From positions 62,001 to 126,000 of the forward strand of contig JAIOPV010000072.1 of assembly GCA_021413735.1 (NCBI GenBank): DNA of 64,000 bases, written 5' to 3'. The notes below the pieces were generated by a model. The model had not been told where the DNA came from and ran no database searches. It was given only the letters and a program-made list of their open reading frames with translations. How positions within the stretch are numbered: the stretch's first letter is position 1; every line of letters begins with the position of its first letter. The position numbers were made by a program, and so were the translations under genes. This DNA is from Planctomycetota bacterium (GTDB lineage: Bacteria > Planctomycetota > Planctomycetia > Gemmatales > Gemmataceae). This document shows, in pieces, positions 1 to 64,000 of the stretch.

Positions 1-1792
1 TGCCGAGCAGTTGCCCGGCGGTTTCGCACTTCACATACACGGCCATCCGCGGAGCAGGCACGTCTTGCTCGGTATCGGGGTCACGCACTTTTCCAGGTTC
101 GCCTTTCAGAGCGTTCCGGAACAAGCCAGCGGGAATCTCCAGGCCCGTCACCTGGTAGTCGAACACTTCCTTACTGCCGAACTCGAAGCAACCGAACTCC
201 TCGGCGAGCTTGTTCACTTCAACCCACGCCGGGGTGCCGGGTCGCGCGCCCTCGATATTCACTCGCTTCGCGATTTCCTTCTTCTTCTCCTGATATGCCT
301 TCTCACGATCCTGATCGACCCAAGGCCAGGGGCCGGCACCGGTCGGTTGCTTCTGTTTGGCGTTGTGAGTGACGAACCGGAAGCTGACGAAGACGCCCTT
401 GTTTTGTTCGCCCTTCGTGAGCTTGAAGATGTCGAACGTGAACTCGACCGGAACGCGATCGTCCTGTGCGTTCGCCATCCCGGAGGGGATCTTGTAGAAG
501 TTCCAGATGGCTCGCTGCATCGCGTTTTCGCCACCGGGAATGTACTTCCAGTAGTCGAACTCGCGGCCGACGTTTGTGCCCTTGAACTCCGTCTTGTCGG
601 CGCGATACTTGGCCTCGACGCTCCGGAAATCGAGCTTCCCGCGCACGGGCACCCGAGCCTTGTACGTCTCTTCCTTCGCCTTGTCGGATAGCGACGTATT
701 CGCGATGAGAACCAAACTCACGCCCGTGAGACCAATCAGCACGAGACTCATGAGCGACAAGTAACCGACGAACCGACCGAGCACGATCTCGAACTTCTCG
801 ACCGGCTTCGACACGATCGTGTAGATGTTCAGGTTCTTGATGTCGTTCGGGATGCCATAGAACGACGCGAGCAGAATCGCCGGGATCAGAGTCAACAGCG
901 TCAGACCCAAATCCATGCGGCTCACCGTGGACCGCAATTCGTCGGATGGCTTGATGACTCGGAACCACTGCGCCGGCACCAGCACCGGCAGGAAGACCAG
1001 CAAGAACACCCAGAGCAGTTGACTCCGAATCGCTTCCTTGAAGCTGAGCTTTGCAATCGCCCAGACCGGTCCTTCAGCCTCGAACAACATGAGGGTCAGC
1101 ATTGCGAGGATGAAGACCGTGAACGCGACGATGCACACCCCGCTATAGATGCCGAACAGTCGATTGCTGCCGAAGGCGTAGATCACCACTCCGAGCACAG
1201 CGTAGGTCGCCAGGAAGATTCCCAGCCCGGTAAGTCGGCGAGGGGTGAGCAAGTCGGTCGTGTAAGAGCGAACCGACTGACCGAATCGCCGAATCCCGGC
1301 GGTGCCGATCGTGAGATTTCGTCGTCGAATCTTGGCCATATCTCGCGCGAACGGCTCACCGATTCCGAGCAGCGCGAATGTCCCGGCGATCATCAACAGC
1401 AGCGGGATGAGTTGCGTCTGGAACTCGGGTGGTGGGGAAATGATGGGCATTCCCGGCGAGGGCGGCGGCAACGGTGGCGGAGCGAGCGGGAACCCCAGGA
1501 GTGCGACCTTGTTCGCGTAGAACTGGAGGGCATACAACCCGCCGACGCCCGCGTAGCACAGCAGAGCGAGAGCCGCGCACACCACCATGAAGAACGAGAC
1601 GGGCACCCGAATCTTTTCGGACTGCGACTTATCAGTTGGCGTGGTCATGGCGTACATCAAGTACACCATGAGGCCGATCATGGCGAAGCCCCCGGCGTCT
1701 TGGAGCCAGGACTGCGCAAGACCACCGATATGGGCGTACCCGAGGGGATCGCCGCGATCAAGGTGTAGGATGCCGAACAGCGCCGACGACAT
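1..1792 (-). CDS. ABC-2 type transporter permease, 3' end outside window
   Basis: The frame is open from an ATG at 1792 to the window edge without a stop, so 597 residues are visible and the C-terminus is missing. It is the probable membrane subunit of an ABC exporter whose ATPase lies just upstream at 1915-2844 on the same strand. Several hydrophobic segments are clear (roughly residues 40-60, 75-105, 150-170, 205-260, 280-310 and 345-390). A long hydrophilic, presumably extracytoplasmic region follows from about residue 400 and has no family I recognise. A purine-rich AGAGG lies about 10 nt before the ATG. The substrate cannot be read from the sequence. The ABC-2 assignment rests on hydrophobicity and the ATPase neighbour. 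Confidence 0.75.
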   Translation of the reverse strand, partial: MSSALFGILHLDRGDPLGYAHIGGLAQSWLQDAGGFAMIGLMVYLMYAMTTPTDKSQSEKIRVPVSFFMVVCAALALLCYAGVGGLYALQFYANKVALLGFPLAPPPLPPPSPGMPIISPPPEFQTQLIPLLLMIAGTFALLGIGEPFARDMAKIRRRNLTIGTAGIRRFGQSVRSYTTDLLTPRRLTGLGIFLATYAVLGVVIYAFGSNRLFGIYSGVCIVAFTVFILAMLTLMLFEAEGPVWAIAKLSFKEAIRSQLLWVFLLVFLPVLVPAQWFRVIKPSDELRSTVSRMDLGLTLLTLIPAILLASFYGIPNDIKNLNIYTIVSKPVEKFEIVLGRFVGYLSLMSLVLIGLTGVSLVLIANTSLSDKAKEETYKARVPVRGKLDFRSVEAKYRADKTEFKGTNVGREFDYWKYIPGGENAMQRAIWNFYKIPSGMANAQDDRVPVEFTFDIFKLTKGEQNKGVFVSFRFVTHNAKQKQPTGAGPWPWVDQDREKAYQEKKKEIAKRVNIEGARPGTPAWVEVNKLAEEFGCFEFGSKEVFDYQVTGLEIPAGLFRNALKGEPGKVRDPDTEQDVPAPRMAVYVKCETAGQLLG

Positions 1793-1832
1793 CACGGGTG
1801 CAACCTCTATCTGTTGAATCGCACGAAAATTC

Positions 1833-1906
1833 TTGGCGAGTGGGGGACGTCAGTCCCCTGATCCTTCTCAATCGCAATCTGGGGACTGACGTCCCCCGCT
1901 CGCCAA
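1833..1906. repeat. paired inverted-repeat element, 26-bp arms
   Basis: The arms at 1833-1858 and 1881-1906 are reverse complements with one mismatch, separated by 22 nt. Each arm also contains a small internal palindrome (GGGGAC/GTCCCC). It lies between the stop of the ABC ATPase gene and the start of the permease gene, both on the minus strand. A single copy of the same unit (23 of 24 bases) occurs at 6473-6496. It could attenuate transcription between the two ABC genes. Confidence 0.85.
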
Positions 1907-1914
1907 AACCGGGA

Positions 1915-2844
1915 TCACTGCTGTTGCTGCTGCTGTCCTGCGGGGGCGGCTTCCGTCGGTGGCAGATACCGCCGACCGGGGCGAGCCTTCGACTCTTCCA
2001 CGATCTTGAGGAACAACTCCTCCAGCGTGGTCGTCGGGTGGCCGATGGTTTCGAGTTCGCCGCCGTGCTTCTTGAACACCGCCGCGAGATCGGCCTTCAG
2101 TTCCGGCGATTCCTTCACCTTGTTCGCTCGCACTTCGAGCCGCACCGCGTCTTCGAGCAGCGTCGAAACCTTGCCGAGTGTCTGAAGGTCGCCGTTGTAA
2201 AGGATCGCGATTCGGTCGCAAACGTCCTGCACGTCGTCAAGACGGTGCGAACACATCAGGACCGTTTTGCCCTTCTTCCGCAGGTCGAGGATGAGGTCTT
2301 TCATCCAGCGAGTGCCGAGCGGGTCGAGACCGCTGGTGGGTTCGTCGAGAATGACCAGTTCCGGGTCGTTAATGAGCGCCTGAGCCAGACCGATACGCTG
2401 CCGCATACCCTTGGAGTATTCTTTCAGGATGCGTTTCTTGTCGGCCGACAACCCGACCACGTCGATCAACTCGGCGGCACGCTTTCGGCGAGTATCGGGG
2501 TCGATGTTGAAGAGTCGCCCGTAGAAATCGAGCGTTTCCTCGGCGTTCAGGAAGCGGTACAGGTACGATTCTTCCGGCAAGTAGCCGATTCGCTCGTTCT
2601 TCTCGACCTTCGCGGCGGGTTCGCCGAATACGAACGCATCACCGCCGGTCGGGAACAGCAATCCGAGGAGGAGCTTGATCGTGGTCGTTTTGCCGGAGCC
2701 GTTGGGCCCGAGCAGACCGAAGATCTCGCCCTTGTGAATGGTGAGGTCGAGCGCGTTGAGCGCGGTTTTCTTCTTCCGGCCCCAGAAGTCCCGGTAAACC
2801 TTGGTGAGACTTTGGGTTTTGACGACGACATCAGACTCGGCCAT
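1915..2844 (-). CDS. ABC transporter ATP-binding protein
   Basis: This is the cytoplasmic ATPase of an ABC-2 exporter, 309 aa from the preferred ATG at 2844. An upstream ATG at 2883 would add 13 non-conserved residues. Walker A GPNGSGKT is at residues 46-53, the signature YSKGMRQ at about 143-149 and Walker B LVILDE at about 163-168, followed by PTSGLDP. The first two thirds matches the CcmA/NatA-like single-domain class. The C-terminus ends in a proline/alanine stretch and six consecutive glutamines encoded by a CAG/CAA run. The permease follows at 1792 after a hairpin element, so the two are probably co-transcribed. The transported substrate is unknown. Confidence 0.92.
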
Positions 2845-3265
2845 GCGGCCTCCGGAACCCCTGTGGGGTGCGGCTGTGATCATTTGGAGTGAATGAGAAC
2901 TCGGCAGGCCGCCTTCTCATTCAACGGAACCGACATCCTGTGCTACGCACCGCCCGCTTGGACGGTTCGCGGGATACTGTAGGAACCATTCGCTGTCGCG
3001 GCACCAAGAGGGGAAGCGGGAAAGACAGAAGAAAATCGGGCAGGGGCACGGGCACGGACGAAAAAAGACGACGCAGAGAAGCAGGAAAGCCCCCTTCATT
3101 TACGTGTTGTGCTGCCCTGTTTTCCCGTTTCCCGTCTTGTTTTTTGTCCGTGCCCGTGCCCGTGCCCGAAATTCGCTGTTTGTCTTCGCGTGCTCCCGCG
3201 AAACGGGTTCGTGTCCAAACTGGTACAATCCTTACCAGAACACTCCGCGAATGAAAGGAAACTCA
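2845..3265. other. divergent intergenic region with long imperfect palindrome
   Basis: This 421-nt non-coding stretch separates the divergent ABC ATPase and aspartyl protease genes. It must hold both promoters, but I cannot point to convincing -35/-10 boxes. Its centre is occupied by the inverted repeat listed at 3010-3173. Open frames here are short and lack recognisable protein features. Confidence 0.6.
3010..3173. repeat. imperfect inverted repeat with GGGCAC hexamer arms
   Basis: The left arm at about 3034-3070 and the right arm at about 3134-3173 are imperfect reverse complements. They are built of tandem GGGCAC/GTGCCC hexamers followed by an A-rich (T-rich) run. Purine-rich flanks (GGGAAGCGGGAAAGACAG near 3010) also have counterparts on the right side. 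It lies between divergent genes, so it is not a terminator for either. Confidence 0.7.
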
Positions 3266-4102
3266 ATGAGATGGCATATTGCCCTGGCGTTGTGCCTGGG
3301 GCTGGCACCGTGTGCGTTGGCAGCCGACGACAAGCCCGCCGCGAAGTACGAAATCCCTTATCGCCTCACAGATACCAAGCACGTCCTCGTCAGGGCCAAG
3401 ATCAACGGCAAAGGGCCGTTCAACCTGATCCTCGACACGGGTGCCCCGGCGGTGTTCGTCACCAAGGCGGTTGCCAAGAAGTCTGGCGTCGATCTTGACG
3501 ACAAGGGTTGGGGCACGTTCGCTGCGTTCGAGGTGGAAGGCGGGCTGAAGATCGAGAAGGTGAAAACTCGCGTCGAAGATCTCGTGCAGATCGAAGGCAT
3601 GAACAGCATGGGGCTGGCGGGCGTCGAGTTGCACGGCGTCATCGGCTACAACGTGCTGGCGAAGTTCAAGATTGAGTACGACTTCACGGCCGACAAACTC
3701 GCGTTCGTGGAGTTGAAGGGATTCGAGCCACCCCCACCCGAGAAGATTGAAGCGAAAGGCACCGACGACATCCAGAGCATGGGCCCGCTCGTGAAGATGC
3801 TCGCGGCACTGTCGGGCATCAAGCCGAACTTCGAGATCGTTCCGCGAGGGTTCGTCGGCATCGAATTCGACGACACGAAGGCGGGCGTGGTCGTCAAGAA
3901 AGTGCTGCCGGGTAGCCCCGCTGAGAAAGCTGGCTTCAAGACTGGCGACATCATCGAAGCAGTGAAAGCGACGAACGTGGAGGCTGGCAAGGATCTGGTG
4001 AAGGCTCTGGCGAAGGCTGGCGTTGGGACGAAGCATCGCATCACGGTCAAGCGTGGCGACAAGACCGAAGAACTGAGCGTCGAACTCGGAAAGGGGCTGT
4101 GA
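3266..4102 (+). CDS. secreted retropepsin-like aspartyl protease with PDZ domain
   Basis: The protein is 278 aa. ATG 3266 is chosen over 3251 because AAAGGA at 3254-3259 sits 6 nt before it and a signal peptide follows directly (hydrophobic residues 5-18, cleavage near ALA-AD). The catalytic motif LILDTGAP has its Asp at residue 57. Only one DTG half-site is present, as in dimeric retropepsin-like enzymes. A PDZ domain fills about residues 195-278 (GFVGIEF, GSPAEKAGFKTGDII). It probably acts on envelope or periplasmic proteins. The next gene is a paralog with the same architecture, starting 2 nt after this stop, so the pair is a tandem duplication in one operon. Substrates are unknown. Confidence 0.88.
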   Translation: MRWHIALALCLGLAPCALAADDKPAAKYEIPYRLTDTKHVLVRAKINGKGPFNLILDTGAPAVFVTKAVAKKSGVDLDDKGWGTFAAFEVEGGLKIEKVKTRVEDLVQIEGMNSMGLAGVELHGVIGYNVLAKFKIEYDFTADKLAFVELKGFEPPPPEKIEAKGTDDIQSMGPLVKMLAALSGIKPNFEIVPRGFVGIEFDDTKAGVVVKKVLPGSPAEKAGFKTGDIIEAVKATNVEAGKDLVKALAKAGVGTKHRITVKRGDKTEELSVELGKGL

Positions 4103-4104
4103 CC

Positions 4105-4968
4105 ATGAACGCGATCTCCAAATTCCTGCTGCTCGCCGGCTTCGCACTGCTTCCCACGCTGACGGTTGCCGAGGAGAAGCCCGCGAAGACGGCCGAGGAA
4201 GCGAAGAAGCTCGACGAGAAGCCAATTACGGTGCCGTTCGAGTTGCTGAAGTCGCGGCACATGGCTGTGATGGTGAAGATTAACGGCAAGGGGCCGTACA
4301 AGCTGATCTTCGACACGGGAGCGCCGACGAACCTGATCAACAATCGGCTGGCGAAGGACGCTGGCGTGATGAAGAAGGACGAGAAGGGCGGCATGATGTT
4401 CGGCCTTGGCGGCGCGAAGACGATGGACACGCTGCAAATCGGCGACGTGAAGTTGGAGAAGGTGCCGGTGATGGTGATGGATCACCCGACGGTCACGGCG
4501 ATCTCGAACGCCCTCGGGCCGATCGACGGCATCATCGGCTTCCCGTTCTTCGCGAAGTACAAGACGACCGTGGACTATCAGAAGAAGGAACTGACGTTCA
4601 CGCCGAACGGCTACGTTCCCGGCGACGCGATGCAGGGCTTGATGGACAAGCTGATGAAGGGGTCGAAGGGCAAGCCCGAGCCTGGCGTGGCGGCTCCCGC
4701 CGGCGTGTGGGGTTTCACCGTGGACAAGGCGACTAACGACGATGACGCCGGTGTGGTCGTCAAGGAAGTGTTTGCGGGTTCGGCAGCTTTCGACGGGGGC
4801 CTTCGAGCAAACGACCGCTTGTTGACGCTGGATGGTCGCTGGACGGATTCGATCGCGGACACGTTCACGGCGGCGAGTCTGGTGAAGGCGGGTCGTGCGG
4901 CGGAAGTTGTGGTCAAGCGTGACGGCAAGGAAGTGAAGCTGACCATCAAGCCCGCGAAGGGGCTGTGA
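4105..4968 (+). CDS. second retropepsin-like aspartyl protease with PDZ domain
   Basis: This 287-aa paralog of the preceding gene has a signal peptide at residues 1-22 (LLLAGFALLPTLTVA), a catalytic LIFDTGAP with Asp at residue 70, and a C-terminal PDZ domain ending GLRANDRLLTLDG and a beta-rich tail. A GTG at 4099 overlaps the upstream stop and could be an alternative start. ATG 4105 is preferred because it leads directly into the signal peptide. Both copies end with similar residues (KGL), which fits duplication. A strong hairpin at 4977-5004 closes the operon. Confidence 0.88.
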   Translation: MNAISKFLLLAGFALLPTLTVAEEKPAKTAEEAKKLDEKPITVPFELLKSRHMAVMVKINGKGPYKLIFDTGAPTNLINNRLAKDAGVMKKDEKGGMMFGLGGAKTMDTLQIGDVKLEKVPVMVMDHPTVTAISNALGPIDGIIGFPFFAKYKTTVDYQKKELTFTPNGYVPGDAMQGLMDKLMKGSKGKPEPGVAAPAGVWGFTVDKATNDDDAGVVVKEVFAGSAAFDGGLRANDRLLTLDGRWTDSIADTFTAASLVKAGRAAEVVVKRDGKEVKLTIKPAKGL

Positions 4969-4976
4969 GTTAAGCA

Positions 4977-5004
4977 GAAGACCTCCGGAAAACCGGAGGT
5001 CTTC
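4977..5004 (+). terminator. probable terminator hairpin after the protease pair
   Basis: A perfect 12-bp stem (4977-4988 with 4993-5004) encloses an AAAA loop and lies 9 nt after the protease stop. The following tract GTGTTCT is only weakly T-rich, so this may be a non-canonical intrinsic terminator. Confidence 0.75.
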
Positions 5005-5192
5005 GTGTTCTGGAAACCTCGAAGTCAAGTAATCTGGCGGTTTCTCATTGGTTCCGGGTCACTTCCCCACCCCACACCCGGAACCATCCATTTCAGGCCC
5101 GGAACCATTTCACTCGTCCGGAAGAAACTACGTCAGAGTGATGTGGGATTGGCAGCATTTCAATACCAGATAAACACTTGCGATGATCCGAT

Positions 5193-5843
5193 CTATTCCT
5201 TGCCCAAGATCAGATCGACGACCCAACAGCCGCGCGCGTGAATGCCTTTCGGATCACGGCAGTGGTTCAGGATGTCGTCGTTTTCGCAGCCGGCATCTTG
5301 GAGGGCATCGGCGAGAATGGGCATTCGGTCGAAAGCGCGATCGTCGTAGATGCCGTGCGCGAGGTGCGTGACCGTTGACGTGAGCCACTGCGGATCAAAC
5401 GCGACCGGCCGAAAAGGATTGCCAAAGATGCAGCGGATGAGGCGGGCTTGAAATGCTCTGTCGCTCCCGTCGCCGGCTTTTCGAATGGACGCGGCGGCAT
5501 TGTTTGCTGGCATCCAGAAACCATGCACGATATTAGCCTCAACAGTAGCCCACATGGCTGCTGCCACCGCGTGAAACCGAGCCTCGGACTGCGGTCGTGC
5601 GACCCAGAGAGGCTGCTGCATCTCCTGGGACCGCTCAGCTAGTCTTTCGAAGGATTCAGCCCCATCAGCAAACCGTTCGCTCGTATCGATGGCAAGCTGG
5701 CAACGACCATCGGCCATTATGTCGAGATAGGGACGACAACAAGCAACAGCGAAGAGGCGCAATTTGCGATTGAGTCCGCAATGCCGCAAGTGTTCCAACA
5801 TCGCATTGGGAACCTTTGTCCGGCACCATTCAAATTCGGTCAT
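5193..5843 (-). CDS. Gemmata-type paralogous family hypothetical protein
   Basis: This 216-aa protein belongs, as I recall, to a family present in many copies in Gemmata-like genomes. It opens with MTEFEWCRTKVPNAMLEHLR, continues with a KLRLFAVACCR motif, has a helical middle (DTSERFADGAES), and ends with GNPFRPV, YDDRAFDRMPILADAL and a GCWVVDLILGKE terminus. No catalytic motif is visible and the function is unknown. It is soluble with no signal peptide. Its ATG lies 4 nt after the nadD stop, so it is translated from the same transcript. Confidence 0.75.
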   Translation of the reverse strand: MTEFEWCRTKVPNAMLEHLRHCGLNRKLRLFAVACCRPYLDIMADGRCQLAIDTSERFADGAESFERLAERSQEMQQPLWVARPQSEARFHAVAAAMWATVEANIVHGFWMPANNAAASIRKAGDGSDRAFQARLIRCIFGNPFRPVAFDPQWLTSTVTHLAHGIYDDRAFDRMPILADALQDAGCENDDILNHCRDPKGIHARGCWVVDLILGKE

Positions 5844-5847
5844 GGCG

Positions 5848-6453
5848 TCACTTCCCGTAGAGCTTGCGGTCGCGGATGTACTCCTCCACCGCTCGCGGCA
5901 CCATGTACCGGATGCTCATTCCGTCCGCAATCGCCCGACGCAACTCACGACTCGCAATCTCAATCATCGGACACGCCACGAACCGCAACTTCACCGTCGA
6001 CACATCTATCGCCAACGCCGTCGCCAGCCGTTCGGCCGTCCACAGCATCACGCCGGGTCGCGGCACCACCACCAACCCCGCTCGCTCAATCACCTGCTGC
6101 GGTGCGTGCCAGCCGGGTAAGTCCGGCACGCCATCCGAACCCATCAGCAGGAAAAACTCGTCGTTCGGCTGACGGCGATGCAGTTCGGCCAGCGTCTCGG
6201 ACGTGTAGCTCGGCGGCGGCAGTTCCTTTTCGATGCGTTCAACTCGGAACGACGGATGCCCCGCGACAGCCAGTTCGATCATCTCGCAGCGTTGTTCGAA
6301 CCGCGTGACAGCCTGCCCCGCTTTGTGCGGCGGATGAGCGCTCGGCATGAACCAAACCTGATCCAACGCGGCCTGCGTGCGGCACTGTTCCGCGAGGATG
6401 AGGTGCCCCATGTGAACGGGGTCGAACGTGCCGCCGAAGATGCCGATTCGCAT
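5848..6453 (-). CDS. nadD: nicotinate-nucleotide adenylyltransferase
   Basis: This 201-aa enzyme transfers AMP from ATP to nicotinate mononucleotide in NAD biosynthesis. The N-terminal nucleotidyltransferase motif GGTFDPVHMGH lies at residues 7-17. The C-terminal motif (ASRELRRAIADG, SIRYMVP) corresponds to the second nucleotide-binding signature. Length matches bacterial NadD. It follows galT on the minus strand after a 55-nt gap carrying a repeat unit and directly precedes the hypothetical gene at 5843. Confidence 0.95.
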   Translation of the reverse strand: MRIGIFGGTFDPVHMGHLILAEQCRTQAALDQVWFMPSAHPPHKAGQAVTRFEQRCEMIELAVAGHPSFRVERIEKELPPPSYTSETLAELHRRQPNDEFFLLMGSDGVPDLPGWHAPQQVIERAGLVVVPRPGVMLWTAERLATALAIDVSTVKLRFVACPMIEIASRELRRAIADGMSIRYMVPRAVEEYIRDRKLYGK

Positions 6454-6472
6454 GATTGGTTCCCATCAATCA

Positions 6473-6496
6473 GGGGACTAACGTCCCCCGCTCGCC
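6473..6496. repeat. single copy of the 1833/1881 repeat unit
   Basis: This 24-nt stretch differs from 1881-1904 at one base and carries the internal GGGGAC/GTCCCC palindrome. Unlike the element at 1833-1906, it is not paired with an inverted copy. It sits in the short gap between galT and nadD. Confidence 0.85.
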
Positions 6497-6508
6497 TCAC
6501 ATTACCGT

Positions 6509-7543
6509 TCACGCCACCGGCGGCAACGCGAGTCGCAGTTCCGTCGCGGCTTGCTCCGGCGATACGGTCGTGATGAAGCAGCCGTAGCCCCACTCCAGAC
6601 CAGCCGGGCGTGCCGTTCGCGGTAACACTTCAATGTGCCAGTGATAGTGCGGCAACTCCGCCGACCGCAACGGAGCCGTGTGCAGGAACCAGTTGTACGC
6701 AGGTTCAGATCGCACCTTGTCGAGCGCCACGAGAACACGCCGCATCAACGCCGCGAGTTCGTGGGCGTCGGCGTCGGTCAGCGTCTCGTAACGTGATGTG
6801 TGCGAGATCGGCAACACCCAGAATTCGTAAGCGTATCGCGGAGCGTAAGCCATCACCGCCAGGAAGTGCTCGGAACGTGCGACAACCCGTTCACCGTCGG
6901 CGAGCTCCCGCGACGCGAGATCGCAAAACACACAGCGAGCCGTGCGGGCGAAGAAAGCATCCGAACCGCTGAGTTCCGCCTCGATGGACTCAGGCACCAC
7001 CGGCAACGCGATGATCTGCGAATGCGTGTGCCCCAGCGACGCCCCCGCTTCCGCACCGACATTCTTGAAGAGCGCCGCGTAAGCGAGATACGGGTCTTCG
7101 GCGAGCGTGTACATTCGGTCGCGGTAAGCCCGGAAGACAGCCGCGAACTGATTGGGTGAAAGTGCCGTCGGTGCAGTGAGATGTTCGGGGCATTCGATGA
7201 GCACTTCGGCACGGCCAAAACCGGGCGTCGTGAGGAAGACCATGCCCTCGACAGCGCAGAAGGTGCCGCCCGCGTCGGGTCGGAGCGCCGGGAACTTGTT
7301 CGGCACCACACGAAGCTGCCAGCCCGGACCGTCAGGTCTACTTCCCGGAGTGCGATACGCAAGCGATTCGTGCGGCGTATCGTGTTCCTGACCGGGGCAG
7401 AACGGACACGGTTGGCGTTCGCCGTTGGTGCGGTGACGCGGTTCGACGCCTTCGAGCGTCATCGGTCGATCGGCGCGTTCAGGCGCAACAACAGCCCATC
7501 GACCGCACACCGGGTCACGCCGCAATTCAGATTCTCGACTCAT
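6509..7543 (-). CDS. galT: galactose-1-phosphate uridylyltransferase
   Basis: This 344-aa HIT-superfamily enzyme of the Leloir pathway exchanges UDP and galactose-1-phosphate. Visible signatures are RRDPVCGRWAVVAPERADRP near the N-terminus, CPFCPGQE (metal-binding cysteines), SLGHTHSQIIALP, and ELPHYHWHIEVLPR, where the His-x-His pair matches a GalT metal or active-site motif. Length fits the family. The lipoprotein gene ends 19 nt upstream, and nadD follows. No galK or galE is in this window. Confidence 0.93.
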   Translation of the reverse strand: MSRESELRRDPVCGRWAVVAPERADRPMTLEGVEPRHRTNGERQPCPFCPGQEHDTPHESLAYRTPGSRPDGPGWQLRVVPNKFPALRPDAGGTFCAVEGMVFLTTPGFGRAEVLIECPEHLTAPTALSPNQFAAVFRAYRDRMYTLAEDPYLAYAALFKNVGAEAGASLGHTHSQIIALPVVPESIEAELSGSDAFFARTARCVFCDLASRELADGERVVARSEHFLAVMAYAPRYAYEFWVLPISHTSRYETLTDADAHELAALMRRVLVALDKVRSEPAYNWFLHTAPLRSAELPHYHWHIEVLPRTARPAGLEWGYGCFITTVSPEQAATELRLALPPVA

Positions 7544-7562
7544 GCCGGTAGGTTAGTGCGCA

Positions 7563-8135
7563 TCAGCGGATGTTGCACTTCCCGTCAGGACAGCCGCTTG
7601 GACAACCGCCTGCGGAAACGACTCCACCACCAGGCGCACACGACGGCACAATTCCACCGATGCCGCCCGCCTGATAGACGCCGTTTGGAGTCGAACCCGA
7701 TAAATATCGTGTCTGCTGAATGCTACCCGCAGCGTTATCCTCTTTGAAGCCTGTCGTGTTGACCGTGGATGCGCGGTAGGTGATGTGCCATTCGCTCACT
7801 TCGTGCGTCGAGCCGTCGGTCTTCGGAGGCTCATTCGAGAACGGAGTGATCTGGCCGGGCTGGCGAACTCGTTCGCTCTGAGCGTGTTGATTCCTCAGAT
7901 TCGGTCGCTGAACGGTCACGAGCCGTTGTTCAACAATCTCGTAATTCGGGCCGACGTCCTTCTCGATCATCGCCTTCGCGGAACGCATGTTGTAGCTCGG
8001 CCACGTATCGGAATCGTCTGGGATCGCCACGACTCCGGGAGCCGTCTGCGAGGCTCGCGAAACATAATGGGGTGGTGCGGTACACCCGGACAAACTGGCG
8101 ACGATTGCCACCACGCCAAGCAGAAGCCGAGCCAT
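7563..8135 (-). CDS. hypothetical lipoprotein, Gly/Cys-rich C-terminus
   Basis: This 190-aa protein has a lipoprotein signal peptide with lipobox SLSGC (Cys 18). The body is polar with no family I recognise. The last 30 residues are rich in Gly, Pro and Cys (GGCPSGCPDGKCNIR). It is first in the minus-strand run towards galT. The role is unknown; an outer or inner membrane anchor is inferred from the lipobox. Confidence 0.7.
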   Translation of the reverse strand: MARLLLGVVAIVASLSGCTAPPHYVSRASQTAPGVVAIPDDSDTWPSYNMRSAKAMIEKDVGPNYEIVEQRLVTVQRPNLRNQHAQSERVRQPGQITPFSNEPPKTDGSTHEVSEWHITYRASTVNTTGFKEDNAAGSIQQTRYLSGSTPNGVYQAGGIGGIVPSCAPGGGVVSAGGCPSGCPDGKCNIR

Positions 8136-8358
8136 GACCGTTCCCCCGATTCGATGTGCGCGGACCTTCCCCCGAAGGCAGACGCAGCCGGGGAATAGCG
8201 TGCGTGTGCCGACGTGTCGAGACGAATCTGCTCGAAATTCTTGCGACTGCGTTCCAGGTGGATTACGCTGTCTTGCGTTCTCGTGGATGGATTAGCTCGC
8301 TGCTTTGCAGCAGGACGATGTTGCGTCGTCCGAGTGTTTGCCTTGCGATGCGACCCGA

Positions 8359-8519
8359 GGAAGGCTGTTCCAGCACCGCTTACGGCTGCGCGCCGGGGCG
8401 GCGTGTTGCGTTCGGGATCAACCCCGGGAGTCGCGGGTCCGGAACACGCGGGCGCGGCGCGCCGCCCGCGGTGCAACACGCTGGCCCGGCGCGCAGCCGG
8501 CGGTGCCGTGAGCCTTCCG
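8359..8519. repeat. 161-nt GC-rich imperfect inverted repeat
   Basis: The left arm at about 8359-8410 pairs with the right arm at about 8472-8519. The best-paired part, CGGCTGCGCGCCGGG at 8383, has a near-perfect reverse complement on the right arm, and both arms share GGAAGGCT ends. The loop is itself GC-rich. It lies between divergent genes. Confidence 0.7.
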
Positions 8520-8552
8520 CGGATCAGGTTCAGAAGTAGACGCCATGAGAAC

Positions 8553-8581
8553 AGCGAGCCGGGTTCTCTCCCCGGCTCGCT
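8553..8581 (+). promoter_or_regulatory. hairpin in leader of ceramidase gene
   Basis: A perfect 11-bp stem (8553-8563 with 8571-8581) with a 7-nt loop lies 27 nt before the ceramidase start codon. It could shape the 5' leader or end transcripts entering from upstream. No typical T-run follows. Confidence 0.45.
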
Positions 8582-8607
8582 CCATTTACTCCCACCCCAC
8601 CAAAACC

Positions 8608-9966
8608 ATGACACGTCGCTATCTGTTCGCGCTGCTCTGTCTTTGTGTCGGTTCGCCCGCGTTCGCCGAGGAACCCAACTGGAAAGGCGGCTTCGCCACC
8701 GCCAACATCACGCCGCCACAGTTCATGTGGATGTCCGGCTACGGCGGTCGCACCACACCCGCCGACGGCAAAGAAACCGATCTCTGGGCCAAGGCGATGG
8801 TACTGGAAGCCGGCAACCGCAAACTCATTCTTGTCACGCTCGACCTTGTTGGGATCGACCGCGATGTCTCGGTGGCGACGTGCAAGATCATCATGGCGAA
8901 GCACAAGGTGCCGCGAGAAGCGATCGTGCTTTCGGTGTCGCACACACACTGCGGGCCGGTCGTCGGCACCAACCTGCGAAGCATGTACTTCTTCGATGAA
9001 ACACAAGCGAAACTCGTCGATGATTACACCGCGAAGTTGCCCGGCCTCATCCTGAAAGCGGTCGATGATGCGGTCTCGCATCTCGAACCCGTGAAGCTGA
9101 CTTCAGCGGTTGGCAATGCCGCGTTCGCCGTGAATCGCCGGACGAACAAGGAAGCTGAGGTGCCCGCGATCAAGGCCAAGGGCGAACTCAAGGGGCCGGT
9201 CGATCACGATGTTCCCGTGCTGGCCGCGCACGACGCGAAGGGCAAACTCAAGGGCATCGTGTTCGGCTACGCCTGTCACGCCACCGTGATGGGGTATCAG
9301 AAGTGGTCGGGCGATTACCCCGGCTTCGCGATGATCGAGCTTGAGAAGGCACACCCCGGCGCAGTGGCGATGTTCTGGGCTGGCTGTGGCGCCGACCAGA
9401 ACCCACTTCCGCGGCGTACCGTTGAACTCGCGAAGGACTACGGCAAACAGCTCGCCACGGCCGTTGACGCTGTGCTGTCGAAGCCAATGACTGCGGTAGC
9501 TGCGGATTCAGCCGCCACGTATGCGGAGATCGCGTTGCCCTTGGCGGAGATTCCAAGTCGGGAGGCGTTCGTGAAGGACTCGATGAGTACCGACAAGTAC
9601 ATCGCGGCCCGTGCGAAGATGCTTCTCAAGAAGATCGAAGCCGGCGAGAAGATTCCGGAGGCGTACCCGTACCCGGTGCAGACATGGCGACTCGGCAAAG
9701 TTGTCGTGCTAGTCGCGCTGGGCGGTGAAGTGGTGGTCGATTACTCGGTGCGACTGAAGAAGGAACTTGGTGCTGGCGTGTGGGTGATGGGCTACGCGAA
9801 CGACGTGATGGCGTACATTCCGAGCGCTCGCGTGCTGAAAGAAGGCGGCTACGAGGGTGCCAGCGCGATGATCTATTACGGACTGCCAACCGTGTGGGGA
9901 CCGAAGGTGGAAGAGTTGATCGTCGAGGAGATTGGCAAGCAGGTGAAGCAGGTTCGCGGGAAGTGA
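8608..9966 (+). CDS. neutral/alkaline ceramidase-like hydrolase, secreted
   Basis: This 452-aa protein has a signal peptide (residues 1-20, ending PAFA-EE). ATG 8608 is chosen because the signal peptide begins there; an upstream ATG at 8545 adds hairpin-encoded residues. The body resembles the neutral/alkaline non-lysosomal ceramidase N-terminal domain, with GGFATANITPP near the start and the metal-binding SVSHTHCGPVVG motif. Family members hydrolyse amide bonds of sphingolipids. Planctomycetes carry many paralogs whose substrates are not established, so ceramide is only a family inference. A hairpin element separates it from the convergent redoxin. Confidence 0.85.
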   Translation: MTRRYLFALLCLCVGSPAFAEEPNWKGGFATANITPPQFMWMSGYGGRTTPADGKETDLWAKAMVLEAGNRKLILVTLDLVGIDRDVSVATCKIIMAKHKVPREAIVLSVSHTHCGPVVGTNLRSMYFFDETQAKLVDDYTAKLPGLILKAVDDAVSHLEPVKLTSAVGNAAFAVNRRTNKEAEVPAIKAKGELKGPVDHDVPVLAAHDAKGKLKGIVFGYACHATVMGYQKWSGDYPGFAMIELEKAHPGAVAMFWAGCGADQNPLPRRTVELAKDYGKQLATAVDAVLSKPMTAVAADSAATYAEIALPLAEIPSREAFVKDSMSTDKYIAARAKMLLKKIEAGEKIPEAYPYPVQTWRLGKVVVLVALGGEVVVDYSVRLKKELGAGVWVMGYANDVMAYIPSARVLKEGGYEGASAMIYYGLPTVWGPKVEELIVEEIGKQVKQVRGK

Positions 9967-9971
9967 TTTCT

Positions 9972-10021
9972 TTTGCCGCTTGCGGCGTAGCGTTCTGGAG
10001 CGCTACGCCGCAAGCGGCAAA
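9972..10021. repeat. perfect 21-bp inverted repeat between convergent genes
   Basis: The arms 9972-9992 and 10001-10021 are perfect reverse complements with an 8-nt loop. The position between convergent stops (9966 and 10029) fits a bidirectional terminator. The GCCGCTTGCGGCG core recurs unpaired at 13349-13361. Confidence 0.9.
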
Positions 10022-10028
10022 GACAGTG

Positions 10029-10586
10029 TTACTTGTTGCCGGTAACCTTGGTCTTCACATCGACGACTTCGGTGCCGAGCAGTTTGCCCGTCTTCGCGGA
10101 GACGGTATTCGCGAGCAGTCCGCTCGGATCGCAACCGGCCGCGATGGAAACGATCTTCCCGCCCTTCTCGATCAGGAAGTTCGTCGGCATCGACTTCGTC
10201 TGGAAGGTGCCCCAACTGTCACCCTTCGGATCGACCGCGTAAAGCACATCCAGTTTCTTCTCGGCGGCGTACTTGGCCATCTTCGCGTCAGGCTCTTTGA
10301 ACACGTACAGGCTCACGAGCCCTTGGCCCTTGTAGGCTTCGCTCAAGCTCTGGAAGTAAGCCAGTTCCTTGTCGCAGCCGGAACAGCCGCAGGTCAGGCG
10401 AACGAGAACCGGTCCCTTCGCGGTGAGTTCGGCAAGGTCGATCACTTTGCCGCTGGCGTCTTTGATCTTGAACGCCGGAGCGGCGTTTCCGACGACAACC
10501 TTGGCACGCGGAGCCGGAGCAACTTCAGCGGCGCTGGCAACCAGCGGCAGTGAAGCAAGAAGGAGGGCAGCAGTGAGAAGACGCAT
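10029..10586 (-). CDS. secreted redoxin (AhpC/TSA thioredoxin fold)
   Basis: This 185-aa protein has a signal peptide (residues 1-20) starting at ATG 10586; the upstream ATG at 10643 would bury it. A thioredoxin-fold redoxin domain follows, with a CGCSGC active site (Cys 66, 68 and 71; the CxxC pair is 68/71) after VLVRLT. It probably acts in thiol-disulfide exchange or peroxide reduction outside the cytoplasm. Its neighbour in the divergent direction, at 10793, is also a thioredoxin-like protein. The extra cysteine at 66 is uncommon. Confidence 0.82.
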   Translation of the reverse strand: MRLLTAALLLASLPLVASAAEVAPAPRAKVVVGNAAPAFKIKDASGKVIDLAELTAKGPVLVRLTCGCSGCDKELAYFQSLSEAYKGQGLVSLYVFKEPDAKMAKYAAEKKLDVLYAVDPKGDSWGTFQTKSMPTNFLIEKGGKIVSIAAGCDPSGLLANTVSAKTGKLLGTEVVDVKTKVTGNK

Positions 10587-10792
10587 GACAGGAAACCTCG
10601 GTGGGAGTGAGATGGGATCGGGGCAGGAAGGAAAGCGTACCACGACGCAGGAACCGCGCCCAGCAGAATCACTCGCTGTTTCAGGGCGATGCAGAGACGG
10701 GAAGAGAAGTTCGGTTGACCCGGCGCTCTGGGTTGGGTATCACTCCTCGCCCGTGCCCGATCCAGGGCCGGCAAACGTGCAAGGAAGCACTC

Positions 10793-11383
10793 ATGCCGCG
10801 AACGCCTCTCTCCGCATCAGCGGTCGTTCTCGTCGTTTTCGTTGCCAGCGAATCTCAGGCCACCGCACAGGAAGTGCAATGGCGACAGGATTACGCCGCT
10901 GCCCGACGCGAAGCGACAGAAACCGGTAAGCCACTGATGTTCGACTTCGGCACCGAAAACTGCTCATGGTGTCGCAAACTCGACGCCACCACGTTCCGCG
11001 ATCCGAGGGTCGTGAAACTGCTGAACGAGCGATTCATTCCCGTGAAGATCGACGCCGACAAACACGCGAAACTCACGTCTGCCCTCGGCATCGAAAGCTA
11101 TCCGACACTCGTTCTCGCAACGCCTGAAGGAAAGGTCGCTGGTCGGCACCCCGGCTACGCAGACGCAGCGGAATTCACGACGTTCCTGAACAAAGCTCCC
11201 GCGAGTGCTCCAGTTGCAGCAGCGTCGCCACCCGCTCCGCCTGCACCAACCGCTCCCGCTGTTGTGCGACCGGTGGCAAGCGTCATCGAGTCCGACGCGG
11301 ATAAATGGCGACGTGTGAAGGAGCAGATCGACGCTGACCTCGCCGCATTGCATCCGAAGATCGCAGTTGCCCTGGAACGATGA
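10793..11383 (+). CDS. secreted thioredoxin-family protein
   Basis: The protein is 196 aa. ATG 10793 has a good AAGGAAG site at 10781-10787 and starts a signal peptide (about residues 1-26). The thioredoxin fold carries a CSWC active site (Cys 57 and 60) in FGTENCSWCRKLD, and the cis-proline loop reads ESYPTL. After residue 135 comes a Pro/Ala linker and a charged helix of about 40 residues. This resembles the DUF255/thioredoxin-7 type. It probably handles disulfides of exported proteins together with the divergent redoxin. Confidence 0.85.
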   Translation: MPRTPLSASAVVLVVFVASESQATAQEVQWRQDYAAARREATETGKPLMFDFGTENCSWCRKLDATTFRDPRVVKLLNERFIPVKIDADKHAKLTSALGIESYPTLVLATPEGKVAGRHPGYADAAEFTTFLNKAPASAPVAAASPPAPPAPTAPAVVRPVASVIESDADKWRRVKEQIDADLAALHPKIAVALER

Positions 11384-11389
11384 TCCGTT

Positions 11390-11445
11390 CGAGCCCGAGC
11401 GCCAAGCGAGGGTTCCAATGGTCCCTCGCTTGGCGCTCGGGCTCG
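11390..11445. repeat. perfect 23-bp inverted repeat, shared with 48848-48909
   Basis: The arms 11390-11412 and 11423-11445 are perfect reverse complements around a 10-nt loop. The core GAGCCCGAGCGCCAAGCGAG is identical to the arm of the element at 48848-48909. It lies between the convergent thioredoxin and sigma factor genes and could terminate both. Confidence 0.92.
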
Positions 11446-11465
11446 GACCAATGTTTGAGATGAGT

Positions 11466-12083
11466 TCAGACTCCGGGCGGTTCACCCTTCCGGAGTTGGT
11501 GTAAGCTCAACAGCGTGGCCTGCCAGCGTCGCTGCACCGTCCGCACCGCAATTCCCAAGACATCGGCCGCTTCTTCCTGGGTCATTCCCTGATAGAAGAT
11601 CAGCCCGAACACTTCTCGCTGTTCTTCCGGCAACGACGCAATCTGCCCGTGAAACTCCGCCCAATCCGCGAGAACACTTGGTTCGTGCGTCAGGTTCCCC
11701 GGATCGTGGACCTGTGGCGATTTTCCGGGTTCGCCGACGGCGCTCTCGTGATGAGCAGCTCCACATTCCGGACCCGAGTAGTGACGAGCGAGGTCGATCA
11801 ATTCGCGACGAATCTGCGTCGTGGCCAGCGAGTAGAAATCCCGTGCCGACGCGGGCCGCACCTGCTCCAAAGCTCGACACAACCGAATGAGCGCACTTTG
11901 AAGAACGTCGTCAGTCTGCGACCACCTGCGAACGCCGGGGTAATCCCGCAGCATCCGATGCGTGAGCGTTTGGAGACGGTTGCTCGCGAGCAGAATTAAG
12001 TCATTCAGCGCGGTTAAGTCGCCTTGTTGGAGGCGTGCGAGATGCACACTCAATGCGGTTCGGTTCGCGGAAATGTCCGACAT
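11466..12083 (-). CDS. ECF-type RNA polymerase sigma factor
   Basis: This is a 205-aa sigma-70 family member from ATG 12083 (an upstream ATG at 12128 is possible). Region 2 is seen around GVRRWSQTDDVLQSALIRLC, and region 4 as LPEEQREVFGLIFYQGMTQE followed by the helix-turn-helix EEAADVLGIAVRTVQRRW. The variable linker between them is longer than in classic ECF factors, as in planctomycete groups. No anti-sigma factor or zinc-finger gene lies beside it, so its signal is unknown. Confidence 0.88.
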   Translation of the reverse strand: MSDISANRTALSVHLARLQQGDLTALNDLILLASNRLQTLTHRMLRDYPGVRRWSQTDDVLQSALIRLCRALEQVRPASARDFYSLATTQIRRELIDLARHYSGPECGAAHHESAVGEPGKSPQVHDPGNLTHEPSVLADWAEFHGQIASLPEEQREVFGLIFYQGMTQEEAADVLGIAVRTVQRRWQATLLSLHQLRKGEPPGV

Positions 12084-12238
12084 GAAAGTGCATCCAACCG
12101 GCATGGCGAGGAGCGGGCAGACCGTCAAGGGATTATTTGACTGACGACTTCATCGTAACCGTGCCCTGCGGCAGAATCAAGTTGGAATCAACTCTGCGCT
12201 CACCGAGTCCGCTACACTTGGCAGAGGAGGAACTCATC

Positions 12239-12796
12239 ATGCCGCGGTTGTGGCTCGTGTTCGATGTCGAGAGCGTCGGGTTGCACGGCGAAGGGTTCGC
12301 GGTCGCGTGGGTCGTCATCGACAGCGATGGCCGCGAACTCGAAGCCCGTCGCGAATCGTGTCCCATTGCCGAGGCCGCCGGTTCGGATTCCGGACGAGCC
12401 TGGGTTCGCGACAACTGCCCTGCACTGCCCATCACCTGCGCGACACCCATCGAAGTTCGCCAGGAATTCTGGCTTGCCTGGACCCGCTGGAAGGCGGAAG
12501 GAGCCATGTTGGTCGCCGAGTGTGGTTGGCCCGTCGAAGCTCGATTTCTCGCGGCGTGCGTCGATGACGTTCGCCCAGCCGTGCGAAGCGGCAAGACACT
12601 CGCCGACAGCCCCCGCGACTTCGGTGGACCGTTCCCGCTTCACGAAGTGGCTTCCTTCCGAGTGGGTGCCGGGCAGAACTCCTGGAACAAGCCGCAACGA
12701 CTTCCGACCGAACTTCCGGAACATGACCCCCTCGCAGATGCCAGACTCTCCGCTCGGCTTCTCGTGGGGGCGTTACGGAATCGGACCGTAACTTGA
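12239..12796 (+). CDS. DnaQ-like 3'-5' exonuclease-fold protein
   Basis: The protein is 185 aa from ATG 12239, chosen because GAGGAGG lies 8-14 nt upstream. An earlier ATG at 12137 overlaps the sigma factor leader and adds non-conserved residues. The N-terminal FDVESVG carries a D-x-E pair (residues 9 and 11) typical of DEDD nucleases. The C-terminal HDPLADARLSARLL matches the H-x4-D motif of the DEDDh type. The middle is divergent. Assignment is by motif only; the substrate is unknown. Confidence 0.55.
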   Translation: MPRLWLVFDVESVGLHGEGFAVAWVVIDSDGRELEARRESCPIAEAAGSDSGRAWVRDNCPALPITCATPIEVRQEFWLAWTRWKAEGAMLVAECGWPVEARFLAACVDDVRPAVRSGKTLADSPRDFGGPFPLHEVASFRVGAGQNSWNKPQRLPTELPEHDPLADARLSARLLVGALRNRTVT

Positions 12797-12869
12797 CGTT
12801 GCCGTGAACTCTCCGGCCCTTGAAACTTCACATCGAAACTCGAAACTAACCCCCCTGCGGAGAACGCCC

Positions 12870-13349
12870 ATGAACGTTTTGATTTCTGCCGAGCAGATTC
12901 GGGAGCGGTTGGACGCGCTCGCCGTTGAGATTAGCCAGGCCTACGAAGGCAAGCCGCCGATCACCGTTGTCGGCATCCTGAACGGCTGCCTGATGTTCGT
13001 GGCCGACGTCGTTCGCAAGATCGACTTGCCGTTGCGGGTGGCGTTCATCTCGGCGTCGAGTTACCACGGCACCGCGACGACCTCCGGCAAGCTGGAAATC
13101 CACGACGGTTTGCTTCCCGATCTCACCGGGCGGCATGTGCTGCTGTTGGATGACATCCTCGATACGGGGAAGACCTTGACGCGGGTGGTCGCTCACTTGC
13201 TCGACCGTGGGGTTGCGTCGGTGAAGGTTGCGGTGTTGTTACGGAAGATTGGTCGGCAGGAGGTTCTACGGGTTAGACTTCGACGACGAGTATCGCCATC
13301 TACCCTACATCGGAGTCTTGGAAGGCGGGGAGGGGTGAACCAGTTGTAG
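12870..13349 (+). pseudogene. hpt: hypoxanthine phosphoribosyltransferase, frameshifted by internal deletion
   Basis: The first 130 residues from ATG 12870 are a normal Hpt: VVGILNGCLMFVADVVRK, the ASSYHG loop, and the PRPP-binding motif LLLDDILDTGKTL. After RKIGRQE (codon at 13260) the frame becomes nonsense. In the +1 frame the authentic C-terminus resumes at once at 13264 (FYGLDFDDEYRHLPYIGVLE) and stops at 13338. The family normally has about 18-20 residues between these parts, including the D-Y-V-G-F..P..FVVG purine-binding segment. So roughly 50 nt seem deleted, not a multiple of three. The enzyme, which salvages hypoxanthine and guanine, is probably inactive unless this is a sequencing error. 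Confidence 0.75.
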
Positions 13350-13366
13350 CCGCTTGCGGCGAACGG
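13346..13366. repeat. single copy of the 9972/10001 repeat core
   Basis: GCCGCTTGCGGCG at 13349-13361 matches the arm core of the 9972-10021 element and carries its own small palindrome. It lies at the end of the damaged hpt gene, and the frameshifted reading frame stops inside it. The rest of the gap to 13491 shows no gene. Confidence 0.65.
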
Positions 13367-13491
13367 TCGTGAACAATAGACGGGCGGAAGCCGCGAAAGT
13401 GTAGTAGGGTGGGCAGCAGTCCCAGCGAAACCAGAGCCTCGTTCATCGTGCGAGTTCGCCGAATCGTGAGAACACCGAGCCGGACACCTCG

Positions 13492-14634
13492 ATGATTAAC
13501 GTTTTCCTCCTCATTCCCGATCTCGCTTCCGGTCCAGAAGCAACCACGGCTCGGTTGTTGGCGCTGCACTCATCACGTCAGCGATTCTCCATCTCCATCG
13601 GCGTTCTCGGCTCCGCAAACGGACCAGTCGCAGACGAATTGCGAGCGGCAGATGTGCCGGTGTATTCCGTTCCCATTCGGCATTCGCTCGACCTGAAGGG
13701 CGTCAGGCAGTTGCGTCGTGCGATCCGCGAATCGGCTCCCACGGTGCTGCACATCTTCGGGCCAGACACGGCGCGAGCGGCAAGACTGATCGTGGATACG
13801 CAGGGTGAAACGGGCAACATTCCTCGGCTGGCCGTTTCTTCCGCGGCGTCCCCCACGGGTGGGCTTGGCGGCTGGTTCGCGGCCCGGTTGATCCGACGAG
13901 CCGACCGCGTGATTCCGATGACCTGGGCCGATGGCGAACGCTACCGACGACTCGGCGTTCCCGCGGAACGGCTCACTCGAATCTGCCCGGCTGCGCCCGA
14001 ACTGGCAGTGGAAACGAATCGCGAGGCAACGCTGAAGTTGATGGGTATGCCCTCGGATTCGCGGTTCATTCTCACCGACGGCCAGTTGGAACGCGGGTCC
14101 GGCCCGAAGGATGCCGTCGTTGCGTTCGACATGCTTCGCTATGAAGCACGCGATTTGCATTTGGCGGTGTTCGGTGCTGGAGTTGGAACGAGCACGCTTG
14201 AGCAATTCGGACGAGCACTGGCGTTCGACGATTTCCGTATCCACTTCCCTGATCCGAGCGAGAACAGCTTCCGGGCCGAGTTCCCGCTGACGCCCGTGAG
14301 CCGTGCGGTGGCTGTTCGCCAGGCAACGGTAGTGTGGGTTACTGCGCCGCACGGTGGAACCGACGAAGTTCTGGAAGCGATGGCAGCAAGCAAGCCGGTC
14401 GTTGCGTGGGCAACGCCAGACTTGACCGAGATCATCGACGACGGCGTGACCGGGTTCCTGGTTCCGGTCGGCGACAAGGCGATGCTCGCGGCGAAGGCAC
14501 GCTTGCTGATCGACGATCCGGACCTCGCCGCGTGGATGGGGAAAGGCGCTCGAACGCGGGCGATGGAGCGATTCCCCATCGGGCGTATGATCGAACAGTT
14601 CGGTCGAGTGTACACTGAGTTGGCCGAATCTTGA
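13492..14634 (+). CDS. family 4-type glycosyltransferase (GT-B fold)
   Basis: This 380-aa protein has an N-terminal Rossmann part ([20 protein letters not shown]) and a C-terminal sugar-nucleotide-binding part with [20 protein letters not shown] and [12 protein letters not shown], the usual E-x7-E region of GT4 enzymes. It probably transfers a sugar from an NDP-sugar to a glycan or lipid. The glgC gene follows immediately, suggesting an ADP-glucose donor, but this is inference from position. No signal peptide or membrane span is seen. Confidence 0.85.
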
Positions 14635-14663
14635 CTCGCGGCGAAGGTGTGTCGGGGGTGACT

Positions 14664-15929
14664 ATGCGGAATGTTTTGACCGTGATTCTTGCAGGCGGAC
14701 GAGGTACGCGGTTGGAACCGCTCACTCGCGACCGGGCGAAGCCAGCCGTTCCCTTCGGCGGTCTGTACCGGATCATCGACTTCACCTTGTCCAACTGCAT
14801 CAACAGCGGGTTGCGGCAGATCCTCGTCGTGACGCAGTTCAAGTCGCGCAGCCTCGACAGACACATTCGCGCCGGATGGGGATTCCTCAGCAACGAACTC
14901 GGCGAATCGGTGGAAGTGCTGCCGCCACAGCAGCGAATCGACGAAACGTGGTACAAGGGCACTGCCGACGCCGTTTATCAGAACATCTACTCCATCGAAC
15001 GCGAAGAAAACGCCCAACTGACGCTGATCCTCGCTGGCGATCACATCTACAAGATGGATTACGGCAACATGGTGCAGGCCCACCGCCAACGCGGTGCGGA
15101 CGTGACCATCGGTTGCATCCCGGTTCCACTCGCCGACGTGCGACACTTCGGCATCATGCAGGCTCGCGACGACGATCGCGTGTTCTCGTTTCTTGAGAAG
15201 CCGAAATCGGCCGAGCAAATGCCGGGTGTCGATGGGCACGCGCTCGGGTCGATGGGCATTTACGTCTTCAGCACGCGGCTGATGTTCGAGTTGCTGTGCC
15301 AGGACGCAGCGAACCCCGACAGCGATCACGACTTCGGCAAGAACATCATTCCAGGCATGATCGAGGCCGGCCGGAAAGTGTACGCGTATCGCTTCCGCGA
15401 CGAGAACCGCAAGGCCGTCCCGTATTGGCGCGACGTGGGCACGCTCGACGCCTACTATCAGGCGAACATGGATCTCATCGCGATCGACCCCGTGCTGAAT
15501 CTCTACGACGCAACGTGGCCGATCCGCACGTTTCAGCCGCAGAACCCGCCGCCGAAGTTCGTGTTCAGCGGCGACGGCCCACCCGGCCAGGCTCGCCGTG
15601 GCGAGGCACACGACAGCATCATCTGCACGGGCGGCATCGTTTCGGGCGGACAGGTTCGTCGAAGCATTCTGTCGCCGCGTGTGCGTGTGAATAGCTACGC
15701 CGTGGTGGAAGATTCGATCCTGCTTGATGGCGTCGATGTGGGCCGATATTGCCGCGTGCGTCGGGCGATCATCGACAAGGAAGTGAAACTGCCGCCGTAC
15801 ACAGTGCTCGGTTACGACACGGAGTTCGATCGCAAGCGAGGTTTCACGATCACCGAGGGCGGCATCGTGGTGGTGTCGAAGGCTGAGCCGCCCGAGACAT
15901 TCCAGGCACCGAACCCGCTGCCGCATTAA
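14664..15929 (+). CDS. glgC: glucose-1-phosphate adenylyltransferase (copy 1)
   Basis: This 421-aa enzyme makes ADP-glucose from ATP and glucose-1-phosphate for glycogen synthesis. It starts with the pyrophosphorylase motif [15 protein letters not shown] and has [39 protein letters not shown] and [15 protein letters not shown] left-handed beta-helix C-terminus follows ([16 protein letters not shown]). ATG 14664 is preferred for its GGGGGTGA leader; a TTG at 14631 overlapping the upstream stop is an alternative. The glycosyltransferase is directly upstream. A second glgC lies at 26703. Confidence 0.95.
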
Positions 15930-15937
15930 AACGGTGA

Positions 15938-16039
15938 TTAACCACAGAGGCACAGAGACACAGAGAAGACCGAGGGAAAACAGCGTTTGAACACAATTCT
16001 GCTCCTGTTTTCTCTGTGTCTCTGTGCCTCTGTGGTTAA
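15938..16039. repeat. inverted repeat of CACAGAG words between convergent genes
   Basis: The right arm (about 16005-16039) and left arm (15938 onward) are reverse complements, apart from about 9 extra nt in the left arm. Both consist of degenerate CACAGAGR words. The element overlaps the stop codon of the NUDIX gene (16036-16038). Its position between convergent stops permits a terminator role. Confidence 0.88.
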
Positions 16040-16557
16040 TCCTGCTTTCGTGTGAGTCGTTCCCACAGCAACAAACTGGTGATCGTTTTCGCGTCCTTGA
16101 TCTCTCCGCTCAGGCACATCCGAATCGCCTCGTCGAGCCGCACCGTCACCGGGTGCAATTGCTCGTCGGGTTCCAGTTGCATCGGGCCTGGGGTCAGTTC
16201 TTCCGCGATAAACAGATGCAGCTTTTCGTCCATCACGCCTGGCGAAGCGTACAGGAAGCCCAGACTTCGCCATTTCGCAGCAACGTAACCCGTTTCCTCG
16301 GCCAGTTCGCGCTCGGCGCACTTCTGCAACGGCTCGTTCGGCTCGACCGTGCCTGCTGGAACTTCCCAGAGCGTTTCGTTGATGGTGAAACGATGATTCC
16401 GCAGCAGCACGACGTGCTCGGCATCGAGAATCGGCAGAATCACGACTGCGCCGGGGTGAAGCACGACATCCCGCCGGATGGTTTTGCCATCGGGCGTGGT
16501 TGTTGTGTCGATGGCAACGCGAATTCTCCGCCCAACGTGAACAATCTCGCGCGGCAT
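16036..16557 (-). CDS. NUDIX hydrolase, ADP-ribose pyrophosphatase-like
   Basis: The protein is 173 aa from ATG 16557; longer upstream starts run through the leader of the divergent protease. The Nudix box G-x5-E-x7-REUxEExGU is complete in GTVEPNEPLQKCAE plus RELAEETGY. The following GFLYASPGVMDEK and LHLFIAEEL match the ADP-sugar/ADP-ribose branch. It probably hydrolyses ADP-ribose or ADP-glucose. The nearby glgC makes ADP-glucose one possible substrate, but this is inference. Confidence 0.88.
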   Translation of the reverse strand: MPREIVHVGRRIRVAIDTTTTPDGKTIRRDVVLHPGAVVILPILDAEHVVLLRNHRFTINETLWEVPAGTVEPNEPLQKCAERELAEETGYVAAKWRSLGFLYASPGVMDEKLHLFIAEELTPGPMQLEPDEQLHPVTVRLDEAIRMCLSGEIKDAKTITSLLLWERLTRKQD

Positions 16558-16660
16558 GATTATGAGGCTCCTGCGCTGCGGAATTGCGACATTCTGCCCG
16601 TGAGGGTAGGATGAACCCTGTCGGCCGACAACCCGTTGGCCGCGACGCGACGAGTTTCCG

Positions 16661-17851
16661 ATGCGTGATCCGATGAATTGGTCGGTGACGGTCTTCCGGG
16701 CCTTTGGCATCCCGGTCAAGGTCCACCTCTTGTTCATCATTGTGGCGCTCGGGCTATTTATCAGGCAGATGAGCGGGAAAGACAACCCACTGTCGTGGGG
16801 CGACGTTCTCGTTTTCACCGCGTTCATTCCGTTTCTCGTCATTGTGATTCACGAGTTCGGACACTGCTTCGGAGCGCGGTATGTCGATGGCGACGCAAAA
16901 GAAATCCTGATCTGGCCGCTCGGCGGTCTGGCATTTGTCGATGTTCCGCACACGCCACGCGCGAATTTCATCGCCACGGCAGCGGGGCCAGCCATGAACG
17001 TGGTGATCTGTTTGGTATGCACCCTTGGGCTTGCGATCGGCAGTTTTCTCCCGAACCTGAACCCGCTCTCCAATCCGTATGTCAGTGAGATGTACAACTT
17101 CTCCAACGAGCGGAACTACACCTCGCCGTATGGGCTGAAGCTGTACAAGCCGGAATCATCCGAACATATCCCGCAGCAGAAGCAAATCGACGAGCGACTG
17201 CGGGACGGCGGCGTGCGAGAGAAGTACGTTTACAAGCCAGAGATAGCCCTAGAGGCTGCGTTGAGCTATGGCGGCGAACGTGCTCTGGCACCGAATTGGG
17301 CGGTCTGGCTGAACCGAACGTTCTGGCTGAGTTGGGTGTTGTTCCTGTTCAACCTGATCCCAGCGTATCCGCTCGACGGCGGCCGAATGTTCCAGGCGTT
17401 TGTGTGGGCGAGAAGCGATTATCGCCGTGGTGTGACGGTTGCCGCGAACACAGGCTACTTTGTCGCGGTGATCTTCTTGATCGTGTCAATCGCGGTGAAC
17501 GAGGCACTGTTCATGGGGCTGGCGTTGTTCATGCTGTACGAAGCGTCGATGGCGTTGCACCGTTTGGAACAGGACGACGGGCCGTTCGGCTACGACTTCT
17601 CGGCTGGCTACACGAGCCTGGAGAAAGACGATGAGCCTGCACCGCGACCGAAGAAGGTGGGCTGGTACACGCGCTGGCGGCAGGCTCGACGTTCCCGCAA
17701 GCTGCAACGCGAGATCGAGGAGCGGGCCCAGGAAGAGGAACGGATGGATCAGTTGCTCGCGAAGATTGCGGCGAGCGGCAAGGCATCGCTGACGGACGAA
17801 GAGAAACGGTTCCTGGAGCGTGTGAGCGCCCGCAAACGGAACATGTCTTGA
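16661..17851 (+). CDS. site-2 protease family (M50) membrane metallopeptidase
   Basis: This 396-aa multi-pass membrane protein has the zinc site HEFGH at residues 64-68 in a transmembrane segment and the second motif NLIPAYPLDGGRMF (Asp about residue 238) supplying the third ligand. At least five hydrophobic segments are visible. Between them, about residues 125-200 form a soluble insert. The C-terminal 70 residues are a charged coiled-coil-like tail (RRSRKLQREIEERAQEEER). S2P-family enzymes cleave membrane-spanning regulators. No anti-sigma factor is adjacent. ATG 16661 or 16673 could start translation. Confidence 0.88.
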   Translation: MRDPMNWSVTVFRAFGIPVKVHLLFIIVALGLFIRQMSGKDNPLSWGDVLVFTAFIPFLVIVIHEFGHCFGARYVDGDAKEILIWPLGGLAFVDVPHTPRANFIATAAGPAMNVVICLVCTLGLAIGSFLPNLNPLSNPYVSEMYNFSNERNYTSPYGLKLYKPESSEHIPQQKQIDERLRDGGVREKYVYKPEIALEAALSYGGERALAPNWAVWLNRTFWLSWVLFLFNLIPAYPLDGGRMFQAFVWARSDYRRGVTVAANTGYFVAVIFLIVSIAVNEALFMGLALFMLYEASMALHRLEQDDGPFGYDFSAGYTSLEKDDEPAPRPKKVGWYTRWRQARRSRKLQREIEERAQEEERMDQLLAKIAASGKASLTDEEKRFLERVSARKRNMS

Positions 17852-17855
17852 CGGA

Positions 17856-17957
17856 GTGTTTGGTGTTTCGTGTTGAGTGTTTAGTTGGGCGGCTCGATCA
17901 GAAATGGTCGCGGGTTCAGTGCAGAACACTAAACACTCAACACGAAACACCAAACAC
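17856..17957. repeat. perfect 30-bp inverted repeat of GTGTTT-type words
   Basis: The arms 17856-17885 and 17928-17957 are perfect reverse complements with a 42-nt spacer. The arms are degenerate 7-8 nt words (GTGTTTG, GTGTTTC, GTGTTGA, GTGTTTA). The element lies between two plus-strand genes, 5 nt after the M50 stop and 15 nt before the hisS start. Confidence 0.92.
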
Positions 17958-17972
17958 AAACTGGAGAGTTAA

Positions 17973-19313
17973 GTGTCCACGCTGATTACCCCGCGAACGC
18001 TGTCTGGATTTCGCGACTACCTGCCCGATGTGATGCTCGCCCGAGAAAGCGTTCTGCAAAAGGCTCGCGCTGTCTACCGTTCTTACGGCTTCACTCCCAT
18101 CGACACGCCCGCTTGCGAAGCTCTCGACGTGCTGCTCGGCAAAGGCGGCGACGAATCCGATAAGCTCGTGTATCGCGTTTTGAGCGCTCGTGGCGACAAG
18201 GCCGAGATGGGTCTACGCTTCGACCTGACGGTTCCCTTCGCACGCTTCTCGGCCCAGTACATCAACCAGCTTGGCACGCCGTTCAAACGGTACGCGATGG
18301 GACCGGTCTGGCGTGGTGAACGTCCGGGGCAGGGGAGGTATCGCGAGTTCTGGCAGTGCGACTTCGACACGATCGGCACCACGTCGAACGCGTCGGACAT
18401 CGAAACGGCACTCGTCATCAACGATCTGTTCGTGGCGATCGGCTTCGACAAGTTCGAGATCCGAATCAACAACCGCCTGCTGCTGAATGGTCTGCTGGAG
18501 TTGAAGGGACTCGCAGAACAGGCTGTACCGTTGCTACGCTCGCTCGACAAGCTGCCGAAGATTGGCCGCGACAAGGTGGCCGAGGAGATGGTGAAGGAAG
18601 CTGGCATTTCGACCGAGCAAGCCGACGCCGTGCTGAAACTCGCGGAGGTCACTGGGCCGAATGCGGAAGTGCTCGACAAGGTGGAGGCGTTCTTCGCAGC
18701 GTCACCGAACGAGAAGGCGGCCGAGGGCATTCGCCGGTTGCGGGGGTTGCTCGCGGTGGCGAAGACGGTCGGAGTTCCGGAGGGCCGCATCAAGATCGAC
18801 CTGAGCATTTGTCGGGGCCTCGACTACTACACCGGCACCATTTACGAAACCTTCCTGACGGACCTTCCCGGCATCGGTTCGGTGTGCAGCGGTGGCCGTT
18901 ACGACAACCTCGCGAGTAAGTACACGAAGCAAGTGCTGCCGGGCGTGGGGGCGTCGCTTGGCGTGGACCGTCTCATTGCTGCAATGGAGGAACTGAAGCA
19001 TCCGTTGCTGACGGGGCAAACGACGCCAGCCGAGGTGCTGGTGGTGAACTTCGACGCGACACGCCTTGGCGACTACCAGCGCATTGCGAGCGTGCTGCGT
19101 GCGGCTGGCGTGAACGTGGAAGTGTATCCCGAGGCGACGAAGCAAGTGGGCAAGCAGTTCCAATACGCAGAGAAACGCGGCTTCAAGCTGGCGGTGATCG
19201 CGGGCCCGTCGGAGTTCGAGCAAGGCGTGTGGAAGGTGAAGGACTTGGCGAAGCGTGAGGAAGTGACGGTGACCGAGGCGGAACTGGCGGCACGGGTAAA
19301 GGCGCTCGTTTAG
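17973..19313 (+). CDS. hisS: histidyl-tRNA synthetase
   Basis: This 446-aa class II aminoacyl-tRNA synthetase charges tRNA-His. It starts at GTG 17973, with GGAGAG about 11 nt upstream. Motif 1 region is TLSGFRDYLPD. Motif 2 is seen around GPVWRGERPGQGRYREFWQC. The histidine-specific motif GLDYYTGTIYE precedes motif 3 GVGASLGVDRL. The C-terminal anticodon-binding domain covers about residues 340-446. The upstream repeat element ends 15 nt before the start codon. Confidence 0.97.
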   Translation: MSTLITPRTLSGFRDYLPDVMLARESVLQKARAVYRSYGFTPIDTPACEALDVLLGKGGDESDKLVYRVLSARGDKAEMGLRFDLTVPFARFSAQYINQLGTPFKRYAMGPVWRGERPGQGRYREFWQCDFDTIGTTSNASDIETALVINDLFVAIGFDKFEIRINNRLLLNGLLELKGLAEQAVPLLRSLDKLPKIGRDKVAEEMVKEAGISTEQADAVLKLAEVTGPNAEVLDKVEAFFAASPNEKAAEGIRRLRGLLAVAKTVGVPEGRIKIDLSICRGLDYYTGTIYETFLTDLPGIGSVCSGGRYDNLASKYTKQVLPGVGASLGVDRLIAAMEELKHPLLTGQTTPAEVLVVNFDATRLGDYQRIASVLRAAGVNVEVYPEATKQVGKQFQYAEKRGFKLAVIAGPSEFEQGVWKVKDLAKREEVTVTEAELAARVKALV

Positions 19314-19314
19314 C

Positions 19315-19335
19315 GGTCGCCCCGGCGGGGCGACC
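19315..19335. terminator. small hairpin after hisS
   Basis: A 9-bp perfect stem (19315-19323 with 19327-19335) with a 3-nt loop begins right after the hisS stop. There is no T-run, so termination is uncertain. Confidence 0.5.
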
Positions 19336-19349
19336 TACGGACCTCCGAC

Positions 19350-19922
19350 ATGAACCGCGACAACCACTACGAGGCGGCGTTCGATGCGTTCCTCCGAGCG
19401 CGTGGGGTTGCCGTTGTCGCGGTAGACGAAGCACGTCGCAGCTACATTGACGAAACTTCCATCAAGTCGCCGGACTTCCTCGTTGTCGGCGAACACGACG
19501 CCAGACTCGTCGTGGATGTGAAAGGTCGCAAGTTCCCTGGCGGCACGAGCGAACATCCTCGCATGGTGTGGCAAAACTGGTCCACCCGCGAAGACATCGA
19601 CGGCCTCGATTTCTGGACCAACCGCTTCGGGCCGAGTTTCCGGGGCGTTCTCGCGTTCGTGTATCAGATATTGCCGTGCGTCGAGTTGCCGGAGGCAACT
19701 CCCGATTTGTTCGAGTTCCGCGATCGGGTCTATCTGATGCGTGGCGTCTGCGTGAGGCAGTATCGCACCACAATGCGACAACGCAGCCCGCGATGGGGAA
19801 CCGTTCACCTTCCAACAGCCGACTTCCGCAAAGCTGTGAAGCCGTTCTCGCATTTCCTTGGGCCACGCAGTGTAGAATCCAAACAGATCACCGCAGAGAA
19901 CGCAGAGTTCGCAGAGAGTTGA
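19350..19922 (+). CDS. HYExAFE family protein, nuclease-like fold
   Basis: This 190-aa protein opens with NHYEAAFDAFLRARG, the family signature, and has SPDFLVV (Asp 42) and VVDVKGRKF (Asp 56, Lys 58). That arrangement resembles the PD-(D/E)xK core of restriction-endonuclease-like folds. The family is planctomycete-typical and I know of no established function; DNA processing is inference. The last about ten codons (ITAENAEFAES) are encoded by the left arm of the repeat at 19887-19966, so the natural C-terminus may have been altered by repeat insertion. Confidence 0.78.
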   Translation: MNRDNHYEAAFDAFLRARGVAVVAVDEARRSYIDETSIKSPDFLVVGEHDARLVVDVKGRKFPGGTSEHPRMVWQNWSTREDIDGLDFWTNRFGPSFRGVLAFVYQILPCVELPEATPDLFEFRDRVYLMRGVCVRQYRTTMRQRSPRWGTVHLPTADFRKAVKPFSHFLGPRSVESKQITAENAEFAES

Positions 19923-19966
19923 AATTCAATTCTCTCCTCGGCGTTCTCTGCGTCCTCCGCGGTGAA
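19887..19966. repeat. imperfect inverted repeat of CGCAGAG words
   Basis: The left arm (19887-19920) and right arm (19931-19966) are imperfect reverse complements made of CGCAGAG words spaced by 2 nt. The left arm encodes the end of the HYExAFE protein; the right arm ends 7 nt before the next start codon. Confidence 0.8.
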
Positions 19967-19973
19967 TCCTCTT

Positions 19974-20771
19974 ATGCGACCACTCCGTATCGGTATCGTC
20001 GTCGAATCCACGGGCTTGCCTCTGCGGGCAGCCATCACGCAAGCCGCTCGCATGTCCTCGGCGGGCATCCAAGTTGACGCTGTCGGCGAACTCGCTCCCG
20101 ATGCACTCGGCGAAACCGGCCGGCGAGCGTTCCGCAATCTGCTGCTCTCGTTCAGTCAAGAACTCGCGGCGTTGAATGTGCCGCTGCGAAACGGCCTCGA
20201 CTCTGCCGAGAAGTTGCAACAGCGGCTCGATCACGTCCGCAAGGTCATGCACCTCGCCGTCGATCTCGGCACCCAGCGCATCGTGGTGCCGTGCCCAAAG
20301 ATTCCCGAAGACGCGACCACGGCCCGCGCCACGACCATGCGGGAATCGCTGCTCGTGCTGGGCGAACAGGCGGATCGTCTCGGGTTGGTGCTGGCTCTGG
20401 AGATCGGCTTCGACTCGGCCGACAAGGTGAAGCAATACCTCGGCGGCTTCGATATGGGCACCCTGAAAGTGACCTTCGACCCCGCGAACATGCTCCTTCA
20501 CGGGCACGATCCACTCGCGAGCCTGCATCCACTGAAGGAGTATCTCACGCACGTTCACGCCCGCGATGCCCGCAGTGCGAGCCTTAACCGCGGCATGCAA
20601 GAAGTGCCGCTCGGTGCTGGCGACATCGACTGGATGGCGTTCACCGCCACGCTGCAAGTATTGGAGTACGACGGCTTCATGGTCGTCGAACGCGATCAGG
20701 GCGAAGACAAACTCACCGACGTGACCAACGGGGTGAAGTTCCTGCGACGCTTCGCGCTGCCCGCGATTTAG
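19974..20771 (+). CDS. sugar phosphate isomerase/epimerase (xylose isomerase-like TIM barrel)
   Basis: This 265-aa protein starts at ATG 19974; an ATG at 19962 lies in the repeat arm. Barrel features are IGIVVESTGLPLRAAI, LGTQRIVVPCPK, LALEIGFDS, TFDPANMLL with metal-binding Asp, YLTHVHARDA with His, and YDGFMVVERDQG with a terminal Glu. This matches the AP_endonuc_2/xylose isomerase-like family, which isomerises or epimerises keto-sugars or inositols. The substrate is unknown. The gene is convergent with the oxyR-like gene, with the two stop codons overlapping. Confidence 0.85.
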   Translation: MRPLRIGIVVESTGLPLRAAITQAARMSSAGIQVDAVGELAPDALGETGRRAFRNLLLSFSQELAALNVPLRNGLDSAEKLQQRLDHVRKVMHLAVDLGTQRIVVPCPKIPEDATTARATTMRESLLVLGEQADRLGLVLALEIGFDSADKVKQYLGGFDMGTLKVTFDPANMLLHGHDPLASLHPLKEYLTHVHARDARSASLNRGMQEVPLGAGDIDWMAFTATLQVLEYDGFMVVERDQGEDKLTDVTNGVKFLRRFALPAI

Positions 20772-21649
20772 CCGTTGTGCCTCACCACATCCACGAAGGC
20801 CCGCAGCGATGCGGGGCGGTATCGCTGCTTGTGCCACACCGCACACAGCGTTCGTGTGGGTGCGGGCTTTCCCAGCGGACGATACACGCAACTCTTCGCC
20901 ACGTCCGCGACGGCAGCCATCTCCGGAACCACCGACACGCCCTGATTCGCCGCGACCATCGCGAGCAACGTCACGATCTGTTCGCCCTGACAAACCACTC
21001 GCGGTTCCAGTCCGCCGCGATGACAGAAGCTCAACACCTGGTCGCCGAAGCAATGAACGTCGTCGAGCAGAATGAACGGTTCATCCACGACATCGCCCAG
21101 TTTCAATTCGGCCTTCGACGCGAGCGGGTGCTTCGGCGGCAGCGCCATCACGAGCGGTTCCGTGAACAACTTCTCGACGTGCAAACGCTCGTCGCGAATC
21201 GGCAACGCCATCAAGCCAATGTCGAGATCGCCGGAGAGCAGATCGGCGAGCAGCCGTTCCGTGAGGTCTTCCTTGAGTTGGATTTTCACCGTGGGGTGTG
21301 CCTTGTGAAATCGCGTCACGGCGATCGGAAGCAAGAACGGCGCGACAGTCGGGATCGCTCCGACACGCAACCGCCCGCCTTCCGACGAATCGCGAACGGC
21401 TCGCTCGGCTTCCCCCATCGCGGCCAGGATCGACTGAGCGTGACTGAGCAGAACGTTCCCGGCATCGGTGAGCACAACCTTGCGACCGAGACGGTCGAAG
21501 AGCTGGCGACCGATCCCCTTTTGCTTGCTTTCGAGGCGAAGAATCTGTTCGCTGAGTGTCGGTTGTGTCACACCTTCACGCTCGGCAGCTCGTGTGAAGC
21601 TGCCCGTTTCTGCGACCGCGACGAAGTACTTGAGCTGGTGAATCTCCAT
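20768..21649 (-). CDS. oxyR: LysR-family regulator, OxyR-like
   Basis: This 293-aa regulator has an N-terminal winged helix (MEIHQLKYFVAVAETGSFTR) and a C-terminal effector domain. The segment DDVHCFGDQVLSFC places Cys 200 and Cys 209 nine residues apart, the same position and spacing as the peroxide-sensing cysteines of E. coli OxyR (199 and 208). It therefore probably activates peroxide defence genes when oxidised. A perfect 7-11-7 inverted repeat 22 nt upstream of its start (21671-21695) is a candidate autoregulatory site. No catalase gene is adjacent. Confidence 0.82.
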   Translation of the reverse strand: MEIHQLKYFVAVAETGSFTRAAEREGVTQPTLSEQILRLESKQKGIGRQLFDRLGRKVVLTDAGNVLLSHAQSILAAMGEAERAVRDSSEGGRLRVGAIPTVAPFLLPIAVTRFHKAHPTVKIQLKEDLTERLLADLLSGDLDIGLMALPIRDERLHVEKLFTEPLVMALPPKHPLASKAELKLGDVVDEPFILLDDVHCFGDQVLSFCHRGGLEPRVVCQGEQIVTLLAMVAANQGVSVVPEMAAVADVAKSCVYRPLGKPAPTRTLCAVWHKQRYRPASLRAFVDVVRHNG

Positions 21650-21670
21650 AAACATCCCCGATGCTAATTG

Positions 21671-21695
21671 CAATTGGAATCGTTAATCCCAATTG
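21671..21695. promoter_or_regulatory. candidate LysR/OxyR operator
   Basis: CAATTGG at 21671-21677 and CCAATTG at 21689-21695 form a perfect inverted repeat with an 11-nt spacer, containing the T-N11-A form of LysR sites. It lies between the divergent oxyR-like and TIGR02996 genes, in AT-rich sequence unlike the surroundings. It could control both. Confidence 0.65.
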
Positions 21696-21734
21696 TAGCG
21701 GCAAACCGTCGCCCTGGCGCACTAAACCAAACGC

Positions 21735-22985
21735 ATGTCGGATCACGACGCATTACTGGCCGCAATCTGTGCCGATCCGGACGAGGACACGCCACGCCTC
21801 GCGTTCGCCGATTGGCTCGACGAAAACGACCAATCCGAACGAGCCGCATTCGTTCGCGCACAGATCGAACTCGCTCGCACGCCGCCGTGGGAGCCATTCG
21901 CGGTGATGTGCCGATGGCGAAAGCCCGATCTCGTCAGCGGGAAGTCGTTTCGCCATACGCTCCCCGCTGTGGATGGCTTCCATGTCTCGTGGCCGCACGA
22001 TGCGTTCCGTCGCGGGTTCGGCTGGCGTCTGAACGTCGCTTCACCCGGTCTCTGGGAACAGACGGAGCCACGGATTCTCGGTCGTGCTCCCGTCGGCGAG
22101 ATGCATCTTCATAACGCGCCTTTGATCGAGGATTGGCAGCAATTCGCAGCGTCGGCCGTCATGCCAAGCCTGCGAAAACTGCACTTCGTGTCCAGCCCGA
22201 TTGATGGGCTTCGAGTGTTGCGTGAAACACCCGCTGCTTTGGGCATCACCGACATCTATTTTGAGCGAGCGAGCGGCGCAGGAATGCCTGTCGTGGTTGA
22301 GGATTTACTCGGTTCACCGCTCGGAAAGGTTGTTCGCGGCTTGCACTTCCATATAGGCTACGAATCACTCTTCGATCTGATCGACTCTCTTCACCTGGGT
22401 CAAGGGCTGGAACGCCTCTCGTTCTCCGTGATGGGATTGACCGCCGACCACCTTCGGTATCTGTGCGATGGTTCCACGCTCAGCGAACTGGTCGAGTTAA
22501 ACATCAGCGACGAACCGTTCGGAAATGATGGCATTCGCGTGCTGGCGGGTGCCCTGCCTGCATCGCTCCAGACGTTGCGGCTTTCACACACCGGCGGCCA
22601 GGCAGACGGCCTTGAAGTGCTGACACAATCCCGACAATTGGCGGGCCTTCGGCGGCTCGATCTGAGTCGGAATCCTCTCGCGCCGCGTGCGATTCGAGTG
22701 CTGGCATCTTCGCGATCGCTGGCTGGTTTGCGGTCCCTGGATTTGCACGAGTGCCGTATCGGCGACAAGGGCGTTCGCAGGCTCACACGGGCGAAGTTCT
22801 GGCCGCGACTGGTCGAACTCGATCTTCGCGGAAACGTGATCTCGCCCGCCGGGATGCAGCATCTTCTCGACGCGGAGTTGCCACCCGATCTCACGGCGAT
22901 CGTGCTGGACGGCGAGCAGTTGGGCAGCGAATTGCGGAACGAACTGCGGAAAAAGTACGCCGAACGAGTGTTGTTCGGCGTTTGA
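21735..22985 (+). CDS. TIGR02996 domain protein with leucine-rich repeats
   Basis: This 416-aa protein starts with the Gemmata-type repeat-companion domain (LLAAICADPDEDTPRLAFAD, WLDENDQSERAAFVRAQIEL). After a divergent middle, at least five leucine-rich repeats follow from about residue 235 (LSELVELNISD, LQTLRLSH, LRRLDLSRNPL, LRSLDLHECRIG, LVELDLRGNVIS). It is soluble with no signal peptide. LRRs imply protein binding; the partner is unknown. It shares its promoter region with the oxyR-like gene. Confidence 0.88.
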   Translation: MSDHDALLAAICADPDEDTPRLAFADWLDENDQSERAAFVRAQIELARTPPWEPFAVMCRWRKPDLVSGKSFRHTLPAVDGFHVSWPHDAFRRGFGWRLNVASPGLWEQTEPRILGRAPVGEMHLHNAPLIEDWQQFAASAVMPSLRKLHFVSSPIDGLRVLRETPAALGITDIYFERASGAGMPVVVEDLLGSPLGKVVRGLHFHIGYESLFDLIDSLHLGQGLERLSFSVMGLTADHLRYLCDGSTLSELVELNISDEPFGNDGIRVLAGALPASLQTLRLSHTGGQADGLEVLTQSRQLAGLRRLDLSRNPLAPRAIRVLASSRSLAGLRSLDLHECRIGDKGVRRLTRAKFWPRLVELDLRGNVISPAGMQHLLDAELPPDLTAIVLDGEQLGSELRNELRKKYAERVLFGV

Positions 22986-23073
22986 GAAGTGGTGGCGGAA
23001 AGAAAGGAAACCCCCTCACCTGCGACTCGAAGACTCGTCGCGACCTCTCCCCCACCGGTTCTGACGAACCATG

Positions 23074-26000
23074 TCACTTCTTGATGGGAGACTTCTCGCC
23101 GGGCTTGACGAACGTGATCCGCACGGCAGGGCGTCTTCCTTCCGCTGGCACCACGGTTTCCTCGACTGTCGCAACCACAAGCGGCGGGTGCGACCCAGAA
23201 CCGAAGGCAGGCCGAGGCATCGGAGTCGCATTCGCGTCGGGCTTTGCGACCGGCGTCGAACCGAAGGCCGCGCGGGGGGCTGGCGTTGCGCCAGTGTCCG
23301 GTTGCGGCGATGGCGCACTCAAGCCCGCAATCGCGATCTTCACCATCGGCTTCAGCGAGGGATTAGAAGGCGGTTTCGAGGCAGACGCATCCGCAGGTTC
23401 GCCGTCGGGATCGAGGGTATAAAGCGGTTCCTGTTCGGCGGGAGGCGACACAGGTTTTGAAATCTCCACGGGCTTCGACGCTTCAGCCTTCGGCACTGCG
23501 GGCATGCTCTTCCCTGAGCCGCTTGCGTCGGCATCGAGCGAAAGAACCGCCCCGGCTGCCGCGGATACCGGTTCCACCTCATCAAGCGTGAATACCTCAG
23601 ACTCGGAGCCGTCGGCGTTCTCGCTCGTCGCAGCGGGGACCGCGTCGAGCATCGAGCCGATCGCCGACCCAAACGCAACCGATGCGGCAGGCATCGGCGG
23701 CAGTTCGTTCGCCACGACCGGCGCGACGACTTCGACAACCGGCGCGGGTTCGGCTGCCGGCACTTCGGGAACTGCTTCGGCTGCAACAACCACTTCGCTT
23801 TCGATTGCCGCCGCTGGAATCGGCAACTCGGGTGCAGGTTCGGCCGGTGCCTCTGCAACCGACGGAATGATCGGGGCGGTTTGCGCTTTCATCTCAGGTT
23901 CCGGCTGGAACGAAAAGGTCTGCTCAACCTCAACCGGCGCAGAAACGACAGGTTCAACTGGCACCGCGAAAGCAGGTTCAACTGGCACCGCTGGCTCGGG
24001 TTCGATTTCGAGCGAGATCGCCGGAGCGACTTCCGCAGGCAGAGCGGGTTCAGCCTCGATCGCAGTTTCGAGAACCGGTGCTGGCTCCTCAACCGCTGCC
24101 GGCTCGGCGACCGCAACATCGAGAACCGCAGCGTCTGGCACGACGACCGGCTCACTCGCAATCGGCACATCGGAAATCGGTGGCACGACCACCGGTTCCG
24201 CAATCGCCTCCGCAACGACCGGAGCCAGCACTTCCAATGTGGGTTCCAACTCCACCGGTGGCTCGCTCTCCACGATATCTGCCGAAGTCGGCAGAGGCTC
24301 TGCCACCGAAATCAGTTCAGCCCTCGCGGCGGCAATGACCGAGATCGGTTCCGAAACGGGCGTTGCCTCGGCCACAGCCTCGGCGGGAACGGCCTCTGCG
24401 ATCACGAACGATTCGTCTTCAGCAGACGCGGCAATGAACGATTCTTCCTCAGCAGACGCGGCAATGAACGATTCTTCCTCAACCGACGCAGCAGGAATCG
24501 GCGACTCAGATGTCTGCGGCGTGAGCGGTGGAGTCTTCACAGAGATTGCCGCGAGCGGGGGAGCTTTCGGTTCGGCCGCGTCGCCCTCGACCACCCTGAT
24601 TACCTCATCGGAAATCGTTTCTCCCTTGAGTTCATCAACAGCGGGTGCCACAGGTTCGGCCGGTAGGCCGGCCATCGCGGGCATCGTACTCGCCACGGGC
24701 AGCGTGGACATCGTGATGACCGAAGGCAGCGTGGACATCGTGTTGACCGAAGGCAGCAACTCTGGCGGCACAGAGACGACCGGAATCGGCTCCTCGACGG
24801 GAACCAAGCTGATCGACTCGACCGCTTTCGGAATTTGCAACTCCCCAGATTCCAGCACGATTCTGGGGATGTCCTGGCCTTGCGTCTGCACCGGCGACGG
24901 ATACGTGATCTCGGGATACTCCTTGTCGATGTATCCCTGAACTTCGCGTGCATCGATCAGATCGGCGTTCTTCCGGATGTGGAACACCACCCGGTAGAAC
25001 TCATACGACATGTGTTCTTTGAGGTCGTCCACGTTGGCGAACAGGATCCACGGCGAGCGGTGATCCATCACGGCCGGGACGAAATGCTCCTTGGCGTTTT
25101 CTTCGCGGTCGGCGTTCGCTGGATGTCCTCGCCACATCGGCGGGGTGTCTTCGTCTTCGTACTCTTCTCGTTGGCTGTCGAAGATTCGGACCTTTTCGCC
25201 AGAGTTCGGTTGCGGCAGCGCCGGCGGAAGCCCAAGGTCCGGCTGCTGATTCTTCCATCGTACAATCGCTGCGGCCCGATCCTGGTGTAGATACATATCG
25301 TTCGAGTAAAGGTCGTGATCTTCGGCCAGGTGAACCAGTTCGTCGATTGCCTCGTTGAAGCATTGCATTCCGAATCGAACGCGAAGCAGGCTGTGCGTGA
25401 GCGCGTCGCTGCCGGCGGCGCTGACCGCCACGAGATCGGCGTGGAATTCTTGTTCCCAGGCCATCGCACGCCCAGGCAACGCGACCGCTTTCAGGATGAG
25501 CCAGAGAACCGCGTGACCAGCCTCCAGAATCCAACTCACGGGGTAGACCACCGGCCACGTCAGCATCTTGAGTTGGAACCCGCGATCCGTTTCCGGGTTG
25601 TGCTTGCACGCTTTGAGAAAGCGGTCGAAGAAATCCTCGCCTTCGATCAAGTCGAAGACGATGTTCTGCACCACTGCGCAGGAACTCTTTGAGCGGCCCA
25701 AATGGCAGAATTGCCCGAATTCGTGAGCGAGAACGGCCTTGAACTCGCTCAGATTCGTACAGTTCACCAACCCCATGCCGATGAGCAGATCGCGTTTCGG
25801 TTCGGTGAACAAGTTGAAGATCGAAGTGCTGACGGTGTATTCCGCGATCACGTCGGGACACACATACACGCGGTTCGGGAACGGTGCTCCGAGTTCGTGG
25901 CACAGTTGCTGGAGGAAATCGAACAGCAGCGGGTGTTCGTCGTCGTGAACCTCGACGTACATTTCCCGGTTCACGGCGGGCCGTTTGAAGAAGCCTTTCA

Positions 26001-26253
26001 CCAGGAACAGGACAAAGATGGTGGACAGGACAACGCCGACAATCTTGAGTACGGCCGGACCACTGGAAAGCGTGAGCGCGCACCAGACTCCAACCATCGC
26101 GAACAAAACGATCATCGTGAAGTAGAAGATCAGGAAAACGAACAGGCCCGTGAGAACTCGGTTCTGTTGCTTCGCGTACGAGTCGGCGTAGTCGGTGAGC
26201 CCTTCGGGCACATCGGGGGGACTTGGCGGATACAGGGTTTTCAACTCGGACAT
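23074..26253 (-). CDS. M48-like membrane metallopeptidase with altered HExxH and long low-complexity tail
   Basis: This 1059-aa protein has two transmembrane helices (about residues 33-62 and 70-88) and an M48/HtpX-like domain to about residue 330. The usual zinc motif HExxH reads HEFGQ (His 177, Glu 178, Gln 181), and FCH places a His at 184. The third-ligand motif EQEFHADLVAV is intact. From about residue 470 to the end the protein is low-complexity Pro/Val/Ala/Glu, with a repeated SFIAASAEEE block at about residues 600-625. It may be an inactive peptidase or scaffold. The coding sequence is confirmed by the intact frame and the conserved domain. Confidence 0.82.
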   Translation of the reverse strand: MSELKTLYPPSPPDVPEGLTDYADSYAKQQNRVLTGLFVFLIFYFTMIVLFAMVGVWCALTLSSGPAVLKIVGVVLSTIFVLFLVKGFFKRPAVNREMYVEVHDDEHPLLFDFLQQLCHELGAPFPNRVYVCPDVIAEYTVSTSIFNLFTEPKRDLLIGMGLVNCTNLSEFKAVLAHEFGQFCHLGRSKSSCAVVQNIVFDLIEGEDFFDRFLKACKHNPETDRGFQLKMLTWPVVYPVSWILEAGHAVLWLILKAVALPGRAMAWEQEFHADLVAVSAAGSDALTHSLLRVRFGMQCFNEAIDELVHLAEDHDLYSNDMYLHQDRAAAIVRWKNQQPDLGLPPALPQPNSGEKVRIFDSQREEYEDEDTPPMWRGHPANADREENAKEHFVPAVMDHRSPWILFANVDDLKEHMSYEFYRVVFHIRKNADLIDAREVQGYIDKEYPEITYPSPVQTQGQDIPRIVLESGELQIPKAVESISLVPVEEPIPVVSVPPELLPSVNTMSTLPSVITMSTLPVASTMPAMAGLPAEPVAPAVDELKGETISDEVIRVVEGDAAEPKAPPLAAISVKTPPLTPQTSESPIPAASVEEESFIAASAEEESFIAASAEDESFVIAEAVPAEAVAEATPVSEPISVIAAARAELISVAEPLPTSADIVESEPPVELEPTLEVLAPVVAEAIAEPVVVPPISDVPIASEPVVVPDAAVLDVAVAEPAAVEEPAPVLETAIEAEPALPAEVAPAISLEIEPEPAVPVEPAFAVPVEPVVSAPVEVEQTFSFQPEPEMKAQTAPIIPSVAEAPAEPAPELPIPAAAIESEVVVAAEAVPEVPAAEPAPVVEVVAPVVANELPPMPAASVAFGSAIGSMLDAVPAATSENADGSESEVFTLDEVEPVSAAAGAVLSLDADASGSGKSMPAVPKAEASKPVEISKPVSPPAEQEPLYTLDPDGEPADASASKPPSNPSLKPMVKIAIAGLSAPSPQPDTGATPAPRAAFGSTPVAKPDANATPMPRPAFGSGSHPPLVVATVEETVVPAEGRRPAVRITFVKPGEKSPIKK

Positions 26254-26702
26254 ACGACTCGTGGTGGTTGGGCGCTACTTGGTATTTTCGGGCAATTCTG
26301 CCAGCCACTTGCCGCACGAGGAGAGTACGGCGACCTCTCCGACAATGGGAGATCACAGTTCAAGCACATCGGGGTTGTGACCTCTCAGCGTGGCACGAGG
26401 TCAAAACCAAGAGAGTGGTTCCGGGCAGGGAGAGCACGCTCAACACCAACTGCACAACTCCTGAGTGAGCCGTCACGATTTCGACGCCTGATCTTCACTC
26501 ATAAACGATTGCCGGACGCAAACGCTGTGTCAACCCCGTACATGGGCACGGATTTAAGATTTTGGGGAGCCACGGGAAAAAGCTCCGCTGGCTGAATCGC
26601 CACCCCCTCGCTGGCACTCGGGGTTCGCCCCTAAACCAATGCCTTTTGGCGAACCCCGACCGCAAGGGAGGGGGTGGACAACACCAACACGGAACACTTC
26701 GT
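26254..26702. other. intergenic region with one hairpin element
   Basis: This 449-nt gap lies between two minus-strand genes and contains the inverted repeat at 26600-26677. It should hold the promoter of the M48-like gene. No open frame has plausible protein features, and I cannot identify promoter boxes. Confidence 0.55.
26600..26677. repeat. 30-bp inverted repeat, 26 of 30 paired
   Basis: The arms 26600-26629 and 26648-26677 are reverse complements at 26 of 30 positions, with perfect outer (CCACCCCCTC) and inner (TCGGGGTTCGCC) parts and an 18-nt loop. It lies 25 nt downstream of the glgC copy 2 stop on the minus strand and may be its terminator. Confidence 0.85.
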
Positions 26703-27995
26703 TCAAATCACGGTTCCATCGGGGATGATGGCGCTGCGGGGAATGCAAATGATCCCATCGCGGATGTGATAGGTCCCGTTGGGGCCGTCCGCTTCCTGGC
26801 GCCGATCCTTGTTCACCAGTTTCACGCCACGACCGATTCGCGAATCCTTGTCGAGAATAGCCTTCTCAATCACGCACCCATCACCGACGGTCAGCGACGG
26901 CCGCCCGACGCGAACATTTTCCGCTCGCTGCGCCGGAGTCTCGAACGTGTCCGAACCCAGTACGACCGTATCGCGGATCACGCAATCGTTGCCGATTCTG
27001 CTACGAACTCCGATCAGACTGCGTTCGATCTTCGACCCAGCTCCGATCGCGCAACCGTCCGCGACCACGCTCTCGGTTAGCGTGGCACCGTCGAATCGGC
27101 TCGCGGGCAGGTTTCGCATTCGTGTGTAGATCACACCATCTGGCGTGAAGAAATCGAACGGCGGATTCGGTCCCGCCAGCGCGAGGCTTGCTTCGTGGTA
27201 GCTGCTGATCGTGCCGAGGTCTTCCCAGTAGCCATCGAACAGGTGAGCGCAGACTTTCTTTGTTTTGTAGTTTCGCGGGAACACTTCCTTGCCGAAGTCG
27301 GTCGCCAACGGCTTCGCCGTCAGGAGGTCGTACAGCACTTCGGTCTTGAACAGGTAAATCCCCATGTTCGCGAGGTAGTGGCGGCCATTGCAGGGAATGC
27401 CGCGTTTCTCGATCCACTCGGCCGACGTGTAGTACGGGGCTCGCTCCTCAGGCGTCTTGGGCTTTTCCACGAACCCGGTCACGCGGCTGTGGGTGTCCAT
27501 GCTCAAGAGACCGAAACCCGCGGTATCTTTCTCGGGAACCGGAATCGCGGCGATGGTGACATCGGCACGGTGCCCGCGGTGCGTTTCGATCAGATGGCGG
27601 AAGTCCATGCGGTAGAGTTGGTCGCCGCTGAGGATCAGCACTTCGTCGGGGTTCTCGCGTTCGATGTACGAGATGTTCTGTCGAACCGCGTCGGCTGTGC
27701 CCTGATACCAGTCTGCCGATTCGTTCGTCTGTTGAGCCGCGAGAACTTCGACAAACCCCTGACTGAACATGTCGAACTTGTACGTGTTGGCGATGTGCCG
27801 GTGCAGACTGACGCTGAGGAACTGCGTCAGAATGTAGATCGTGTTCAGGTTGCTATTGATGCAGTTGGATATCGGGATGTCGATTAATCGGTATTTGCCA
27901 GCGACGGGAACAGCGGGTTTGGAGCGGTTTTTCGTGAGAGGGAAGAGTCGCGTGCCGCGTCCCCCGCCCAGGATGATCGACAAAACAGAACGCAT
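26703..27995 (-). CDS. glgC: glucose-1-phosphate adenylyltransferase (copy 2)
   Basis: This 430-aa enzyme has LSIILGGGRGTRLFPLT, KPAVPVAGKYRLIDIPISNC, DWYQGTADAVRQN, LILSGDQLYRMDF, and a beta-helix C-terminus. It resembles the plant/cyanobacterial-type ADP-glucose pyrophosphorylases more than copy 1 does (RLIDIPISNCINS). Two copies in one window suggest distinct regulation or a regulatory/catalytic subunit pair, which is inference. Catalytic-region motifs look intact in both. Confidence 0.94.
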   Translation of the reverse strand: MRSVLSIILGGGRGTRLFPLTKNRSKPAVPVAGKYRLIDIPISNCINSNLNTIYILTQFLSVSLHRHIANTYKFDMFSQGFVEVLAAQQTNESADWYQGTADAVRQNISYIERENPDEVLILSGDQLYRMDFRHLIETHRGHRADVTIAAIPVPEKDTAGFGLLSMDTHSRVTGFVEKPKTPEERAPYYTSAEWIEKRGIPCNGRHYLANMGIYLFKTEVLYDLLTAKPLATDFGKEVFPRNYKTKKVCAHLFDGYWEDLGTISSYHEASLALAGPNPPFDFFTPDGVIYTRMRNLPASRFDGATLTESVVADGCAIGAGSKIERSLIGVRSRIGNDCVIRDTVVLGSDTFETPAQRAENVRVGRPSLTVGDGCVIEKAILDKDSRIGRGVKLVNKDRRQEADGPNGTYHIRDGIICIPRSAIIPDGTVI

Positions 27996-28197
27996 GGCGA
28001 AAAGCCTCGATATGAAGATTCGCGATTGAGCGGGGCCGGACGGACAGGAGAGCCGGCCGAACGACTCGATGCTAACATCGGCACTTTCTCAGCGGAAGCG
28101 TGAACGCCACAGAACGGCGGAAGACGCGGCAAATTGTTCGGATTTGGTCGGTTTCGCAACGCCACCCGGTGAGCGCCAGCCCCAACGGAGCGACGCT

Positions 28198-29547
28198 TCA
28201 ACCCGGAACTTCACCCTTGGTGCTGAAGTTCTCCAGAATTCGATTGATGAACGGCCGACTGGTCGTTTTGTAACGATCGAACTCGAGCCGATCGACGGTG
28301 TACACTTCCACGCGATCAATCGCCCGCACGGTCGCATTCCGGGGCTTATCCATCAGCAGCGCGACCTCGCCGAAGTACCGCCCAGGCCCAAGTTCCGCGA
28401 CCTTCCGCAACGCCCCGCCCTCGGGCGCCCGCCACACTTCCACCGTGCCGCGACGGATCAGGTAGAACTTGCTGTGCTCGTTGACGGGGTCGCCCACCTT
28501 CACGATATCTTGCCCTGGCTCGTAAACCTCGACCCGCCCTGGATGCGCTGCCACTTGGTCAGGGCGCACAGGCAAATCCGGGTGGACGCCGATCAGCAAC
28601 TCGTCTGCGATCTTCTGCTGTTCGTCGGGCAGAATGGCCGCGAACGCCGCACTCTGACGCAAGCCATCTCGCACGAAGATCCGTTCCGCGACGACGACGT
28701 TCGACTCAATGCGGCCGCGTTCCATGTGAACGATGCGGTCGGCGAGGTTCATGATGCGGGCGTCGTGCGTGACGATCAGACTCGTGGTTCCCGTTTCGCG
28801 TGCGAGCGACCGCAACAGCGGAATCTGCCACGGTGCGAGCCGGGCCGCTTCGCCGGCCTCTTCGTCGGGCCTCACGAGCTTCGCCAATTCTTCATCCGAA
28901 CGAGTGCGGGCAAGATTCTGAAGCAGCGTGACGACCGCCAACCCGGTGTTGGCGTCGAGTGCGGCTGTGGGTTCGTCAGCGAGGACAAGCTTCGGGCGAT
29001 TCACGAGGGCACGCGCCACTGCCACTCGCTGACGCTGCCCGCCGGAGAGTTGTGCTGGTTTATGGTAGAACCGCACCTTCTGCGGTTTCCCCTGGATGTC
29101 GAGGTCGCCGAGGATCAGGTATTGCAGCAGTTCGCGTGCGTCGGCGTCCGGGTCGCGTTCGTTGTCGCGGAGCCGCTGCGCCATGCGAATGTTCTGCATC
29201 GCGGTGAGCGAATCGAAGAGGTTGTGTCGCTGGAAAATGAAGCCGATCAGCCGGCGAACGTGAACGAGTTCCGGTTCGGGCGTGCCCAAGAGTTTGCGGT
29301 AGTCGCCACGGTCGCCGTCCCAAACTTCGATCTGCCCTTCCTGGAGTTTGCGAAGGCCACCGATGAGCGTGAGAATGGTCGTTTTGCCCGACCCCGACGG
29401 CCCGCTCATGATGACGAGTTCGCCGGGCATCACTTCAAGCGTGTTGTTGAAGAGAACCTGTGTTCGCGTTTCGCCAGTGCCGAAATAGTGGTTCACTCCG
29501 GTGATGCGGAGTACGGGCGAACCCGGCGGCGGCAAACTTGATGGCAT
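28198..29547 (-). CDS. DevA-type ABC exporter ATPase fused to a cyclic nucleotide-binding domain
   Basis: The protein is 449 aa. The N-terminal ABC domain has Walker A GPSGSGKTT, signature LSGGQRQRVAVARAL and Walker B LVLADEPTAALD. A linker of about 70 residues follows. Then a cNMP-binding beta-barrel occupies about residues 340-430, with FYLIRRGTVEVWR, GPGRYFGEVALL and the phosphate-cassette-like PRNATVRA. ATPases of the MacB/DevA class normally lack this domain, so export may be gated by a cyclic nucleotide or another ligand. The permease gene at 29638-30867 lies directly upstream with a hairpin element between. Confidence 0.9.
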   Translation of the reverse strand: MPSSLPPPGSPVLRITGVNHYFGTGETRTQVLFNNTLEVMPGELVIMSGPSGSGKTTILTLIGGLRKLQEGQIEVWDGDRGDYRKLLGTPEPELVHVRRLIGFIFQRHNLFDSLTAMQNIRMAQRLRDNERDPDADARELLQYLILGDLDIQGKPQKVRFYHKPAQLSGGQRQRVAVARALVNRPKLVLADEPTAALDANTGLAVVTLLQNLARTRSDEELAKLVRPDEEAGEAARLAPWQIPLLRSLARETGTTSLIVTHDARIMNLADRIVHMERGRIESNVVVAERIFVRDGLRQSAAFAAILPDEQQKIADELLIGVHPDLPVRPDQVAAHPGRVEVYEPGQDIVKVGDPVNEHSKFYLIRRGTVEVWRAPEGGALRKVAELGPGRYFGEVALLMDKPRNATVRAIDRVEVYTVDRLEFDRYKTTSRPFINRILENFSTKGEVPG

Positions 29548-29574
29548 GGTTCCTCGTTCACGAAGACACGCGTA

Positions 29575-29625
29575 GCCGCGACCCGAAGGGGAGCGCTTTG
29601 GTCACGCTCCCCTTCGGGTCGCGGC
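29575..29625. repeat. perfect 21-bp inverted repeat
   Basis: The arms 29575-29595 and 29605-29625 are perfect reverse complements with a 9-nt loop, between the exporter permease stop and the ATPase start on the minus strand. Inside a presumed operon it may reduce ATPase expression or stabilise the upstream message. Confidence 0.9.
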
Positions 29626-29637
29626 GAAACGATTCAC

Positions 29638-30867
29638 TCAAAACACATCAGCGGGGTCCACCTTCTTCACCTTGCCCACGGCCAGCCATGCGCTCGCCCC
29701 ACACATCGTCACCGTGAGCAACAGCACCAACCCTGCACGGCCGAGCGTCAGTTCCATCGCAAGCCCCGTGATGTCCGTGAGGATCGCGTAAGTGCCGAGA
29801 ATCACGAGCAACCCCGGAACGAACCCCGCACCCGCCAAGATGAGCGATTCCTGCAACACGATGAGACTGAGGTAGCGGTTCGGGTAGCCGATGGCCTTGA
29901 GCGTCGCGTATTCCGTAACGTGATCGGCGATGTCACTCGACAGGATTTGGTAGCAAATCACAAGCCCAACGACGAAGCCCAGCACAACGCCCGCCCCGAA
30001 AGCGAAGCCGATCGGCGTGTTCGACCACCAGAACCACTTCTCGCGAGCGACCATCTCCGGCACTGTCAGCACATCGACATCGCCACCGGAGGAATAGATC
30101 GCCTGGAGTCTGTGTTGCACGCCGTCGCGGTCAGTTCCGGGTCGCAGCCTGACAGCCACGAGGTCGATCTCGGCGAGCGGATCGCTGCCGGGTGCGGCAT
30201 ACGGAGCGCGAATCCATGCTCCATATGTGCGATCGCTGACGATGAGTGTGCCGTCGGTGCCGAAGTCGAACCCCATGTCGAAACCGTTGCCGACGAGCGT
30301 GATGTCGCGGCCCGCGAGTTCTGTTTGCACGCCGTCCGCGAGTTTGCCGAAAACCGACTCGCCTGGGTGATTCACCTGATCGGGGTGCTTTCGACTCTTG
30401 CGATCGTAGAGTGCGGTGCCAGGTACGCGAAGCCGTTCCCAGTCATCGGCAGTAACGCCGGGCAGGTTCAGCAATTTTGCGTCTGGATCAACGCCGACGA
30501 CACGGATACGGCGAGTCTGCGTGCGTTCGCCAGGGTTCGCGGAAGTGTGACGCAGCATCCCGAGTTGGTAGTCCACATACAGCGGTTCGATGGAGCTGAC
30601 GCCATCGACTTCGAGAGCCTGTTCTGCCCGCCGCCGGTTGACGCCTTCGCGAAACAGCAGTGACTTGCGAGTGGGGCTAACGAGTACGAGATCGGCGTTC
30701 ATGCGTTGGAGCAGCACAGTGTTGCTGTCGAGCATGGCGTTCATGATGCCGAGTTGCACACCCATGAGCACGACGGCGAAGCCGATACCAGCCGTGAATA
30801 GAGCGAACCGCACGCGATCGTGTGCGAGGTTGGACCAGGCGAGAGGAACCGCAGGAGGACGAGGCAT
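29638..30867 (-). CDS. DevC-like ABC exporter permease (FtsX/MacB fold), copy a
   Basis: This 409-aa protein has an N-terminal transmembrane helix (FALFTAGIGFAVVLMGVQLG), a large extracytoplasmic domain of about residues 50-270, and three C-terminal helices (FGAGVVLGFVVGLVICYQIL, SLIVLQESLILAGAGFVPGL and VLLLTVTMCGASAWLAVG), ending KVDPADVF. This is the DevC/MacB-type topology. It is encoded just upstream of its fused ATPase and divergent from the LRR kinase. A paralog with the same terminal DPADLF lies at 33394. Confidence 0.9.
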   Translation of the reverse strand: MPRPPAVPLAWSNLAHDRVRFALFTAGIGFAVVLMGVQLGIMNAMLDSNTVLLQRMNADLVLVSPTRKSLLFREGVNRRRAEQALEVDGVSSIEPLYVDYQLGMLRHTSANPGERTQTRRIRVVGVDPDAKLLNLPGVTADDWERLRVPGTALYDRKSRKHPDQVNHPGESVFGKLADGVQTELAGRDITLVGNGFDMGFDFGTDGTLIVSDRTYGAWIRAPYAAPGSDPLAEIDLVAVRLRPGTDRDGVQHRLQAIYSSGGDVDVLTVPEMVAREKWFWWSNTPIGFAFGAGVVLGFVVGLVICYQILSSDIADHVTEYATLKAIGYPNRYLSLIVLQESLILAGAGFVPGLLVILGTYAILTDITGLAMELTLGRAGLVLLLTVTMCGASAWLAVGKVKKVDPADVF

Positions 30868-31022
30868 GATTGGAGTTACCGCCGAACTACACCGTGACCA
30901 TGTGACTTCCTCTGGTTACTTCCCAGCAGTATATCACGATTCGCAGCACGGAATCGGCGCTTTGGCGGCACGACAAGCCACGGATAAGATAAGCCGATCG
31001 CAATTAGCTTGGGAGCGACGGC

Positions 31023-33380
31023 GTGAATCACCCACAACCCAATTCCTCGCCATCGTCAGTGCCCGAAGCGTCGGCCGTTTCCTCGAACGACTCAACCAAC
31101 CCCGTCTCCGTTACCCCACATCAGGAACCAGCCGAATCGCCAAGGTTCAGCCCAGCAACCAACGCGGGCGAAATCGGACGCCTCGGCAGATACCGCATCC
31201 AGAAAGAACTCGGCCGCGGCGGAATGGGTGCCGTCTACCTCGCGTTCGATGAACGACTCCAACGGAAGGTCGCGCTCAAGGTGATGCTTCCGAAAGCGGC
31301 AGCCAACATGAGCGCGAAGGAACGCTTCCTCCGCGAAGCCCGTGCCGCCGCCCGGATCAGTAGCGATTATGTCGTGAACATCCACGAAGCCGACGAGTTC
31401 GATGGTATCCCGTACATCTCGCTGCAATACCTCCAGGGCTACCCACTCGACGATTACCTCAGCAAGCACGGCAACCCCTCGATTCCGCAGATCATTCGCA
31501 TCGGTCAGGAAGCGGCATTAGGCTTGCACGCGGCCCACCAACTCGGACTGATTCATCGCGACATCAAGCCCGCCAACCTCTGGCTCGAAGCCCCGAACGG
31601 CCGCGTGAAGATTCTCGACTTCGGCCTCGCCAGGCAACTCGACGACAATGTTCAACTGACCCGAAGCGGCGCAGTGGTTGGCACGCCAGCGTTCATGTCG
31701 CCGGAGCAGGGACGCGGTTTGCCGATGGATGGGCGAAGCGATCTCTTCAGCCTCGGCGGAGTGCTGTATCGACTGTGTGCGGGCCGGTTGCCATTCCACG
31801 GCGACACGACGATGGCATTGCTGATGTCCATCGGAATCGACGAACCCGTTCTCGTGCGTGATTTCAACCCAGACGTGCCGAAGCCGCTCGCAAATCTCAT
31901 TCACCGGCTGCTGGCGAAAGACCCTGCACACCGTCCGCCGACTGCACAAGCCGTGGCCGACGAACTGAACGCGATGGCCAATTTATCGGCGGGCTTACCC
32001 CCCGGTGGTCAACCGCAGATCGTGTATGTACCGATGACGATTACCGCTGTCGAAGCGAACCCGTTCGCCGACATCACCGACGGCAACGCGAGCAATGCAA
32101 GCAGCGAATCTCTTCCCTCGACGCAACTGGAATTCGTGCCTGAGAAAGCCCAGAAACCGTTCCCGAAGTTGCTGGTTGGTTCGCTGGTGTTCGCGCTGCT
32201 CGTGGTGATCGGGGCTGCATTCCTCCTCATGAACAACCCGAAGAAGCCCGACACCGAGATTGCGGACAAGCTCCCGGATGTGACGCCGACACCACCCGTT
32301 ATTCCCCCGAAGGTCACACCGACGAAAGATACCGAGCGAGCCGCTGCGAACTACGTGCTCGATATCGGAGGCCAAGTGAAGGTGAACGGCCAACCCGAGA
32401 TGTGCGATAACCCTGCCCAACTGCCGAAGGAACGTTTCCGACTAACCGGTGTGTATCTCCTCACGAATAGGTTGGTAGACGATCAGGGATTGGCCAAGTT
32501 GAAGGAGTGCAGAAGCCTCAACGCTCTTCGCCTGAGCGACACGAAAGTAACCGATCAAGGGTTGATGAACCTCAAAGATTGCACAGCTCTGACGTATCTC
32601 GACTTGAGCTTCACGAGGGCGAACTTGACGAGCGCCGGGGTCGTGAATTTCAAAGATTGCAAATGCCTGGAATATCTCGATCTGAGTGAAACACAGGTCG
32701 ATGATACGGCAGTTGAAATCATCTCGGGGATGAGGGTACTCACGAGCCTCTATGTCCCAAAGACCCGGATCAGCCCCGAGGGGGTGAAAAAACTTGCCGC
32801 AGCATTGCCTCGATGCAAGATTCTGCACGACGGCGGCGAAATCAAGCCGATGCTTGACCCCGAAAGACGGATCGCGGAATACGTCATTTCGATTGGCGGC
32901 ACGGTCAAGCTCAACGACCAAGATAGCCCCTACAAGGCGACGGCTGATTTGCCGAAGGAACCGTTTCGGGTGACAGTCGTGAACCTTGATGGCAGCAAAC
33001 AGGTGACCGACGTGGGTTTGGCGATCATCAAGGATTGCCAGGCTCTCAAGGAACTTCACCTCGCGCAAACGCCGATTACCGACGTGGGTTTGGCGTTCTT
33101 CGAGGGCTGCACAACCCTCACGCTGCTCGATCTGCATGAGACGAACACCGGCGATGCTGGCATGGCTAACTTCAGCAAATGCAACAACTTCTCCCGGTTG
33201 TTTCTGTCGAGCACGAAGATCGGCGACAAAACCCTGAAACAGTTGTTGAACACGACCGCGTTGGCGGAGTTGGATCTGGCAACGACGCAGGTGACGCCAG
33301 CGGGGGTGAAGCTGGTACGGGAGCGCTTCCCGAAGGCCAACATTTACGGCGCTCCCGCCGAAATCGAGCCGAAGAAGTGA
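31023..33380 (+). CDS. Ser/Thr protein kinase with membrane helix and two LRR modules
   Basis: The protein is 785 aa, with a GTG start preceded by GGGAG. The kinase domain spans about residues 57-320 with GRGGMGAVY (64-72), Lys 86, HRDIKPAN (catalytic Asp 180) and DFG at 199-201, so it appears active. A single transmembrane helix lies at about 382-403. The extracytoplasmic part has two similar modules, each starting with an IGGxVKxN strand and followed by short LRRs (LNALRLSDTKVTDQGLMNL; LKELHLAQTPITDVGLAFF). It lies between the two DevC-like permease genes but on the opposite strand, so it may sense the exporter's substrate. Confidence 0.92.
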   Translation: MNHPQPNSSPSSVPEASAVSSNDSTNPVSVTPHQEPAESPRFSPATNAGEIGRLGRYRIQKELGRGGMGAVYLAFDERLQRKVALKVMLPKAAANMSAKERFLREARAAARISSDYVVNIHEADEFDGIPYISLQYLQGYPLDDYLSKHGNPSIPQIIRIGQEAALGLHAAHQLGLIHRDIKPANLWLEAPNGRVKILDFGLARQLDDNVQLTRSGAVVGTPAFMSPEQGRGLPMDGRSDLFSLGGVLYRLCAGRLPFHGDTTMALLMSIGIDEPVLVRDFNPDVPKPLANLIHRLLAKDPAHRPPTAQAVADELNAMANLSAGLPPGGQPQIVYVPMTITAVEANPFADITDGNASNASSESLPSTQLEFVPEKAQKPFPKLLVGSLVFALLVVIGAAFLLMNNPKKPDTEIADKLPDVTPTPPVIPPKVTPTKDTERAAANYVLDIGGQVKVNGQPEMCDNPAQLPKERFRLTGVYLLTNRLVDDQGLAKLKECRSLNALRLSDTKVTDQGLMNLKDCTALTYLDLSFTRANLTSAGVVNFKDCKCLEYLDLSETQVDDTAVEIISGMRVLTSLYVPKTRISPEGVKKLAAALPRCKILHDGGEIKPMLDPERRIAEYVISIGGTVKLNDQDSPYKATADLPKEPFRVTVVNLDGSKQVTDVGLAIIKDCQALKELHLAQTPITDVGLAFFEGCTTLTLLDLHETNTGDAGMANFSKCNNFSRLFLSSTKIGDKTLKQLLNTTALAELDLATTQVTPAGVKLVRERFPKANIYGAPAEIEPKK

Positions 33381-33393
33381 GCGGGACCATTCC

Positions 33394-34611
33394 TCAAAAC
33401 AAGTCGGCGGGGTCGGCTGCGTGAACCTTCCGCACCGCGAGCAACCCAGACGCCAGGCACATCCCCAGCGTCAACACCAACACGCCGACAGCAATTTCAA
33501 CCGTCATGCCGGTGGGAATGCCGCCCCACTTGCTGGCCACGACGTAAAGCACCAGTGTCGCAAAGAACCCCGGAACGTAGCCCAGCACCGCCAGCAACGC
33601 AGCCTGCCACAACACCACGCTCGTCAAGTACGACGGACGGTAACCAAGAGCCTTCACCGTGGCGTATTCGGGCAGCATGTTCTGGATGTCAGCCGCCATC
33701 ATCTGATAGACGAAGATGACACCGACGACCACCGCGAGGATGACGGCCACGATGAGGAACTGCCCGATTGACGTGAGCCGCAGCCAGTAACGTCGTTCGT
33801 CGGCGTTGAGTTCGGCTCGCGTGTACACCTTCACATCCGGCGGCAGCACGGCCCGCAACTCACGCTGAACGGCGATTGGGTCGGCACCTTTGCGAAGCTG
33901 AACTAACCCAAAGTCGATGGCGTCGGCACGGCGACCCGTGAAGCGATCGAGGGTTTCTTCGCTCGAAAGCAGCATACCGTTCCAACTGAAGCCTGTGCCG
34001 AGTTCAAACGAGCCCGCAACCGCCGCCCGCATGTTGTTCAACCGAATCGGGTCGCCGGTTTCTTGCTGCGACGCGGCGATGAGTTGCTTCACGTCGCCGA
34101 AGTCGGGCTTCGAGCGGCGGTCGATCAGGAACGCATCGAGACGCGAAATCGCAGCGCCGCCGATCCTCGCATCCTCGGGCGTGCGGAAGACGCCATTCGG
34201 GCCAATCGTGAACGCTCGGTCGATCTGTTCGGGCGGCACAGCCAACAGCGTGATCGACATGACCGCGCCGCCGGGCGTGGTGCCGAACAAGCCGGTGCGA
34301 GTGGGTGCCCGCCAGGCGCCCCCCGCGAACGAAAGCGGCACGACATTCTCGACGTCACTGACGGCCCGAGCCTGTGCCAGCCTGGAACGCGGGAACTGCT
34401 CTGTCCGGCTCAGATCCATGTATTCCGACGACGTGATGAACAGGTCGAAGTTGAGTTTGTCGAACAACATCGTGGCCGTGCGACCGACGCCACCGAGCAG
34501 ACCGAGTTCCATGAAGATGAGGATGACTGCGAACGCGACGCCACCCGCAGCGATGGCCGTGCGTGCCCGCTTGTGAGCGAGGTTCGACCATGCGAGCCCG
34601 AGGGGCGTCAC
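33394..34611 (-). CDS. DevC-like ABC exporter permease, copy b
   Basis: This 405-aa FtsX/MacB-type permease has an N-terminal helix (GGVAFAVILIFMELGLLGG), an extracytoplasmic domain of about residues 45-270 and three C-terminal helices, ending VHAADPADLF. It starts with GTG at 34611, overlapping the stop of the membrane fusion gene by 4 nt (GTGA), which implies translational coupling. It converges with the kinase gene, leaving 13 nt between stops. It is paralogous to 29638-30867. Confidence 0.9.
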   Translation of the reverse strand: MTPLGLAWSNLAHKRARTAIAAGGVAFAVILIFMELGLLGGVGRTATMLFDKLNFDLFITSSEYMDLSRTEQFPRSRLAQARAVSDVENVVPLSFAGGAWRAPTRTGLFGTTPGGAVMSITLLAVPPEQIDRAFTIGPNGVFRTPEDARIGGAAISRLDAFLIDRRSKPDFGDVKQLIAASQQETGDPIRLNNMRAAVAGSFELGTGFSWNGMLLSSEETLDRFTGRRADAIDFGLVQLRKGADPIAVQRELRAVLPPDVKVYTRAELNADERRYWLRLTSIGQFLIVAVILAVVVGVIFVYQMMAADIQNMLPEYATVKALGYRPSYLTSVVLWQAALLAVLGYVPGFFATLVLYVVASKWGGIPTGMTVEIAVGVLVLTLGMCLASGLLAVRKVHAADPADLF

Positions 34612-35798
34612 TTCCCTGGCTCCAGCGTCACCGTTACTTGAAGCCCGACGAAGCGGCTCGCGTCAACGATGGCGTCGGGGTTCAGATGCACGACAACCTC
34701 GATCACGCGGCGGTCGGCATCTTCACGCGGCCCCATCGCGAACACCTGATTCTTCGCGATCATCCGCGAAATATCCTGTTCCGAATTCACCGTGCCCGTG
34801 AGCGTCTTCGGCAACGCCGGGTTCTTGATCTCAGCCTTCACCGGTCCAGCCTTCACCCACTTCGACAGCCGTTCGACGTCGCTCTCGTACACCTCGGCAA
34901 TCGCAGTCATCGCCGTGAGATCGGCCATTTGAAGAATCGGTTCCAGGCCGGTCGGCTGCCCTTCACGACCGATCACCTTCAGCACGGTGCCCGTGACAGG
35001 TGCCTTCAGAATGGTCTGATCGGAGAGCTGTTTCGCGAGCGTCAACTTCTCTTCTGTTGACTTGGTCGGCACCTTCGCGATGGCTTCATCCAGTTCTGCT
35101 TTCGCGGCAGCGATCTTCGCGTTGGCGGACTTCTCGGTTTCGTCGTAGGTCGTTTCGGTCTTCTTGCGGACAGCATCGCCAGCCTTGAACTCGGCATCGG
35201 CTTGCGCTGCGAGGAGCTTCGCTTTCTCCATCGTTTCCTCAGCGACCGGCGAACCACCCGTGCGAAGCTTTTCGAGGCGTGTCACGCCGGCGGTCGCCGT
35301 TTCCGATTGCAGTTTCAGATACGTCTGCTTCGCATCGAGAGCCGCGAGGTCGCTGGCTTTGTTCGCCTTCGCGAGATTCAACTCGGCCTCAGCCGCACGC
35401 ACTTTCTGCTCGCCCGCGACTTTTGCGAACTTCAGGGAGTTGTTCGCCTCGTCTTGCTGCGTCTCCGCGATCTGAAGTTCGAGGAGTCGGTCTTTTCGGC
35501 TCGCGAGATCGGCGACCGGCGTTCCCGCTTTGATGAGAGTACCGGGGCTCACGCCATACATCTTCGCAATGCGATCCCCAGGCGGACCGAACACCGGCAC
35601 GATGCTCCCCGACGGCTGAAGCCGACCGAGAGCCGTGACTCGTTCGGGACGATTCACAGATTGATCGGAAGGTATCGAAGGCGTGGCGGTGTTGATCGCG
35701 ATGAGATAGCCGCCAGCAGCGCCGGCCCCGAGAGCGGCGACCAGCGCAAGCAGAAGTTCCAAACCGCGACCAGGGCGATTCGATGGAGAACGAATCAT
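34608..35798 (-). CDS. DevB/HlyD-type membrane fusion protein
   Basis: The protein is 396 aa from ATG 35798; an apparent upstream extension overlaps the DUF3307 gene and is rejected. A membrane anchor lies at residues 12-36, followed by the HlyD barrel start (VTALGRLQPSGSIVPVFG), a long alpha-helical hairpin of about residues 115-240 rich in Ala, Lys and Glu, and a closing beta region (TILKAPVTGTVLKVIG). It connects the ABC permease to an outer-membrane channel. The permease gene follows with a 4-nt overlap. Confidence 0.9.
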   Translation of the reverse strand: MIRSPSNRPGRGLELLLALVAALGAGAAGGYLIAINTATPSIPSDQSVNRPERVTALGRLQPSGSIVPVFGPPGDRIAKMYGVSPGTLIKAGTPVADLASRKDRLLELQIAETQQDEANNSLKFAKVAGEQKVRAAEAELNLAKANKASDLAALDAKQTYLKLQSETATAGVTRLEKLRTGGSPVAEETMEKAKLLAAQADAEFKAGDAVRKKTETTYDETEKSANAKIAAAKAELDEAIAKVPTKSTEEKLTLAKQLSDQTILKAPVTGTVLKVIGREGQPTGLEPILQMADLTAMTAIAEVYESDVERLSKWVKAGPVKAEIKNPALPKTLTGTVNSEQDISRMIAKNQVFAMGPREDADRRVIEVVVHLNPDAIVDASRFVGLQVTVTLEPGK

Positions 35799-35800
35799 GT

Positions 35801-36181
35801 TCACCCCTGTGGAATCGGCCCGAGAATGCCAGAAGCCAGCAGCGAGAACCACAGCACCCGGCAGATGATGTGCATCGCTTGATCGATGTCGATGCCGTAA
35901 TACTTCTCGCACTTGCCAAGGTCGATGAACCAGTGGATCACGGTTTCCGCGAGGGCAATCGGCCAGACGGCATCCCAACCGAAGCCGAACCATCGCACGA
36001 CCACGCCGACCGCAGCACCGTGGAGCACAGCGTGTGCCGTGAGCCAGTAATACCACGGCACTGCCTTCGAGACCGGACTCTCGAACTTGCGGCACTTACA
36101 GGTGGCGATGGCATCGGATTGAAGTGCGTAGTCCATCAATGCGTGCGTTGAGACCAAAAAGAACAAGAGCGCGACCAGCAT
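35801..36181 (-). CDS. DUF3307 membrane protein
   Basis: This small 126-aa multi-pass protein has LVALLFFLVSTHALMDYALQ, HAVLHGAAVGVVVRWFG and ETVIHWFIDLGKCEKY. These histidine/aspartate-bearing helices are typical of the DUF3307 family. Function is unknown. The stop lies 2 nt before the DevB start, so it is probably co-transcribed with the exporter. Confidence 0.75.
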   Translation of the reverse strand: MLVALLFFLVSTHALMDYALQSDAIATCKCRKFESPVSKAVPWYYWLTAHAVLHGAAVGVVVRWFGFGWDAVWPIALAETVIHWFIDLGKCEKYYGIDIDQAMHIICRVLWFSLLASGILGPIPQG

Positions 36182-36245
36182 GGAACGACCCCGTAGGTGC
36201 CCGATTGTACCGTGCGGGAAGAATAAAACAAATAACTCCGGTCGC

Positions 36246-37532
36246 TCACGCTCCAGGCTCGCCTGAGACCGGCTTCCGGATGATACGGCTTAACAGAACC
36301 GCCAGCACGAGTAACCCACCGGAAAGATAAAACGCCAGATCGAGACTGCCATATGCGTCGTTGATGGATGCCGCAATCTGCGGGACGAAGAACGCAATTC
36401 CCCACCCGATGAACACCAATCCGTAGTTCATGCCCATGTTCTTCGGCCCGAAGTAATCAGCCGTGATCGCAGGCATCACCGCGAGCGTTCCACCGTACTG
36501 CCAGAACATCACGCCGATGATGATGAACAACATCGCCACGTCTTTTTGTGCGATCACCCACGGCGCAGCGAACAGGCACGCGGCCGAGATCACGCCGTTC
36601 ATGGCGTAGGCGTTTGTTCGACCGATGCGATCCGAATATCGACCGGTGCCAACGCGACCGGCAGCGTTCACGAACCCGCCGAACGTCGCGAGAATCCAGC
36701 CGTTCTGGGCGAGGAACTGATTCGATTCCGCGACATCCTTCAACAGCAGAGCCGCGTTCGCGATCACAAGCAAGCCCGACTGTGCCGAACCGATGAACAA
36801 AAACACGAGCGCGTAAAACTGCCACATCCCGAGCATTTGGCTCGCGGGGTAATCGGTGGTCACCACTTTCGGACCGTCGAGGATGTGCTGCGGAACCGGA
36901 GCGACGTATCCCGCTGGGGGAGGCGTCAGCATCTGCCCCGCGACCACGACCACCACGGCGAACAGGATGCCAAGCCCAACGAAGCTGCCGGTCAAGCCGT
37001 GATTGACGATGAGGAACTTCGCGAGCGGTGAAATGTAGATCGCCGCTGCACCGTACCCCGCGACGACCAACCCGACAATCAGACCGCGGCGACTGCTGTG
37101 GAACCATCGCACGGCAGCGGGCGTGGCAGCTGCGTAGCCGAGACCCATGCCGATGCCGCCGAGCAAGCCGAAGCCAAGAACCAAGCCGATGTAGCTCTTC
37201 ATCAGCCCGGCGGTGATGCAGCCGGTCGCGAGGAACAGCCCGCCCGCGGTGGCACCGATCTTCGCGCCGTAGCGGTCTTGAAGGCGACCGCCCGGAATCA
37301 TGCACAGTGCGAACGTGAAGCCGCAGATGGCATACGCGAGCGTCGCTTCGGAGTTGGACAGATACGTCCAGCCTTCGTTGATGCCCGGCATGGCGGTGCC
37401 GTACAGTTCCGGATTTTTCGGCACGAGCGCGGCTTTCCAGACGCTCCAGGCGTAAAGGATGCCCAGGCACAGGTTCACGGCCGTGCCCGCGGCTGTCACG
37501 ACCCACGCCCGACCCGGAACCGTTGCCGACGA
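36246..37532 (-). CDS. MFS transporter, OFA (oxalate/formate antiporter) type
   Basis: The protein is 428 aa from ATG 37532. About twelve hydrophobic segments are present. The N-terminal NLCLGILYAWSVWKAALV, the PGGRLQDRYGAK loop and YADRIG-like RYSDRIGRTNAY fit the OFA subgroup of the major facilitator superfamily. Members exchange small organic acids; the substrate here is not determinable. It is divergent from the FAD oxidoreductase, whose start codon is about 130 nt away. Confidence 0.88.
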   Translation of the reverse strand, partial: SSATVPGRAWVVTAAGTAVNLCLGILYAWSVWKAALVPKNPELYGTAMPGINEGWTYLSNSEATLAYAICGFTFALCMIPGGRLQDRYGAKIGATAGGLFLATGCITAGLMKSYIGLVLGFGLLGGIGMGLGYAAATPAAVRWFHSSRRGLIVGLVVAGYGAAAIYISPLAKFLIVNHGLTGSFVGLGILFAVVVVVAGQMLTPPPAGYVAPVPQHILDGPKVVTTDYPASQMLGMWQFYALVFLFIGSAQSGLLVIANAALLLKDVAESNQFLAQNGWILATFGGFVNAAGRVGTGRYSDRIGRTNAYAMNGVISAACLFAAPWVIAQKDVAMLFIIIGVMFWQYGGTLAVMPAITADYFGPKNMGMNYGLVFIGWGIAFFVPQIAASINDAYGSLDLAFYLSGGLLVLAVLLSRIIRKPVSGEPGA

Positions 37533-37662
37533 CATGCGAACTCCAGAATGAGATTTCACGACGGTGAAACCTGTTTATTGGCTTCGGGGTCGTTTACCAC
37601 CTGCGCTCTGGTTCGAGTGCCCCTGGAATGCTACATTCGCAGCAACTCCCGGAGTCTCTCCC

Positions 37663-39717
37663 ATGCGTTGCCATCTCGCGTTCCTCGCCTTGCTTCTCAC
37701 AGGTGCACCAACCGTCGCGGCCGATTACGACATCGTCGTGTACGGCGGCACCGCTTCCGGCGTCGCGTCGGCTGTGCAAGCCTCACGCATGGGCAAAACG
37801 GTCGTGCTGATCGAACCCGGCAAACACATCGGCGGCTTAACTTCCGGTGGCCTCGGCTGGACCGACTCGGGCAACAAGGCCGTCATCGGCGGGTTCGCTC
37901 GGGAGTTCTACCAGCAGTTGCACAAGGAGTACAGCAAACCCGAAGCGTGGATTCACGAACAAGCCAAGGATTACGCCCTGTACCATCCGAAAGACGACGC
38001 CATCTGGGCGTTTGAGCCGCACGTCGCCGAGGTAGTGCTACGAGCGAAGCTCGAAGAAGCGAAGGTTCCCGTTGTGTTCAGCGAGCGTCTCGACCGTGCG
38101 AAGGGCGTAAAGCTCGACGGCAAGCGAATCGTGTCAATCACAATGGAGTCGGGGAAGACGTTCGCGGGCCAAATCTTCATCGACGCGACTTACGAAGGCG
38201 ATCTGATGGCTGCGGCTGGCGTGAGCTACACCACCGGCCGCGAAGCGAACAAGCAGTATGGCGAAACGTACAACGGCATCGCGAAGAAGTGGAACAACCA
38301 CGCGCATCGCTTCACCGCGAAGGTCGATCCGTATGTGAAGCCCGGCGACGCCAAGAGCGGCGTGTTGTTCGGCGTCGAAGCGGAGCCGATGCCGGCCGAT
38401 GGTGAAGCCGACAAACGGCTTCAAGCGTACTGCTTCCGCATGTGCATGACGGACGTCGCGGCGAACCGCGTCCCTTTCGAGAAGCCAGCCGATTTCGACG
38501 AAGCGAAGTACGAACTGCTGTTCCGCAACTTCGAGGCTGGCGACCTTCGCATCCCGATGAAGCCCGACCGCGTGCCGAACAAGAAGACCGACACGAACAA
38601 CAATTGTGCCTTCAGCACAGATTTCATCGGCCAGAATTACAAGTACCCCGACGCCAGCTACGCCGAACGCGAGCAGATCATCGCAGCACACCTCAGTTAT
38701 CAAAAGGGGCTGATGTGGGCGTTGCAGAATCACCCGCGAGTGCCCGAGAAGGTGCGAGCGCAGATGAAGCCGTGGGGCTTGGCAAAGGACGAGTTCACGG
38801 ACACCAACCACTGGCCGCATCAGCTTTACATCCGCGAAGCACGCCGCATGGTCAGCGACTACGTGCACACGGAACTCGACTGCACCCGCAAGAAGGACAC
38901 GCCGCAGTCCGTGGGAATGGGTTCCTACAACATGGACTCGCACAACTGCGCCCGGTATGTGACCGCTGACGGTCTCGTGCAGAACGAAGGCGACGTGCAG
39001 CAAAGTCCCGGCGGTCCGTATCGCATCGCGTACCAGTCGATCGTGCCAAAGGCTGGCGAGTGCCCGAACCTGATCGTGCCGGTGTGCATGAGCAGCACAC
39101 ACATCGCGTATGGCTCGATTCGCATGGAGCCAGTGTTCATGATCCTCGGTCAAAATGCCGCGACGGCAGCCGTGATTGCGATTACGGACAAGGTCGATGT
39201 GCAGAAGGTCGAGTACGCGAAGTTGCGGAAGCAAATGCTCGCCGACAAGCAGGTGCTGGAATTCGACACTCCGAAACGGTCCGATGCAATCGATCCAAAG
39301 AAATTGGCTGGTGTCGTGGTCGATGATGCCGACGCGGAACGGAAAGGCTTCGACACGGTCAGCAGTGCGAACACACCCTTCGTCGGCGTCGGTTACCGGC
39401 ACGACGGCAACAAGGACCGCGGTAAGCAGAGCGCCAAGTTCGTCGCCGACCTGCCCGAAGCGGGAATGTACGAAGTCCGAATTGCCTACACTCCCAATGC
39501 GAACCGGTCGACCAAGGTTCCGGTCGCCGTGACGCACACGGAGGGCACATTCACGAAGACGATCAATCAACAGAAGGCACCGCCGATCGACGGGTTGTGG
39601 ATCTCGCTGGGTACTTTCCGCTTCGAGAAGGGCAAGGCATCCATGGTCATCACAAACGAAGGCGTGGACGATGGTTATGTGGTGATTGATGCGGTGCAGT
39701 GGTTGCCAGCGAAATAA
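37663..39717 (+). CDS. secreted FAD-dependent oxidoreductase with golvesin-like C-terminal domain
   Basis: The protein is 684 aa from ATG 37663, which begins a signal peptide (residues 1-19). The dinucleotide-binding motif is YDIVVYGGTASGVASAVQAS followed by GKTVVLIEPGKHIGGLTSGG. The body matches FAD_oxidored proteins common in planctomycetes. The last about 125 residues (from FDTVSSANTPF to VVIDAVQWLP) form a beta-sandwich like the golvesin/xanthan-lyase carbohydrate-binding C-terminus. It probably oxidises a sugar-like substrate outside the cytoplasm; the substrate is unknown. Confidence 0.88.
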   Translation: MRCHLAFLALLLTGAPTVAADYDIVVYGGTASGVASAVQASRMGKTVVLIEPGKHIGGLTSGGLGWTDSGNKAVIGGFAREFYQQLHKEYSKPEAWIHEQAKDYALYHPKDDAIWAFEPHVAEVVLRAKLEEAKVPVVFSERLDRAKGVKLDGKRIVSITMESGKTFAGQIFIDATYEGDLMAAAGVSYTTGREANKQYGETYNGIAKKWNNHAHRFTAKVDPYVKPGDAKSGVLFGVEAEPMPADGEADKRLQAYCFRMCMTDVAANRVPFEKPADFDEAKYELLFRNFEAGDLRIPMKPDRVPNKKTDTNNNCAFSTDFIGQNYKYPDASYAEREQIIAAHLSYQKGLMWALQNHPRVPEKVRAQMKPWGLAKDEFTDTNHWPHQLYIREARRMVSDYVHTELDCTRKKDTPQSVGMGSYNMDSHNCARYVTADGLVQNEGDVQQSPGGPYRIAYQSIVPKAGECPNLIVPVCMSSTHIAYGSIRMEPVFMILGQNAATAAVIAITDKVDVQKVEYAKLRKQMLADKQVLEFDTPKRSDAIDPKKLAGVVVDDADAERKGFDTVSSANTPFVGVGYRHDGNKDRGKQSAKFVADLPEAGMYEVRIAYTPNANRSTKVPVAVTHTEGTFTKTINQQKAPPIDGLWISLGTFRFEKGKASMVITNEGVDDGYVVIDAVQWLPAK

Positions 39718-39954
39718 TTGTGTCCGCTCCGGCGGGTGAATGGCGTTTGAGTTGTTGCAGGTACTTACGCCGCGCAGAGTTAGGTTGTAAGAAAATACGA
39801 CACTGAAGCAGTGGAAAATCCATCACCTCGGTTGCATGTGACGCCTGGGTGATCTAGAAAGTTGTCGTCAACCCTCTGTCGCCTGTCTTGAGCCGGGTGT
39901 CACTCACCTCAAGCACCGCGGCGTCAGGCTTTTTCACCACATCGGAGTTTTGAG
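39718..39954. other. leader region upstream of Flp pilin 1
   Basis: This 237-nt stretch has no open frame of note. The last 35 nt (39920-39954) are closely similar to the leader of pilin 3 and include the GGAG ribosome site at 39944-39947. Promoter elements are not identified. Confidence 0.6.
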
Positions 39955-40128
39955 ATGCGAAGCATCGCCAAGAAGATGGTGTCGTTCCTGAAGAAGGAAG
40001 ATGGCCCGACAGCGGTTGAGTATGCCGTGATGTTGGCCCTCATCGTTGTGGTCTGCATCGCCGCCATCTCGGCCATCGGCAAAAACGCCAACCAGACCTT
40101 CAGCAAGATCGGCTCCGCCGTCACTTGA
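39955..40128 (+). CDS. Flp-type pilin, copy 1
   Basis: This 57-aa protein starts MRSIAKKMVSFLKKEDG. The G-PTAVEYAVML segment is the prepilin cleavage/core motif of Flp/Fap pilins (class IVb): cleavage is expected after Gly, with Glu near position 5 of the mature protein. A hydrophobic helix (MLALIVVVCIAAISAI) follows, then a short polar tail. Flp pilins polymerise into Tad pili for adhesion, but no Tad assembly genes are in this window. An intrinsic terminator follows at 40188-40219. Two paralogs lie on the opposite strand. Confidence 0.9.
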   Translation: MRSIAKKMVSFLKKEDGPTAVEYAVMLALIVVVCIAAISAIGKNANQTFSKIGSAVT

Positions 40129-40187
40129 TGCGGCCAAACGCGGGGGTGGCTTCGCCAACCGCCAGCGACGTCTCGACGCAAAACACG

Positions 40188-40219
40188 AACACCCAGAACA
40201 TTCCGTTCTGGGTGTTTTT
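40188..40219 (+). terminator. intrinsic terminator of pilin 1
   Basis: A perfect 12-bp stem (40188-40199 with 40205-40216) and a 5-nt loop run into five T residues (40215-40219), about 60 nt after the pilin 1 stop. Confidence 0.9.
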
Positions 40220-40380
40220 CGTTGTTTCGCCTCGGCACCCGATCCGAACCGATGGCAAAGCCTGGCGTCGCGGTTGTGCCCCAAAATCAAGGATTTCCAA
40301 CCCGACGAATTTCGGATTTATCGCCGCTGCCTGGCGCCACGTCTCACGCTCGGTTTTGATGCTGAAGCCGCGACCCGCAG

Positions 40381-40417
40381 AAAAAGAACAACCCCCGCGA
40401 TCCTTGCGGGGGTTGTT
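40381..40417 (-). terminator. intrinsic terminator of pilin 2
   Basis: A perfect 12-bp stem (40387-40398 with 40406-40417) with a 7-nt loop is followed, on the minus strand, by a T-run (complement of 40381-40385). It lies about 20 nt past the pilin 2 stop. The stretch 40220-40380 between the two terminators has no gene. Confidence 0.92.
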
Positions 40418-40438
40418 CCGTTGTTGCTCGCGATCGCA

Positions 40439-40612
40439 TCAACTCACGGCGGAGCCAATCTTGCTGAACGTGGCATTGGCGTTTTTGCCAATCGACGAGA
40501 TGGCAGCAATGCAGACCACAACAATGAGGGCCAGCATCACGGCATACTCAACCGCGGTCGGGCCATCTTCCTTCTTCAGAAACGACACCAGTTGCTTCGT
40601 GAACTTGCGCAT
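40439..40612 (-). CDS. Flp-type pilin, copy 2
   Basis: This 57-aa pilin begins MRKFTKQLVSFLKKEDG, has the same GPTAVEYAVMLALIVVVC core, and ends ATFSKIGSAVS. It is almost identical to copies 1 and 3 in the core, differing mainly at the N-terminus and tail. GGAG lies 8 nt upstream of the ATG. The strong terminator at 40381-40417 ends the transcript. It sits in tandem with copy 3 on the minus strand. Confidence 0.9.
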   Translation of the reverse strand: MRKFTKQLVSFLKKEDGPTAVEYAVMLALIVVVCIAAISSIGKNANATFSKIGSAVS

Positions 40613-40758
40613 CGGACTCTCCAGGGTGAGGAATTTGAGGGATCAGAATGCAAACCCGCCCGAGAAGTTCGGTTGGGCCAGGTGAACAGCACAACAACGT
40701 GGTTGTGCAATTTTTTTGCTGCACGAACTATTGGTTTTACTGATTACTGATTTGACGA

Positions 40759-40932
40759 TTAATTCAGCGAAGAGCCGATTTTACTGAATGTGGCATTAGC
40801 GTTTGATCCGACCGCCGAGATGGCGGCAATGCAGACTACGACAATGAGGGCCAACATCACGGCATACTCAACCGCGGTCGGGCCATCTTCCTTCTTCAGA
40901 AACGACACCAGTTGCTTCGCAAGGTTCCGCAT
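40759..40932 (-). CDS. Flp-type pilin, copy 3
   Basis: This 57-aa pilin starts MRNLAKQLVSFLKKEDG; a longer frame to 40977 is rejected because the true start has GGAG upstream and matches the paralogs. The tail is AVGSNANATFSKIGSSLN. Its leader (40933-40966) is similar to that of copy 1 on the other strand. The 146-nt gap to copy 2 has no obvious terminator, so copies 3 and 2 may be co-transcribed. Confidence 0.9.
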   Translation of the reverse strand: MRNLAKQLVSFLKKEDGPTAVEYAVMLALIVVVCIAAISAVGSNANATFSKIGSSLN

Positions 40933-41352
40933 CTCAAGACTCCGCAAGAGTGAAAAAGTTGACGCCCCCGGACACATGATGTGTGGGTTGCATCCGTGGT
41001 CAAAGCGTCAGGAGCGGTGACGATAACTCTGTAGGTCACTGTTTCCGCGGATGCAATTCGATGTGTCGACTTTCCCATTTTTCGCTGTCGGATTCTCCCG
41101 CACCGAGGTTCTCGCCAGCCTCGACTGCCCTCATAAAACTGCGACAAGGTGTGTTCCCGACCAAGGAATCACAGGAAATCTCGCGTAACTTGTCGTCGCC
41201 ACTTCGGAGCAAAAACCGGCCGAATGCGTTGTGTCGATAAATCCCACACATCGCTATCTCATGGCCGTCAGGCTCCCGTGTCTGGATAACATTCTGGTCA
41301 CGTCGGAAAATGCACCCCGACCCACTCCCGGATGTACTGAGAGGAATTTGCG
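40933..41352. other. divergent intergenic region between pilin 3 and ilvD
   Basis: This 420-nt gap holds the pilin 3 leader (40933-40966) and the ilvD leader, with GAGAGGAA about 8 nt before the ilvD ATG. No gene, tRNA or clear attenuator is seen. Confidence 0.55.
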
Positions 41353-43035
41353 ATGCCCGAGCCGATGCAACGAAAAAGTTTGACAACCACCGGCGGTCCT
41401 GGCCGTGCGCCCAACCGCGCCATGCTTCGCGGCGTCGGTTTCACCGACGAAGACTTCAACAAGCCCGTCATCGGCGTCGCGTCGCTGTTCTCGGACATCA
41501 CGCCCTGCAACGCTCACCTCGACCGGCTCGCACTGAAGGGTCGCGAAGGTGTGCGAGCTGGCGGCGGTGTGCCGCAAACGTTCGGCGCTCCAACCGTCTC
41601 CGACGGCATCAGCATGGGTCACATGGGAATGCGGTACTCACTGGTATCGCGGGAAGTGATTGCGGACTGTCTGGAAACAGTCGCCGGCGCGATGAACCAC
41701 GACGGGCTGATCGCGTTCGGCGGTTGCGACAAGAACATGCCGGGTTGCGTGATGGCGATGGCTCGCCTGAACATCCCGAGCATCTTCGTTTACGGTGGCA
41801 GCATCATGCCGGGCGTCGGGCCGCACGGCGAAGACGTGGACATCGTTTCGATCTTCGAGGCGGTTGGTCAGTTCCAGGCGAACAAGATCGACGCGAAGAT
41901 GCTGCACAAGGTCGAGTGCGAAAGCTGCCCCGGGCACGGCTCATGCGGCGGCATGTACACCGCGAACACGATGTCGAGCGCGATCGAAGCAATGGGCCTG
42001 TCGCTTCCGTATGGTGCGTCGAACCCAGCCGTGACGGCCGCGAAGGAACGTGAAGCCTTCCTCGCTGGCAAGGCTGTTGTCGGCCTCGTTGAGAAGAACA
42101 TCCGCCCGCGTGACATCATCACACGCAAAAGCCTGGAGAATGCTTACACTCTCGTGCTGGCTCTCGGTGGCTCGACGAACGCGGTGCTGCATCTCATGGC
42201 GATCGCGTTGGAAGCGGGTGTGCCGTGGACGCTCGACGACTTCGACCGCCTCGGCGGTAAGGTGCCACACATCGCGGACCTGAAGCCGGGCGGCAAGCAC
42301 GTCATGTTCGACCTGTACCGCGTTGGCGGCACACCTGCCGTGTTGCGAGCGTTGCTCGATGCGGGCTTCCTGCACGCGGACTGCATCACCGTGACCGGCA
42401 AGACGATCGCCGAGAACCTCGCGGAAGTTCCAAGCGTGTTCGCGAAGAAGCAGAGCGTGGTTCGCACTTTCGAGGAGCCGTTGTTCTCGCACGGCATTCA
42501 CGTCGTGCTGCGTGGCAACCTCGCGCCTGAAGGTTCGATCGCGAAAGTTGCAGGGTTGAAGGTGCGAGCGATCACCGGCCCGGCTCGCGTGTTCGATGGC
42601 GAAGAGGCGTGCTTCCAGGCGATTCAGGCACGCAAGATCGTGGCTGGGGACGTGGTCATCATTCGCGGCGAAGGACCGGTCGGCGGGCCGGGCATGCGTG
42701 AGATGTTGAGCATCACGGGAGCGCTGATGGGTCAAGGGTTGGGCGAGAGTGTGGGTCTCATCACGGATGGCCGTTTCAGTGGCGGCACGCACGGGTTGGT
42801 GGTGGGTCACGTTTCGCCAGAAGCGTGGGTTGGCGGCCCGATCGCGCTGGTGCAGGATGGCGATTCGATCACGATCGACGGAGATAACAAGTCGATCACG
42901 CTGAACATCCCGGACGCGGAATTGCAGGCACGCAAGGGCAAGTGGAAGGCGCCCGCACCGCGAGTGGAGCGTGGCGTGCTGGCGAAGTACGCGAAGCTCG
43001 TGCGCAGCGCGAGTGAGGGTGCGGTCACGGGGTGA
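41353..43035 (+). CDS. ilvD: dihydroxy-acid dehydratase
   Basis: This 560-aa Fe-S enzyme dehydrates dihydroxy acids in valine/isoleucine/leucine synthesis. It has the IlvD/Edd signature [19 protein letters not shown], a second cluster/active-site motif [18 protein letters not shown], and the C-terminal [14 protein letters not shown] and [20 protein letters not shown]. Length is normal. It stands alone; no other ilv gene is in this window. Confidence 0.96.
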
Positions 43036-43093
43036 AATCATCGAATCGGTGATCTGTTGTATAGTGAGGGACGAGTCCGTCGAGGGAAATGAC

Positions 43094-43357
43094 ATGACCA
43101 TCACGGGTGCCGATGGCTCGTCTTTACTGATCGATGGTTCCGACGGGCTCTACTTCATCTTGGTTCAACAGGCGGACGGATCGCAGTTCCAACCGCTCAA
43201 CACATCGCCACTGGCGAGCGATGTGACGATCATGATCGGCGGCGTCTCGACGACGCTGCCACGCTCTTGTTTGCTCGACGAACCGACGATGCTCCGAGTT
43301 ATCCGAGAGTTTCGGGATGGGCGATTGGACACATCTGGAGGTTGGGAACCGCTGTGA
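43094..43357 (+). CDS. small hypothetical protein
   Basis: This 87-aa protein starts MTITGADGSSLLIDG, with GAGGGAAAT upstream of ATG 43094. It is soluble, predicted beta-rich at the start (DGLYFILVQQADGSQFQPLN), and ends in a helix (TMLRVIREFRDGRL). I do not recognise the family. It lies 58 nt after ilvD and could be co-transcribed. Confidence 0.5.
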   Translation: MTITGADGSSLLIDGSDGLYFILVQQADGSQFQPLNTSPLASDVTIMIGGVSTTLPRSCLLDEPTMLRVIREFRDGRLDTSGGWEPL

Positions 43358-43503
43358 GAAGTGCGGTTCAGTGAGGTCTGTGGTATCCTGTCACTTGGAG
43401 GTGCCACGATGCCGATTCACGATTGACCCAGCATTGAAGCGAGACACCCCACTTATGGCGTATGGTGATCGAAAAGATACGCGCTAGAAGCAAGGCAAAA
43501 ACC

Positions 43504-44094
43504 ATGGCCGACATCGTGATTGGGGAAGTCTCCTGGGAAAGGATGGTGAACGCCGTGGAAAAGGTGCGAGACCGCCTCCTTCGGGCCGTGGCTGCAATCG
43601 AAAAGGCAAGTCTGACTTACGCCGTTTGTGGCGGACATGCCGTAGCTGAGTGGATGACACGAGCCGATCAGGGCGGAGTACGCAACACACCCGACGTGAA
43701 CATTCTGCTGCGTCGGTAGGACTTCGACGCTGCGAAGGTCGCAATGGAAGCCGCCGGTTTCGTATATCGGCACGCGGCCAGCATCGACATGTTCCTCGAC
43801 GGCAAAGGTGCCAAAGCTCGCGACGCCGTGCACGTTCTGTTCGCTGGCGAGAAGGTGCGTGAGGAGTATTTGCTGCCGACGCCACAGGTCACCGAGAGCG
43901 AAGCCGGAGCAATGTTCCGCGTCCTGTTGCTCGAAGCGCTCGTGCGGATGAAACTCACGTCGAACCGTGACAAGGACCGCACCCATGTCCGCGATTTCAT
44001 CGAGGTCGGCTTGATCGATGCGACGTGGCCCGCACGCTTTCCGCCGGAACTCGCCGCCCGACTGCAACACATCCTCGACACACCCGACGGTTGA
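43504..44094 (+). pseudogene. nucleotidyltransferase-fold protein, interrupted by a stop codon
   Basis: One frame runs from ATG 43504 (or 43462) to 44094, but a TAG at 43717-43719 interrupts it. The first half has the family motif VCGGHAVAEWM and NTPDVNILLRR, where related proteins have D-V-D as the metal-binding pair. The second half continues in the same frame with DFDAAKVAMEAAGFVYRH, FLDGKGAKARDAVHVLFAGE and RMKLTSNRDKDRTHVRDFIE. Related proteins are nucleotidyltransferases of the AbiEii/MNT-like superfamily. The stop and the lost Asp both suggest decay. The second kinase gene begins 128 nt downstream. Confidence 0.8.
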
Positions 44095-44222
44095 GCCAGC
44101 CGAAACGGACGCAACAGGGCCGTTTGCCCGATGCCGTGAATTGTCCTAAGATTAGGAACGAATGCCATTCCAGAACGGATTCGCCCGGACGCGGTTTCTC
44201 CTCATCGTCTGCGTGGTGCTCC

Positions 44223-45716
44223 ATGTCCGTCCCGAACTCCGTCGAGGAATTGCTTGGTCTCATCCGTAAGAGCGGAGTCGTTGACGAACAACAACTCAAC
44301 GCTTACCTCGAACGCCCGAAATTCGGGGCAGGAGTGCCCAACGACGTTCAAGAATTCCTCGACATGATGATTCGAGATGGGATTCTCACCAACTTCCAGG
44401 CCGAGCAGTACCTCCTCGGCAAGTCTCGCGGATTCGTCATCGGGCCTTACAAATTGCTGGAGCGAGTCGGTGTCGGCGGCATGGGTCAGGTCTTCCTCTG
44501 CGAACACACGGCCACTAAGAAGCGAGCCGCGATCAAGGTGCTGCCGCCCGCCAAGGCCGACCAACCCGCTGCCCTCGGACGATTCCAACGCGAAGCACGA
44601 GCCGCCGCCGCTCTCGAACATCCGAATGTCGTCCGCACTCACGAAATCGACCAGGACGGCGACCTGCACTTCATCGTGATGGACTACATCGACGGGTCCA
44701 ATCTGATGGACATGGTCCAGAATTTCGGGGCGATGGATATTGCCCGTGCGGTCAGCTACGCGAGACAGGTTGCAGCGGGGCTCGACTACGCATTCCGAAG
44801 CAAGATCATTCACCGCGACATCAAGCCCGGAAACGTGCTTGTTGATCGCAAAGGTGTGGCTCGCATCCTCGATATGGGCCTCGCCCGGATTCTGAACGAC
44901 CACGCGGATCAACTGACGCAAAAGTACGACGACAAGATTGTGCTCGGCACAGCCGATTACGTTGCCCCCGAGCAGGTCGTGAACAGCCACTCGGTCGATG
45001 GACGTGCCGACATCTACGCTCTCGGTGCGACGCTCTACTTCCTCCTCGCCGGGCATCCGCCATTCCCGACCGGAACGGTTTCGCAGAAACTGCTCTGGCA
45101 CCGCACCAAAGACCCGACGCCAATCCGGGCGATCCGACCCGAGGTGCCGGAAGGGTTGGCTGCGGTGCTTGCGAAGATGATGGCGAAGGATCCGAAGGTT
45201 CGTTATCAGACGCCCGCTCAGGTGGTGGTGGCGCTGGACGACTTCCTTCCGGCGGCGGTGAAATTGCCCCCGGCTGAGGAGATGCCGCAACTCAGCCCAG
45301 CCGCTCGGGAAGTCGTTACCAAGCCCGATGCCAGTCCGGCCCCCCCTGCCCCGAGCGAAACCGGTCGTGGTTCCAAGGTGTCAATGGCCGCGCTGCCCGC
45401 AACAAGACCTGCCCCCAGCGCCCCCAGCCCCTTTGCTGCGAATCCGTTCGCATCGAGTTCGCCAGCGGCGTCACCGTGGGGCGCACCCAGCAGCAACAAA
45501 GCCCAGCCTGCCGCGGACGACGAAGACCTGCCCGAAGCCATCGAGATTTCGCCAGCGCCAACCCGCCGATCACGAGCGAACCTTCGCCTTGATGGCCCCG
45601 TCACCGTTGACCGCGACACGTTCCAGACGCCGAAGAAGTCGCGATCGCTCCTGTGGATTTGCCTCGGGGCGGTGCTGATTGCTGTCCTCGCCGCGTGGGT
45701 TGTCAGGCTGATGTGA
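44223..45716 (+). CDS. Ser/Thr protein kinase with C-terminal membrane anchor
   Basis: The protein is 497 aa from ATG 44223; an upstream extension overlaps the pseudogene. An N-terminal helical region (about 1-70, EELLGLIRKSGVVDEQQLNA) typical of planctomycete kinases precedes the kinase domain: GVGGMGQVF (83-91), Lys 105, HRDIKPGN with Asp 199, and DMGLAR in place of DFG at 217-219. A Pro/Ala/Ser linker of about 380-465 follows, then one terminal helix (LLWICLGAVLIAVLAAWVV). The DMG variant is frequent in this kinase group, as I recall, so activity is likely. Confidence 0.9.
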   Translation: MSVPNSVEELLGLIRKSGVVDEQQLNAYLERPKFGAGVPNDVQEFLDMMIRDGILTNFQAEQYLLGKSRGFVIGPYKLLERVGVGGMGQVFLCEHTATKKRAAIKVLPPAKADQPAALGRFQREARAAAALEHPNVVRTHEIDQDGDLHFIVMDYIDGSNLMDMVQNFGAMDIARAVSYARQVAAGLDYAFRSKIIHRDIKPGNVLVDRKGVARILDMGLARILNDHADQLTQKYDDKIVLGTADYVAPEQVVNSHSVDGRADIYALGATLYFLLAGHPPFPTGTVSQKLLWHRTKDPTPIRAIRPEVPEGLAAVLAKMMAKDPKVRYQTPAQVVVALDDFLPAAVKLPPAEEMPQLSPAAREVVTKPDASPAPPAPSETGRGSKVSMAALPATRPAPSAPSPFAANPFASSSPAASPWGAPSSNKAQPAADDEDLPEAIEISPAPTRRSRANLRLDGPVTVDRDTFQTPKKSRSLLWICLGAVLIAVLAAWVVRLM

Positions 45717-45739
45717 ACGGTCGCGCAGCAGAGGCTCCC

Positions 45740-46810
45740 ATGCATTTGATGCTCTCGCATGTTTTCAGTTTGCTGTGCTCTTTCTCGGCTGCCAACGCTC
45801 CAGCGGTCGCCCCGGCACCTCGACCGATCGAATTTGCAGTCATCGAATCGTCGTGCTCCACGGAAGGTAGCCACATCCGGCAGTTTGCGTTCGACGCTAA
45901 CCCGAACACGTATTTTGCGTCGGAACGGAACGCAGCCAAGTCGGATCATCTCACGCTCACCTTTGACCAGCCAGTATCGCTCAAAACTGTTTCTGTGCTG
46001 ACGGGAACGCCGAACAACGAGTTCGCACTGCGTGCGGCAACGCTGGAAGTGTCGACCCAGGGTACCGACTTCGAATCGGTGGCAACTTTCGCGGACGGGA
46101 AAGCTGAATGGTCGGGTAACGGGAAGCTCGTGAAGGCCGTTCGCGTGCGTGTGATTGAAGACCTGAAGCACCCGCTCGTCGTCCGTGAGATCACGCTGGA
46201 TTCAGACCCCAAAGTCGTCACTTTCCGCTACCCGATCGAGTTCACTTTGGATGTGAAGGATGCGCCGGAGATGAAGGAGTGGGGTCAGAAAGTCGTGCGG
46301 ATTTGTGAGCGAGAATACGCGATGATCTGCGATGAGTTGTCGAGCGAAGGGTTCCGGCCGCTAACGCAGATCCATTTGAGCCTGAAATCCGATTACAACG
46401 GCGTGGCTGCGGCAGGCGGCGGGCGGATCACAGGGTCGGTGAAGTACTTCAAAGCGCACCCCGGCGACATCGGGGCGATGGTTCACGAGACCGTTCACTG
46501 CGTTCAGAATTATCGCGCTCGGAACTTGCCCGGCTGGTTGGTGGAAGGGATCGCTGATTATGTTCGCTTCTGGAAGTACGAGCCTGGCAAGGCCGGACGG
46601 CTCACGCCCGAACGTGCCAACTACGACGCCAGTTACCGAACCACAGCGGCATTTCTCGCATTCGTATCAGCAAACTACGACCCGAAAACGGTGACCAAGC
46701 TGAACGCACTGCTGCGGGCTGACAAGTACGACGCCGGCGTCTGGAAGACATTGACCGGCAAGTCTGTCGAAGAGTTGAACCAGGAATGGAAACGTTCCCT
46801 GGCGCGTTGA
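45740..46810 (+). CDS. basic secretory protein-type metallopeptidase with discoidin-like domain
   Basis: The protein is 356 aa from ATG 45740, with a signal peptide at about 1-22. Residues 30-155 form a beta-sandwich like F5/8 type C (discoidin) domains (DANPNTYFASERNA, LTLTFDQPVSLKTVSVLTG). Residues 160-356 match the BSP (DUF/peptidase) family, with a zinc motif HETVH (249-253) in GAMVHETVHCVQNY and the downstream GWLVEGIADYVR. It is probably secreted and active on cell-surface or plant-like substrates; this is family inference. Confidence 0.83.
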   Translation: MHLMLSHVFSLLCSFSAANAPAVAPAPRPIEFAVIESSCSTEGSHIRQFAFDANPNTYFASERNAAKSDHLTLTFDQPVSLKTVSVLTGTPNNEFALRAATLEVSTQGTDFESVATFADGKAEWSGNGKLVKAVRVRVIEDLKHPLVVREITLDSDPKVVTFRYPIEFTLDVKDAPEMKEWGQKVVRICEREYAMICDELSSEGFRPLTQIHLSLKSDYNGVAAAGGGRITGSVKYFKAHPGDIGAMVHETVHCVQNYRARNLPGWLVEGIADYVRFWKYEPGKAGRLTPERANYDASYRTTAAFLAFVSANYDPKTVTKLNALLRADKYDAGVWKTLTGKSVEELNQEWKRSLAR

Positions 46811-46833
46811 CGGATTCAGAAAGTCGAACGGCT

Positions 46834-48777
46834 CTACGCGAGGCGCACGCCCACCGAACCGCAGCCCATCGTCGATACCGTCTCGCAACTGCTGCACCGC
46901 CGACTGAACGGTGCCAGCACTCGCTGCGAGATGGCCAGCGTTCCCGCCCCGAAGCCACCTTCACCGAGCGTCAACAGCCACTCCGCTCGAAACTGCAACC
47001 AAGCACTGACGATGTCTGGGAAGTCGTCCGGCAACTGACGCCGAACCTCGATCCGATGTCGCCCGAAGATCAGAACTCGCCCGCGTGATTCGAGCCCCAC
47101 CTCGGCATCCGGATCGGCGAGGAGTTGATCTCCGATGGCAACACCTCGCGCACAGATCAACACCGGACCGATCAGGTCTTCGACGGCCCGCTCCGGTCGA
47201 TGCGACAGCAAAAGATCGGGGAAGCGTTCCAGAACACCGGCCGCATGACGTGGCAGCTTCCGCGCGAGATCGAAGACGGTGTCGCCGTGGCCGACGGAGT
47301 GCCACGCATGAGCGTCACGAGTTCGCCACAATCCGAACAGCAGCCCGAGGCGATTCGCGGGCTCGACCGACATCACCCGTTTCAGATTCGGAGCGGCGGT
47401 CCAGATATCCGTGAGGTCACGCGGCACAAGCCCAGCCTCGAACGCAGCGGCGAGCAGCAGTATTCGGAGACGCAGCAAATCACCGGCAGCACGGTCGCGA
47501 GTGAGATACGCACCCACGACGAACTCCGCGAAATCGGCCGAGAGTTCGCCCGTGAATCCCGTCGCCGCGAGGCTCGCGACACCAGCCACGGCATCCCGCC
47601 CGAGACGGATCGCATCTTCAACCTGCAACACCCGCGAGGCGGCAAGCAGTTGCAGTTCCGCGTCAGAATCGTCGGCACGTCCGGCAGCTCTGGCCGCGAT
47701 GTTCGCCAGCACCGCGACCCGTTGTTCCGCGTTGCCTCGACCGAGACTCGCGAGGCACAACCGCGTCAGGAACCGGACGGCGTGTTCGCGCTCGGCCAGG
47801 CCAGCCGCCAACCGCTGCCAGGCGACTTCGACCGCCCGATCGTTTGGGTCGTGCCGCGATTGTGCGAACAGCACGGCGAAGTATGCGATCGCACTCAGAG
47901 TGAGTCCGAGTAGCGCGTGCGATGGCGTGAACAGCACAGCCAGCACGATCAGCGCCGCAACGAGCGTGGCAGTTGTTCGCGGTGCAAGTTTGAGGCTATC
48001 TGGCGACGGCGGTAAGTCGGGTGTGGACACCGCGAGTGTGCGAATCCAGGCATTGCCGCCAAGTCGCACCGCGTAGCCGTCGCCTGAGAGCCGACCGTTC
48101 GCGAGATCAAGCGGTAGCGGAAACGGTGTCACCGCAGCGACCGATTCCGCGAAACACACCGGGCACAACCCTGCTCCGTGGTCTGTCGCGGCCTCTAACA
48201 GCGGGGCAATTTCTTCGGCCGGCGCATGTTCGTCAGCCATCCAGCGCCGCAGACCACTCGCGCCGTGAAGCTCCGCCATGCGGTCGAGTGCTTCGAGATC
48301 GCCCGTCGCGGCGAAGGTGAGACGCAGTTCGGCCGCGGTTCGCGTGGTCGTGCGAGTCGAACGCCGATGCAGCATGAGCCGGTGTTCGTGCCAGAGGTGT
48401 TTCACCATCTCGCTGCGAGGTAGCCGAACCTTGCACCGTGGGCACGCCAACTTCACTCGAAGTTCGCGGGCCTTGATCAACTCATCGAGAGCGTTGCATT
48501 TCTCGATCTGTTGCTGAACTTGTCGAAGTCGATCGAGCGCACGTTTCGTGGAGATCCCGGCAGTGAGTGCCCGAGTTACCCTTCGCACGTCTCGCCGTCG
48601 ATCTGGGATGTTTCGAAGGACTCCGGCGGCAGCAGAAATGCGAAGCGTGAGCGAGATGCGAACATCGGCGAGCAGCGGAAGAATCTGCGTGACGGTAGCA
48701 GCTCGTTCGGATTGGGATAGGGTCGCGAGCCGAGCAACGAGAGCAGCCAGCGACGCGGGGTAATCGGGTTGCGGCAT
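46834..48777 (-). CDS. large hypothetical membrane protein with cysteine pairs
   Basis: This 647-aa protein has no family I recognise. The first 100 residues are helical. A zinc-finger-like CPRCKVRLPRSEMVKHLWHE segment lies near 110-135, and GLCPVC at about 210. Two adjacent transmembrane helices at about 275-320 (TTATLVAALIVLAVLFTPSH, LGLTLSAIAYFAVLFAQS) are followed by a long helical C-terminus. It could be a sensor or transport accessory; nothing in the neighbourhood decides. It is divergent from 48917 across a repeat element. Confidence 0.6.
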   Translation of the reverse strand: MPQPDYPASLAALVARLATLSQSERAATVTQILPLLADVRISLTLRISAAAGVLRNIPDRRRDVRRVTRALTAGISTKRALDRLRQVQQQIEKCNALDELIKARELRVKLACPRCKVRLPRSEMVKHLWHEHRLMLHRRSTRTTTRTAAELRLTFAATGDLEALDRMAELHGASGLRRWMADEHAPAEEIAPLLEAATDHGAGLCPVCFAESVAAVTPFPLPLDLANGRLSGDGYAVRLGGNAWIRTLAVSTPDLPPSPDSLKLAPRTTATLVAALIVLAVLFTPSHALLGLTLSAIAYFAVLFAQSRHDPNDRAVEVAWQRLAAGLAEREHAVRFLTRLCLASLGRGNAEQRVAVLANIAARAAGRADDSDAELQLLAASRVLQVEDAIRLGRDAVAGVASLAATGFTGELSADFAEFVVGAYLTRDRAAGDLLRLRILLLAAAFEAGLVPRDLTDIWTAAPNLKRVMSVEPANRLGLLFGLWRTRDAHAWHSVGHGDTVFDLARKLPRHAAGVLERFPDLLLSHRPERAVEDLIGPVLICARGVAIGDQLLADPDAEVGLESRGRVLIFGRHRIEVRRQLPDDFPDIVSAWLQFRAEWLLTLGEGGFGAGTLAISQRVLAPFSRRCSSCETVSTMGCGSVGVRLA

Positions 48778-48847
48778 GGTTGCGTCGTGGTGGACTCGGC
48801 GTTGAACAGGCACCTACAGGCATCTTATCCATTGGCATGACTGATTT

Positions 48848-48909
48848 GTCGGAGCCCGAGCGCCAAGCGAGGGGCACGCTCAAACCTCGCTTGGCGCTCG
48901 GGCTCCGAC
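48848..48909. repeat. perfect 25-bp inverted repeat, shared with 11390-11445
   Basis: The arms 48848-48872 and 48885-48909 are perfect reverse complements with a 12-nt loop. The arm contains the same 21-nt core as the element at 11390. It sits between divergent genes, so it cannot be a terminator for either. Confidence 0.92.
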
Positions 48910-48916
48910 CAACCAC

Positions 48917-50344
48917 ATGCCAGAACCCGCGATGGTAACAGCCGTGCGTTCGCCGTCGCCGCAACAGGGTTCATCCGTACAATTATCCACGACGGAACCG
49001 ACAAAACTCAGGCTGCGGAGCGGTCTCCCGTTCATGCCGATCACGCTCGTCTTTACTGGCCATCTCACGCTCGGTGATCGCCGACTGTCTCGCTCCGAAG
49101 CGAAGGACTGGCTGGCACGCGCAGCCGTCTGGTTCGAGGGCGTCGGCGATGCGGTCCTCGATACGCAGTTGATGCGAGACAGCGAAGACAGGCCGGTACT
49201 GCTCGTCGAGCTACACCCAGCCGCGTTGCCCATCGAAATTCGTTTGCGTGGTTCCGGCCGCGTGCAGGCAACAGCGATCACAACTCCAGCCGGTCCGGGC
49301 TACCACCAATACCTCTGCGATCTGTTCCGACACCTCGCCGACGATTTCGATTTCGAGTGGGACACCGCCAACTGCACCGACCCAACCGACTTCTTCACCA
49401 GTCGAAGCACCGCCGCTGTCGAGCAGCAGTTCCTCCGTTGGATCGCCGGAGCGTGCCGACGCAACCCGGCCTCGGTCGGGTTGCCGGCGGGCCACGGCTT
49501 CACCTATCCGGGCGAAGTGCTGACTCCGCTCGGGCCGCGCTCGCGGGAATGGGCTGCGTCGGTGGTTGTGGAGCCGCACCGCGGCGGCAGCTTCTTCGCG
49601 TGGTGGAATCCAAAGCTCGACGCGGAGTTTTATCGCAACCGAGCGCTCGCCAGACTGTGGTGCGAATTCCCCTGGCGTGCCCCGCTGACTGATGCCGAGG
49701 GTGAAGTCGCCGACCAGATCGCGAACGATCTCGCCACGGCGTTCAAGCTCGACCCCGCAACCGAATTGCCGTGGGCCGCCTGGCTCGAACTCCTCGAAGC
49801 GATTCAGACCGATGCGAGCGGCGAGCAGTTCTGCGTGACGCCGACCGATACCGTGTTGAGCGTCGAATTGTGGAAGCGAGCCGGGCCGCCTCCGGTGACC
49901 GTTGGCCCTCGTATCGGCTATCGACGCTACCCGGTGCGTGCGACGCTCGACGGCGGCTGGAGCGTGGAAGTGCCTGGCAGCTTTGCGAGAGAATGGGACG
50001 AAGACCGCAACTGGACCGGTTGGGACCGGACGCGAACCGTGTGGTTTCGCCGTGTGGGCTTCACGAAGCCAAATGGATCGGCCCCGACGGCGCTGGAAGC
50101 GCTGGAAGTTGGCCGACGGAGTTTGCCCGAGGGCGAAGCGGTGCCTGGGTTGGAGGTTGGCGAGATTCGCGGTGCGGCGGTGTTCGGGCCGGTGGAAGAA
50201 GACGGCCGCACGGTCTGGCGACTCAGCGGCGTGGCAGGCGTGGCGGGTCAGTTGGCAGTGTGCAATGTGTATGCGGAATCGGCCGACGACCGCGAATGGG
50301 CCATTCAGACGTGGCGATCGCTACGGCACAGCAACGGAACGTGA
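48917..50344 (+). CDS. hypothetical protein
   Basis: The protein is 475 aa from ATG 48917, or 436 aa from the better-looking ATG 49034 (MPITLVFTGHLTLGD). It is soluble and rich in Trp and Pro. Features include WLARAAVWFEGVGDAV, DLFRHLADDFDFEWDTANC and a second half with FPWRAPLTDAEGEVADQIAN. I do not recognise the family, and no catalytic motif is evident. Confidence 0.6.
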   Translation: MPEPAMVTAVRSPSPQQGSSVQLSTTEPTKLRLRSGLPFMPITLVFTGHLTLGDRRLSRSEAKDWLARAAVWFEGVGDAVLDTQLMRDSEDRPVLLVELHPAALPIEIRLRGSGRVQATAITTPAGPGYHQYLCDLFRHLADDFDFEWDTANCTDPTDFFTSRSTAAVEQQFLRWIAGACRRNPASVGLPAGHGFTYPGEVLTPLGPRSREWAASVVVEPHRGGSFFAWWNPKLDAEFYRNRALARLWCEFPWRAPLTDAEGEVADQIANDLATAFKLDPATELPWAAWLELLEAIQTDASGEQFCVTPTDTVLSVELWKRAGPPPVTVGPRIGYRRYPVRATLDGGWSVEVPGSFAREWDEDRNWTGWDRTRTVWFRRVGFTKPNGSAPTALEALEVGRRSLPEGEAVPGLEVGEIRGAAVFGPVEEDGRTVWRLSGVAGVAGQLAVCNVYAESADDREWAIQTWRSLRHSNGT

Positions 50345-50348
50345 TCGA

Positions 50349-50404
50349 GTGTAGCGGCCGCTCCAACGGGGCGGCATGTCGCCGCGTTGCGGCGACCGCT
50401 ACAC
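50349..50404. repeat. imperfect 27-bp inverted repeat between convergent genes
   Basis: The ends GTGTAGCGG/CCGCTACAC are perfect; the interior is partly mismatched. It lies between the stops of 48917-50344 and the phytoene synthase gene. Confidence 0.75.
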
Positions 50405-50419
50405 GTCTCGATTTTTCCA

Positions 50420-51280
50420 TCACACCCAGCCCCATTTCGCGGCCCAACCGCACACCAGAATCAGACCCTTCCGCCACTTCGCCACACGCACCCGATGACC
50501 TAACACGTCGAAGTTGCTGCGTTCGATCTCGTCGAGTAAGCGTCGATACGTTCCGCACATCACCCGGAAGATGCCACGACCTTCTGCCGAGAGCATCGCG
50601 TTCAACGGTTCCGCCATCTGATAGAACCCGCGTGCCCGCTGCGTCTGGAATTGCATCATCGCCAGGAATTCCGGGCGCGTTGCCTCCTTCGCCCACGATT
50701 CCGGCGGGCAGCCGAAGCGTTGCAGTTCATCGAGCGGAAGATAGACACGTCCACCTCGCAGGTCTTCGGCCACATCCCGCATGATGTTCGTAAGCTGAAA
50801 CGCGATCCCGGCTGCTTCGGCTGATTGGAGCGTGTGCGGAAACGTGACCCCGGGCTGCAATCCCCAGATGCGAATGCACGCCAGCCCCACAGCCGACGCC
50901 ACGCGATAGCAGTACGGATACAGGTCGGTGAACGTGTGGAAGCGTGTCGGTTCGAGGTCCGACGAAACGCCGTCGATCACGTCGAGCAGATATTGCGTGG
51001 GGATGTCGAAGCGGTGAATCGTGTCGGCGAGTGCGGGGAAGACCGGATGTGTGAACTCGCCATCGATAGCCGCGAGCAAGTTGCTTCGCCACGCCGTGAG
51101 GTTCTGCTGCTTTGTGGCGAGTTCACCGGGTTCGTCGGCGAGATCGTCGGTGACTCGCATGAACGCATAGAGCGCGTCCATCGCACGACGTTTGCGAGGC
51201 GGAAGCAGTCGGAACGCGAGCGGAAAGGAACTCTTGGCTTGGGTGGTGATTTTGCGGCAGCGGGCGAATGACTCGGACAC
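50420..51280 (-). CDS. phytoene/squalene synthase family protein
   Basis: This 286-aa prenyltransferase condenses two prenyl diphosphates head-to-head. It has both Asp-rich motifs: VTDDLADEP and NIMRDVAEDLRGGRVYLPLD. It fits HpnC/HpnD or CrtB-like enzymes; which one cannot be decided here, and no partner hpn gene is adjacent. The start is probably GTG 51280 (or TTG 51286); the longer ATG frame to 51397 runs through the repeat at 51285-51438 and is rejected. The product would feed squalene/hopanoid or carotenoid synthesis. Confidence 0.87.
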   Translation of the reverse strand: MSESFARCRKITTQAKSSFPLAFRLLPPRKRRAMDALYAFMRVTDDLADEPGELATKQQNLTAWRSNLLAAIDGEFTHPVFPALADTIHRFDIPTQYLLDVIDGVSSDLEPTRFHTFTDLYPYCYRVASAVGLACIRIWGLQPGVTFPHTLQSAEAAGIAFQLTNIMRDVAEDLRGGRVYLPLDELQRFGCPPESWAKEATRPEFLAMMQFQTQRARGFYQMAEPLNAMLSAEGRGIFRVMCGTYRRLLDEIERSNFDVLGHRVRVAKWRKGLILVCGWAAKWGWV

Positions 51281-51284
51281 GGTC

Positions 51285-51438
51285 AATGACGAATGACCCA
51301 CCAATGACCCACCAATGACGAAGGAATCACCAATGCCCAATTCCGAATGACGAAGGGCAGACCGATCCTTGGTCATTTGTGCTTCGTGCTTGGTCATTCC
51401 TTCGTCATTGGTGGGTCATTGGTGGGTCATTCGTCATT
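51285..51438. repeat. perfect 43-bp inverted repeat of AATGACSMA-type words
   Basis: The arms 51285-51327 and 51396-51438 are perfect reverse complements, the longest in the window, with a 68-nt spacer. The arms are degenerate AATGACGAATGACCCACC-type words, with AATGACCCACC repeated twice. It lies between the phytoene synthase start and the membrane fusion protein stop. Confidence 0.93.
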
Positions 51439-51443
51439 TTCAC

Positions 51444-52577
51444 TTATTGGCCCAGATTCACACGGACTCGCTGACCCACTCGCAGCGGCGGCTTACCTGC
51501 CGGAGCGGGGTCGGTTACTTCGACCAGAGCTTCGAGTACGCGAGTGTCGCTCATAATCAGCGACTCCGAACGCTTCGGAAGGAAGGTGCCGCCGATTCGC
51601 CGCACGGTGCCCTTGTAAGTGATCTTCGGGTCGGCGTTATCGTAGATCGTGACCTCTTTGCCGATGAGGTCGTTCGAAACGCGGTGGGCGAAGTCTGCCT
51701 CGATCTCGGCTCGCACCACTCGCGGACCGGCTGGAATCAGCCACAGAGCCGGGTCGCGGGTGCTGATGCCGAGCGTTGCTCCTGGGCTGATCTTCACTTG
51801 CTCGACGGTGCCCGCCGTCTTCGCGGTCACAGTGCAGAGCCTGATAGCCGTTTCTGCTTTGTTGACTTCGGCCTTCGCTTGGTCAACGCCCGCTTCGGCT
51901 TCTTTCACGAGCACCTGGGGATCGGCCGCTTTCAATGCGTCGAGTTCCGCTCTCTTGAGCGACAACTCGTTGATTGCAGTTATTTTGTCGATGTTCGCCT
52001 TATAGAGATCCGCGTTGAGGTCTCGTTTTGCTTTCCAGTCGGCCTCGGGAATCTTTTCGGCCATGTATCCCTTGTTTAAATTCCCCTCGATCAGCGTCAC
52101 CAGATAAGTCTGCCATTTCACCTTCTCAGCAACCACATCCACTCCTGTATTCAGCACCTTGACCTTCTCCGCGTGCTGCCTGGCTCCTTCTTTCGCTTCA
52201 TCGACTTTCGTTTTTGCAACGGCAACGGCAGCACTGGCTCGTTTCAGATCGCTGGTCTGGATGCTCGTGTCGAACGTGTAGAGTTTCTCGTCGGCCTTCA
52301 CTTCTTGGCCGTCCTTGACGAACACCTCTGCGATGGAGCCCGACTGGAGAACCGTTGGCAATCCGTATGACACCGGAGGCGGGTCGCTATCGACGGTGCC
52401 CATGGTAATGGGGCCGCCCGCTTTCGTGCTAGGGTTTTGCGCAGGGTTGGCCGACTTCGGGCCATCGGTCGGGTTGCCGTGACCGGCCGTGAGTGCCCCC
52501 GCGCCGATGAGAGTGCCCACAAGGAGGAGGACTCCGAGAACGATCACCACAGGGCGAATTCGGCGAGACCAGTTCAT
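51444..52577 (-). CDS. DevB/HlyD-type membrane fusion protein of second exporter
   Basis: The protein is 377 aa from ATG 52577, with an N-terminal membrane helix (VVIVLGVLLLVGTLIGAGAL). Barrel segments (SIAEVFVKDGQEVKADEKL) flank a long helical hairpin of about residues 115-235 rich in Ala and Lys. The C-terminus is beta-rich and ends GQRVRVNLGQ. It probably bridges the ABC pair encoded upstream (52638 and 53383) to an outer-membrane channel. The stop lies 5 nt beyond the 43-bp repeat. Confidence 0.86.
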   Translation of the reverse strand: MNWSRRIRPVVIVLGVLLLVGTLIGAGALTAGHGNPTDGPKSANPAQNPSTKAGGPITMGTVDSDPPPVSYGLPTVLQSGSIAEVFVKDGQEVKADEKLYTFDTSIQTSDLKRASAAVAVAKTKVDEAKEGARQHAEKVKVLNTGVDVVAEKVKWQTYLVTLIEGNLNKGYMAEKIPEADWKAKRDLNADLYKANIDKITAINELSLKRAELDALKAADPQVLVKEAEAGVDQAKAEVNKAETAIRLCTVTAKTAGTVEQVKISPGATLGISTRDPALWLIPAGPRVVRAEIEADFAHRVSNDLIGKEVTIYDNADPKITYKGTVRRIGGTFLPKRSESLIMSDTRVLEALVEVTDPAPAGKPPLRVGQRVRVNLGQ

Positions 52578-52637
52578 GCTCAGCCTCCAGGCGTTAGGCC
52601 CGGCCGCCCGTTGGAGCGACCGCGAAACGCGACTCAC

Positions 52638-53363
52638 TCAGTGGTGTGCCGCCAGTGGCCGCCGTTCCAGGTGGCCGTCTTCCAGATGATAATAAACGTC
52701 CACGAACGGCAGGATGCGGTGATCGTGCGACACAACCAGGATCGACGCCTTCCGCTCGTGGGCCGCATCCCGCAACAATTCAATCACCTTCTGCCCGTTC
52801 TCCCAGTCGAGGGCACTGGTCGGTTCGTCCGCGAACACGAAATTCGGATTCTTCACCAGCGCTCGACCAATCGCGACTCGCTGCTTTTCACCGCCGGACA
52901 ACTGCGCTGGCTTCTTGCTCTTGTTCTTCGCCAACCCGAGTTTGTCGAGCATGTCGTCGGCACGCTGACGAGCCTCGCCACTGGTGGCCCCACTACCCCA
53001 CTTCAGCACGATCTCAAGCTGTTGCCGGGCCGTCAGTGCGGGGAACAGGTTGTAGCCCTGAAAGACGAATCCCGTGTTCCGACGACGATATTCCTCGCGT
53101 TCCTTTGGTGTTAGTTGCCAGACTTCGCGAAGGCGACCGTCGTCCTCGGCCATCACTTGCCCGCTGTCTGGCTCCAGCAACCCGGACAGCACCGCGAGCA
53201 GCGTTGACTTGCCGGAACCGCTCGGTCCCATGAGCAGCACGAGTTCGCCGGGAAACAGGTCGATGGTCACTTCGTGCAGAGTCGTGCGACGTGCGTCGCC
53301 ATCCCCGTATGTCTTTACGAGTTTGACGCCTTGAAGCGATGGTGTTGTCGTCGTTGCAGGCAT
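52638..53363 (-). CDS. ABC exporter ATPase (DevA/LolD/MacB type)
   Basis: This 241-aa ATPase has GPSGSGKSTLLAVLSGLL, signature LSGGEKQRVAIGRAL and Walker B FVFADEPTSALD. It lacks the cyclic-nucleotide domain seen at 28198. It starts 20 nt after the permease stop and is followed by the membrane fusion gene, giving operon order C-A-B. Confidence 0.93.
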   Translation of the reverse strand: MPATTTTPSLQGVKLVKTYGDGDARRTTLHEVTIDLFPGELVLLMGPSGSGKSTLLAVLSGLLEPDSGQVMAEDDGRLREVWQLTPKEREEYRRRNTGFVFQGYNLFPALTARQQLEIVLKWGSGATSGEARQRADDMLDKLGLAKNKSKKPAQLSGGEKQRVAIGRALVKNPNFVFADEPTSALDWENGQKVIELLRDAAHERKASILVVSHDHRILPFVDVYYHLEDGHLERRPLAAHH

Positions 53364-53382
53364 CCGTCACCCAGCAATGCGG

Positions 53383-54510
53383 TCAGCGGAGTAAGTTCAT
53401 CGGCTCGATCTGCTTCACGGAACGCAGGGCGAGCGTGCCCGCGATCAACGCCATTCCGACCGTGATCGTTGCCGTGCCGGCCAGGATTTCCCATCGCATA
53501 TCGACGTCCGTGTTAAACTGCATCGCAATCGAACGCAGGCCCACACACACCGGATACGCAATCGCGATGCCGATGATCCCCACCCAGAACGACTGCGTGA
53601 TGACCATGAGCGATATCCGCCAGCGCGGTATCCCCAGCGCAAGCAAGATGGCGAACTCCTTCGCATTCGCCGCCGTCGCCGAGTAGAGTGTCTGAGCTGT
53701 GATGACAGCCCCAACAATCAGACCCAGCAGCGCCGCATACCCGATCGCGAGGCCAGCCTTGGTGCGGGTGAGCCAGTACATTCGCGAGCGGAACGAGAAG
53801 TCCTCAGCTGTATAGGCTACCATGTCGTCGGGGTATTGCGCTCGCAGTTCTGAAGCGACTTCCTTGGCTCGCTGTGGCGAATCGCAGCGTGCGAGCAGAT
53901 ACGTCACATGGTCCGGCGGAAGCATCTGCCCCATGAGTTGCCTGGCCGTGTGCAGCGAACAGAACACCCACGGTGCCGCGAGACTCTTCAGTCCCTTCAC
54001 CGTGCCAATCAGGTGAACCTTCTTGCCGTTGATCTTCGGCTCGCCGTCTTTGCTGTCGAGCGAGAGCCGTTTCACGTCCGATTCATCCACGACAATCGCG
54101 TAGGGCATCGTGAGCGCTTCGCGTTGCTCCTTCGAGAGCAGCGTCGCAGCGCCACTCGTGCCGTCATCGAGGAGGCTACCCAGGAGGAAACACAGTTCGG
54201 TGCCGCCGGTGGGTTTGAAGAAGTTCGCGAAGTTGGCGATGTATTGCTCGGGCATCTTCACGCCGGGCAGCCCAGCGACGCGACTGATGTACGAGTTCGG
54301 AATTGGCTTCCCGAGATCGACGCTGGAAACGGCGGTGGACCCAACCCACAGATCGGCGGTGGTGTTGTCCACGGGGATCGACGTGATCTTGAACAACCCC
54401 AGGAGCAACCCGCACTGCAATGCGATGAGCACGGCCGAGAACGTGACCGCCAGCACGCCGGAAGCATACCGTGTTCGTTCGTGCCAGAGTGTTTGGAGTG
54501 CGTAGGACAT
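53383..54510 (-). CDS. DevC-like ABC exporter permease of second exporter
   Basis: This 375-aa FtsX/MacB-type permease has an N-terminal helix (GVLAVTFSAVLIALQCGLL), an extracytoplasmic domain of about residues 45-240 and three C-terminal helices (GYAALLGLIVGAVITAQTL, VITQSFWVGIIGIAIAYPV, ILAGTATITVGMALIAGTL), ending IEPMNLLR. It is first in the C-A-B exporter operon. The inverted repeat at 54515 lies just before its start. Confidence 0.9.
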   Translation of the reverse strand: MSYALQTLWHERTRYASGVLAVTFSAVLIALQCGLLLGLFKITSIPVDNTTADLWVGSTAVSSVDLGKPIPNSYISRVAGLPGVKMPEQYIANFANFFKPTGGTELCFLLGSLLDDGTSGAATLLSKEQREALTMPYAIVVDESDVKRLSLDSKDGEPKINGKKVHLIGTVKGLKSLAAPWVFCSLHTARQLMGQMLPPDHVTYLLARCDSPQRAKEVASELRAQYPDDMVAYTAEDFSFRSRMYWLTRTKAGLAIGYAALLGLIVGAVITAQTLYSATAANAKEFAILLALGIPRWRISLMVITQSFWVGIIGIAIAYPVCVGLRSIAMQFNTDVDMRWEILAGTATITVGMALIAGTLALRSVKQIEPMNLLR

Positions 54511-54514
54511 TTTG

Positions 54515-54618
54515 GGTCGGGTATCGGGTATCTCGGGTATGTCGGGTATCGGAAGAACGGTCGGTTACATCGTGCTTGGGTTTCCGCTCGATTCCCGATT
54601 CCCGACACCCGATACCCG
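54515..54618. repeat. imperfect inverted repeat of TCGGGTAT words
   Basis: The left arm (54515-54552) and right arm (54589-54618) are imperfect reverse complements made of 8-9 nt TCGGGTAT-type words. The right arm lies inside the 3' end of the asparagine synthetase gene and encodes part of its tail. Confidence 0.82.
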
Positions 54619-56592
54619 CGTCGGGAGATCGCACAGATCGCCGCTCAGATACAGATGGTGCCACAGTTGCGTCGCGGTTACGGCTGTCAGGCCCATCTCC
54701 AGGCTCGTGCGATTCACGCTTGCACCAGGTCGCGACAACTTCGTGCGAGCAGCAGCCACCGCAGCGTGGTCGAAGTAGCCTGCTTTGGCGATCGACTCCG
54801 GCGACAACACCTGATCGATCCAGGTCGCACTTCCCTTCGGACCGCTGTTGACGCCAGCCCAACTATCCATCGGAGCGCGGAACATTCGCTTGCGTCGCCA
54901 GGCCACTTCCTTCGGCAACCAGCGCTCCGCAACCATTCGTTCTACGAATTTGTCCTTCATCACACCGCGCAGTTTCCACCGCGGGTGCAGACCAGCCATG
55001 TACGAAATCACGTCTTCATCGAGGAACGCATAGCGGCCTTCGACCGACGAGTGCATCCCGATTCGGTCGCCCTTGCTTGCCAGTAAGTGCCCCGGCAGCA
55101 TCACGCGAGCCCCGAAATACATCTGCCGATTGAACGGGTGCCAACGCGACAACTCCGACGGCAACTCAAGGTCTTCGAGCGCCGACCGGCTCAAGATGGT
55201 ATCACGAGCGGCCCCCGCGAAGAATCGCAATTTATTGACGCTCATGACGCCGTACAAATCGAACCAGCCGTTGTGACCGCCCATGTCTCGCTGCGTTCGG
55301 CGGTAAGTTGAGTACGGGAAAGAGGGTTGCCGCGTTGCCGTGAGGAACATTTTTCGCAGAGCGTACCCCAGCGGAATGCCCGGAATCTTGTCGGCCCAGC
55401 CCGCCAGTTTGTTGATTTTGAACCACGGATAGCCGCCGAGCCATTCGTCGGCCCCTTCGCCCGTCAGCACCACCTTGTAGCCGTGCTGGTGGACCGATCG
55501 TGCGAGATGCAGCAACCCCAGGCACGACGTATCGACCACCGGAAACTCGGTCGCACCGATCAACTCCGGGTAGCCCTCGCGAAGCGTGTCGTGTCCGCAA
55601 TCGACGACCACGGGCGTGCAGCCGAGTTGCTTCGCCGTCTGAAGCGCTTCCGATGCCTCGTTCATGCCCTTCGACTGCACCGCGACCGTGAACGTCGGAA
55701 TTGGTCGGCCGAGCGCCTTGTTCGCCATCGCGACGATGATGCTCGAATCGACGCCGCCGCTGAGGTACGACACCACCGGCACGTCGGCGCGCAACCGTCG
55801 CTGCACGGCCTGATACAGCACGGCCTCGAAGCCATCGACGACCTTCTTCTCGTCGGAGCCGTAGTCTTCGTGGCCGTTATCGGGGTACTCGACCTTCCAG
55901 TAGGTTTTCTGCGTCGTGGCCTGCTCGGGGGTCGTGTCGCTGCCGAGTTTGAAGTGCAGATACCGCCCCGGGGGTAAGCACTTGATACCCTCGAAAACGG
56001 TCGTGGGGCCAGGCATCGCGAAGAACGTGAAGATGTGGTTCAGCCCTTGCAGGTCGGCCTTGCGCTCGACCATGCCAGACGCGAACAACGCCTTCATTTC
56101 CGAGGCGAACAGCAGCCAGTTGGTGCTGTCGCGTTTGACGATCGTGTAAAAGAGCGGGCAGATTCCGGCGCGATCGCGAGCGAGAATCACCTCATTGGTT
56201 TTGCTGTCCCACAGGCAGAACGCGAACTGCCCGCGAACGTGGTCGAACATCTTGTCGCGATATTCTTCCCACAGGTGCGGCAGCAGTTCCGTGTCGGTGT
56301 GCGTGCGGAAGACGTGGCCCTTGGCTTCGAGTTGCGGCTTCTTCTCGGGGTAGTCGTAGAGTTCGCCGTTGAAGACGGTCCAGACAGTGCGGTCTTCGTT
56401 GGAAATGGGCTGCTTGCCGTCGGCAAGCCCGACGATGGAGAGGCGACGGTTGGCGATCTGGAAGCCCGGCCGTTCGAGGAAACCATCTTCGTCGGGACCG
56501 CGGTGGTAGATGGCTTGCGCCATGGCGGGCACGACGCCGACCGGCGTTTCACGCTGCCCACTCAGATCGAACATCCCCGCGATTCCGCACAT
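54565..56592 (-). CDS. asnB: asparagine synthetase (glutamine-hydrolysing)
   Basis: The protein is 675 aa from ATG 56592, where the catalytic nucleophile Cys 2 follows directly (MCGIAGMF); an upstream frame to 56676 would block it. The glutaminase domain spans about 1-210. The synthetase domain carries the ATP motif VSYLSGGVDSSIIVA, and GEGADEWLGGY follows. AsnB makes asparagine; similar proteins also amidate glycan or peptide precursors. The last residues (about TRVSGVGNRESS and beyond) are encoded by the inverted repeat at 54589-54618, an abnormal tail. Confidence 0.93.
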   Translation of the reverse strand: MCGIAGMFDLSGQRETPVGVVPAMAQAIYHRGPDEDGFLERPGFQIANRRLSIVGLADGKQPISNEDRTVWTVFNGELYDYPEKKPQLEAKGHVFRTHTDTELLPHLWEEYRDKMFDHVRGQFAFCLWDSKTNEVILARDRAGICPLFYTIVKRDSTNWLLFASEMKALFASGMVERKADLQGLNHIFTFFAMPGPTTVFEGIKCLPPGRYLHFKLGSDTTPEQATTQKTYWKVEYPDNGHEDYGSDEKKVVDGFEAVLYQAVQRRLRADVPVVSYLSGGVDSSIIVAMANKALGRPIPTFTVAVQSKGMNEASEALQTAKQLGCTPVVVDCGHDTLREGYPELIGATEFPVVDTSCLGLLHLARSVHQHGYKVVLTGEGADEWLGGYPWFKINKLAGWADKIPGIPLGYALRKMFLTATRQPSFPYSTYRRTQRDMGGHNGWFDLYGVMSVNKLRFFAGAARDTILSRSALEDLELPSELSRWHPFNRQMYFGARVMLPGHLLASKGDRIGMHSSVEGRYAFLDEDVISYMAGLHPRWKLRGVMKDKFVERMVAERWLPKEVAWRRKRMFRAPMDSWAGVNSGPKGSATWIDQVLSPESIAKAGYFDHAAVAAARTKLSRPGASVNRTSLEMGLTAVTATQLWHHLYLSGDLCDLPTRVSGVGNRESSGNPSTM

Positions 56593-56616
56593 CAACAAAC
56601 CTCGTCGTTGTCGCTG

Positions 56617-56706
56617 ATTTGTGAGCGTCGGGGCGTCAGCCCGACGGTGTTTGGTTTTGCAGATGAAACCACCCACCGTCGGGCTGACGCCCCGACGCTC
56701 ACAAAT
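56617..56706. repeat. perfect 33-bp inverted repeat
   Basis: The arms 56617-56649 and 56674-56706 are perfect reverse complements with a 24-nt spacer, between the SDR stop and the asnB start on the minus strand. It begins about 25 nt before the asnB ATG. Confidence 0.93.
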
Positions 56707-56819
56707 CTCGCGGTTGGTAGAACGCTTCCGTCACGGTGAACACGTATCGTTTCACATCGGACCACAGAACAGGGTGAACGTCGCGGCTCCGTCGGCAGTC
56801 GCCATTCGCAGCACCGCCG

Positions 56820-57668
56820 CTACGCCTTGGATTGCTTCGCCTTCTCCTTCGCAGCATACTTCCGCACCTTGTAATGCATGATGATTCGCAGCGTTCGCGG
56901 GGCCAGTCGCTTGCCGAGCCACACAATCCACGACACCCAGCCGACCGCCTTCTCCGTGCGGTTCTTGATGAGGCTTCGCACGACCTGATCGGCCACTTCG
57001 TCGGCGGGTTGGGCGTTGTCGAACTCGATGAATACCTTGCCGTCGTTGCGAAGCATGTGACGGTCGATGTCGTCGCTGCGAACTACACCCGGCAGCACCA
57101 GCAGCACGTCGATTCCGAACCGGGCGAACTCGCCGCGCAACGCTTCCGTCAGCCCCACGAATGCGTGCTTGCTCGCACTGTGTTCCGACATCGATGGAAT
57201 GCCCCAGCGTCCGCAGATGCTCGCCACGTTCACGATGGCCGGCTGCCAGGTTGCCGCGCTTTTCAGCAGATACGGCTGACACACGCGAATCATCTCGGCC
57301 TGCGCGAAGAAGTTCACTTCCATCGACGTCCGGATGATGTCCGGCGTCGAAGTCGAGAACTCGCCGAAGCTACCGACGCCCGCACAGTTGACGAGAACAT
57401 CCAGCGCACCGAAGCGAGCCACGGTATCCGCCGCGATCCGCACACGATCTTCGGGTTTGGTCAGATCGCCGGGGAATGCCTCGACTTCGCCACCGCCACC
57501 CGCTGCTCGGCAGTCAGCGACGACCTTCGCCAGTTCGTCGGCTGAACGTGCCGTAATGGCAAGCTTGCACCCCAACTTCGCGAGTCGCACGGCCGTTCGT
57601 CGGCCAATGCCCCGCGAAGCCCCTGTGATAAGCACCACCCGACCACGTAGATCACGCCGCATCACCAT
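56820..57668 (-). CDS. short-chain dehydrogenase/reductase with His in place of catalytic Tyr
   Basis: This 282-aa Rossmann protein has TGASRGIG (cofactor motif), NCAGVG and IVNVAS with the catalytic Ser region. The YxxxK motif reads HSASK: codon 57180-57182 is CAC, giving His 163, with Lys 167 intact. The remaining length and the C-terminal hydrophobic segment are normal. Without Tyr the classical SDR proton relay is disabled, so it may be inactive or use a different substrate. The start may be ATG 57668 or 57662. Confidence 0.88.
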   Translation of the reverse strand: MVMRRDLRGRVVLITGASRGIGRRTAVRLAKLGCKLAITARSADELAKVVADCRAAGGGGEVEAFPGDLTKPEDRVRIAADTVARFGALDVLVNCAGVGSFGEFSTSTPDIIRTSMEVNFFAQAEMIRVCQPYLLKSAATWQPAIVNVASICGRWGIPSMSEHSASKHAFVGLTEALRGEFARFGIDVLLVLPGVVRSDDIDRHMLRNDGKVFIEFDNAQPADEVADQVVRSLIKNRTEKAVGWVSWIVWLGKRLAPRTLRIIMHYKVRKYAAKEKAKQSKA

Positions 57669-57876
57669 AACCTTTCATCGGTCCGGAGCAGTTCGCAGAA
57701 CCACCCCACCAGGGAATTTTATGGCCACGGCGTGGGCTTACCAGAAGAAGTCCGCCGCCAAATGGGGGTAATTTCATGCGACAGCATACAATCGGCACGG
57801 TTTCGCCGGCTTCGCGAAGGTTCCTATAACACCCAGACATGCGGGCAAACGCCTGCATTCCACAGCAGGAGTCGAC

Positions 57877-58476
57877 ATGGAATACCACTACATCTTCGGG
57901 GCGGCCCTTGGCGCGGCTGTCACGTTGTTTCTGGGCGGCTTCGCGATCATCGTCCGGGCTGGCAGCCTCGGTGGTGCATTTGAAGGGCTTGCCATCGCAG
58001 GGCGAGCGCGACAAGACGCCGCATTCGGTGCGAAACTGAAAGCGTTGCTCGGCGGTGCGGACCTGAAGCCAGCCGAGCCACCGAAGCCGACGAAACCGAG
58101 CGGCGCACCGTTGCGGATGTTGGTGCTCCTTCAGGCTGAAGCACGGCTCGTGGACTTCCTGATGGAAGACATCACAGGTGCAGCCGACGCTCAAGTTGGG
58201 CAGGCCGTGCGGGAGATTCACAAGAAGGCACAGTCGGCACTCAAGCGACATGCCGTGATCGAGCAGGTGTTGACCGGCAACGAAGGCGACAGCACAACGG
58301 TGCCGAAGGGTTTCGACCCGAGCGCGATTCGCGTTGTGGGGAACGTGGCCGGTAGCCCGCCGTTCACGGGGTCGATTCAGCATCCAGGGTGGCGTGTGAA
58401 GGAACTGAAGCTGGCGGCCCCGCCCGAAGGAACCGATGAGTTCGTGCTGCAACCGGCCGAAGTGCAGATCGCGTAA
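57877..58476 (+). CDS. DUF2760 protein
   Basis: This 199-aa protein has one N-terminal transmembrane helix (IFGAALGAAVTLFLGGFAII), a Pro/Lys linker, then the conserved DUF2760 domain (LVLLQAEARLVDFLMEDITG and VVGNVAGSPPFTGSIQHPGW). The function is unknown; it is membrane-anchored with a cytoplasmic or periplasmic domain. The stop is followed by the repeat at 58486-58557. Confidence 0.85.
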   Translation: MEYHYIFGAALGAAVTLFLGGFAIIVRAGSLGGAFEGLAIAGRARQDAAFGAKLKALLGGADLKPAEPPKPTKPSGAPLRMLVLLQAEARLVDFLMEDITGAADAQVGQAVREIHKKAQSALKRHAVIEQVLTGNEGDSTTVPKGFDPSAIRVVGNVAGSPPFTGSIQHPGWRVKELKLAAPPEGTDEFVLQPAEVQIA

Positions 58477-58485
58477 TGCAATCAG

Positions 58486-58557
58486 GTTTAGCCGCAGCCC
58501 AATGGGGCTGCGCCCACGACAACTCAAAACGCAGCCACGGTGGGGCTGCGGCTAAAC
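58486..58557. repeat. inverted repeat with perfect GTTTAGCCGCAGCC ends
   Basis: The arms 58486-58512 and 58530-58557 pair well at the ends and partly inside, with an internal GCAGCCC/GGGCTGC palindrome. It lies between two plus-strand genes and leaves 35 nt before the next start. Confidence 0.85.
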
Positions 58558-58592
58558 AGAGCCCTTTCTTCCCGCACTCGCGGAGCTTCCTC

Positions 58593-61500
58593 GTGAACGC
58601 ATTCCTCCTCTCTGTTGCGCTCCTGGCACCGTCACAGCCCGCACCTAATCCAAAGGCCAACGATATCGGCGTGCTGCCCGTCGACTCCGACGGTAAGCCG
58701 TTGAACCTCGACTTCGAGACCGGCGACCTCAAAGACTGGACGCTCGAAGGCGAAGCGTTCAAGGGACAACCGATCAAAGGCGACACCGTGAACCCGCGAC
58801 GCGGCGACAGCCACAGCCGACATCAAGGGCAGTTCTGGATTGGCGGCTTCGAGAAACTGCAAGACAAACCCGTCGGCACGCTCACGAGTGTGCCCTTCAA
58901 GGTGACGCATCCGTGGGCCAGCTTCCTCGTCGGCGGCGGTCCCCACGCAACAGAAACGTGCGTCGAGATCGTCAGCGGCAAGGACGTGATCTTCCGGGCG
59001 GCGGGCCGCGAAGCCGAGGACATGGACCGCGTGCTCGTCGATCTCGCGAAGTTCAAAGACAAAGAGATAAGCATCCGCGTCGTGGACAAGCACACGGGAC
59101 ACTGGGGACACGTCAACTTCGACGACTTCAGGTTTCACGAGGCGAAGCCGAACTTCCCCGCACGCCCCAAGGCTGAACCCGCTGGCCCCGCTGACACATA
59201 CAAGTTCGCCGGACTGAAGCCCGAAGACGCCGCGAAGGCGATGACGGTGCCGCCGGGGTTCTCCGTGAGCGTCTTTGCGGGCGAGCCGGACGTTCACCAG
59301 CCAATTGCGTTCTGCATCGACCACCGCGGCAGGCTGTGGGTCGTAGAAGCGTATACGTACCCGCGTCGCCACCCCGAGAAGGGGCCGGTGCTGCCGGAAG
59401 CGGAGCGAGCGAAGGGCGACAAGATCCTGATCTTCGAGGACACCGACGGTGACGGCAAGTTCGACAAGAAGACCGAGTTCTTCTCCGGGTTGAACCTCGT
59501 CAGCGGCATCGAGGTCGGCTTCGGCGGCGTGTGGGTTGGAGCCGCCCCGTACTTCCTGTTCATCCCGCATGACGAGAAAACGGACAAGGCCGGCGAGCCG
59601 AAGATCCTGCTCGACGGCTGGGGTTACCAGGACACGCACGAGACGCTGAACAGCTTCATCTGGGGGCCAGACGGCTGGCTCTACGGCTGTCACGGGGTCT
59701 TCACGCATAGCAACGTTGGCAAGCCGGGCACGGCCGACAAGGACCGCACGCCGCTAAACGCGGCGATTTGGCGTTACCACCCAACGGGTCACTTGTTCGA
59801 GGTGTTCGCACACGGCACGTCGAACCCATGGGGGCTCGACTACAACGCGAACGGCGACTTCTTCATCGAGGCGTGCGTGATCCCGCACATGTGGCACATC
59901 ATTCAGGGTGGCCGTTATGCCCGGCAGGCGGGGTCGCACTTCAACCCGTTCACTTACGACGACATCAAGACGATCGCGGTGCACCGCCATTACGTCGGAG
60001 GAACGCCACACGGTGGCAACGGTCGAAGCGACTCAGCGGGTGGCGGTCACGCTCACAGCGGCTTGATGTGCTATCAGGGCGGAACGTGGCCGAAGGAGTA
60101 CGCGGGCAAGCTGTTCATGGGGAACCTCCACGGCCACCGCATCAACGTCGATGCGATCACTCCGAAGGGAAGCGGCTACGTCGCGGACCGCAACCCGGAC
60201 TTCCTGCTGACGAACGACAAGTGGTCGATGTTCGTGAACATGAAGTACGGCCCGGACGGCAACGTGTACGTGATCGACTGGTACGACAAGCAGATTTGTC
60301 ACAACGGCACGCCGGAAATCTGGGACCGCACGAACGGTCGCATCTACAAGATTTCGCACAAGAACGCGCCGCCGGTGAAGGACGTCGATTTGTCGAAAGC
60401 TACGTGGGACGAACTGGTGAAGTACCAGACACATCCGAACGAGTGGTACGCGCGCATCGCCCGCCGGATGATGCTGGAGCGGCTTACAGAGTTGCGAAAG
60501 ATACCTCAGAAAGAGTTGACGGCCACCCCCGAACGAGTGCGTGAAATTGCAGCCCTCGGGAAAGCCCACCGCAACCTCTGGGAAATGGCAACCGGGAAAG
60601 TCGATCAAACGGCACGACTCCGGGCAATCTGGGCGGTTGGGCAGTTAAGCCTTCCGGAGAACTTCCTCTCGTTGCTCAAAGACGAGGACGACGTGATCCG
60701 GAGCTGGATCATTTACCTCGACGGGCGCGGTGAAAGTGTCCTGAAGCTGGCAATGTCTGACCCCTCGCCGGTTGTGCGTCGCAGAATAACCTCGCTTCTG
60801 TTGGATTCGAGTTCGAGTGTGAGGGCGCGTTGGGCGGTACTACCGCACCTGATCTCGCATGCCGAGGACACGGCTGATCACAACCTGCCATACCTGTATT
60901 GGTACATCCTCGAACCTCTCGTCGTGGAGGATCCCTCGAAAGCGCTGGCGATCGCGGACAAGGGAAAGATTCCGTTGTTGCTCCAGTTCGCGGCTCGGCG
61001 AGTCGGAGCGCTCGGCACGCCCGAAGCGCTCGATACGCTCACGTACAGCATCGCAGGTTCCACGACTGAGGAGCGGCGTCTTGTTTACTTCCGCGGTCTC
61101 CAAGAAGCTGCGAAGGGTAAACGCTCTCTGCCCATGCCCAAGGCATGGGGCCTCGCGTCTGAATTGCTCATGTCGTCGCCTTCCGCAGACGTGCGAAGTC
61201 AGGTCAAGGCGCTCGCTGTCGTGTTCGGGGATAAGTCTGCGCTTGCGAGCCTGCGAAAGGTCCTGGCTGATGCGAAAGCCGACACCGCGGCTCGTGTCGC
61301 TGCGATGACAGCGCTCGTCGATGCTCGCGATGCCGAGACAGTGCCGCTGCTGCAAGCGGCGGTCAGCGACAAGGAGCTGCGGGCCGCGGCGCTGCGGGGG
61401 TTGGCCTCGTTCGATGACGCGAAAACGCCCGCAACCATCCTCGCGGAGTACGGCAACTTCAACGCGGCCGAGAAAAGCGACGCACTCGCCACGCTCGCCG

Positions 61501-62678
61501 CACGAGCCGCGTTCGCCAAGGAACTCATGGCTGCAGTCGCTGCGAAGAAAGTTCCCGCGACCGATATTCCCGCCGAGATCGTCAGGCAGTTGCGGGGCTT
61601 CGAGGATGCCGGCCTCAACAAGCAGATCGCCGACCTGTGGGGCAGCGTTCGCGAGTCTCCGGCCGAACGAAAGGTACTCATCGCACAGTGGAAGCAAAGG
61701 CTGACCACGCCCACGAAGACGCCCGCCGACGTGAACCTCGGTCGTGCCGTGTTCGCGAAAACGTGCGTGAACTGTCACACGCTGTACGGCGTCGGCGGCA
61801 AGGTTGGCCCCGAGATCACCGGCGCCAACCGCGGCAGCATCGACTACCTGCTCGAGAACATCCTCGATCCGAGTGCCGTCATTCCGAAGGAGTACACGGC
61901 GAGCCGAATCGTGCTGAACGACGAACGCAGCATCATTGGCATCGTGAAGTCCGAAGTGAACGGCGTGCTCACAGTGCAGACCGACCGCGAGTTGCTGACC
62001 ATCGCCGCGGGCGATATCGCCAGCCGCAAGGCATCGGATCTGTCGATGATGCCCGACGACATCCTGAAGCAAGTCAACGAGCACGAATTCCGGTCGCTGA
62101 TCGCGTACTTGCAGACGCAGGGGCAGGTGCCGTTACTCGCGACCGCCGACAACGCGAAGGATTTCTTCAACGGCAAAGACCTCACCGGTTGGGCCGGCGA
62201 CAAGGAACTGTGGAGCGTCGATAACGGCGAGATCGTCGGTAAGACCACGACCGGCCTGAAGCGAAACAACTTCCTCGTGTCGCAGGTTGCGGTACAGGAT
62301 TTCAAGCTATCGCTGAAGGTGCGGCTGTCGCCAAACAAAGAAAACAGCGGCGTGCAGTTCCGCAGCGAGCCGTTACCCGATGGCGAGATGCGAGGCCCGC
62401 AGGCGGATATTGGCGTTGGCTGGTGGGGCAAACTTTACGAAGAATCTGGCCGTGGCTTGCTCGCGAAGGAAGGCGGCGAGAAGTTCGTGAAGCCCGACGA
62501 CTGGAACGATTACGTTGTGGAGGCCATCGGCGGCACCGTAAAGATCTGGATCAACGGCAACCTCTGCACCGACATCACTGATGAGAAAATTGCGAAGCGG
62601 GGCGTCGTGGGCTTCCAGATTCACAGCGGCGGCGCGATGGAAGTGCGTTTCAAAGACATCAAACTCGAAGTGAAGTAA
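58593..62678 (+). CDS. PVC-type membrane-bound dehydrogenase with c-haem site, HEAT repeats and DUF1080 domain
   Basis: The protein is 1361 aa from GTG 58593 (GGAG 7 nt upstream); an upstream ATG frame starts in the repeat. A signal peptide (about 1-18) is followed by a beta-sandwich domain (20-175), a PVC-type dehydrogenase beta-propeller (205-650), HEAT-like helices (about 680-1040), a single c-haem motif CVNCH (1058-1062), and a DUF1080 domain of about 1190-1361. It should act outside the cytoplasm, oxidising sugars and cleaving 3-keto-glycosides. Substrates of this planctomycete family are not established. Fusion of a haem protein and a keto-hydrolase suggests a coupled oxidation-hydrolysis pathway, which is inference. 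Confidence 0.93.
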   Translation: MNAFLLSVALLAPSQPAPNPKANDIGVLPVDSDGKPLNLDFETGDLKDWTLEGEAFKGQPIKGDTVNPRRGDSHSRHQGQFWIGGFEKLQDKPVGTLTSVPFKVTHPWASFLVGGGPHATETCVEIVSGKDVIFRAAGREAEDMDRVLVDLAKFKDKEISIRVVDKHTGHWGHVNFDDFRFHEAKPNFPARPKAEPAGPADTYKFAGLKPEDAAKAMTVPPGFSVSVFAGEPDVHQPIAFCIDHRGRLWVVEAYTYPRRHPEKGPVLPEAERAKGDKILIFEDTDGDGKFDKKTEFFSGLNLVSGIEVGFGGVWVGAAPYFLFIPHDEKTDKAGEPKILLDGWGYQDTHETLNSFIWGPDGWLYGCHGVFTHSNVGKPGTADKDRTPLNAAIWRYHPTGHLFEVFAHGTSNPWGLDYNANGDFFIEACVIPHMWHIIQGGRYARQAGSHFNPFTYDDIKTIAVHRHYVGGTPHGGNGRSDSAGGGHAHSGLMCYQGGTWPKEYAGKLFMGNLHGHRINVDAITPKGSGYVADRNPDFLLTNDKWSMFVNMKYGPDGNVYVIDWYDKQICHNGTPEIWDRTNGRIYKISHKNAPPVKDVDLSKATWDELVKYQTHPNEWYARIARRMMLERLTELRKIPQKELTATPERVREIAALGKAHRNLWEMATGKVDQTARLRAIWAVGQLSLPENFLSLLKDEDDVIRSWIIYLDGRGESVLKLAMSDPSPVVRRRITSLLLDSSSSVRARWAVLPHLISHAEDTADHNLPYLYWYILEPLVVEDPSKALAIADKGKIPLLLQFAARRVGALGTPEALDTLTYSIAGSTTEERRLVYFRGLQEAAKGKRSLPMPKAWGLASELLMSSPSADVRSQVKALAVVFGDKSALASLRKVLADAKADTAARVAAMTALVDARDAETVPLLQAAVSDKELRAAALRGLASFDDAKTPATILAEYGNFNAAEKSDALATLAARAAFAKELMAAVAAKKVPATDIPAEIVRQLRGFEDAGLNKQIADLWGSVRESPAERKVLIAQWKQRLTTPTKTPADVNLGRAVFAKTCVNCHTLYGVGGKVGPEITGANRGSIDYLLENILDPSAVIPKEYTASRIVLNDERSIIGIVKSEVNGVLTVQTDRELLTIAAGDIASRKASDLSMMPDDILKQVNEHEFRSLIAYLQTQGQVPLLATADNAKDFFNGKDLTGWAGDKELWSVDNGEIVGKTTTGLKRNNFLVSQVAVQDFKLSLKVRLSPNKENSGVQFRSEPLPDGEMRGPQADIGVGWWGKLYEESGRGLLAKEGGEKFVKPDDWNDYVVEAIGGTVKIWINGNLCTDITDEKIAKRGVVGFQIHSGGAMEVRFKDIKLEVK

Positions 62679-62762
62679 GGCAAGGGCCGCCACGGAGGGC
62701 GGCCCCTACAAAACAAGGCGTTTGCTCTTGTAGGGGCCGCCCTCCGTGGCGGCCCTTGCCTT
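62677..62762. repeat. perfect 35-bp inverted repeat between convergent genes
   Basis: The arms 62677-62711 and 62728-62762 are perfect reverse complements with a 16-nt spacer. It starts at the second base of the stop codon of the PVC gene. Confidence 0.93.
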
Positions 62763-62778
62763 CGCGAAGCGACCAACG

Positions 62779-62813
62779 CGAGAACCCGGCTTTCGCCGGG
62801 GTTCTCGTATTTT
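62779..62813 (+). terminator. intrinsic terminator downstream of the PVC gene
   Basis: A 12-bp stem with one bulge (62779-62790 with 62795-62807) is followed by a short T-run (about 62809-62813). It lies 100 nt after the stop, beyond the 35-bp inverted repeat. Confidence 0.7.
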
Positions 62814-62832
62814 CGCCTCGTTCTCGATTCGA

Positions 62833-63141
62833 TCACACCAACGGAACAATTGTCCGCGTTCCAGATGGATGCGTCAGTTCCAGTTCGGTCGCCGTCGCGG
62901 ATGCACCGAGCAAACTGTATCGCATGAACCGGCCGTCACGGTCGCACTTCACGAGGCCGGCAGCCCGCATCACGCCAAGGTGATGCGACACATTCACGAC
63001 CTCGGACTTACAGGCTTTCGCCAGTTCGGTAACGGTCTTCACGCCGATGGCGAGCGTGCGAATGATGGTCAGGCGGGTGGGTTCGCCAATCGCGGCGAGC
63101 CAGTCAGCTTCTGCTCGCAGGTCTTCAACGGATCGTTTCAT
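62833..63141 (-). CDS. ArsR/SmtB-type HTH regulator
   Basis: This 102-aa winged-helix protein has the ArsR-like core AEADWLAAIGEPTRLTIIRT, helix-turn-helix TVTELAKACKSEVVNVSHHL and wing GLVKCDRDGRFMRY. No canonical metal-binding CxC motif is present (a single Cys lies in the HTH), so its signal is unknown. It is divergent from nagA, and the 144-nt gap between them may contain its operator. Confidence 0.85.
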   Translation of the reverse strand: MKRSVEDLRAEADWLAAIGEPTRLTIIRTLAIGVKTVTELAKACKSEVVNVSHHLGVMRAAGLVKCDRDGRFMRYSLLGASATATELELTHPSGTRTIVPLV

Positions 63142-63285
63142 TGGTGATGCGTGGTTGGAAGGAATGTGGATTAGGATGTCGTCATTTCATCTTATCCACC
63201 GTGGGCAGCGGCGAGTGGTATATTCTAGTGAAAGTGTGCGCCACGCTGAATTTCAAGCCGAAACACCTGAAAATGCGAGGAATGT

Positions 63286-64000
63286 ATGGGAACGATTCGC
63301 TTTCACAGCGGCACCATCATCCTCGAAGACCGTTTGCTCGGCCAAGCACACGTTGATATTGTTGCCGGACGAATCGCGGCCATAGGCGCGAATTCTGCCG
63401 GTGCGCCCGAACATCGTATCGACCTCGAAGGCGGCTATCTCGCGCCTGGATTTGTCGATCTCCACATCCATGGCGGCGACGGCTCCGATTTCATGGACGC
63501 GACCGAAACGGCGTTTCGCACAATCTGCAAATCACATGCCCGTCATGGAACGACGAGCTTACTGCCGACCACGACCGTGGCGAGCCATGAACAACACATG
63601 GCCTTCCTGACGATGTGCCAGCGGATGAAGCACACTGAAACCGGCGGCGCTCGGGTTCTCGGTGCGCACTTCTACGGACCGTACTTCGCATACGAGGCTC
63701 GCGGAGCACACCCGGCTGCTGGCATTCGACCGCCGATTCCTGCCGAGTATGAGCAGTATCTCGCGTTCGCGGATAGCATCGTCACTGCGACGGTCGCTCC
63801 GGAATTGCCGGGTGCCGAGGGGTTCGTGCGGGCATGTCGTGCGAAGGGCGTTCGCTGCACCACCGGCCATTCACACGCCACGTTCGAGCAGATGGAAGCG
63901 GCCGTCGGATGGGGCGTGCAGCACATCGACCACATCTTTTGTGCGATGTCCGACCGGGCACGCCTTCGCCAAACGCAAACCTACCCGATGCGCGGCGGCG
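63286..64000 (+). CDS. nagA: N-acetylglucosamine-6-phosphate deacetylase, 3' end outside window
   Basis: The visible 238 residues from ATG 63286 (GAGG 5 nt upstream) show the amidohydrolase HIHGG motif, the substrate loop ARHGTTSLLPTT, CTTGHSHAT, and QHIDHIFCAM. The usual metal-binding Glu in H-x-E-G-P is Tyr (GAHFYGPYF). The enzyme removes acetate from GlcNAc-6-phosphate in amino sugar recycling. The rest of the gene lies past the window. Confidence 0.85.
   Translation, partial: MGTIRFHSGTIILEDRLLGQAHVDIVAGRIAAIGANSAGAPEHRIDLEGGYLAPGFVDLHIHGGDGSDFMDATETAFRTICKSHARHGTTSLLPTTTVASHEQHMAFLTMCQRMKHTETGGARVLGAHFYGPYFAYEARGAHPAAGIRPPIPAEYEQYLAFADSIVTATVAPELPGAEGFVRACRAKGVRCTTGHSHATFEQMEAAVGWGVQHIDHIFCAMSDRARLRQTQTYPMRGG

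Follow-up and report, generated by a model that had tools for sequence, protein, structure and literature searches.

The locus at positions 28198–36181 of the window (the whole analysed stretch of 64,000 nucleotides from a bacterium of the Gemmataceae, contig JAIOPV010000072.1) encodes, by its gene content, a DevBCA-type exporter (type VII, MacB superfamily) composed of an adaptor, two DevC-like permeases, and a DevA ATPase fused to a cNMP-binding domain. This pump probably exports a substance across the planctomycete envelope. On balance, we favour a tripartite exporter of the DevBCA kind in which permeases A and B would pair as a heterodimeric membrane channel, a DevA ATPase present in two copies would drive export, and the DevB adaptor would join the pump to an outer-membrane duct of the TolC type (the TolC partner being putative). 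Binding of a nucleotide messenger at the cNMP domain would probably switch the ATPase activity on or off, so that export would follow an intracellular signal. The LRR kinase gene that lies between the permease genes would be a late insertion by which a single operon was split in two, and the system would not need the kinase. The genes among the following features were confirmed by a profile search of the window.

36246..37559, minus strand: lactate-type MFS transporter (NF049980, 344.7 bits); a syntenic neighbour, not a proven part
35801..36181, minus strand: DUF3307 small membrane protein (PF11750, 40.1 bits); first gene of the upstream block, with relatives in other loci
34608..35798, minus strand: DevB-type membrane fusion protein (adaptor), 396 aa (TIGR02971, 279.7 bits), with an N-terminal hydrophobic segment
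33394..34611, minus strand: permease A, DevC-like, adaptor side (TIGR01185, 251.7 bits; FtsX, MacB_PCD; adaptor-side clade, 100/99)
31023..33380, plus strand: Ser/Thr kinase, hydrophobic segment, and LRR part (Pkinase, 149.3 bits; LRR matches; kinase motifs)
30868..30901, minus strand: small-gene remnant (a start codon and three codons, then a stop), from the alignment of three gaps
29638..30867, minus strand: permease B, DevC-like, ATPase side (TIGR01185, 282.3 bits; FtsX, MacB_PCD; ATPase-side clade, 100/98)
29575..29625, no strand: perfect inverted repeat with 21-bp arms in the gap between permease B and the ATPase
28198..29547, minus strand: DevA-family ATPase with a C-terminal cNMP-binding domain, 449 aa (TIGR02982, 326.5 bits; ABC_tran; cNMP_binding)
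28705..29514, minus strand: ABC nucleotide-binding domain, residues about 12–281; its model matches the MacB and LolD ATPases
28273..28530, minus strand: cNMP-binding domain, residues 340–425 (PF00027, 62.6 bits, 3.5e-17); cassette FGEVALLMDKPRNATV (Glu394, Arg403)

The adaptor likely begins at ATG 35798, 2 nt past the DUF3307 stop; its start was revised, as the open reading frame from 36095 overruns the DUF3307 gene. Permease A has a GTG start and overlaps the adaptor stop. The gap between permease B and the ATPase (90 nt) contains the hairpin at 29575–29625, and searches of the window with Rfam at gathering scores and for tRNAs returned no matches. The MFS gene adjoins the DUF3307 gene in 10 same-genus genomes, the source genome included.

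Family assignment and distribution of the exporter

The ATPase and the adaptor score above the cut-offs of the DevA (295.8 bits) and DevB (129 bits) models, and both permeases fall under the devC cut-off of TIGR01185 (290.35 bits), a model that is matched above its cut-off in 33 of 95 family genomes. By these scores, the permeases are DevC-like paralogues and not certified DevC equivalogs. Both match FtsX and MacB_PCD above the Pfam cut-offs, and the combination of an FtsX/MacB_PCD permease, a large periplasmic domain, and a separate MacB-like ATPase is that of type VII (MacB-superfamily) systems. These matches bear out the preliminary description of the locus as a DevBCA-type exporter with two permeases. 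However, a DevBCA system has one permease kind; since the two permeases found here come from two clades, the system is classed as a DevBCA variant and not as DevBCA proper. Judged by its genes, the cNMP-fused two-permease DevBCA is thus a variant of a known exporter kind, and the two-permease design recurs in related species. The Anabaena DevBCA-TolC system, which exports heterocyst glycolipid according to the cited part of PMC6161253, has its adaptor, DevC permease, and DevA ATPase families in common with the present locus but employs one permease kind (one DevC), and the one-permease DevA proteins that were examined are without a cNMP domain.

The predicted structure of the ATPase (AlphaFold, 14-row alignment; mean pLDDT of 83.9) found the MacB and LolD ATPases as its matches in a structure look-up (Z about 28). 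Because the match lists are filled by the ATPase domain, the cNMP fold is assigned from sequence. Ahead of the H-loop, the ATPase carries a lineage-specific insert of about 36 residues (215–250, 28798–28905). The source genome contains 37 OEP-domain matches, among which the putative TolC-type partner, if there is one, might lie.

The exporter is conserved in Gemmataceae and is also present in Singulisphaera acidiphila DSM 18658 (L134), an isolate with a complete genome; it was looked for and found absent in G015, a genome of the same genus that is 95% complete. In the phylum sample, DevC was detected in four of 147 other genomes, three of which hold classical one-permease sets. Given this scarcity, the spread beyond Gemmataceae rests on the best 80 of 582 relatives. 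The wider search matched at least 590 stretches, of which 582 code for a relative; ranking by similarity to permease B gave the 80 that were retained, and it is these 80 that the cyanobacterial and other counts describe. PfaA-like PKS genes occur in 44 of 45 exporter genomes vs. 35 of 50 others (p=0.0002, a comparison confounded by descent and completeness). This co-occurrence was not used as a clue to the substrate on account of that confounding; moreover, in G015 the PKS is present although the exporter is not.

The cNMP domain of the ATPase

All 34 complete ATPases in planctomycete two-permease loci carry the cNMP fusion, a count that omits L118–L123, which duplicate contigs listed under G handles, and sets apart truncated ATPases (three planctomycete: L065, L129, and L132; two others: L157 and L180). 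The fusion was found in none of the seven classical planctomycete one-permease sets and in none of the seven cyanobacterial two-permease loci among the best 80 of 582 relatives; the latter number seven and not eight, because L177, although listed under two permeases, resembles two tandem one-permease systems. Cyanobacterial DevB-C-C-A loci, such as those of Fischerella PCC 9431 (L151) and Nodosilinea PCC 7104 (L153), have the same gene order and both permease clades, whereas their ATPases, at 248–284 aa, are without the domain. Among planctomycete loci with one detected permease, 11 of 18 ATPases are fused, namely those of ten Gemmataceae loci holding only permease B and that of L203, whose permease joins the ATPase-side branch (FastTree); the other seven are the classical adaptor-permease-ATPase sets. 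Outside the planctomycetes, 40 one-permease ATPases were counted, one of which (L173) is a 76-aa fragment. By these counts, the cNMP fusion is characteristic of the two-permease type in planctomycetes.

The phosphate-binding Glu/Asp and Arg are kept in 45 of 45 cNMP domains (Glu in 40, Asp in five). The cassette FGEVALLMDKPRNATV contains the Gly-Glu and the Arg and shares 12 of its 16 letters with site B of PKA RI-alpha, and PKA and PKG regulatory domains make up most of the domain's best solved matches (phmmer). The source genome has two class III cyclase matches. Taken together, the constant fusion and the invariably retained predicted binding residues support the inference that the exporter is gated by a nucleotide through its ATPase, in agreement with the earlier suggestion of nucleotide signalling. 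It is possible, though doubtful, that the domain has lost nucleotide binding and now has a role only in structure, dimerisation, or protein contacts. Ligand-free cNMP folds exist, and Asp replaces Glu in five of the 45 cassettes; nonetheless, an unbroken Glu/Asp and Arg pair and so close a likeness to the PKA cassette are more than a scaffold needs.

Nucleotide gating, the reading preferred here, does not entail a particular messenger. The kept cassette does not name its ligand: the cNMP domain of HetC (Nostoc PCC 7120) is needed in vivo and, when tested in vitro, bound ppGpp but not cAMP, according to the cited part of PMC10986499. HetC is likewise an ABC exporter carrying a cNMP domain; however, it belongs to a different ABC exporter class, being peptidase-containing (C39), with an N-terminal cNMP domain and a fused TM region. 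The importers MetNI and ModABC carry regulatory domains other than cNMP. They resemble the present system in having an extra regulatory domain on an ABC transporter, and this domain gives allosteric control (transinhibition), as far as the excerpts drawn upon describe it. Pfam finds GAF domains on DevA from a Myxococcota and from a Proteobacteria MAG. Separately, a GAF domain on DevA was judged by eye to be present in Binatia L157.

Two permeases from two clades

In a tree of 80 permeases chosen from 195 rows, the 31 adaptor-side copies form one clade (100/99) and the 31 ATPase-side copies another (100/98), and seven cyanobacterial permease pairs, from loci among the best 80 of 582 relatives, are split across both. 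The 195 rows, like the DPAxxF counts given below, include 12 from L118–L123, and the L108 permease, a fragment, is absent from all trees. The separate clades rule out a local duplication; by this topology, permeases A and B are old paralogues. Among Gemmataceae genomes with either permease, 43 of 45 have both, and in some, such as G004, G006, G026, and G074, the exporter genes are widely separated or sit on different long contigs. Upstream of permease A, 49 of 59 rows showed an adaptor; the search, whose model could miss a diverged adaptor, found none in G009, G010, G087, and G001, among others.

On the basis of the clades and the co-occurrence, the two distinct permeases probably work as a pair. 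The heterodimer proposed in the preliminary description thus gains support as regards pairing and loses its original argument: both permeases do end with DPAD-x-F, but 62 of 67 one-permease DevC rows likewise terminate in DPAxxF, which makes it a family mark, and the motif was dropped as a sign of pairing. It is improbable that permeases A and B serve two distinct homodimeric exporters with a common ATPase and are merely located together. The adaptor-permease A and permease B-ATPase blocks are indeed apart in some genomes, and L203 has permease B and the ATPase with no detected permease A; however, the joint retention of both permeases extends to genomes in which they are unlinked, neither block alone has an adaptor, a permease, and an ATPase, and a LolC/LolE heterodimer operates in LolCDE, a relative within type VII (cited part of PMC5985334). 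In what that source describes, LolCDE likewise combines, as a type VII ABC system, two unlike 4-TM permeases with a separate ATPase, LolD, which the ATPase model matches; unlike the present exporter, it is without an adaptor and serves lipoprotein trafficking to LolA. To our knowledge, LolCDE has no cNMP domain.

The kinase between the permeases and the meaning of the locus

The kinase has its glycine loop, VALK, HRD, and DFG motifs and one hydrophobic segment (383–401) with LRR matches behind it. The preliminary description was right that it is transcribed oppositely, 13 nt from a permease; yet this gap (33381–33393) separates the two 3' ends of the kinase and permease A genes, tail to tail, and hence gives no hint of co-transcription. 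At its other end, the kinase gene faces permease B head to head across 155 nt. Of 16 same-genus loci with linked permeases, 13 hold no kinase between them, and the remaining three hold kinases of two unrelated kinds. An orthologue in the same slot was found only in G022 (kinase tree, 100/98), and the LRR parts of G000 and G022 are 29% identical over 228 aa. In the sister strain G016, the slot holds a WD40 kinase that is unrelated and lies on the other strand; two small ORFs beside it gave no Pfam match. In G045 and G093, permease genes have other kinases as neighbours. Kinases account for five of 114 genes adjoining exporter genes and for four of the 294 remaining genes of these loci, which is not a significant enrichment (p=0.12, from crude longest-ORF gene models), and kinase adjacency comes from three places in the genome tree, or from four events with the G016 replacement included.

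Gene order, neighbour statistics, and the kinase tree thus reject the kinase as a conserved exporter partner; the comparison of relatives that the preliminary description had called for revealed no conserved association and speaks against the kinase control it had envisaged. That the LRR kinase responds to a periplasmic signal by phosphorylating the exporter within one dual-control unit (kinase and nucleotide) is highly unlikely: intact motifs, a hydrophobic segment, the G022 orthologue, a slot still occupied in the sister strain, and the kinases of G045 and G093 are outweighed by the kinase-free majority of loci, the opposite strand, the unrelated G016 family, the diverged LRR part, and the neighbour statistic. 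The source genome encodes at least 150 kinases, and against such a background a kinase beside a transporter is weak evidence of control. The kinase gene looks like a late, replaceable insertion.

Between the kinase and permease B, the small gene is intact in G016 and G022. A -10-like TATACT (30928–30933) aligns with TACAAT in both genomes, and a consensus scan of 30840–31060 detected no promoter and no terminator. As a lead, the promoter of permease B may have been inherited from the lost small gene. In the gap survey, gaps run to the model match and not to the start codon, and only those of 40–450 nt were taken.

A broader and more tentative proposal is that Planctomycetes, above all Gemmataceae, run second-messenger-gated tripartite exporters, in which a cyclic nucleotide (or ppGpp) on the ATPase of a heteromeric DevBCCA system would gate the export of envelope lipids. 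The same trick would have arisen separately with GAF on DevA, and the permease gap of one Gemmata clade would have received kinases more than once, possibly as a second input. The only close published case found of a nucleotide-gated envelope exporter is HetC with ppGpp, as described in the part of that source cited above. If the proposal is true, nucleotide gating on the exporter ATPase would provide these bacteria with fast, post-translational control of export.

Layout of the exporter locus

The exporter genes of the window are listed below; the coordinates of the preliminary description stood for every gene, except that the adaptor start had to be revised.

35801-36181, minus strand, DUF3307 gene
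34608-35798, minus strand, DevB adaptor
33394-34611, minus strand, permease A, DevC-like
31023-33380, plus strand, Ser/Thr kinase with a single hydrophobic segment plus an LRR region, between the permeases
29638-30867, minus strand, permease B, DevC-like
28198-29547, minus strand, DevA ATPase bearing a cNMP domain at its C terminus

Read by eye from the alignment, the ATPase has its Walker A, Q loop, signature, Walker B and H loop intact. Between Walker B and the H-loop, residues 215-250 (28798-28905) form an insert that is found in Gemmata and some near genera and is shorter or absent in other relatives. Many of the short gaps between exporter genes hold long perfect or near-perfect inverted repeats whose sequences vary by strain; the window has 16 such pairs, one of them at 29575-29625. 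In 15 of 18 permease A-permease B gaps, 11 of 19 adaptor-permease A gaps, 8 of 21 permease B-ATPase gaps and 2 of 6 DUF3307-adaptor gaps, the longest repeat was longer than in any of 20 shuffles. Elsewhere in the window, 23074-26253 (minus strand) encodes a 1059-aa protein with a long low-complexity tail after an AHEFGQF stretch, which we take to resemble the M48 peptidase motif minus its second His; the protein had no Pfam match at E 0.001.

Two permeases and a cNMP-bearing ATPase

Among the fetched loci, permease A or B is present in 45 of 95 Gemmataceae genomes and both are present in 43 of these; in the other two (G003 and G046), the single permease reaches the contig end. We collected 195 permeases from Gemmataceae, other planctomycetes, cyanobacteria and a few other phyla, 80 of which were placed in an IQ-TREE phylogeny. 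In this tree, 31 adaptor-side permeases fall on one side of a branch (support 100/99), 31 ATPase-side permeases are grouped (100/98), and 18 DevC proteins from one-permease loci form a third group (89/82). Cyanobacterial two-permease loci (seven among the matches listed) have one member in each of the adaptor-side and ATPase-side groups; thus, the pair either predates the split of these lineages or moved as a pair. Upstream of permease A, an adaptor was found in 49 of 59 cases. The two permeases lie at different places in 10 of the 43 genomes, and in four of these (G004, G006, G026 and G074) the separation is on long contigs and is not an assembly break. Retention of both even without linkage is an argument for a joint function. 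The terminal DPAD-x-F motif, previously read as a sign of pairing, provides no such argument, because DPAxxF ends 62 of 67 single permeases as well as 47 of 65 type A and 48 of 63 type B proteins.

The cNMP domain was found in all 34 complete ATPases of planctomycete two-permease loci, three truncated ones being set apart. In planctomycete loci with one detected permease, it occurs in 11 of 18 ATPases, namely, those of permease B-ATPase halves and of locus L203, whereas the seven without it belong to classical adaptor-permease-ATPase sets (L101, L103 and L198-L202). Outside planctomycetes, the domain was absent from all 7 two-permease and all 40 one-permease ATPases among the best 80 of at least 582 relatives. 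The fusion thus tracks the two-permease type of planctomycetes. L203 is from G102, a genome outside Gemmataceae; a permease B-type gene lies there with the cNMP-ATPase (L203:5273-7231), and neither permease A nor an adaptor was detected within the 11 kb examined.

Every one of the 45 cNMP domains keeps the cassette Arg and an acidic residue, which is Glu in 40 and Asp in 5. Among solved sequences, a chain named PCR12/TGME49_219070 (9ya0) ranks first, followed by PKA and PKG regulatory domains. Class III cyclases gave two matches in the window's genome. Fusions of cNMP domains to MFS transporters appear in a review's account of regulatory domains that can be recruited (PMC10710835). In HetC, a peptidase-type exporter, the cNMP domain was reported to be required in vivo and to bind ppGpp, not cAMP (PMC10986499). 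Within the open-licence PMC literature, nothing was found on cyclic nucleotide-binding in DevBCA systems or at the C terminus of an ABC ATP-binding protein, and work on it in Gemmata concerned kinases; such reports may exist in print elsewhere.

In one Myxococcota and one Proteobacteria MAG (L170:4630-6048 and L190:8012-10534), DevA-family ATPases have a GAF domain at the C terminus, apparently a ligand-sensing fold that was acquired separately; an ATPase from Binatia (L157:9172-10973) is similar by eye. In G087 (L062:4029-6941) and G089 (L109:2000-5041), genomes of another genus, the gene directly upstream of permease A encodes a large protein that has 4Fe-4S matches as well as a cNMP domain; an adaptor was not detected at these loci.

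The kinase between the permeases

The kinase had been proposed to belong to exporter control. Within the genus (18 genomes and the window's, G000), 16 of 19 genomes have both permeases in one locus; they lie apart in G020 and G026, and neither was found in G015. The permease gap is short in 13 of the 16 linked loci and contains a kinase in only three (G000, G022 and G016). Kinases make up 5 of 114 neighbours of exporter genes vs. 4 of 294 genes elsewhere in the same loci (p=0.12), and three of the five occupy this very slot. The best remaining argument for kinase control is a curious one: the slot of G016, the nearest sister of G000 by both permease clades, is filled by a different kinase and not by some other gene. 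Kinases are abundant, with at least 150 Pkinase matches among 176 candidates in the window's genome; a published survey counted 98 to 140 Ser/Thr kinases in each proteome of Gemmataceae (PMC11032199). On present evidence, the kinase is a passenger.

The G000 and G022 kinases are orthologues (100/98) on the strand opposite to the operon, at 72.7% over the kinase domain and only 29% in the alignment of their LRR parts. The G016 kinase is an unrelated WD40 kinase encoded on the same strand as the operon, at 40.8% over the kinase domain. G016 and G022 also have a small gene between kinase and permease B (87 aa in G016; G016:C36:35619-35879, the first small ORF of locus L043), of which G000 retains a remnant of a start codon, three more codons and a stop; relatives occur in 13 of the 19 genus genomes. 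The simplest history would be a single insertion into the permease gap of the ancestor, after which the kinase was replaced in G016 and the small gene decayed in G000. By eye, the next ORF in G016 looks like a RelE/ParE-type toxin, and the two resemble a toxin-antitoxin pair; a Pfam scan of the small ORFs next to this kinase gave no match. In G045, a solo kinase gene (L116:6064-6927, the same as L077:6064-6927) and the start of permease B overlap, and permease B is separated from the ATPase by a P-loop ORF that by eye looks like a zeta-toxin relative (L116:8181-8762).

A possible mechanism

Type VII systems include LolCE heterodimers as well as MacB and FtsX homodimers (PMC5985334). By homology to such systems, permeases A and B would be expected to build a single channel, topped by the adaptor and with two ATPases beneath it. 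Being part of the cytoplasmic ATPases, the cNMP domains would allow a nucleotide to set the ATPase rate, and DevBCA relatives suggest that the exported substance might be a lipid or glycolipid. The locus is a real, conserved and testable variant of the DevBCA exporter.
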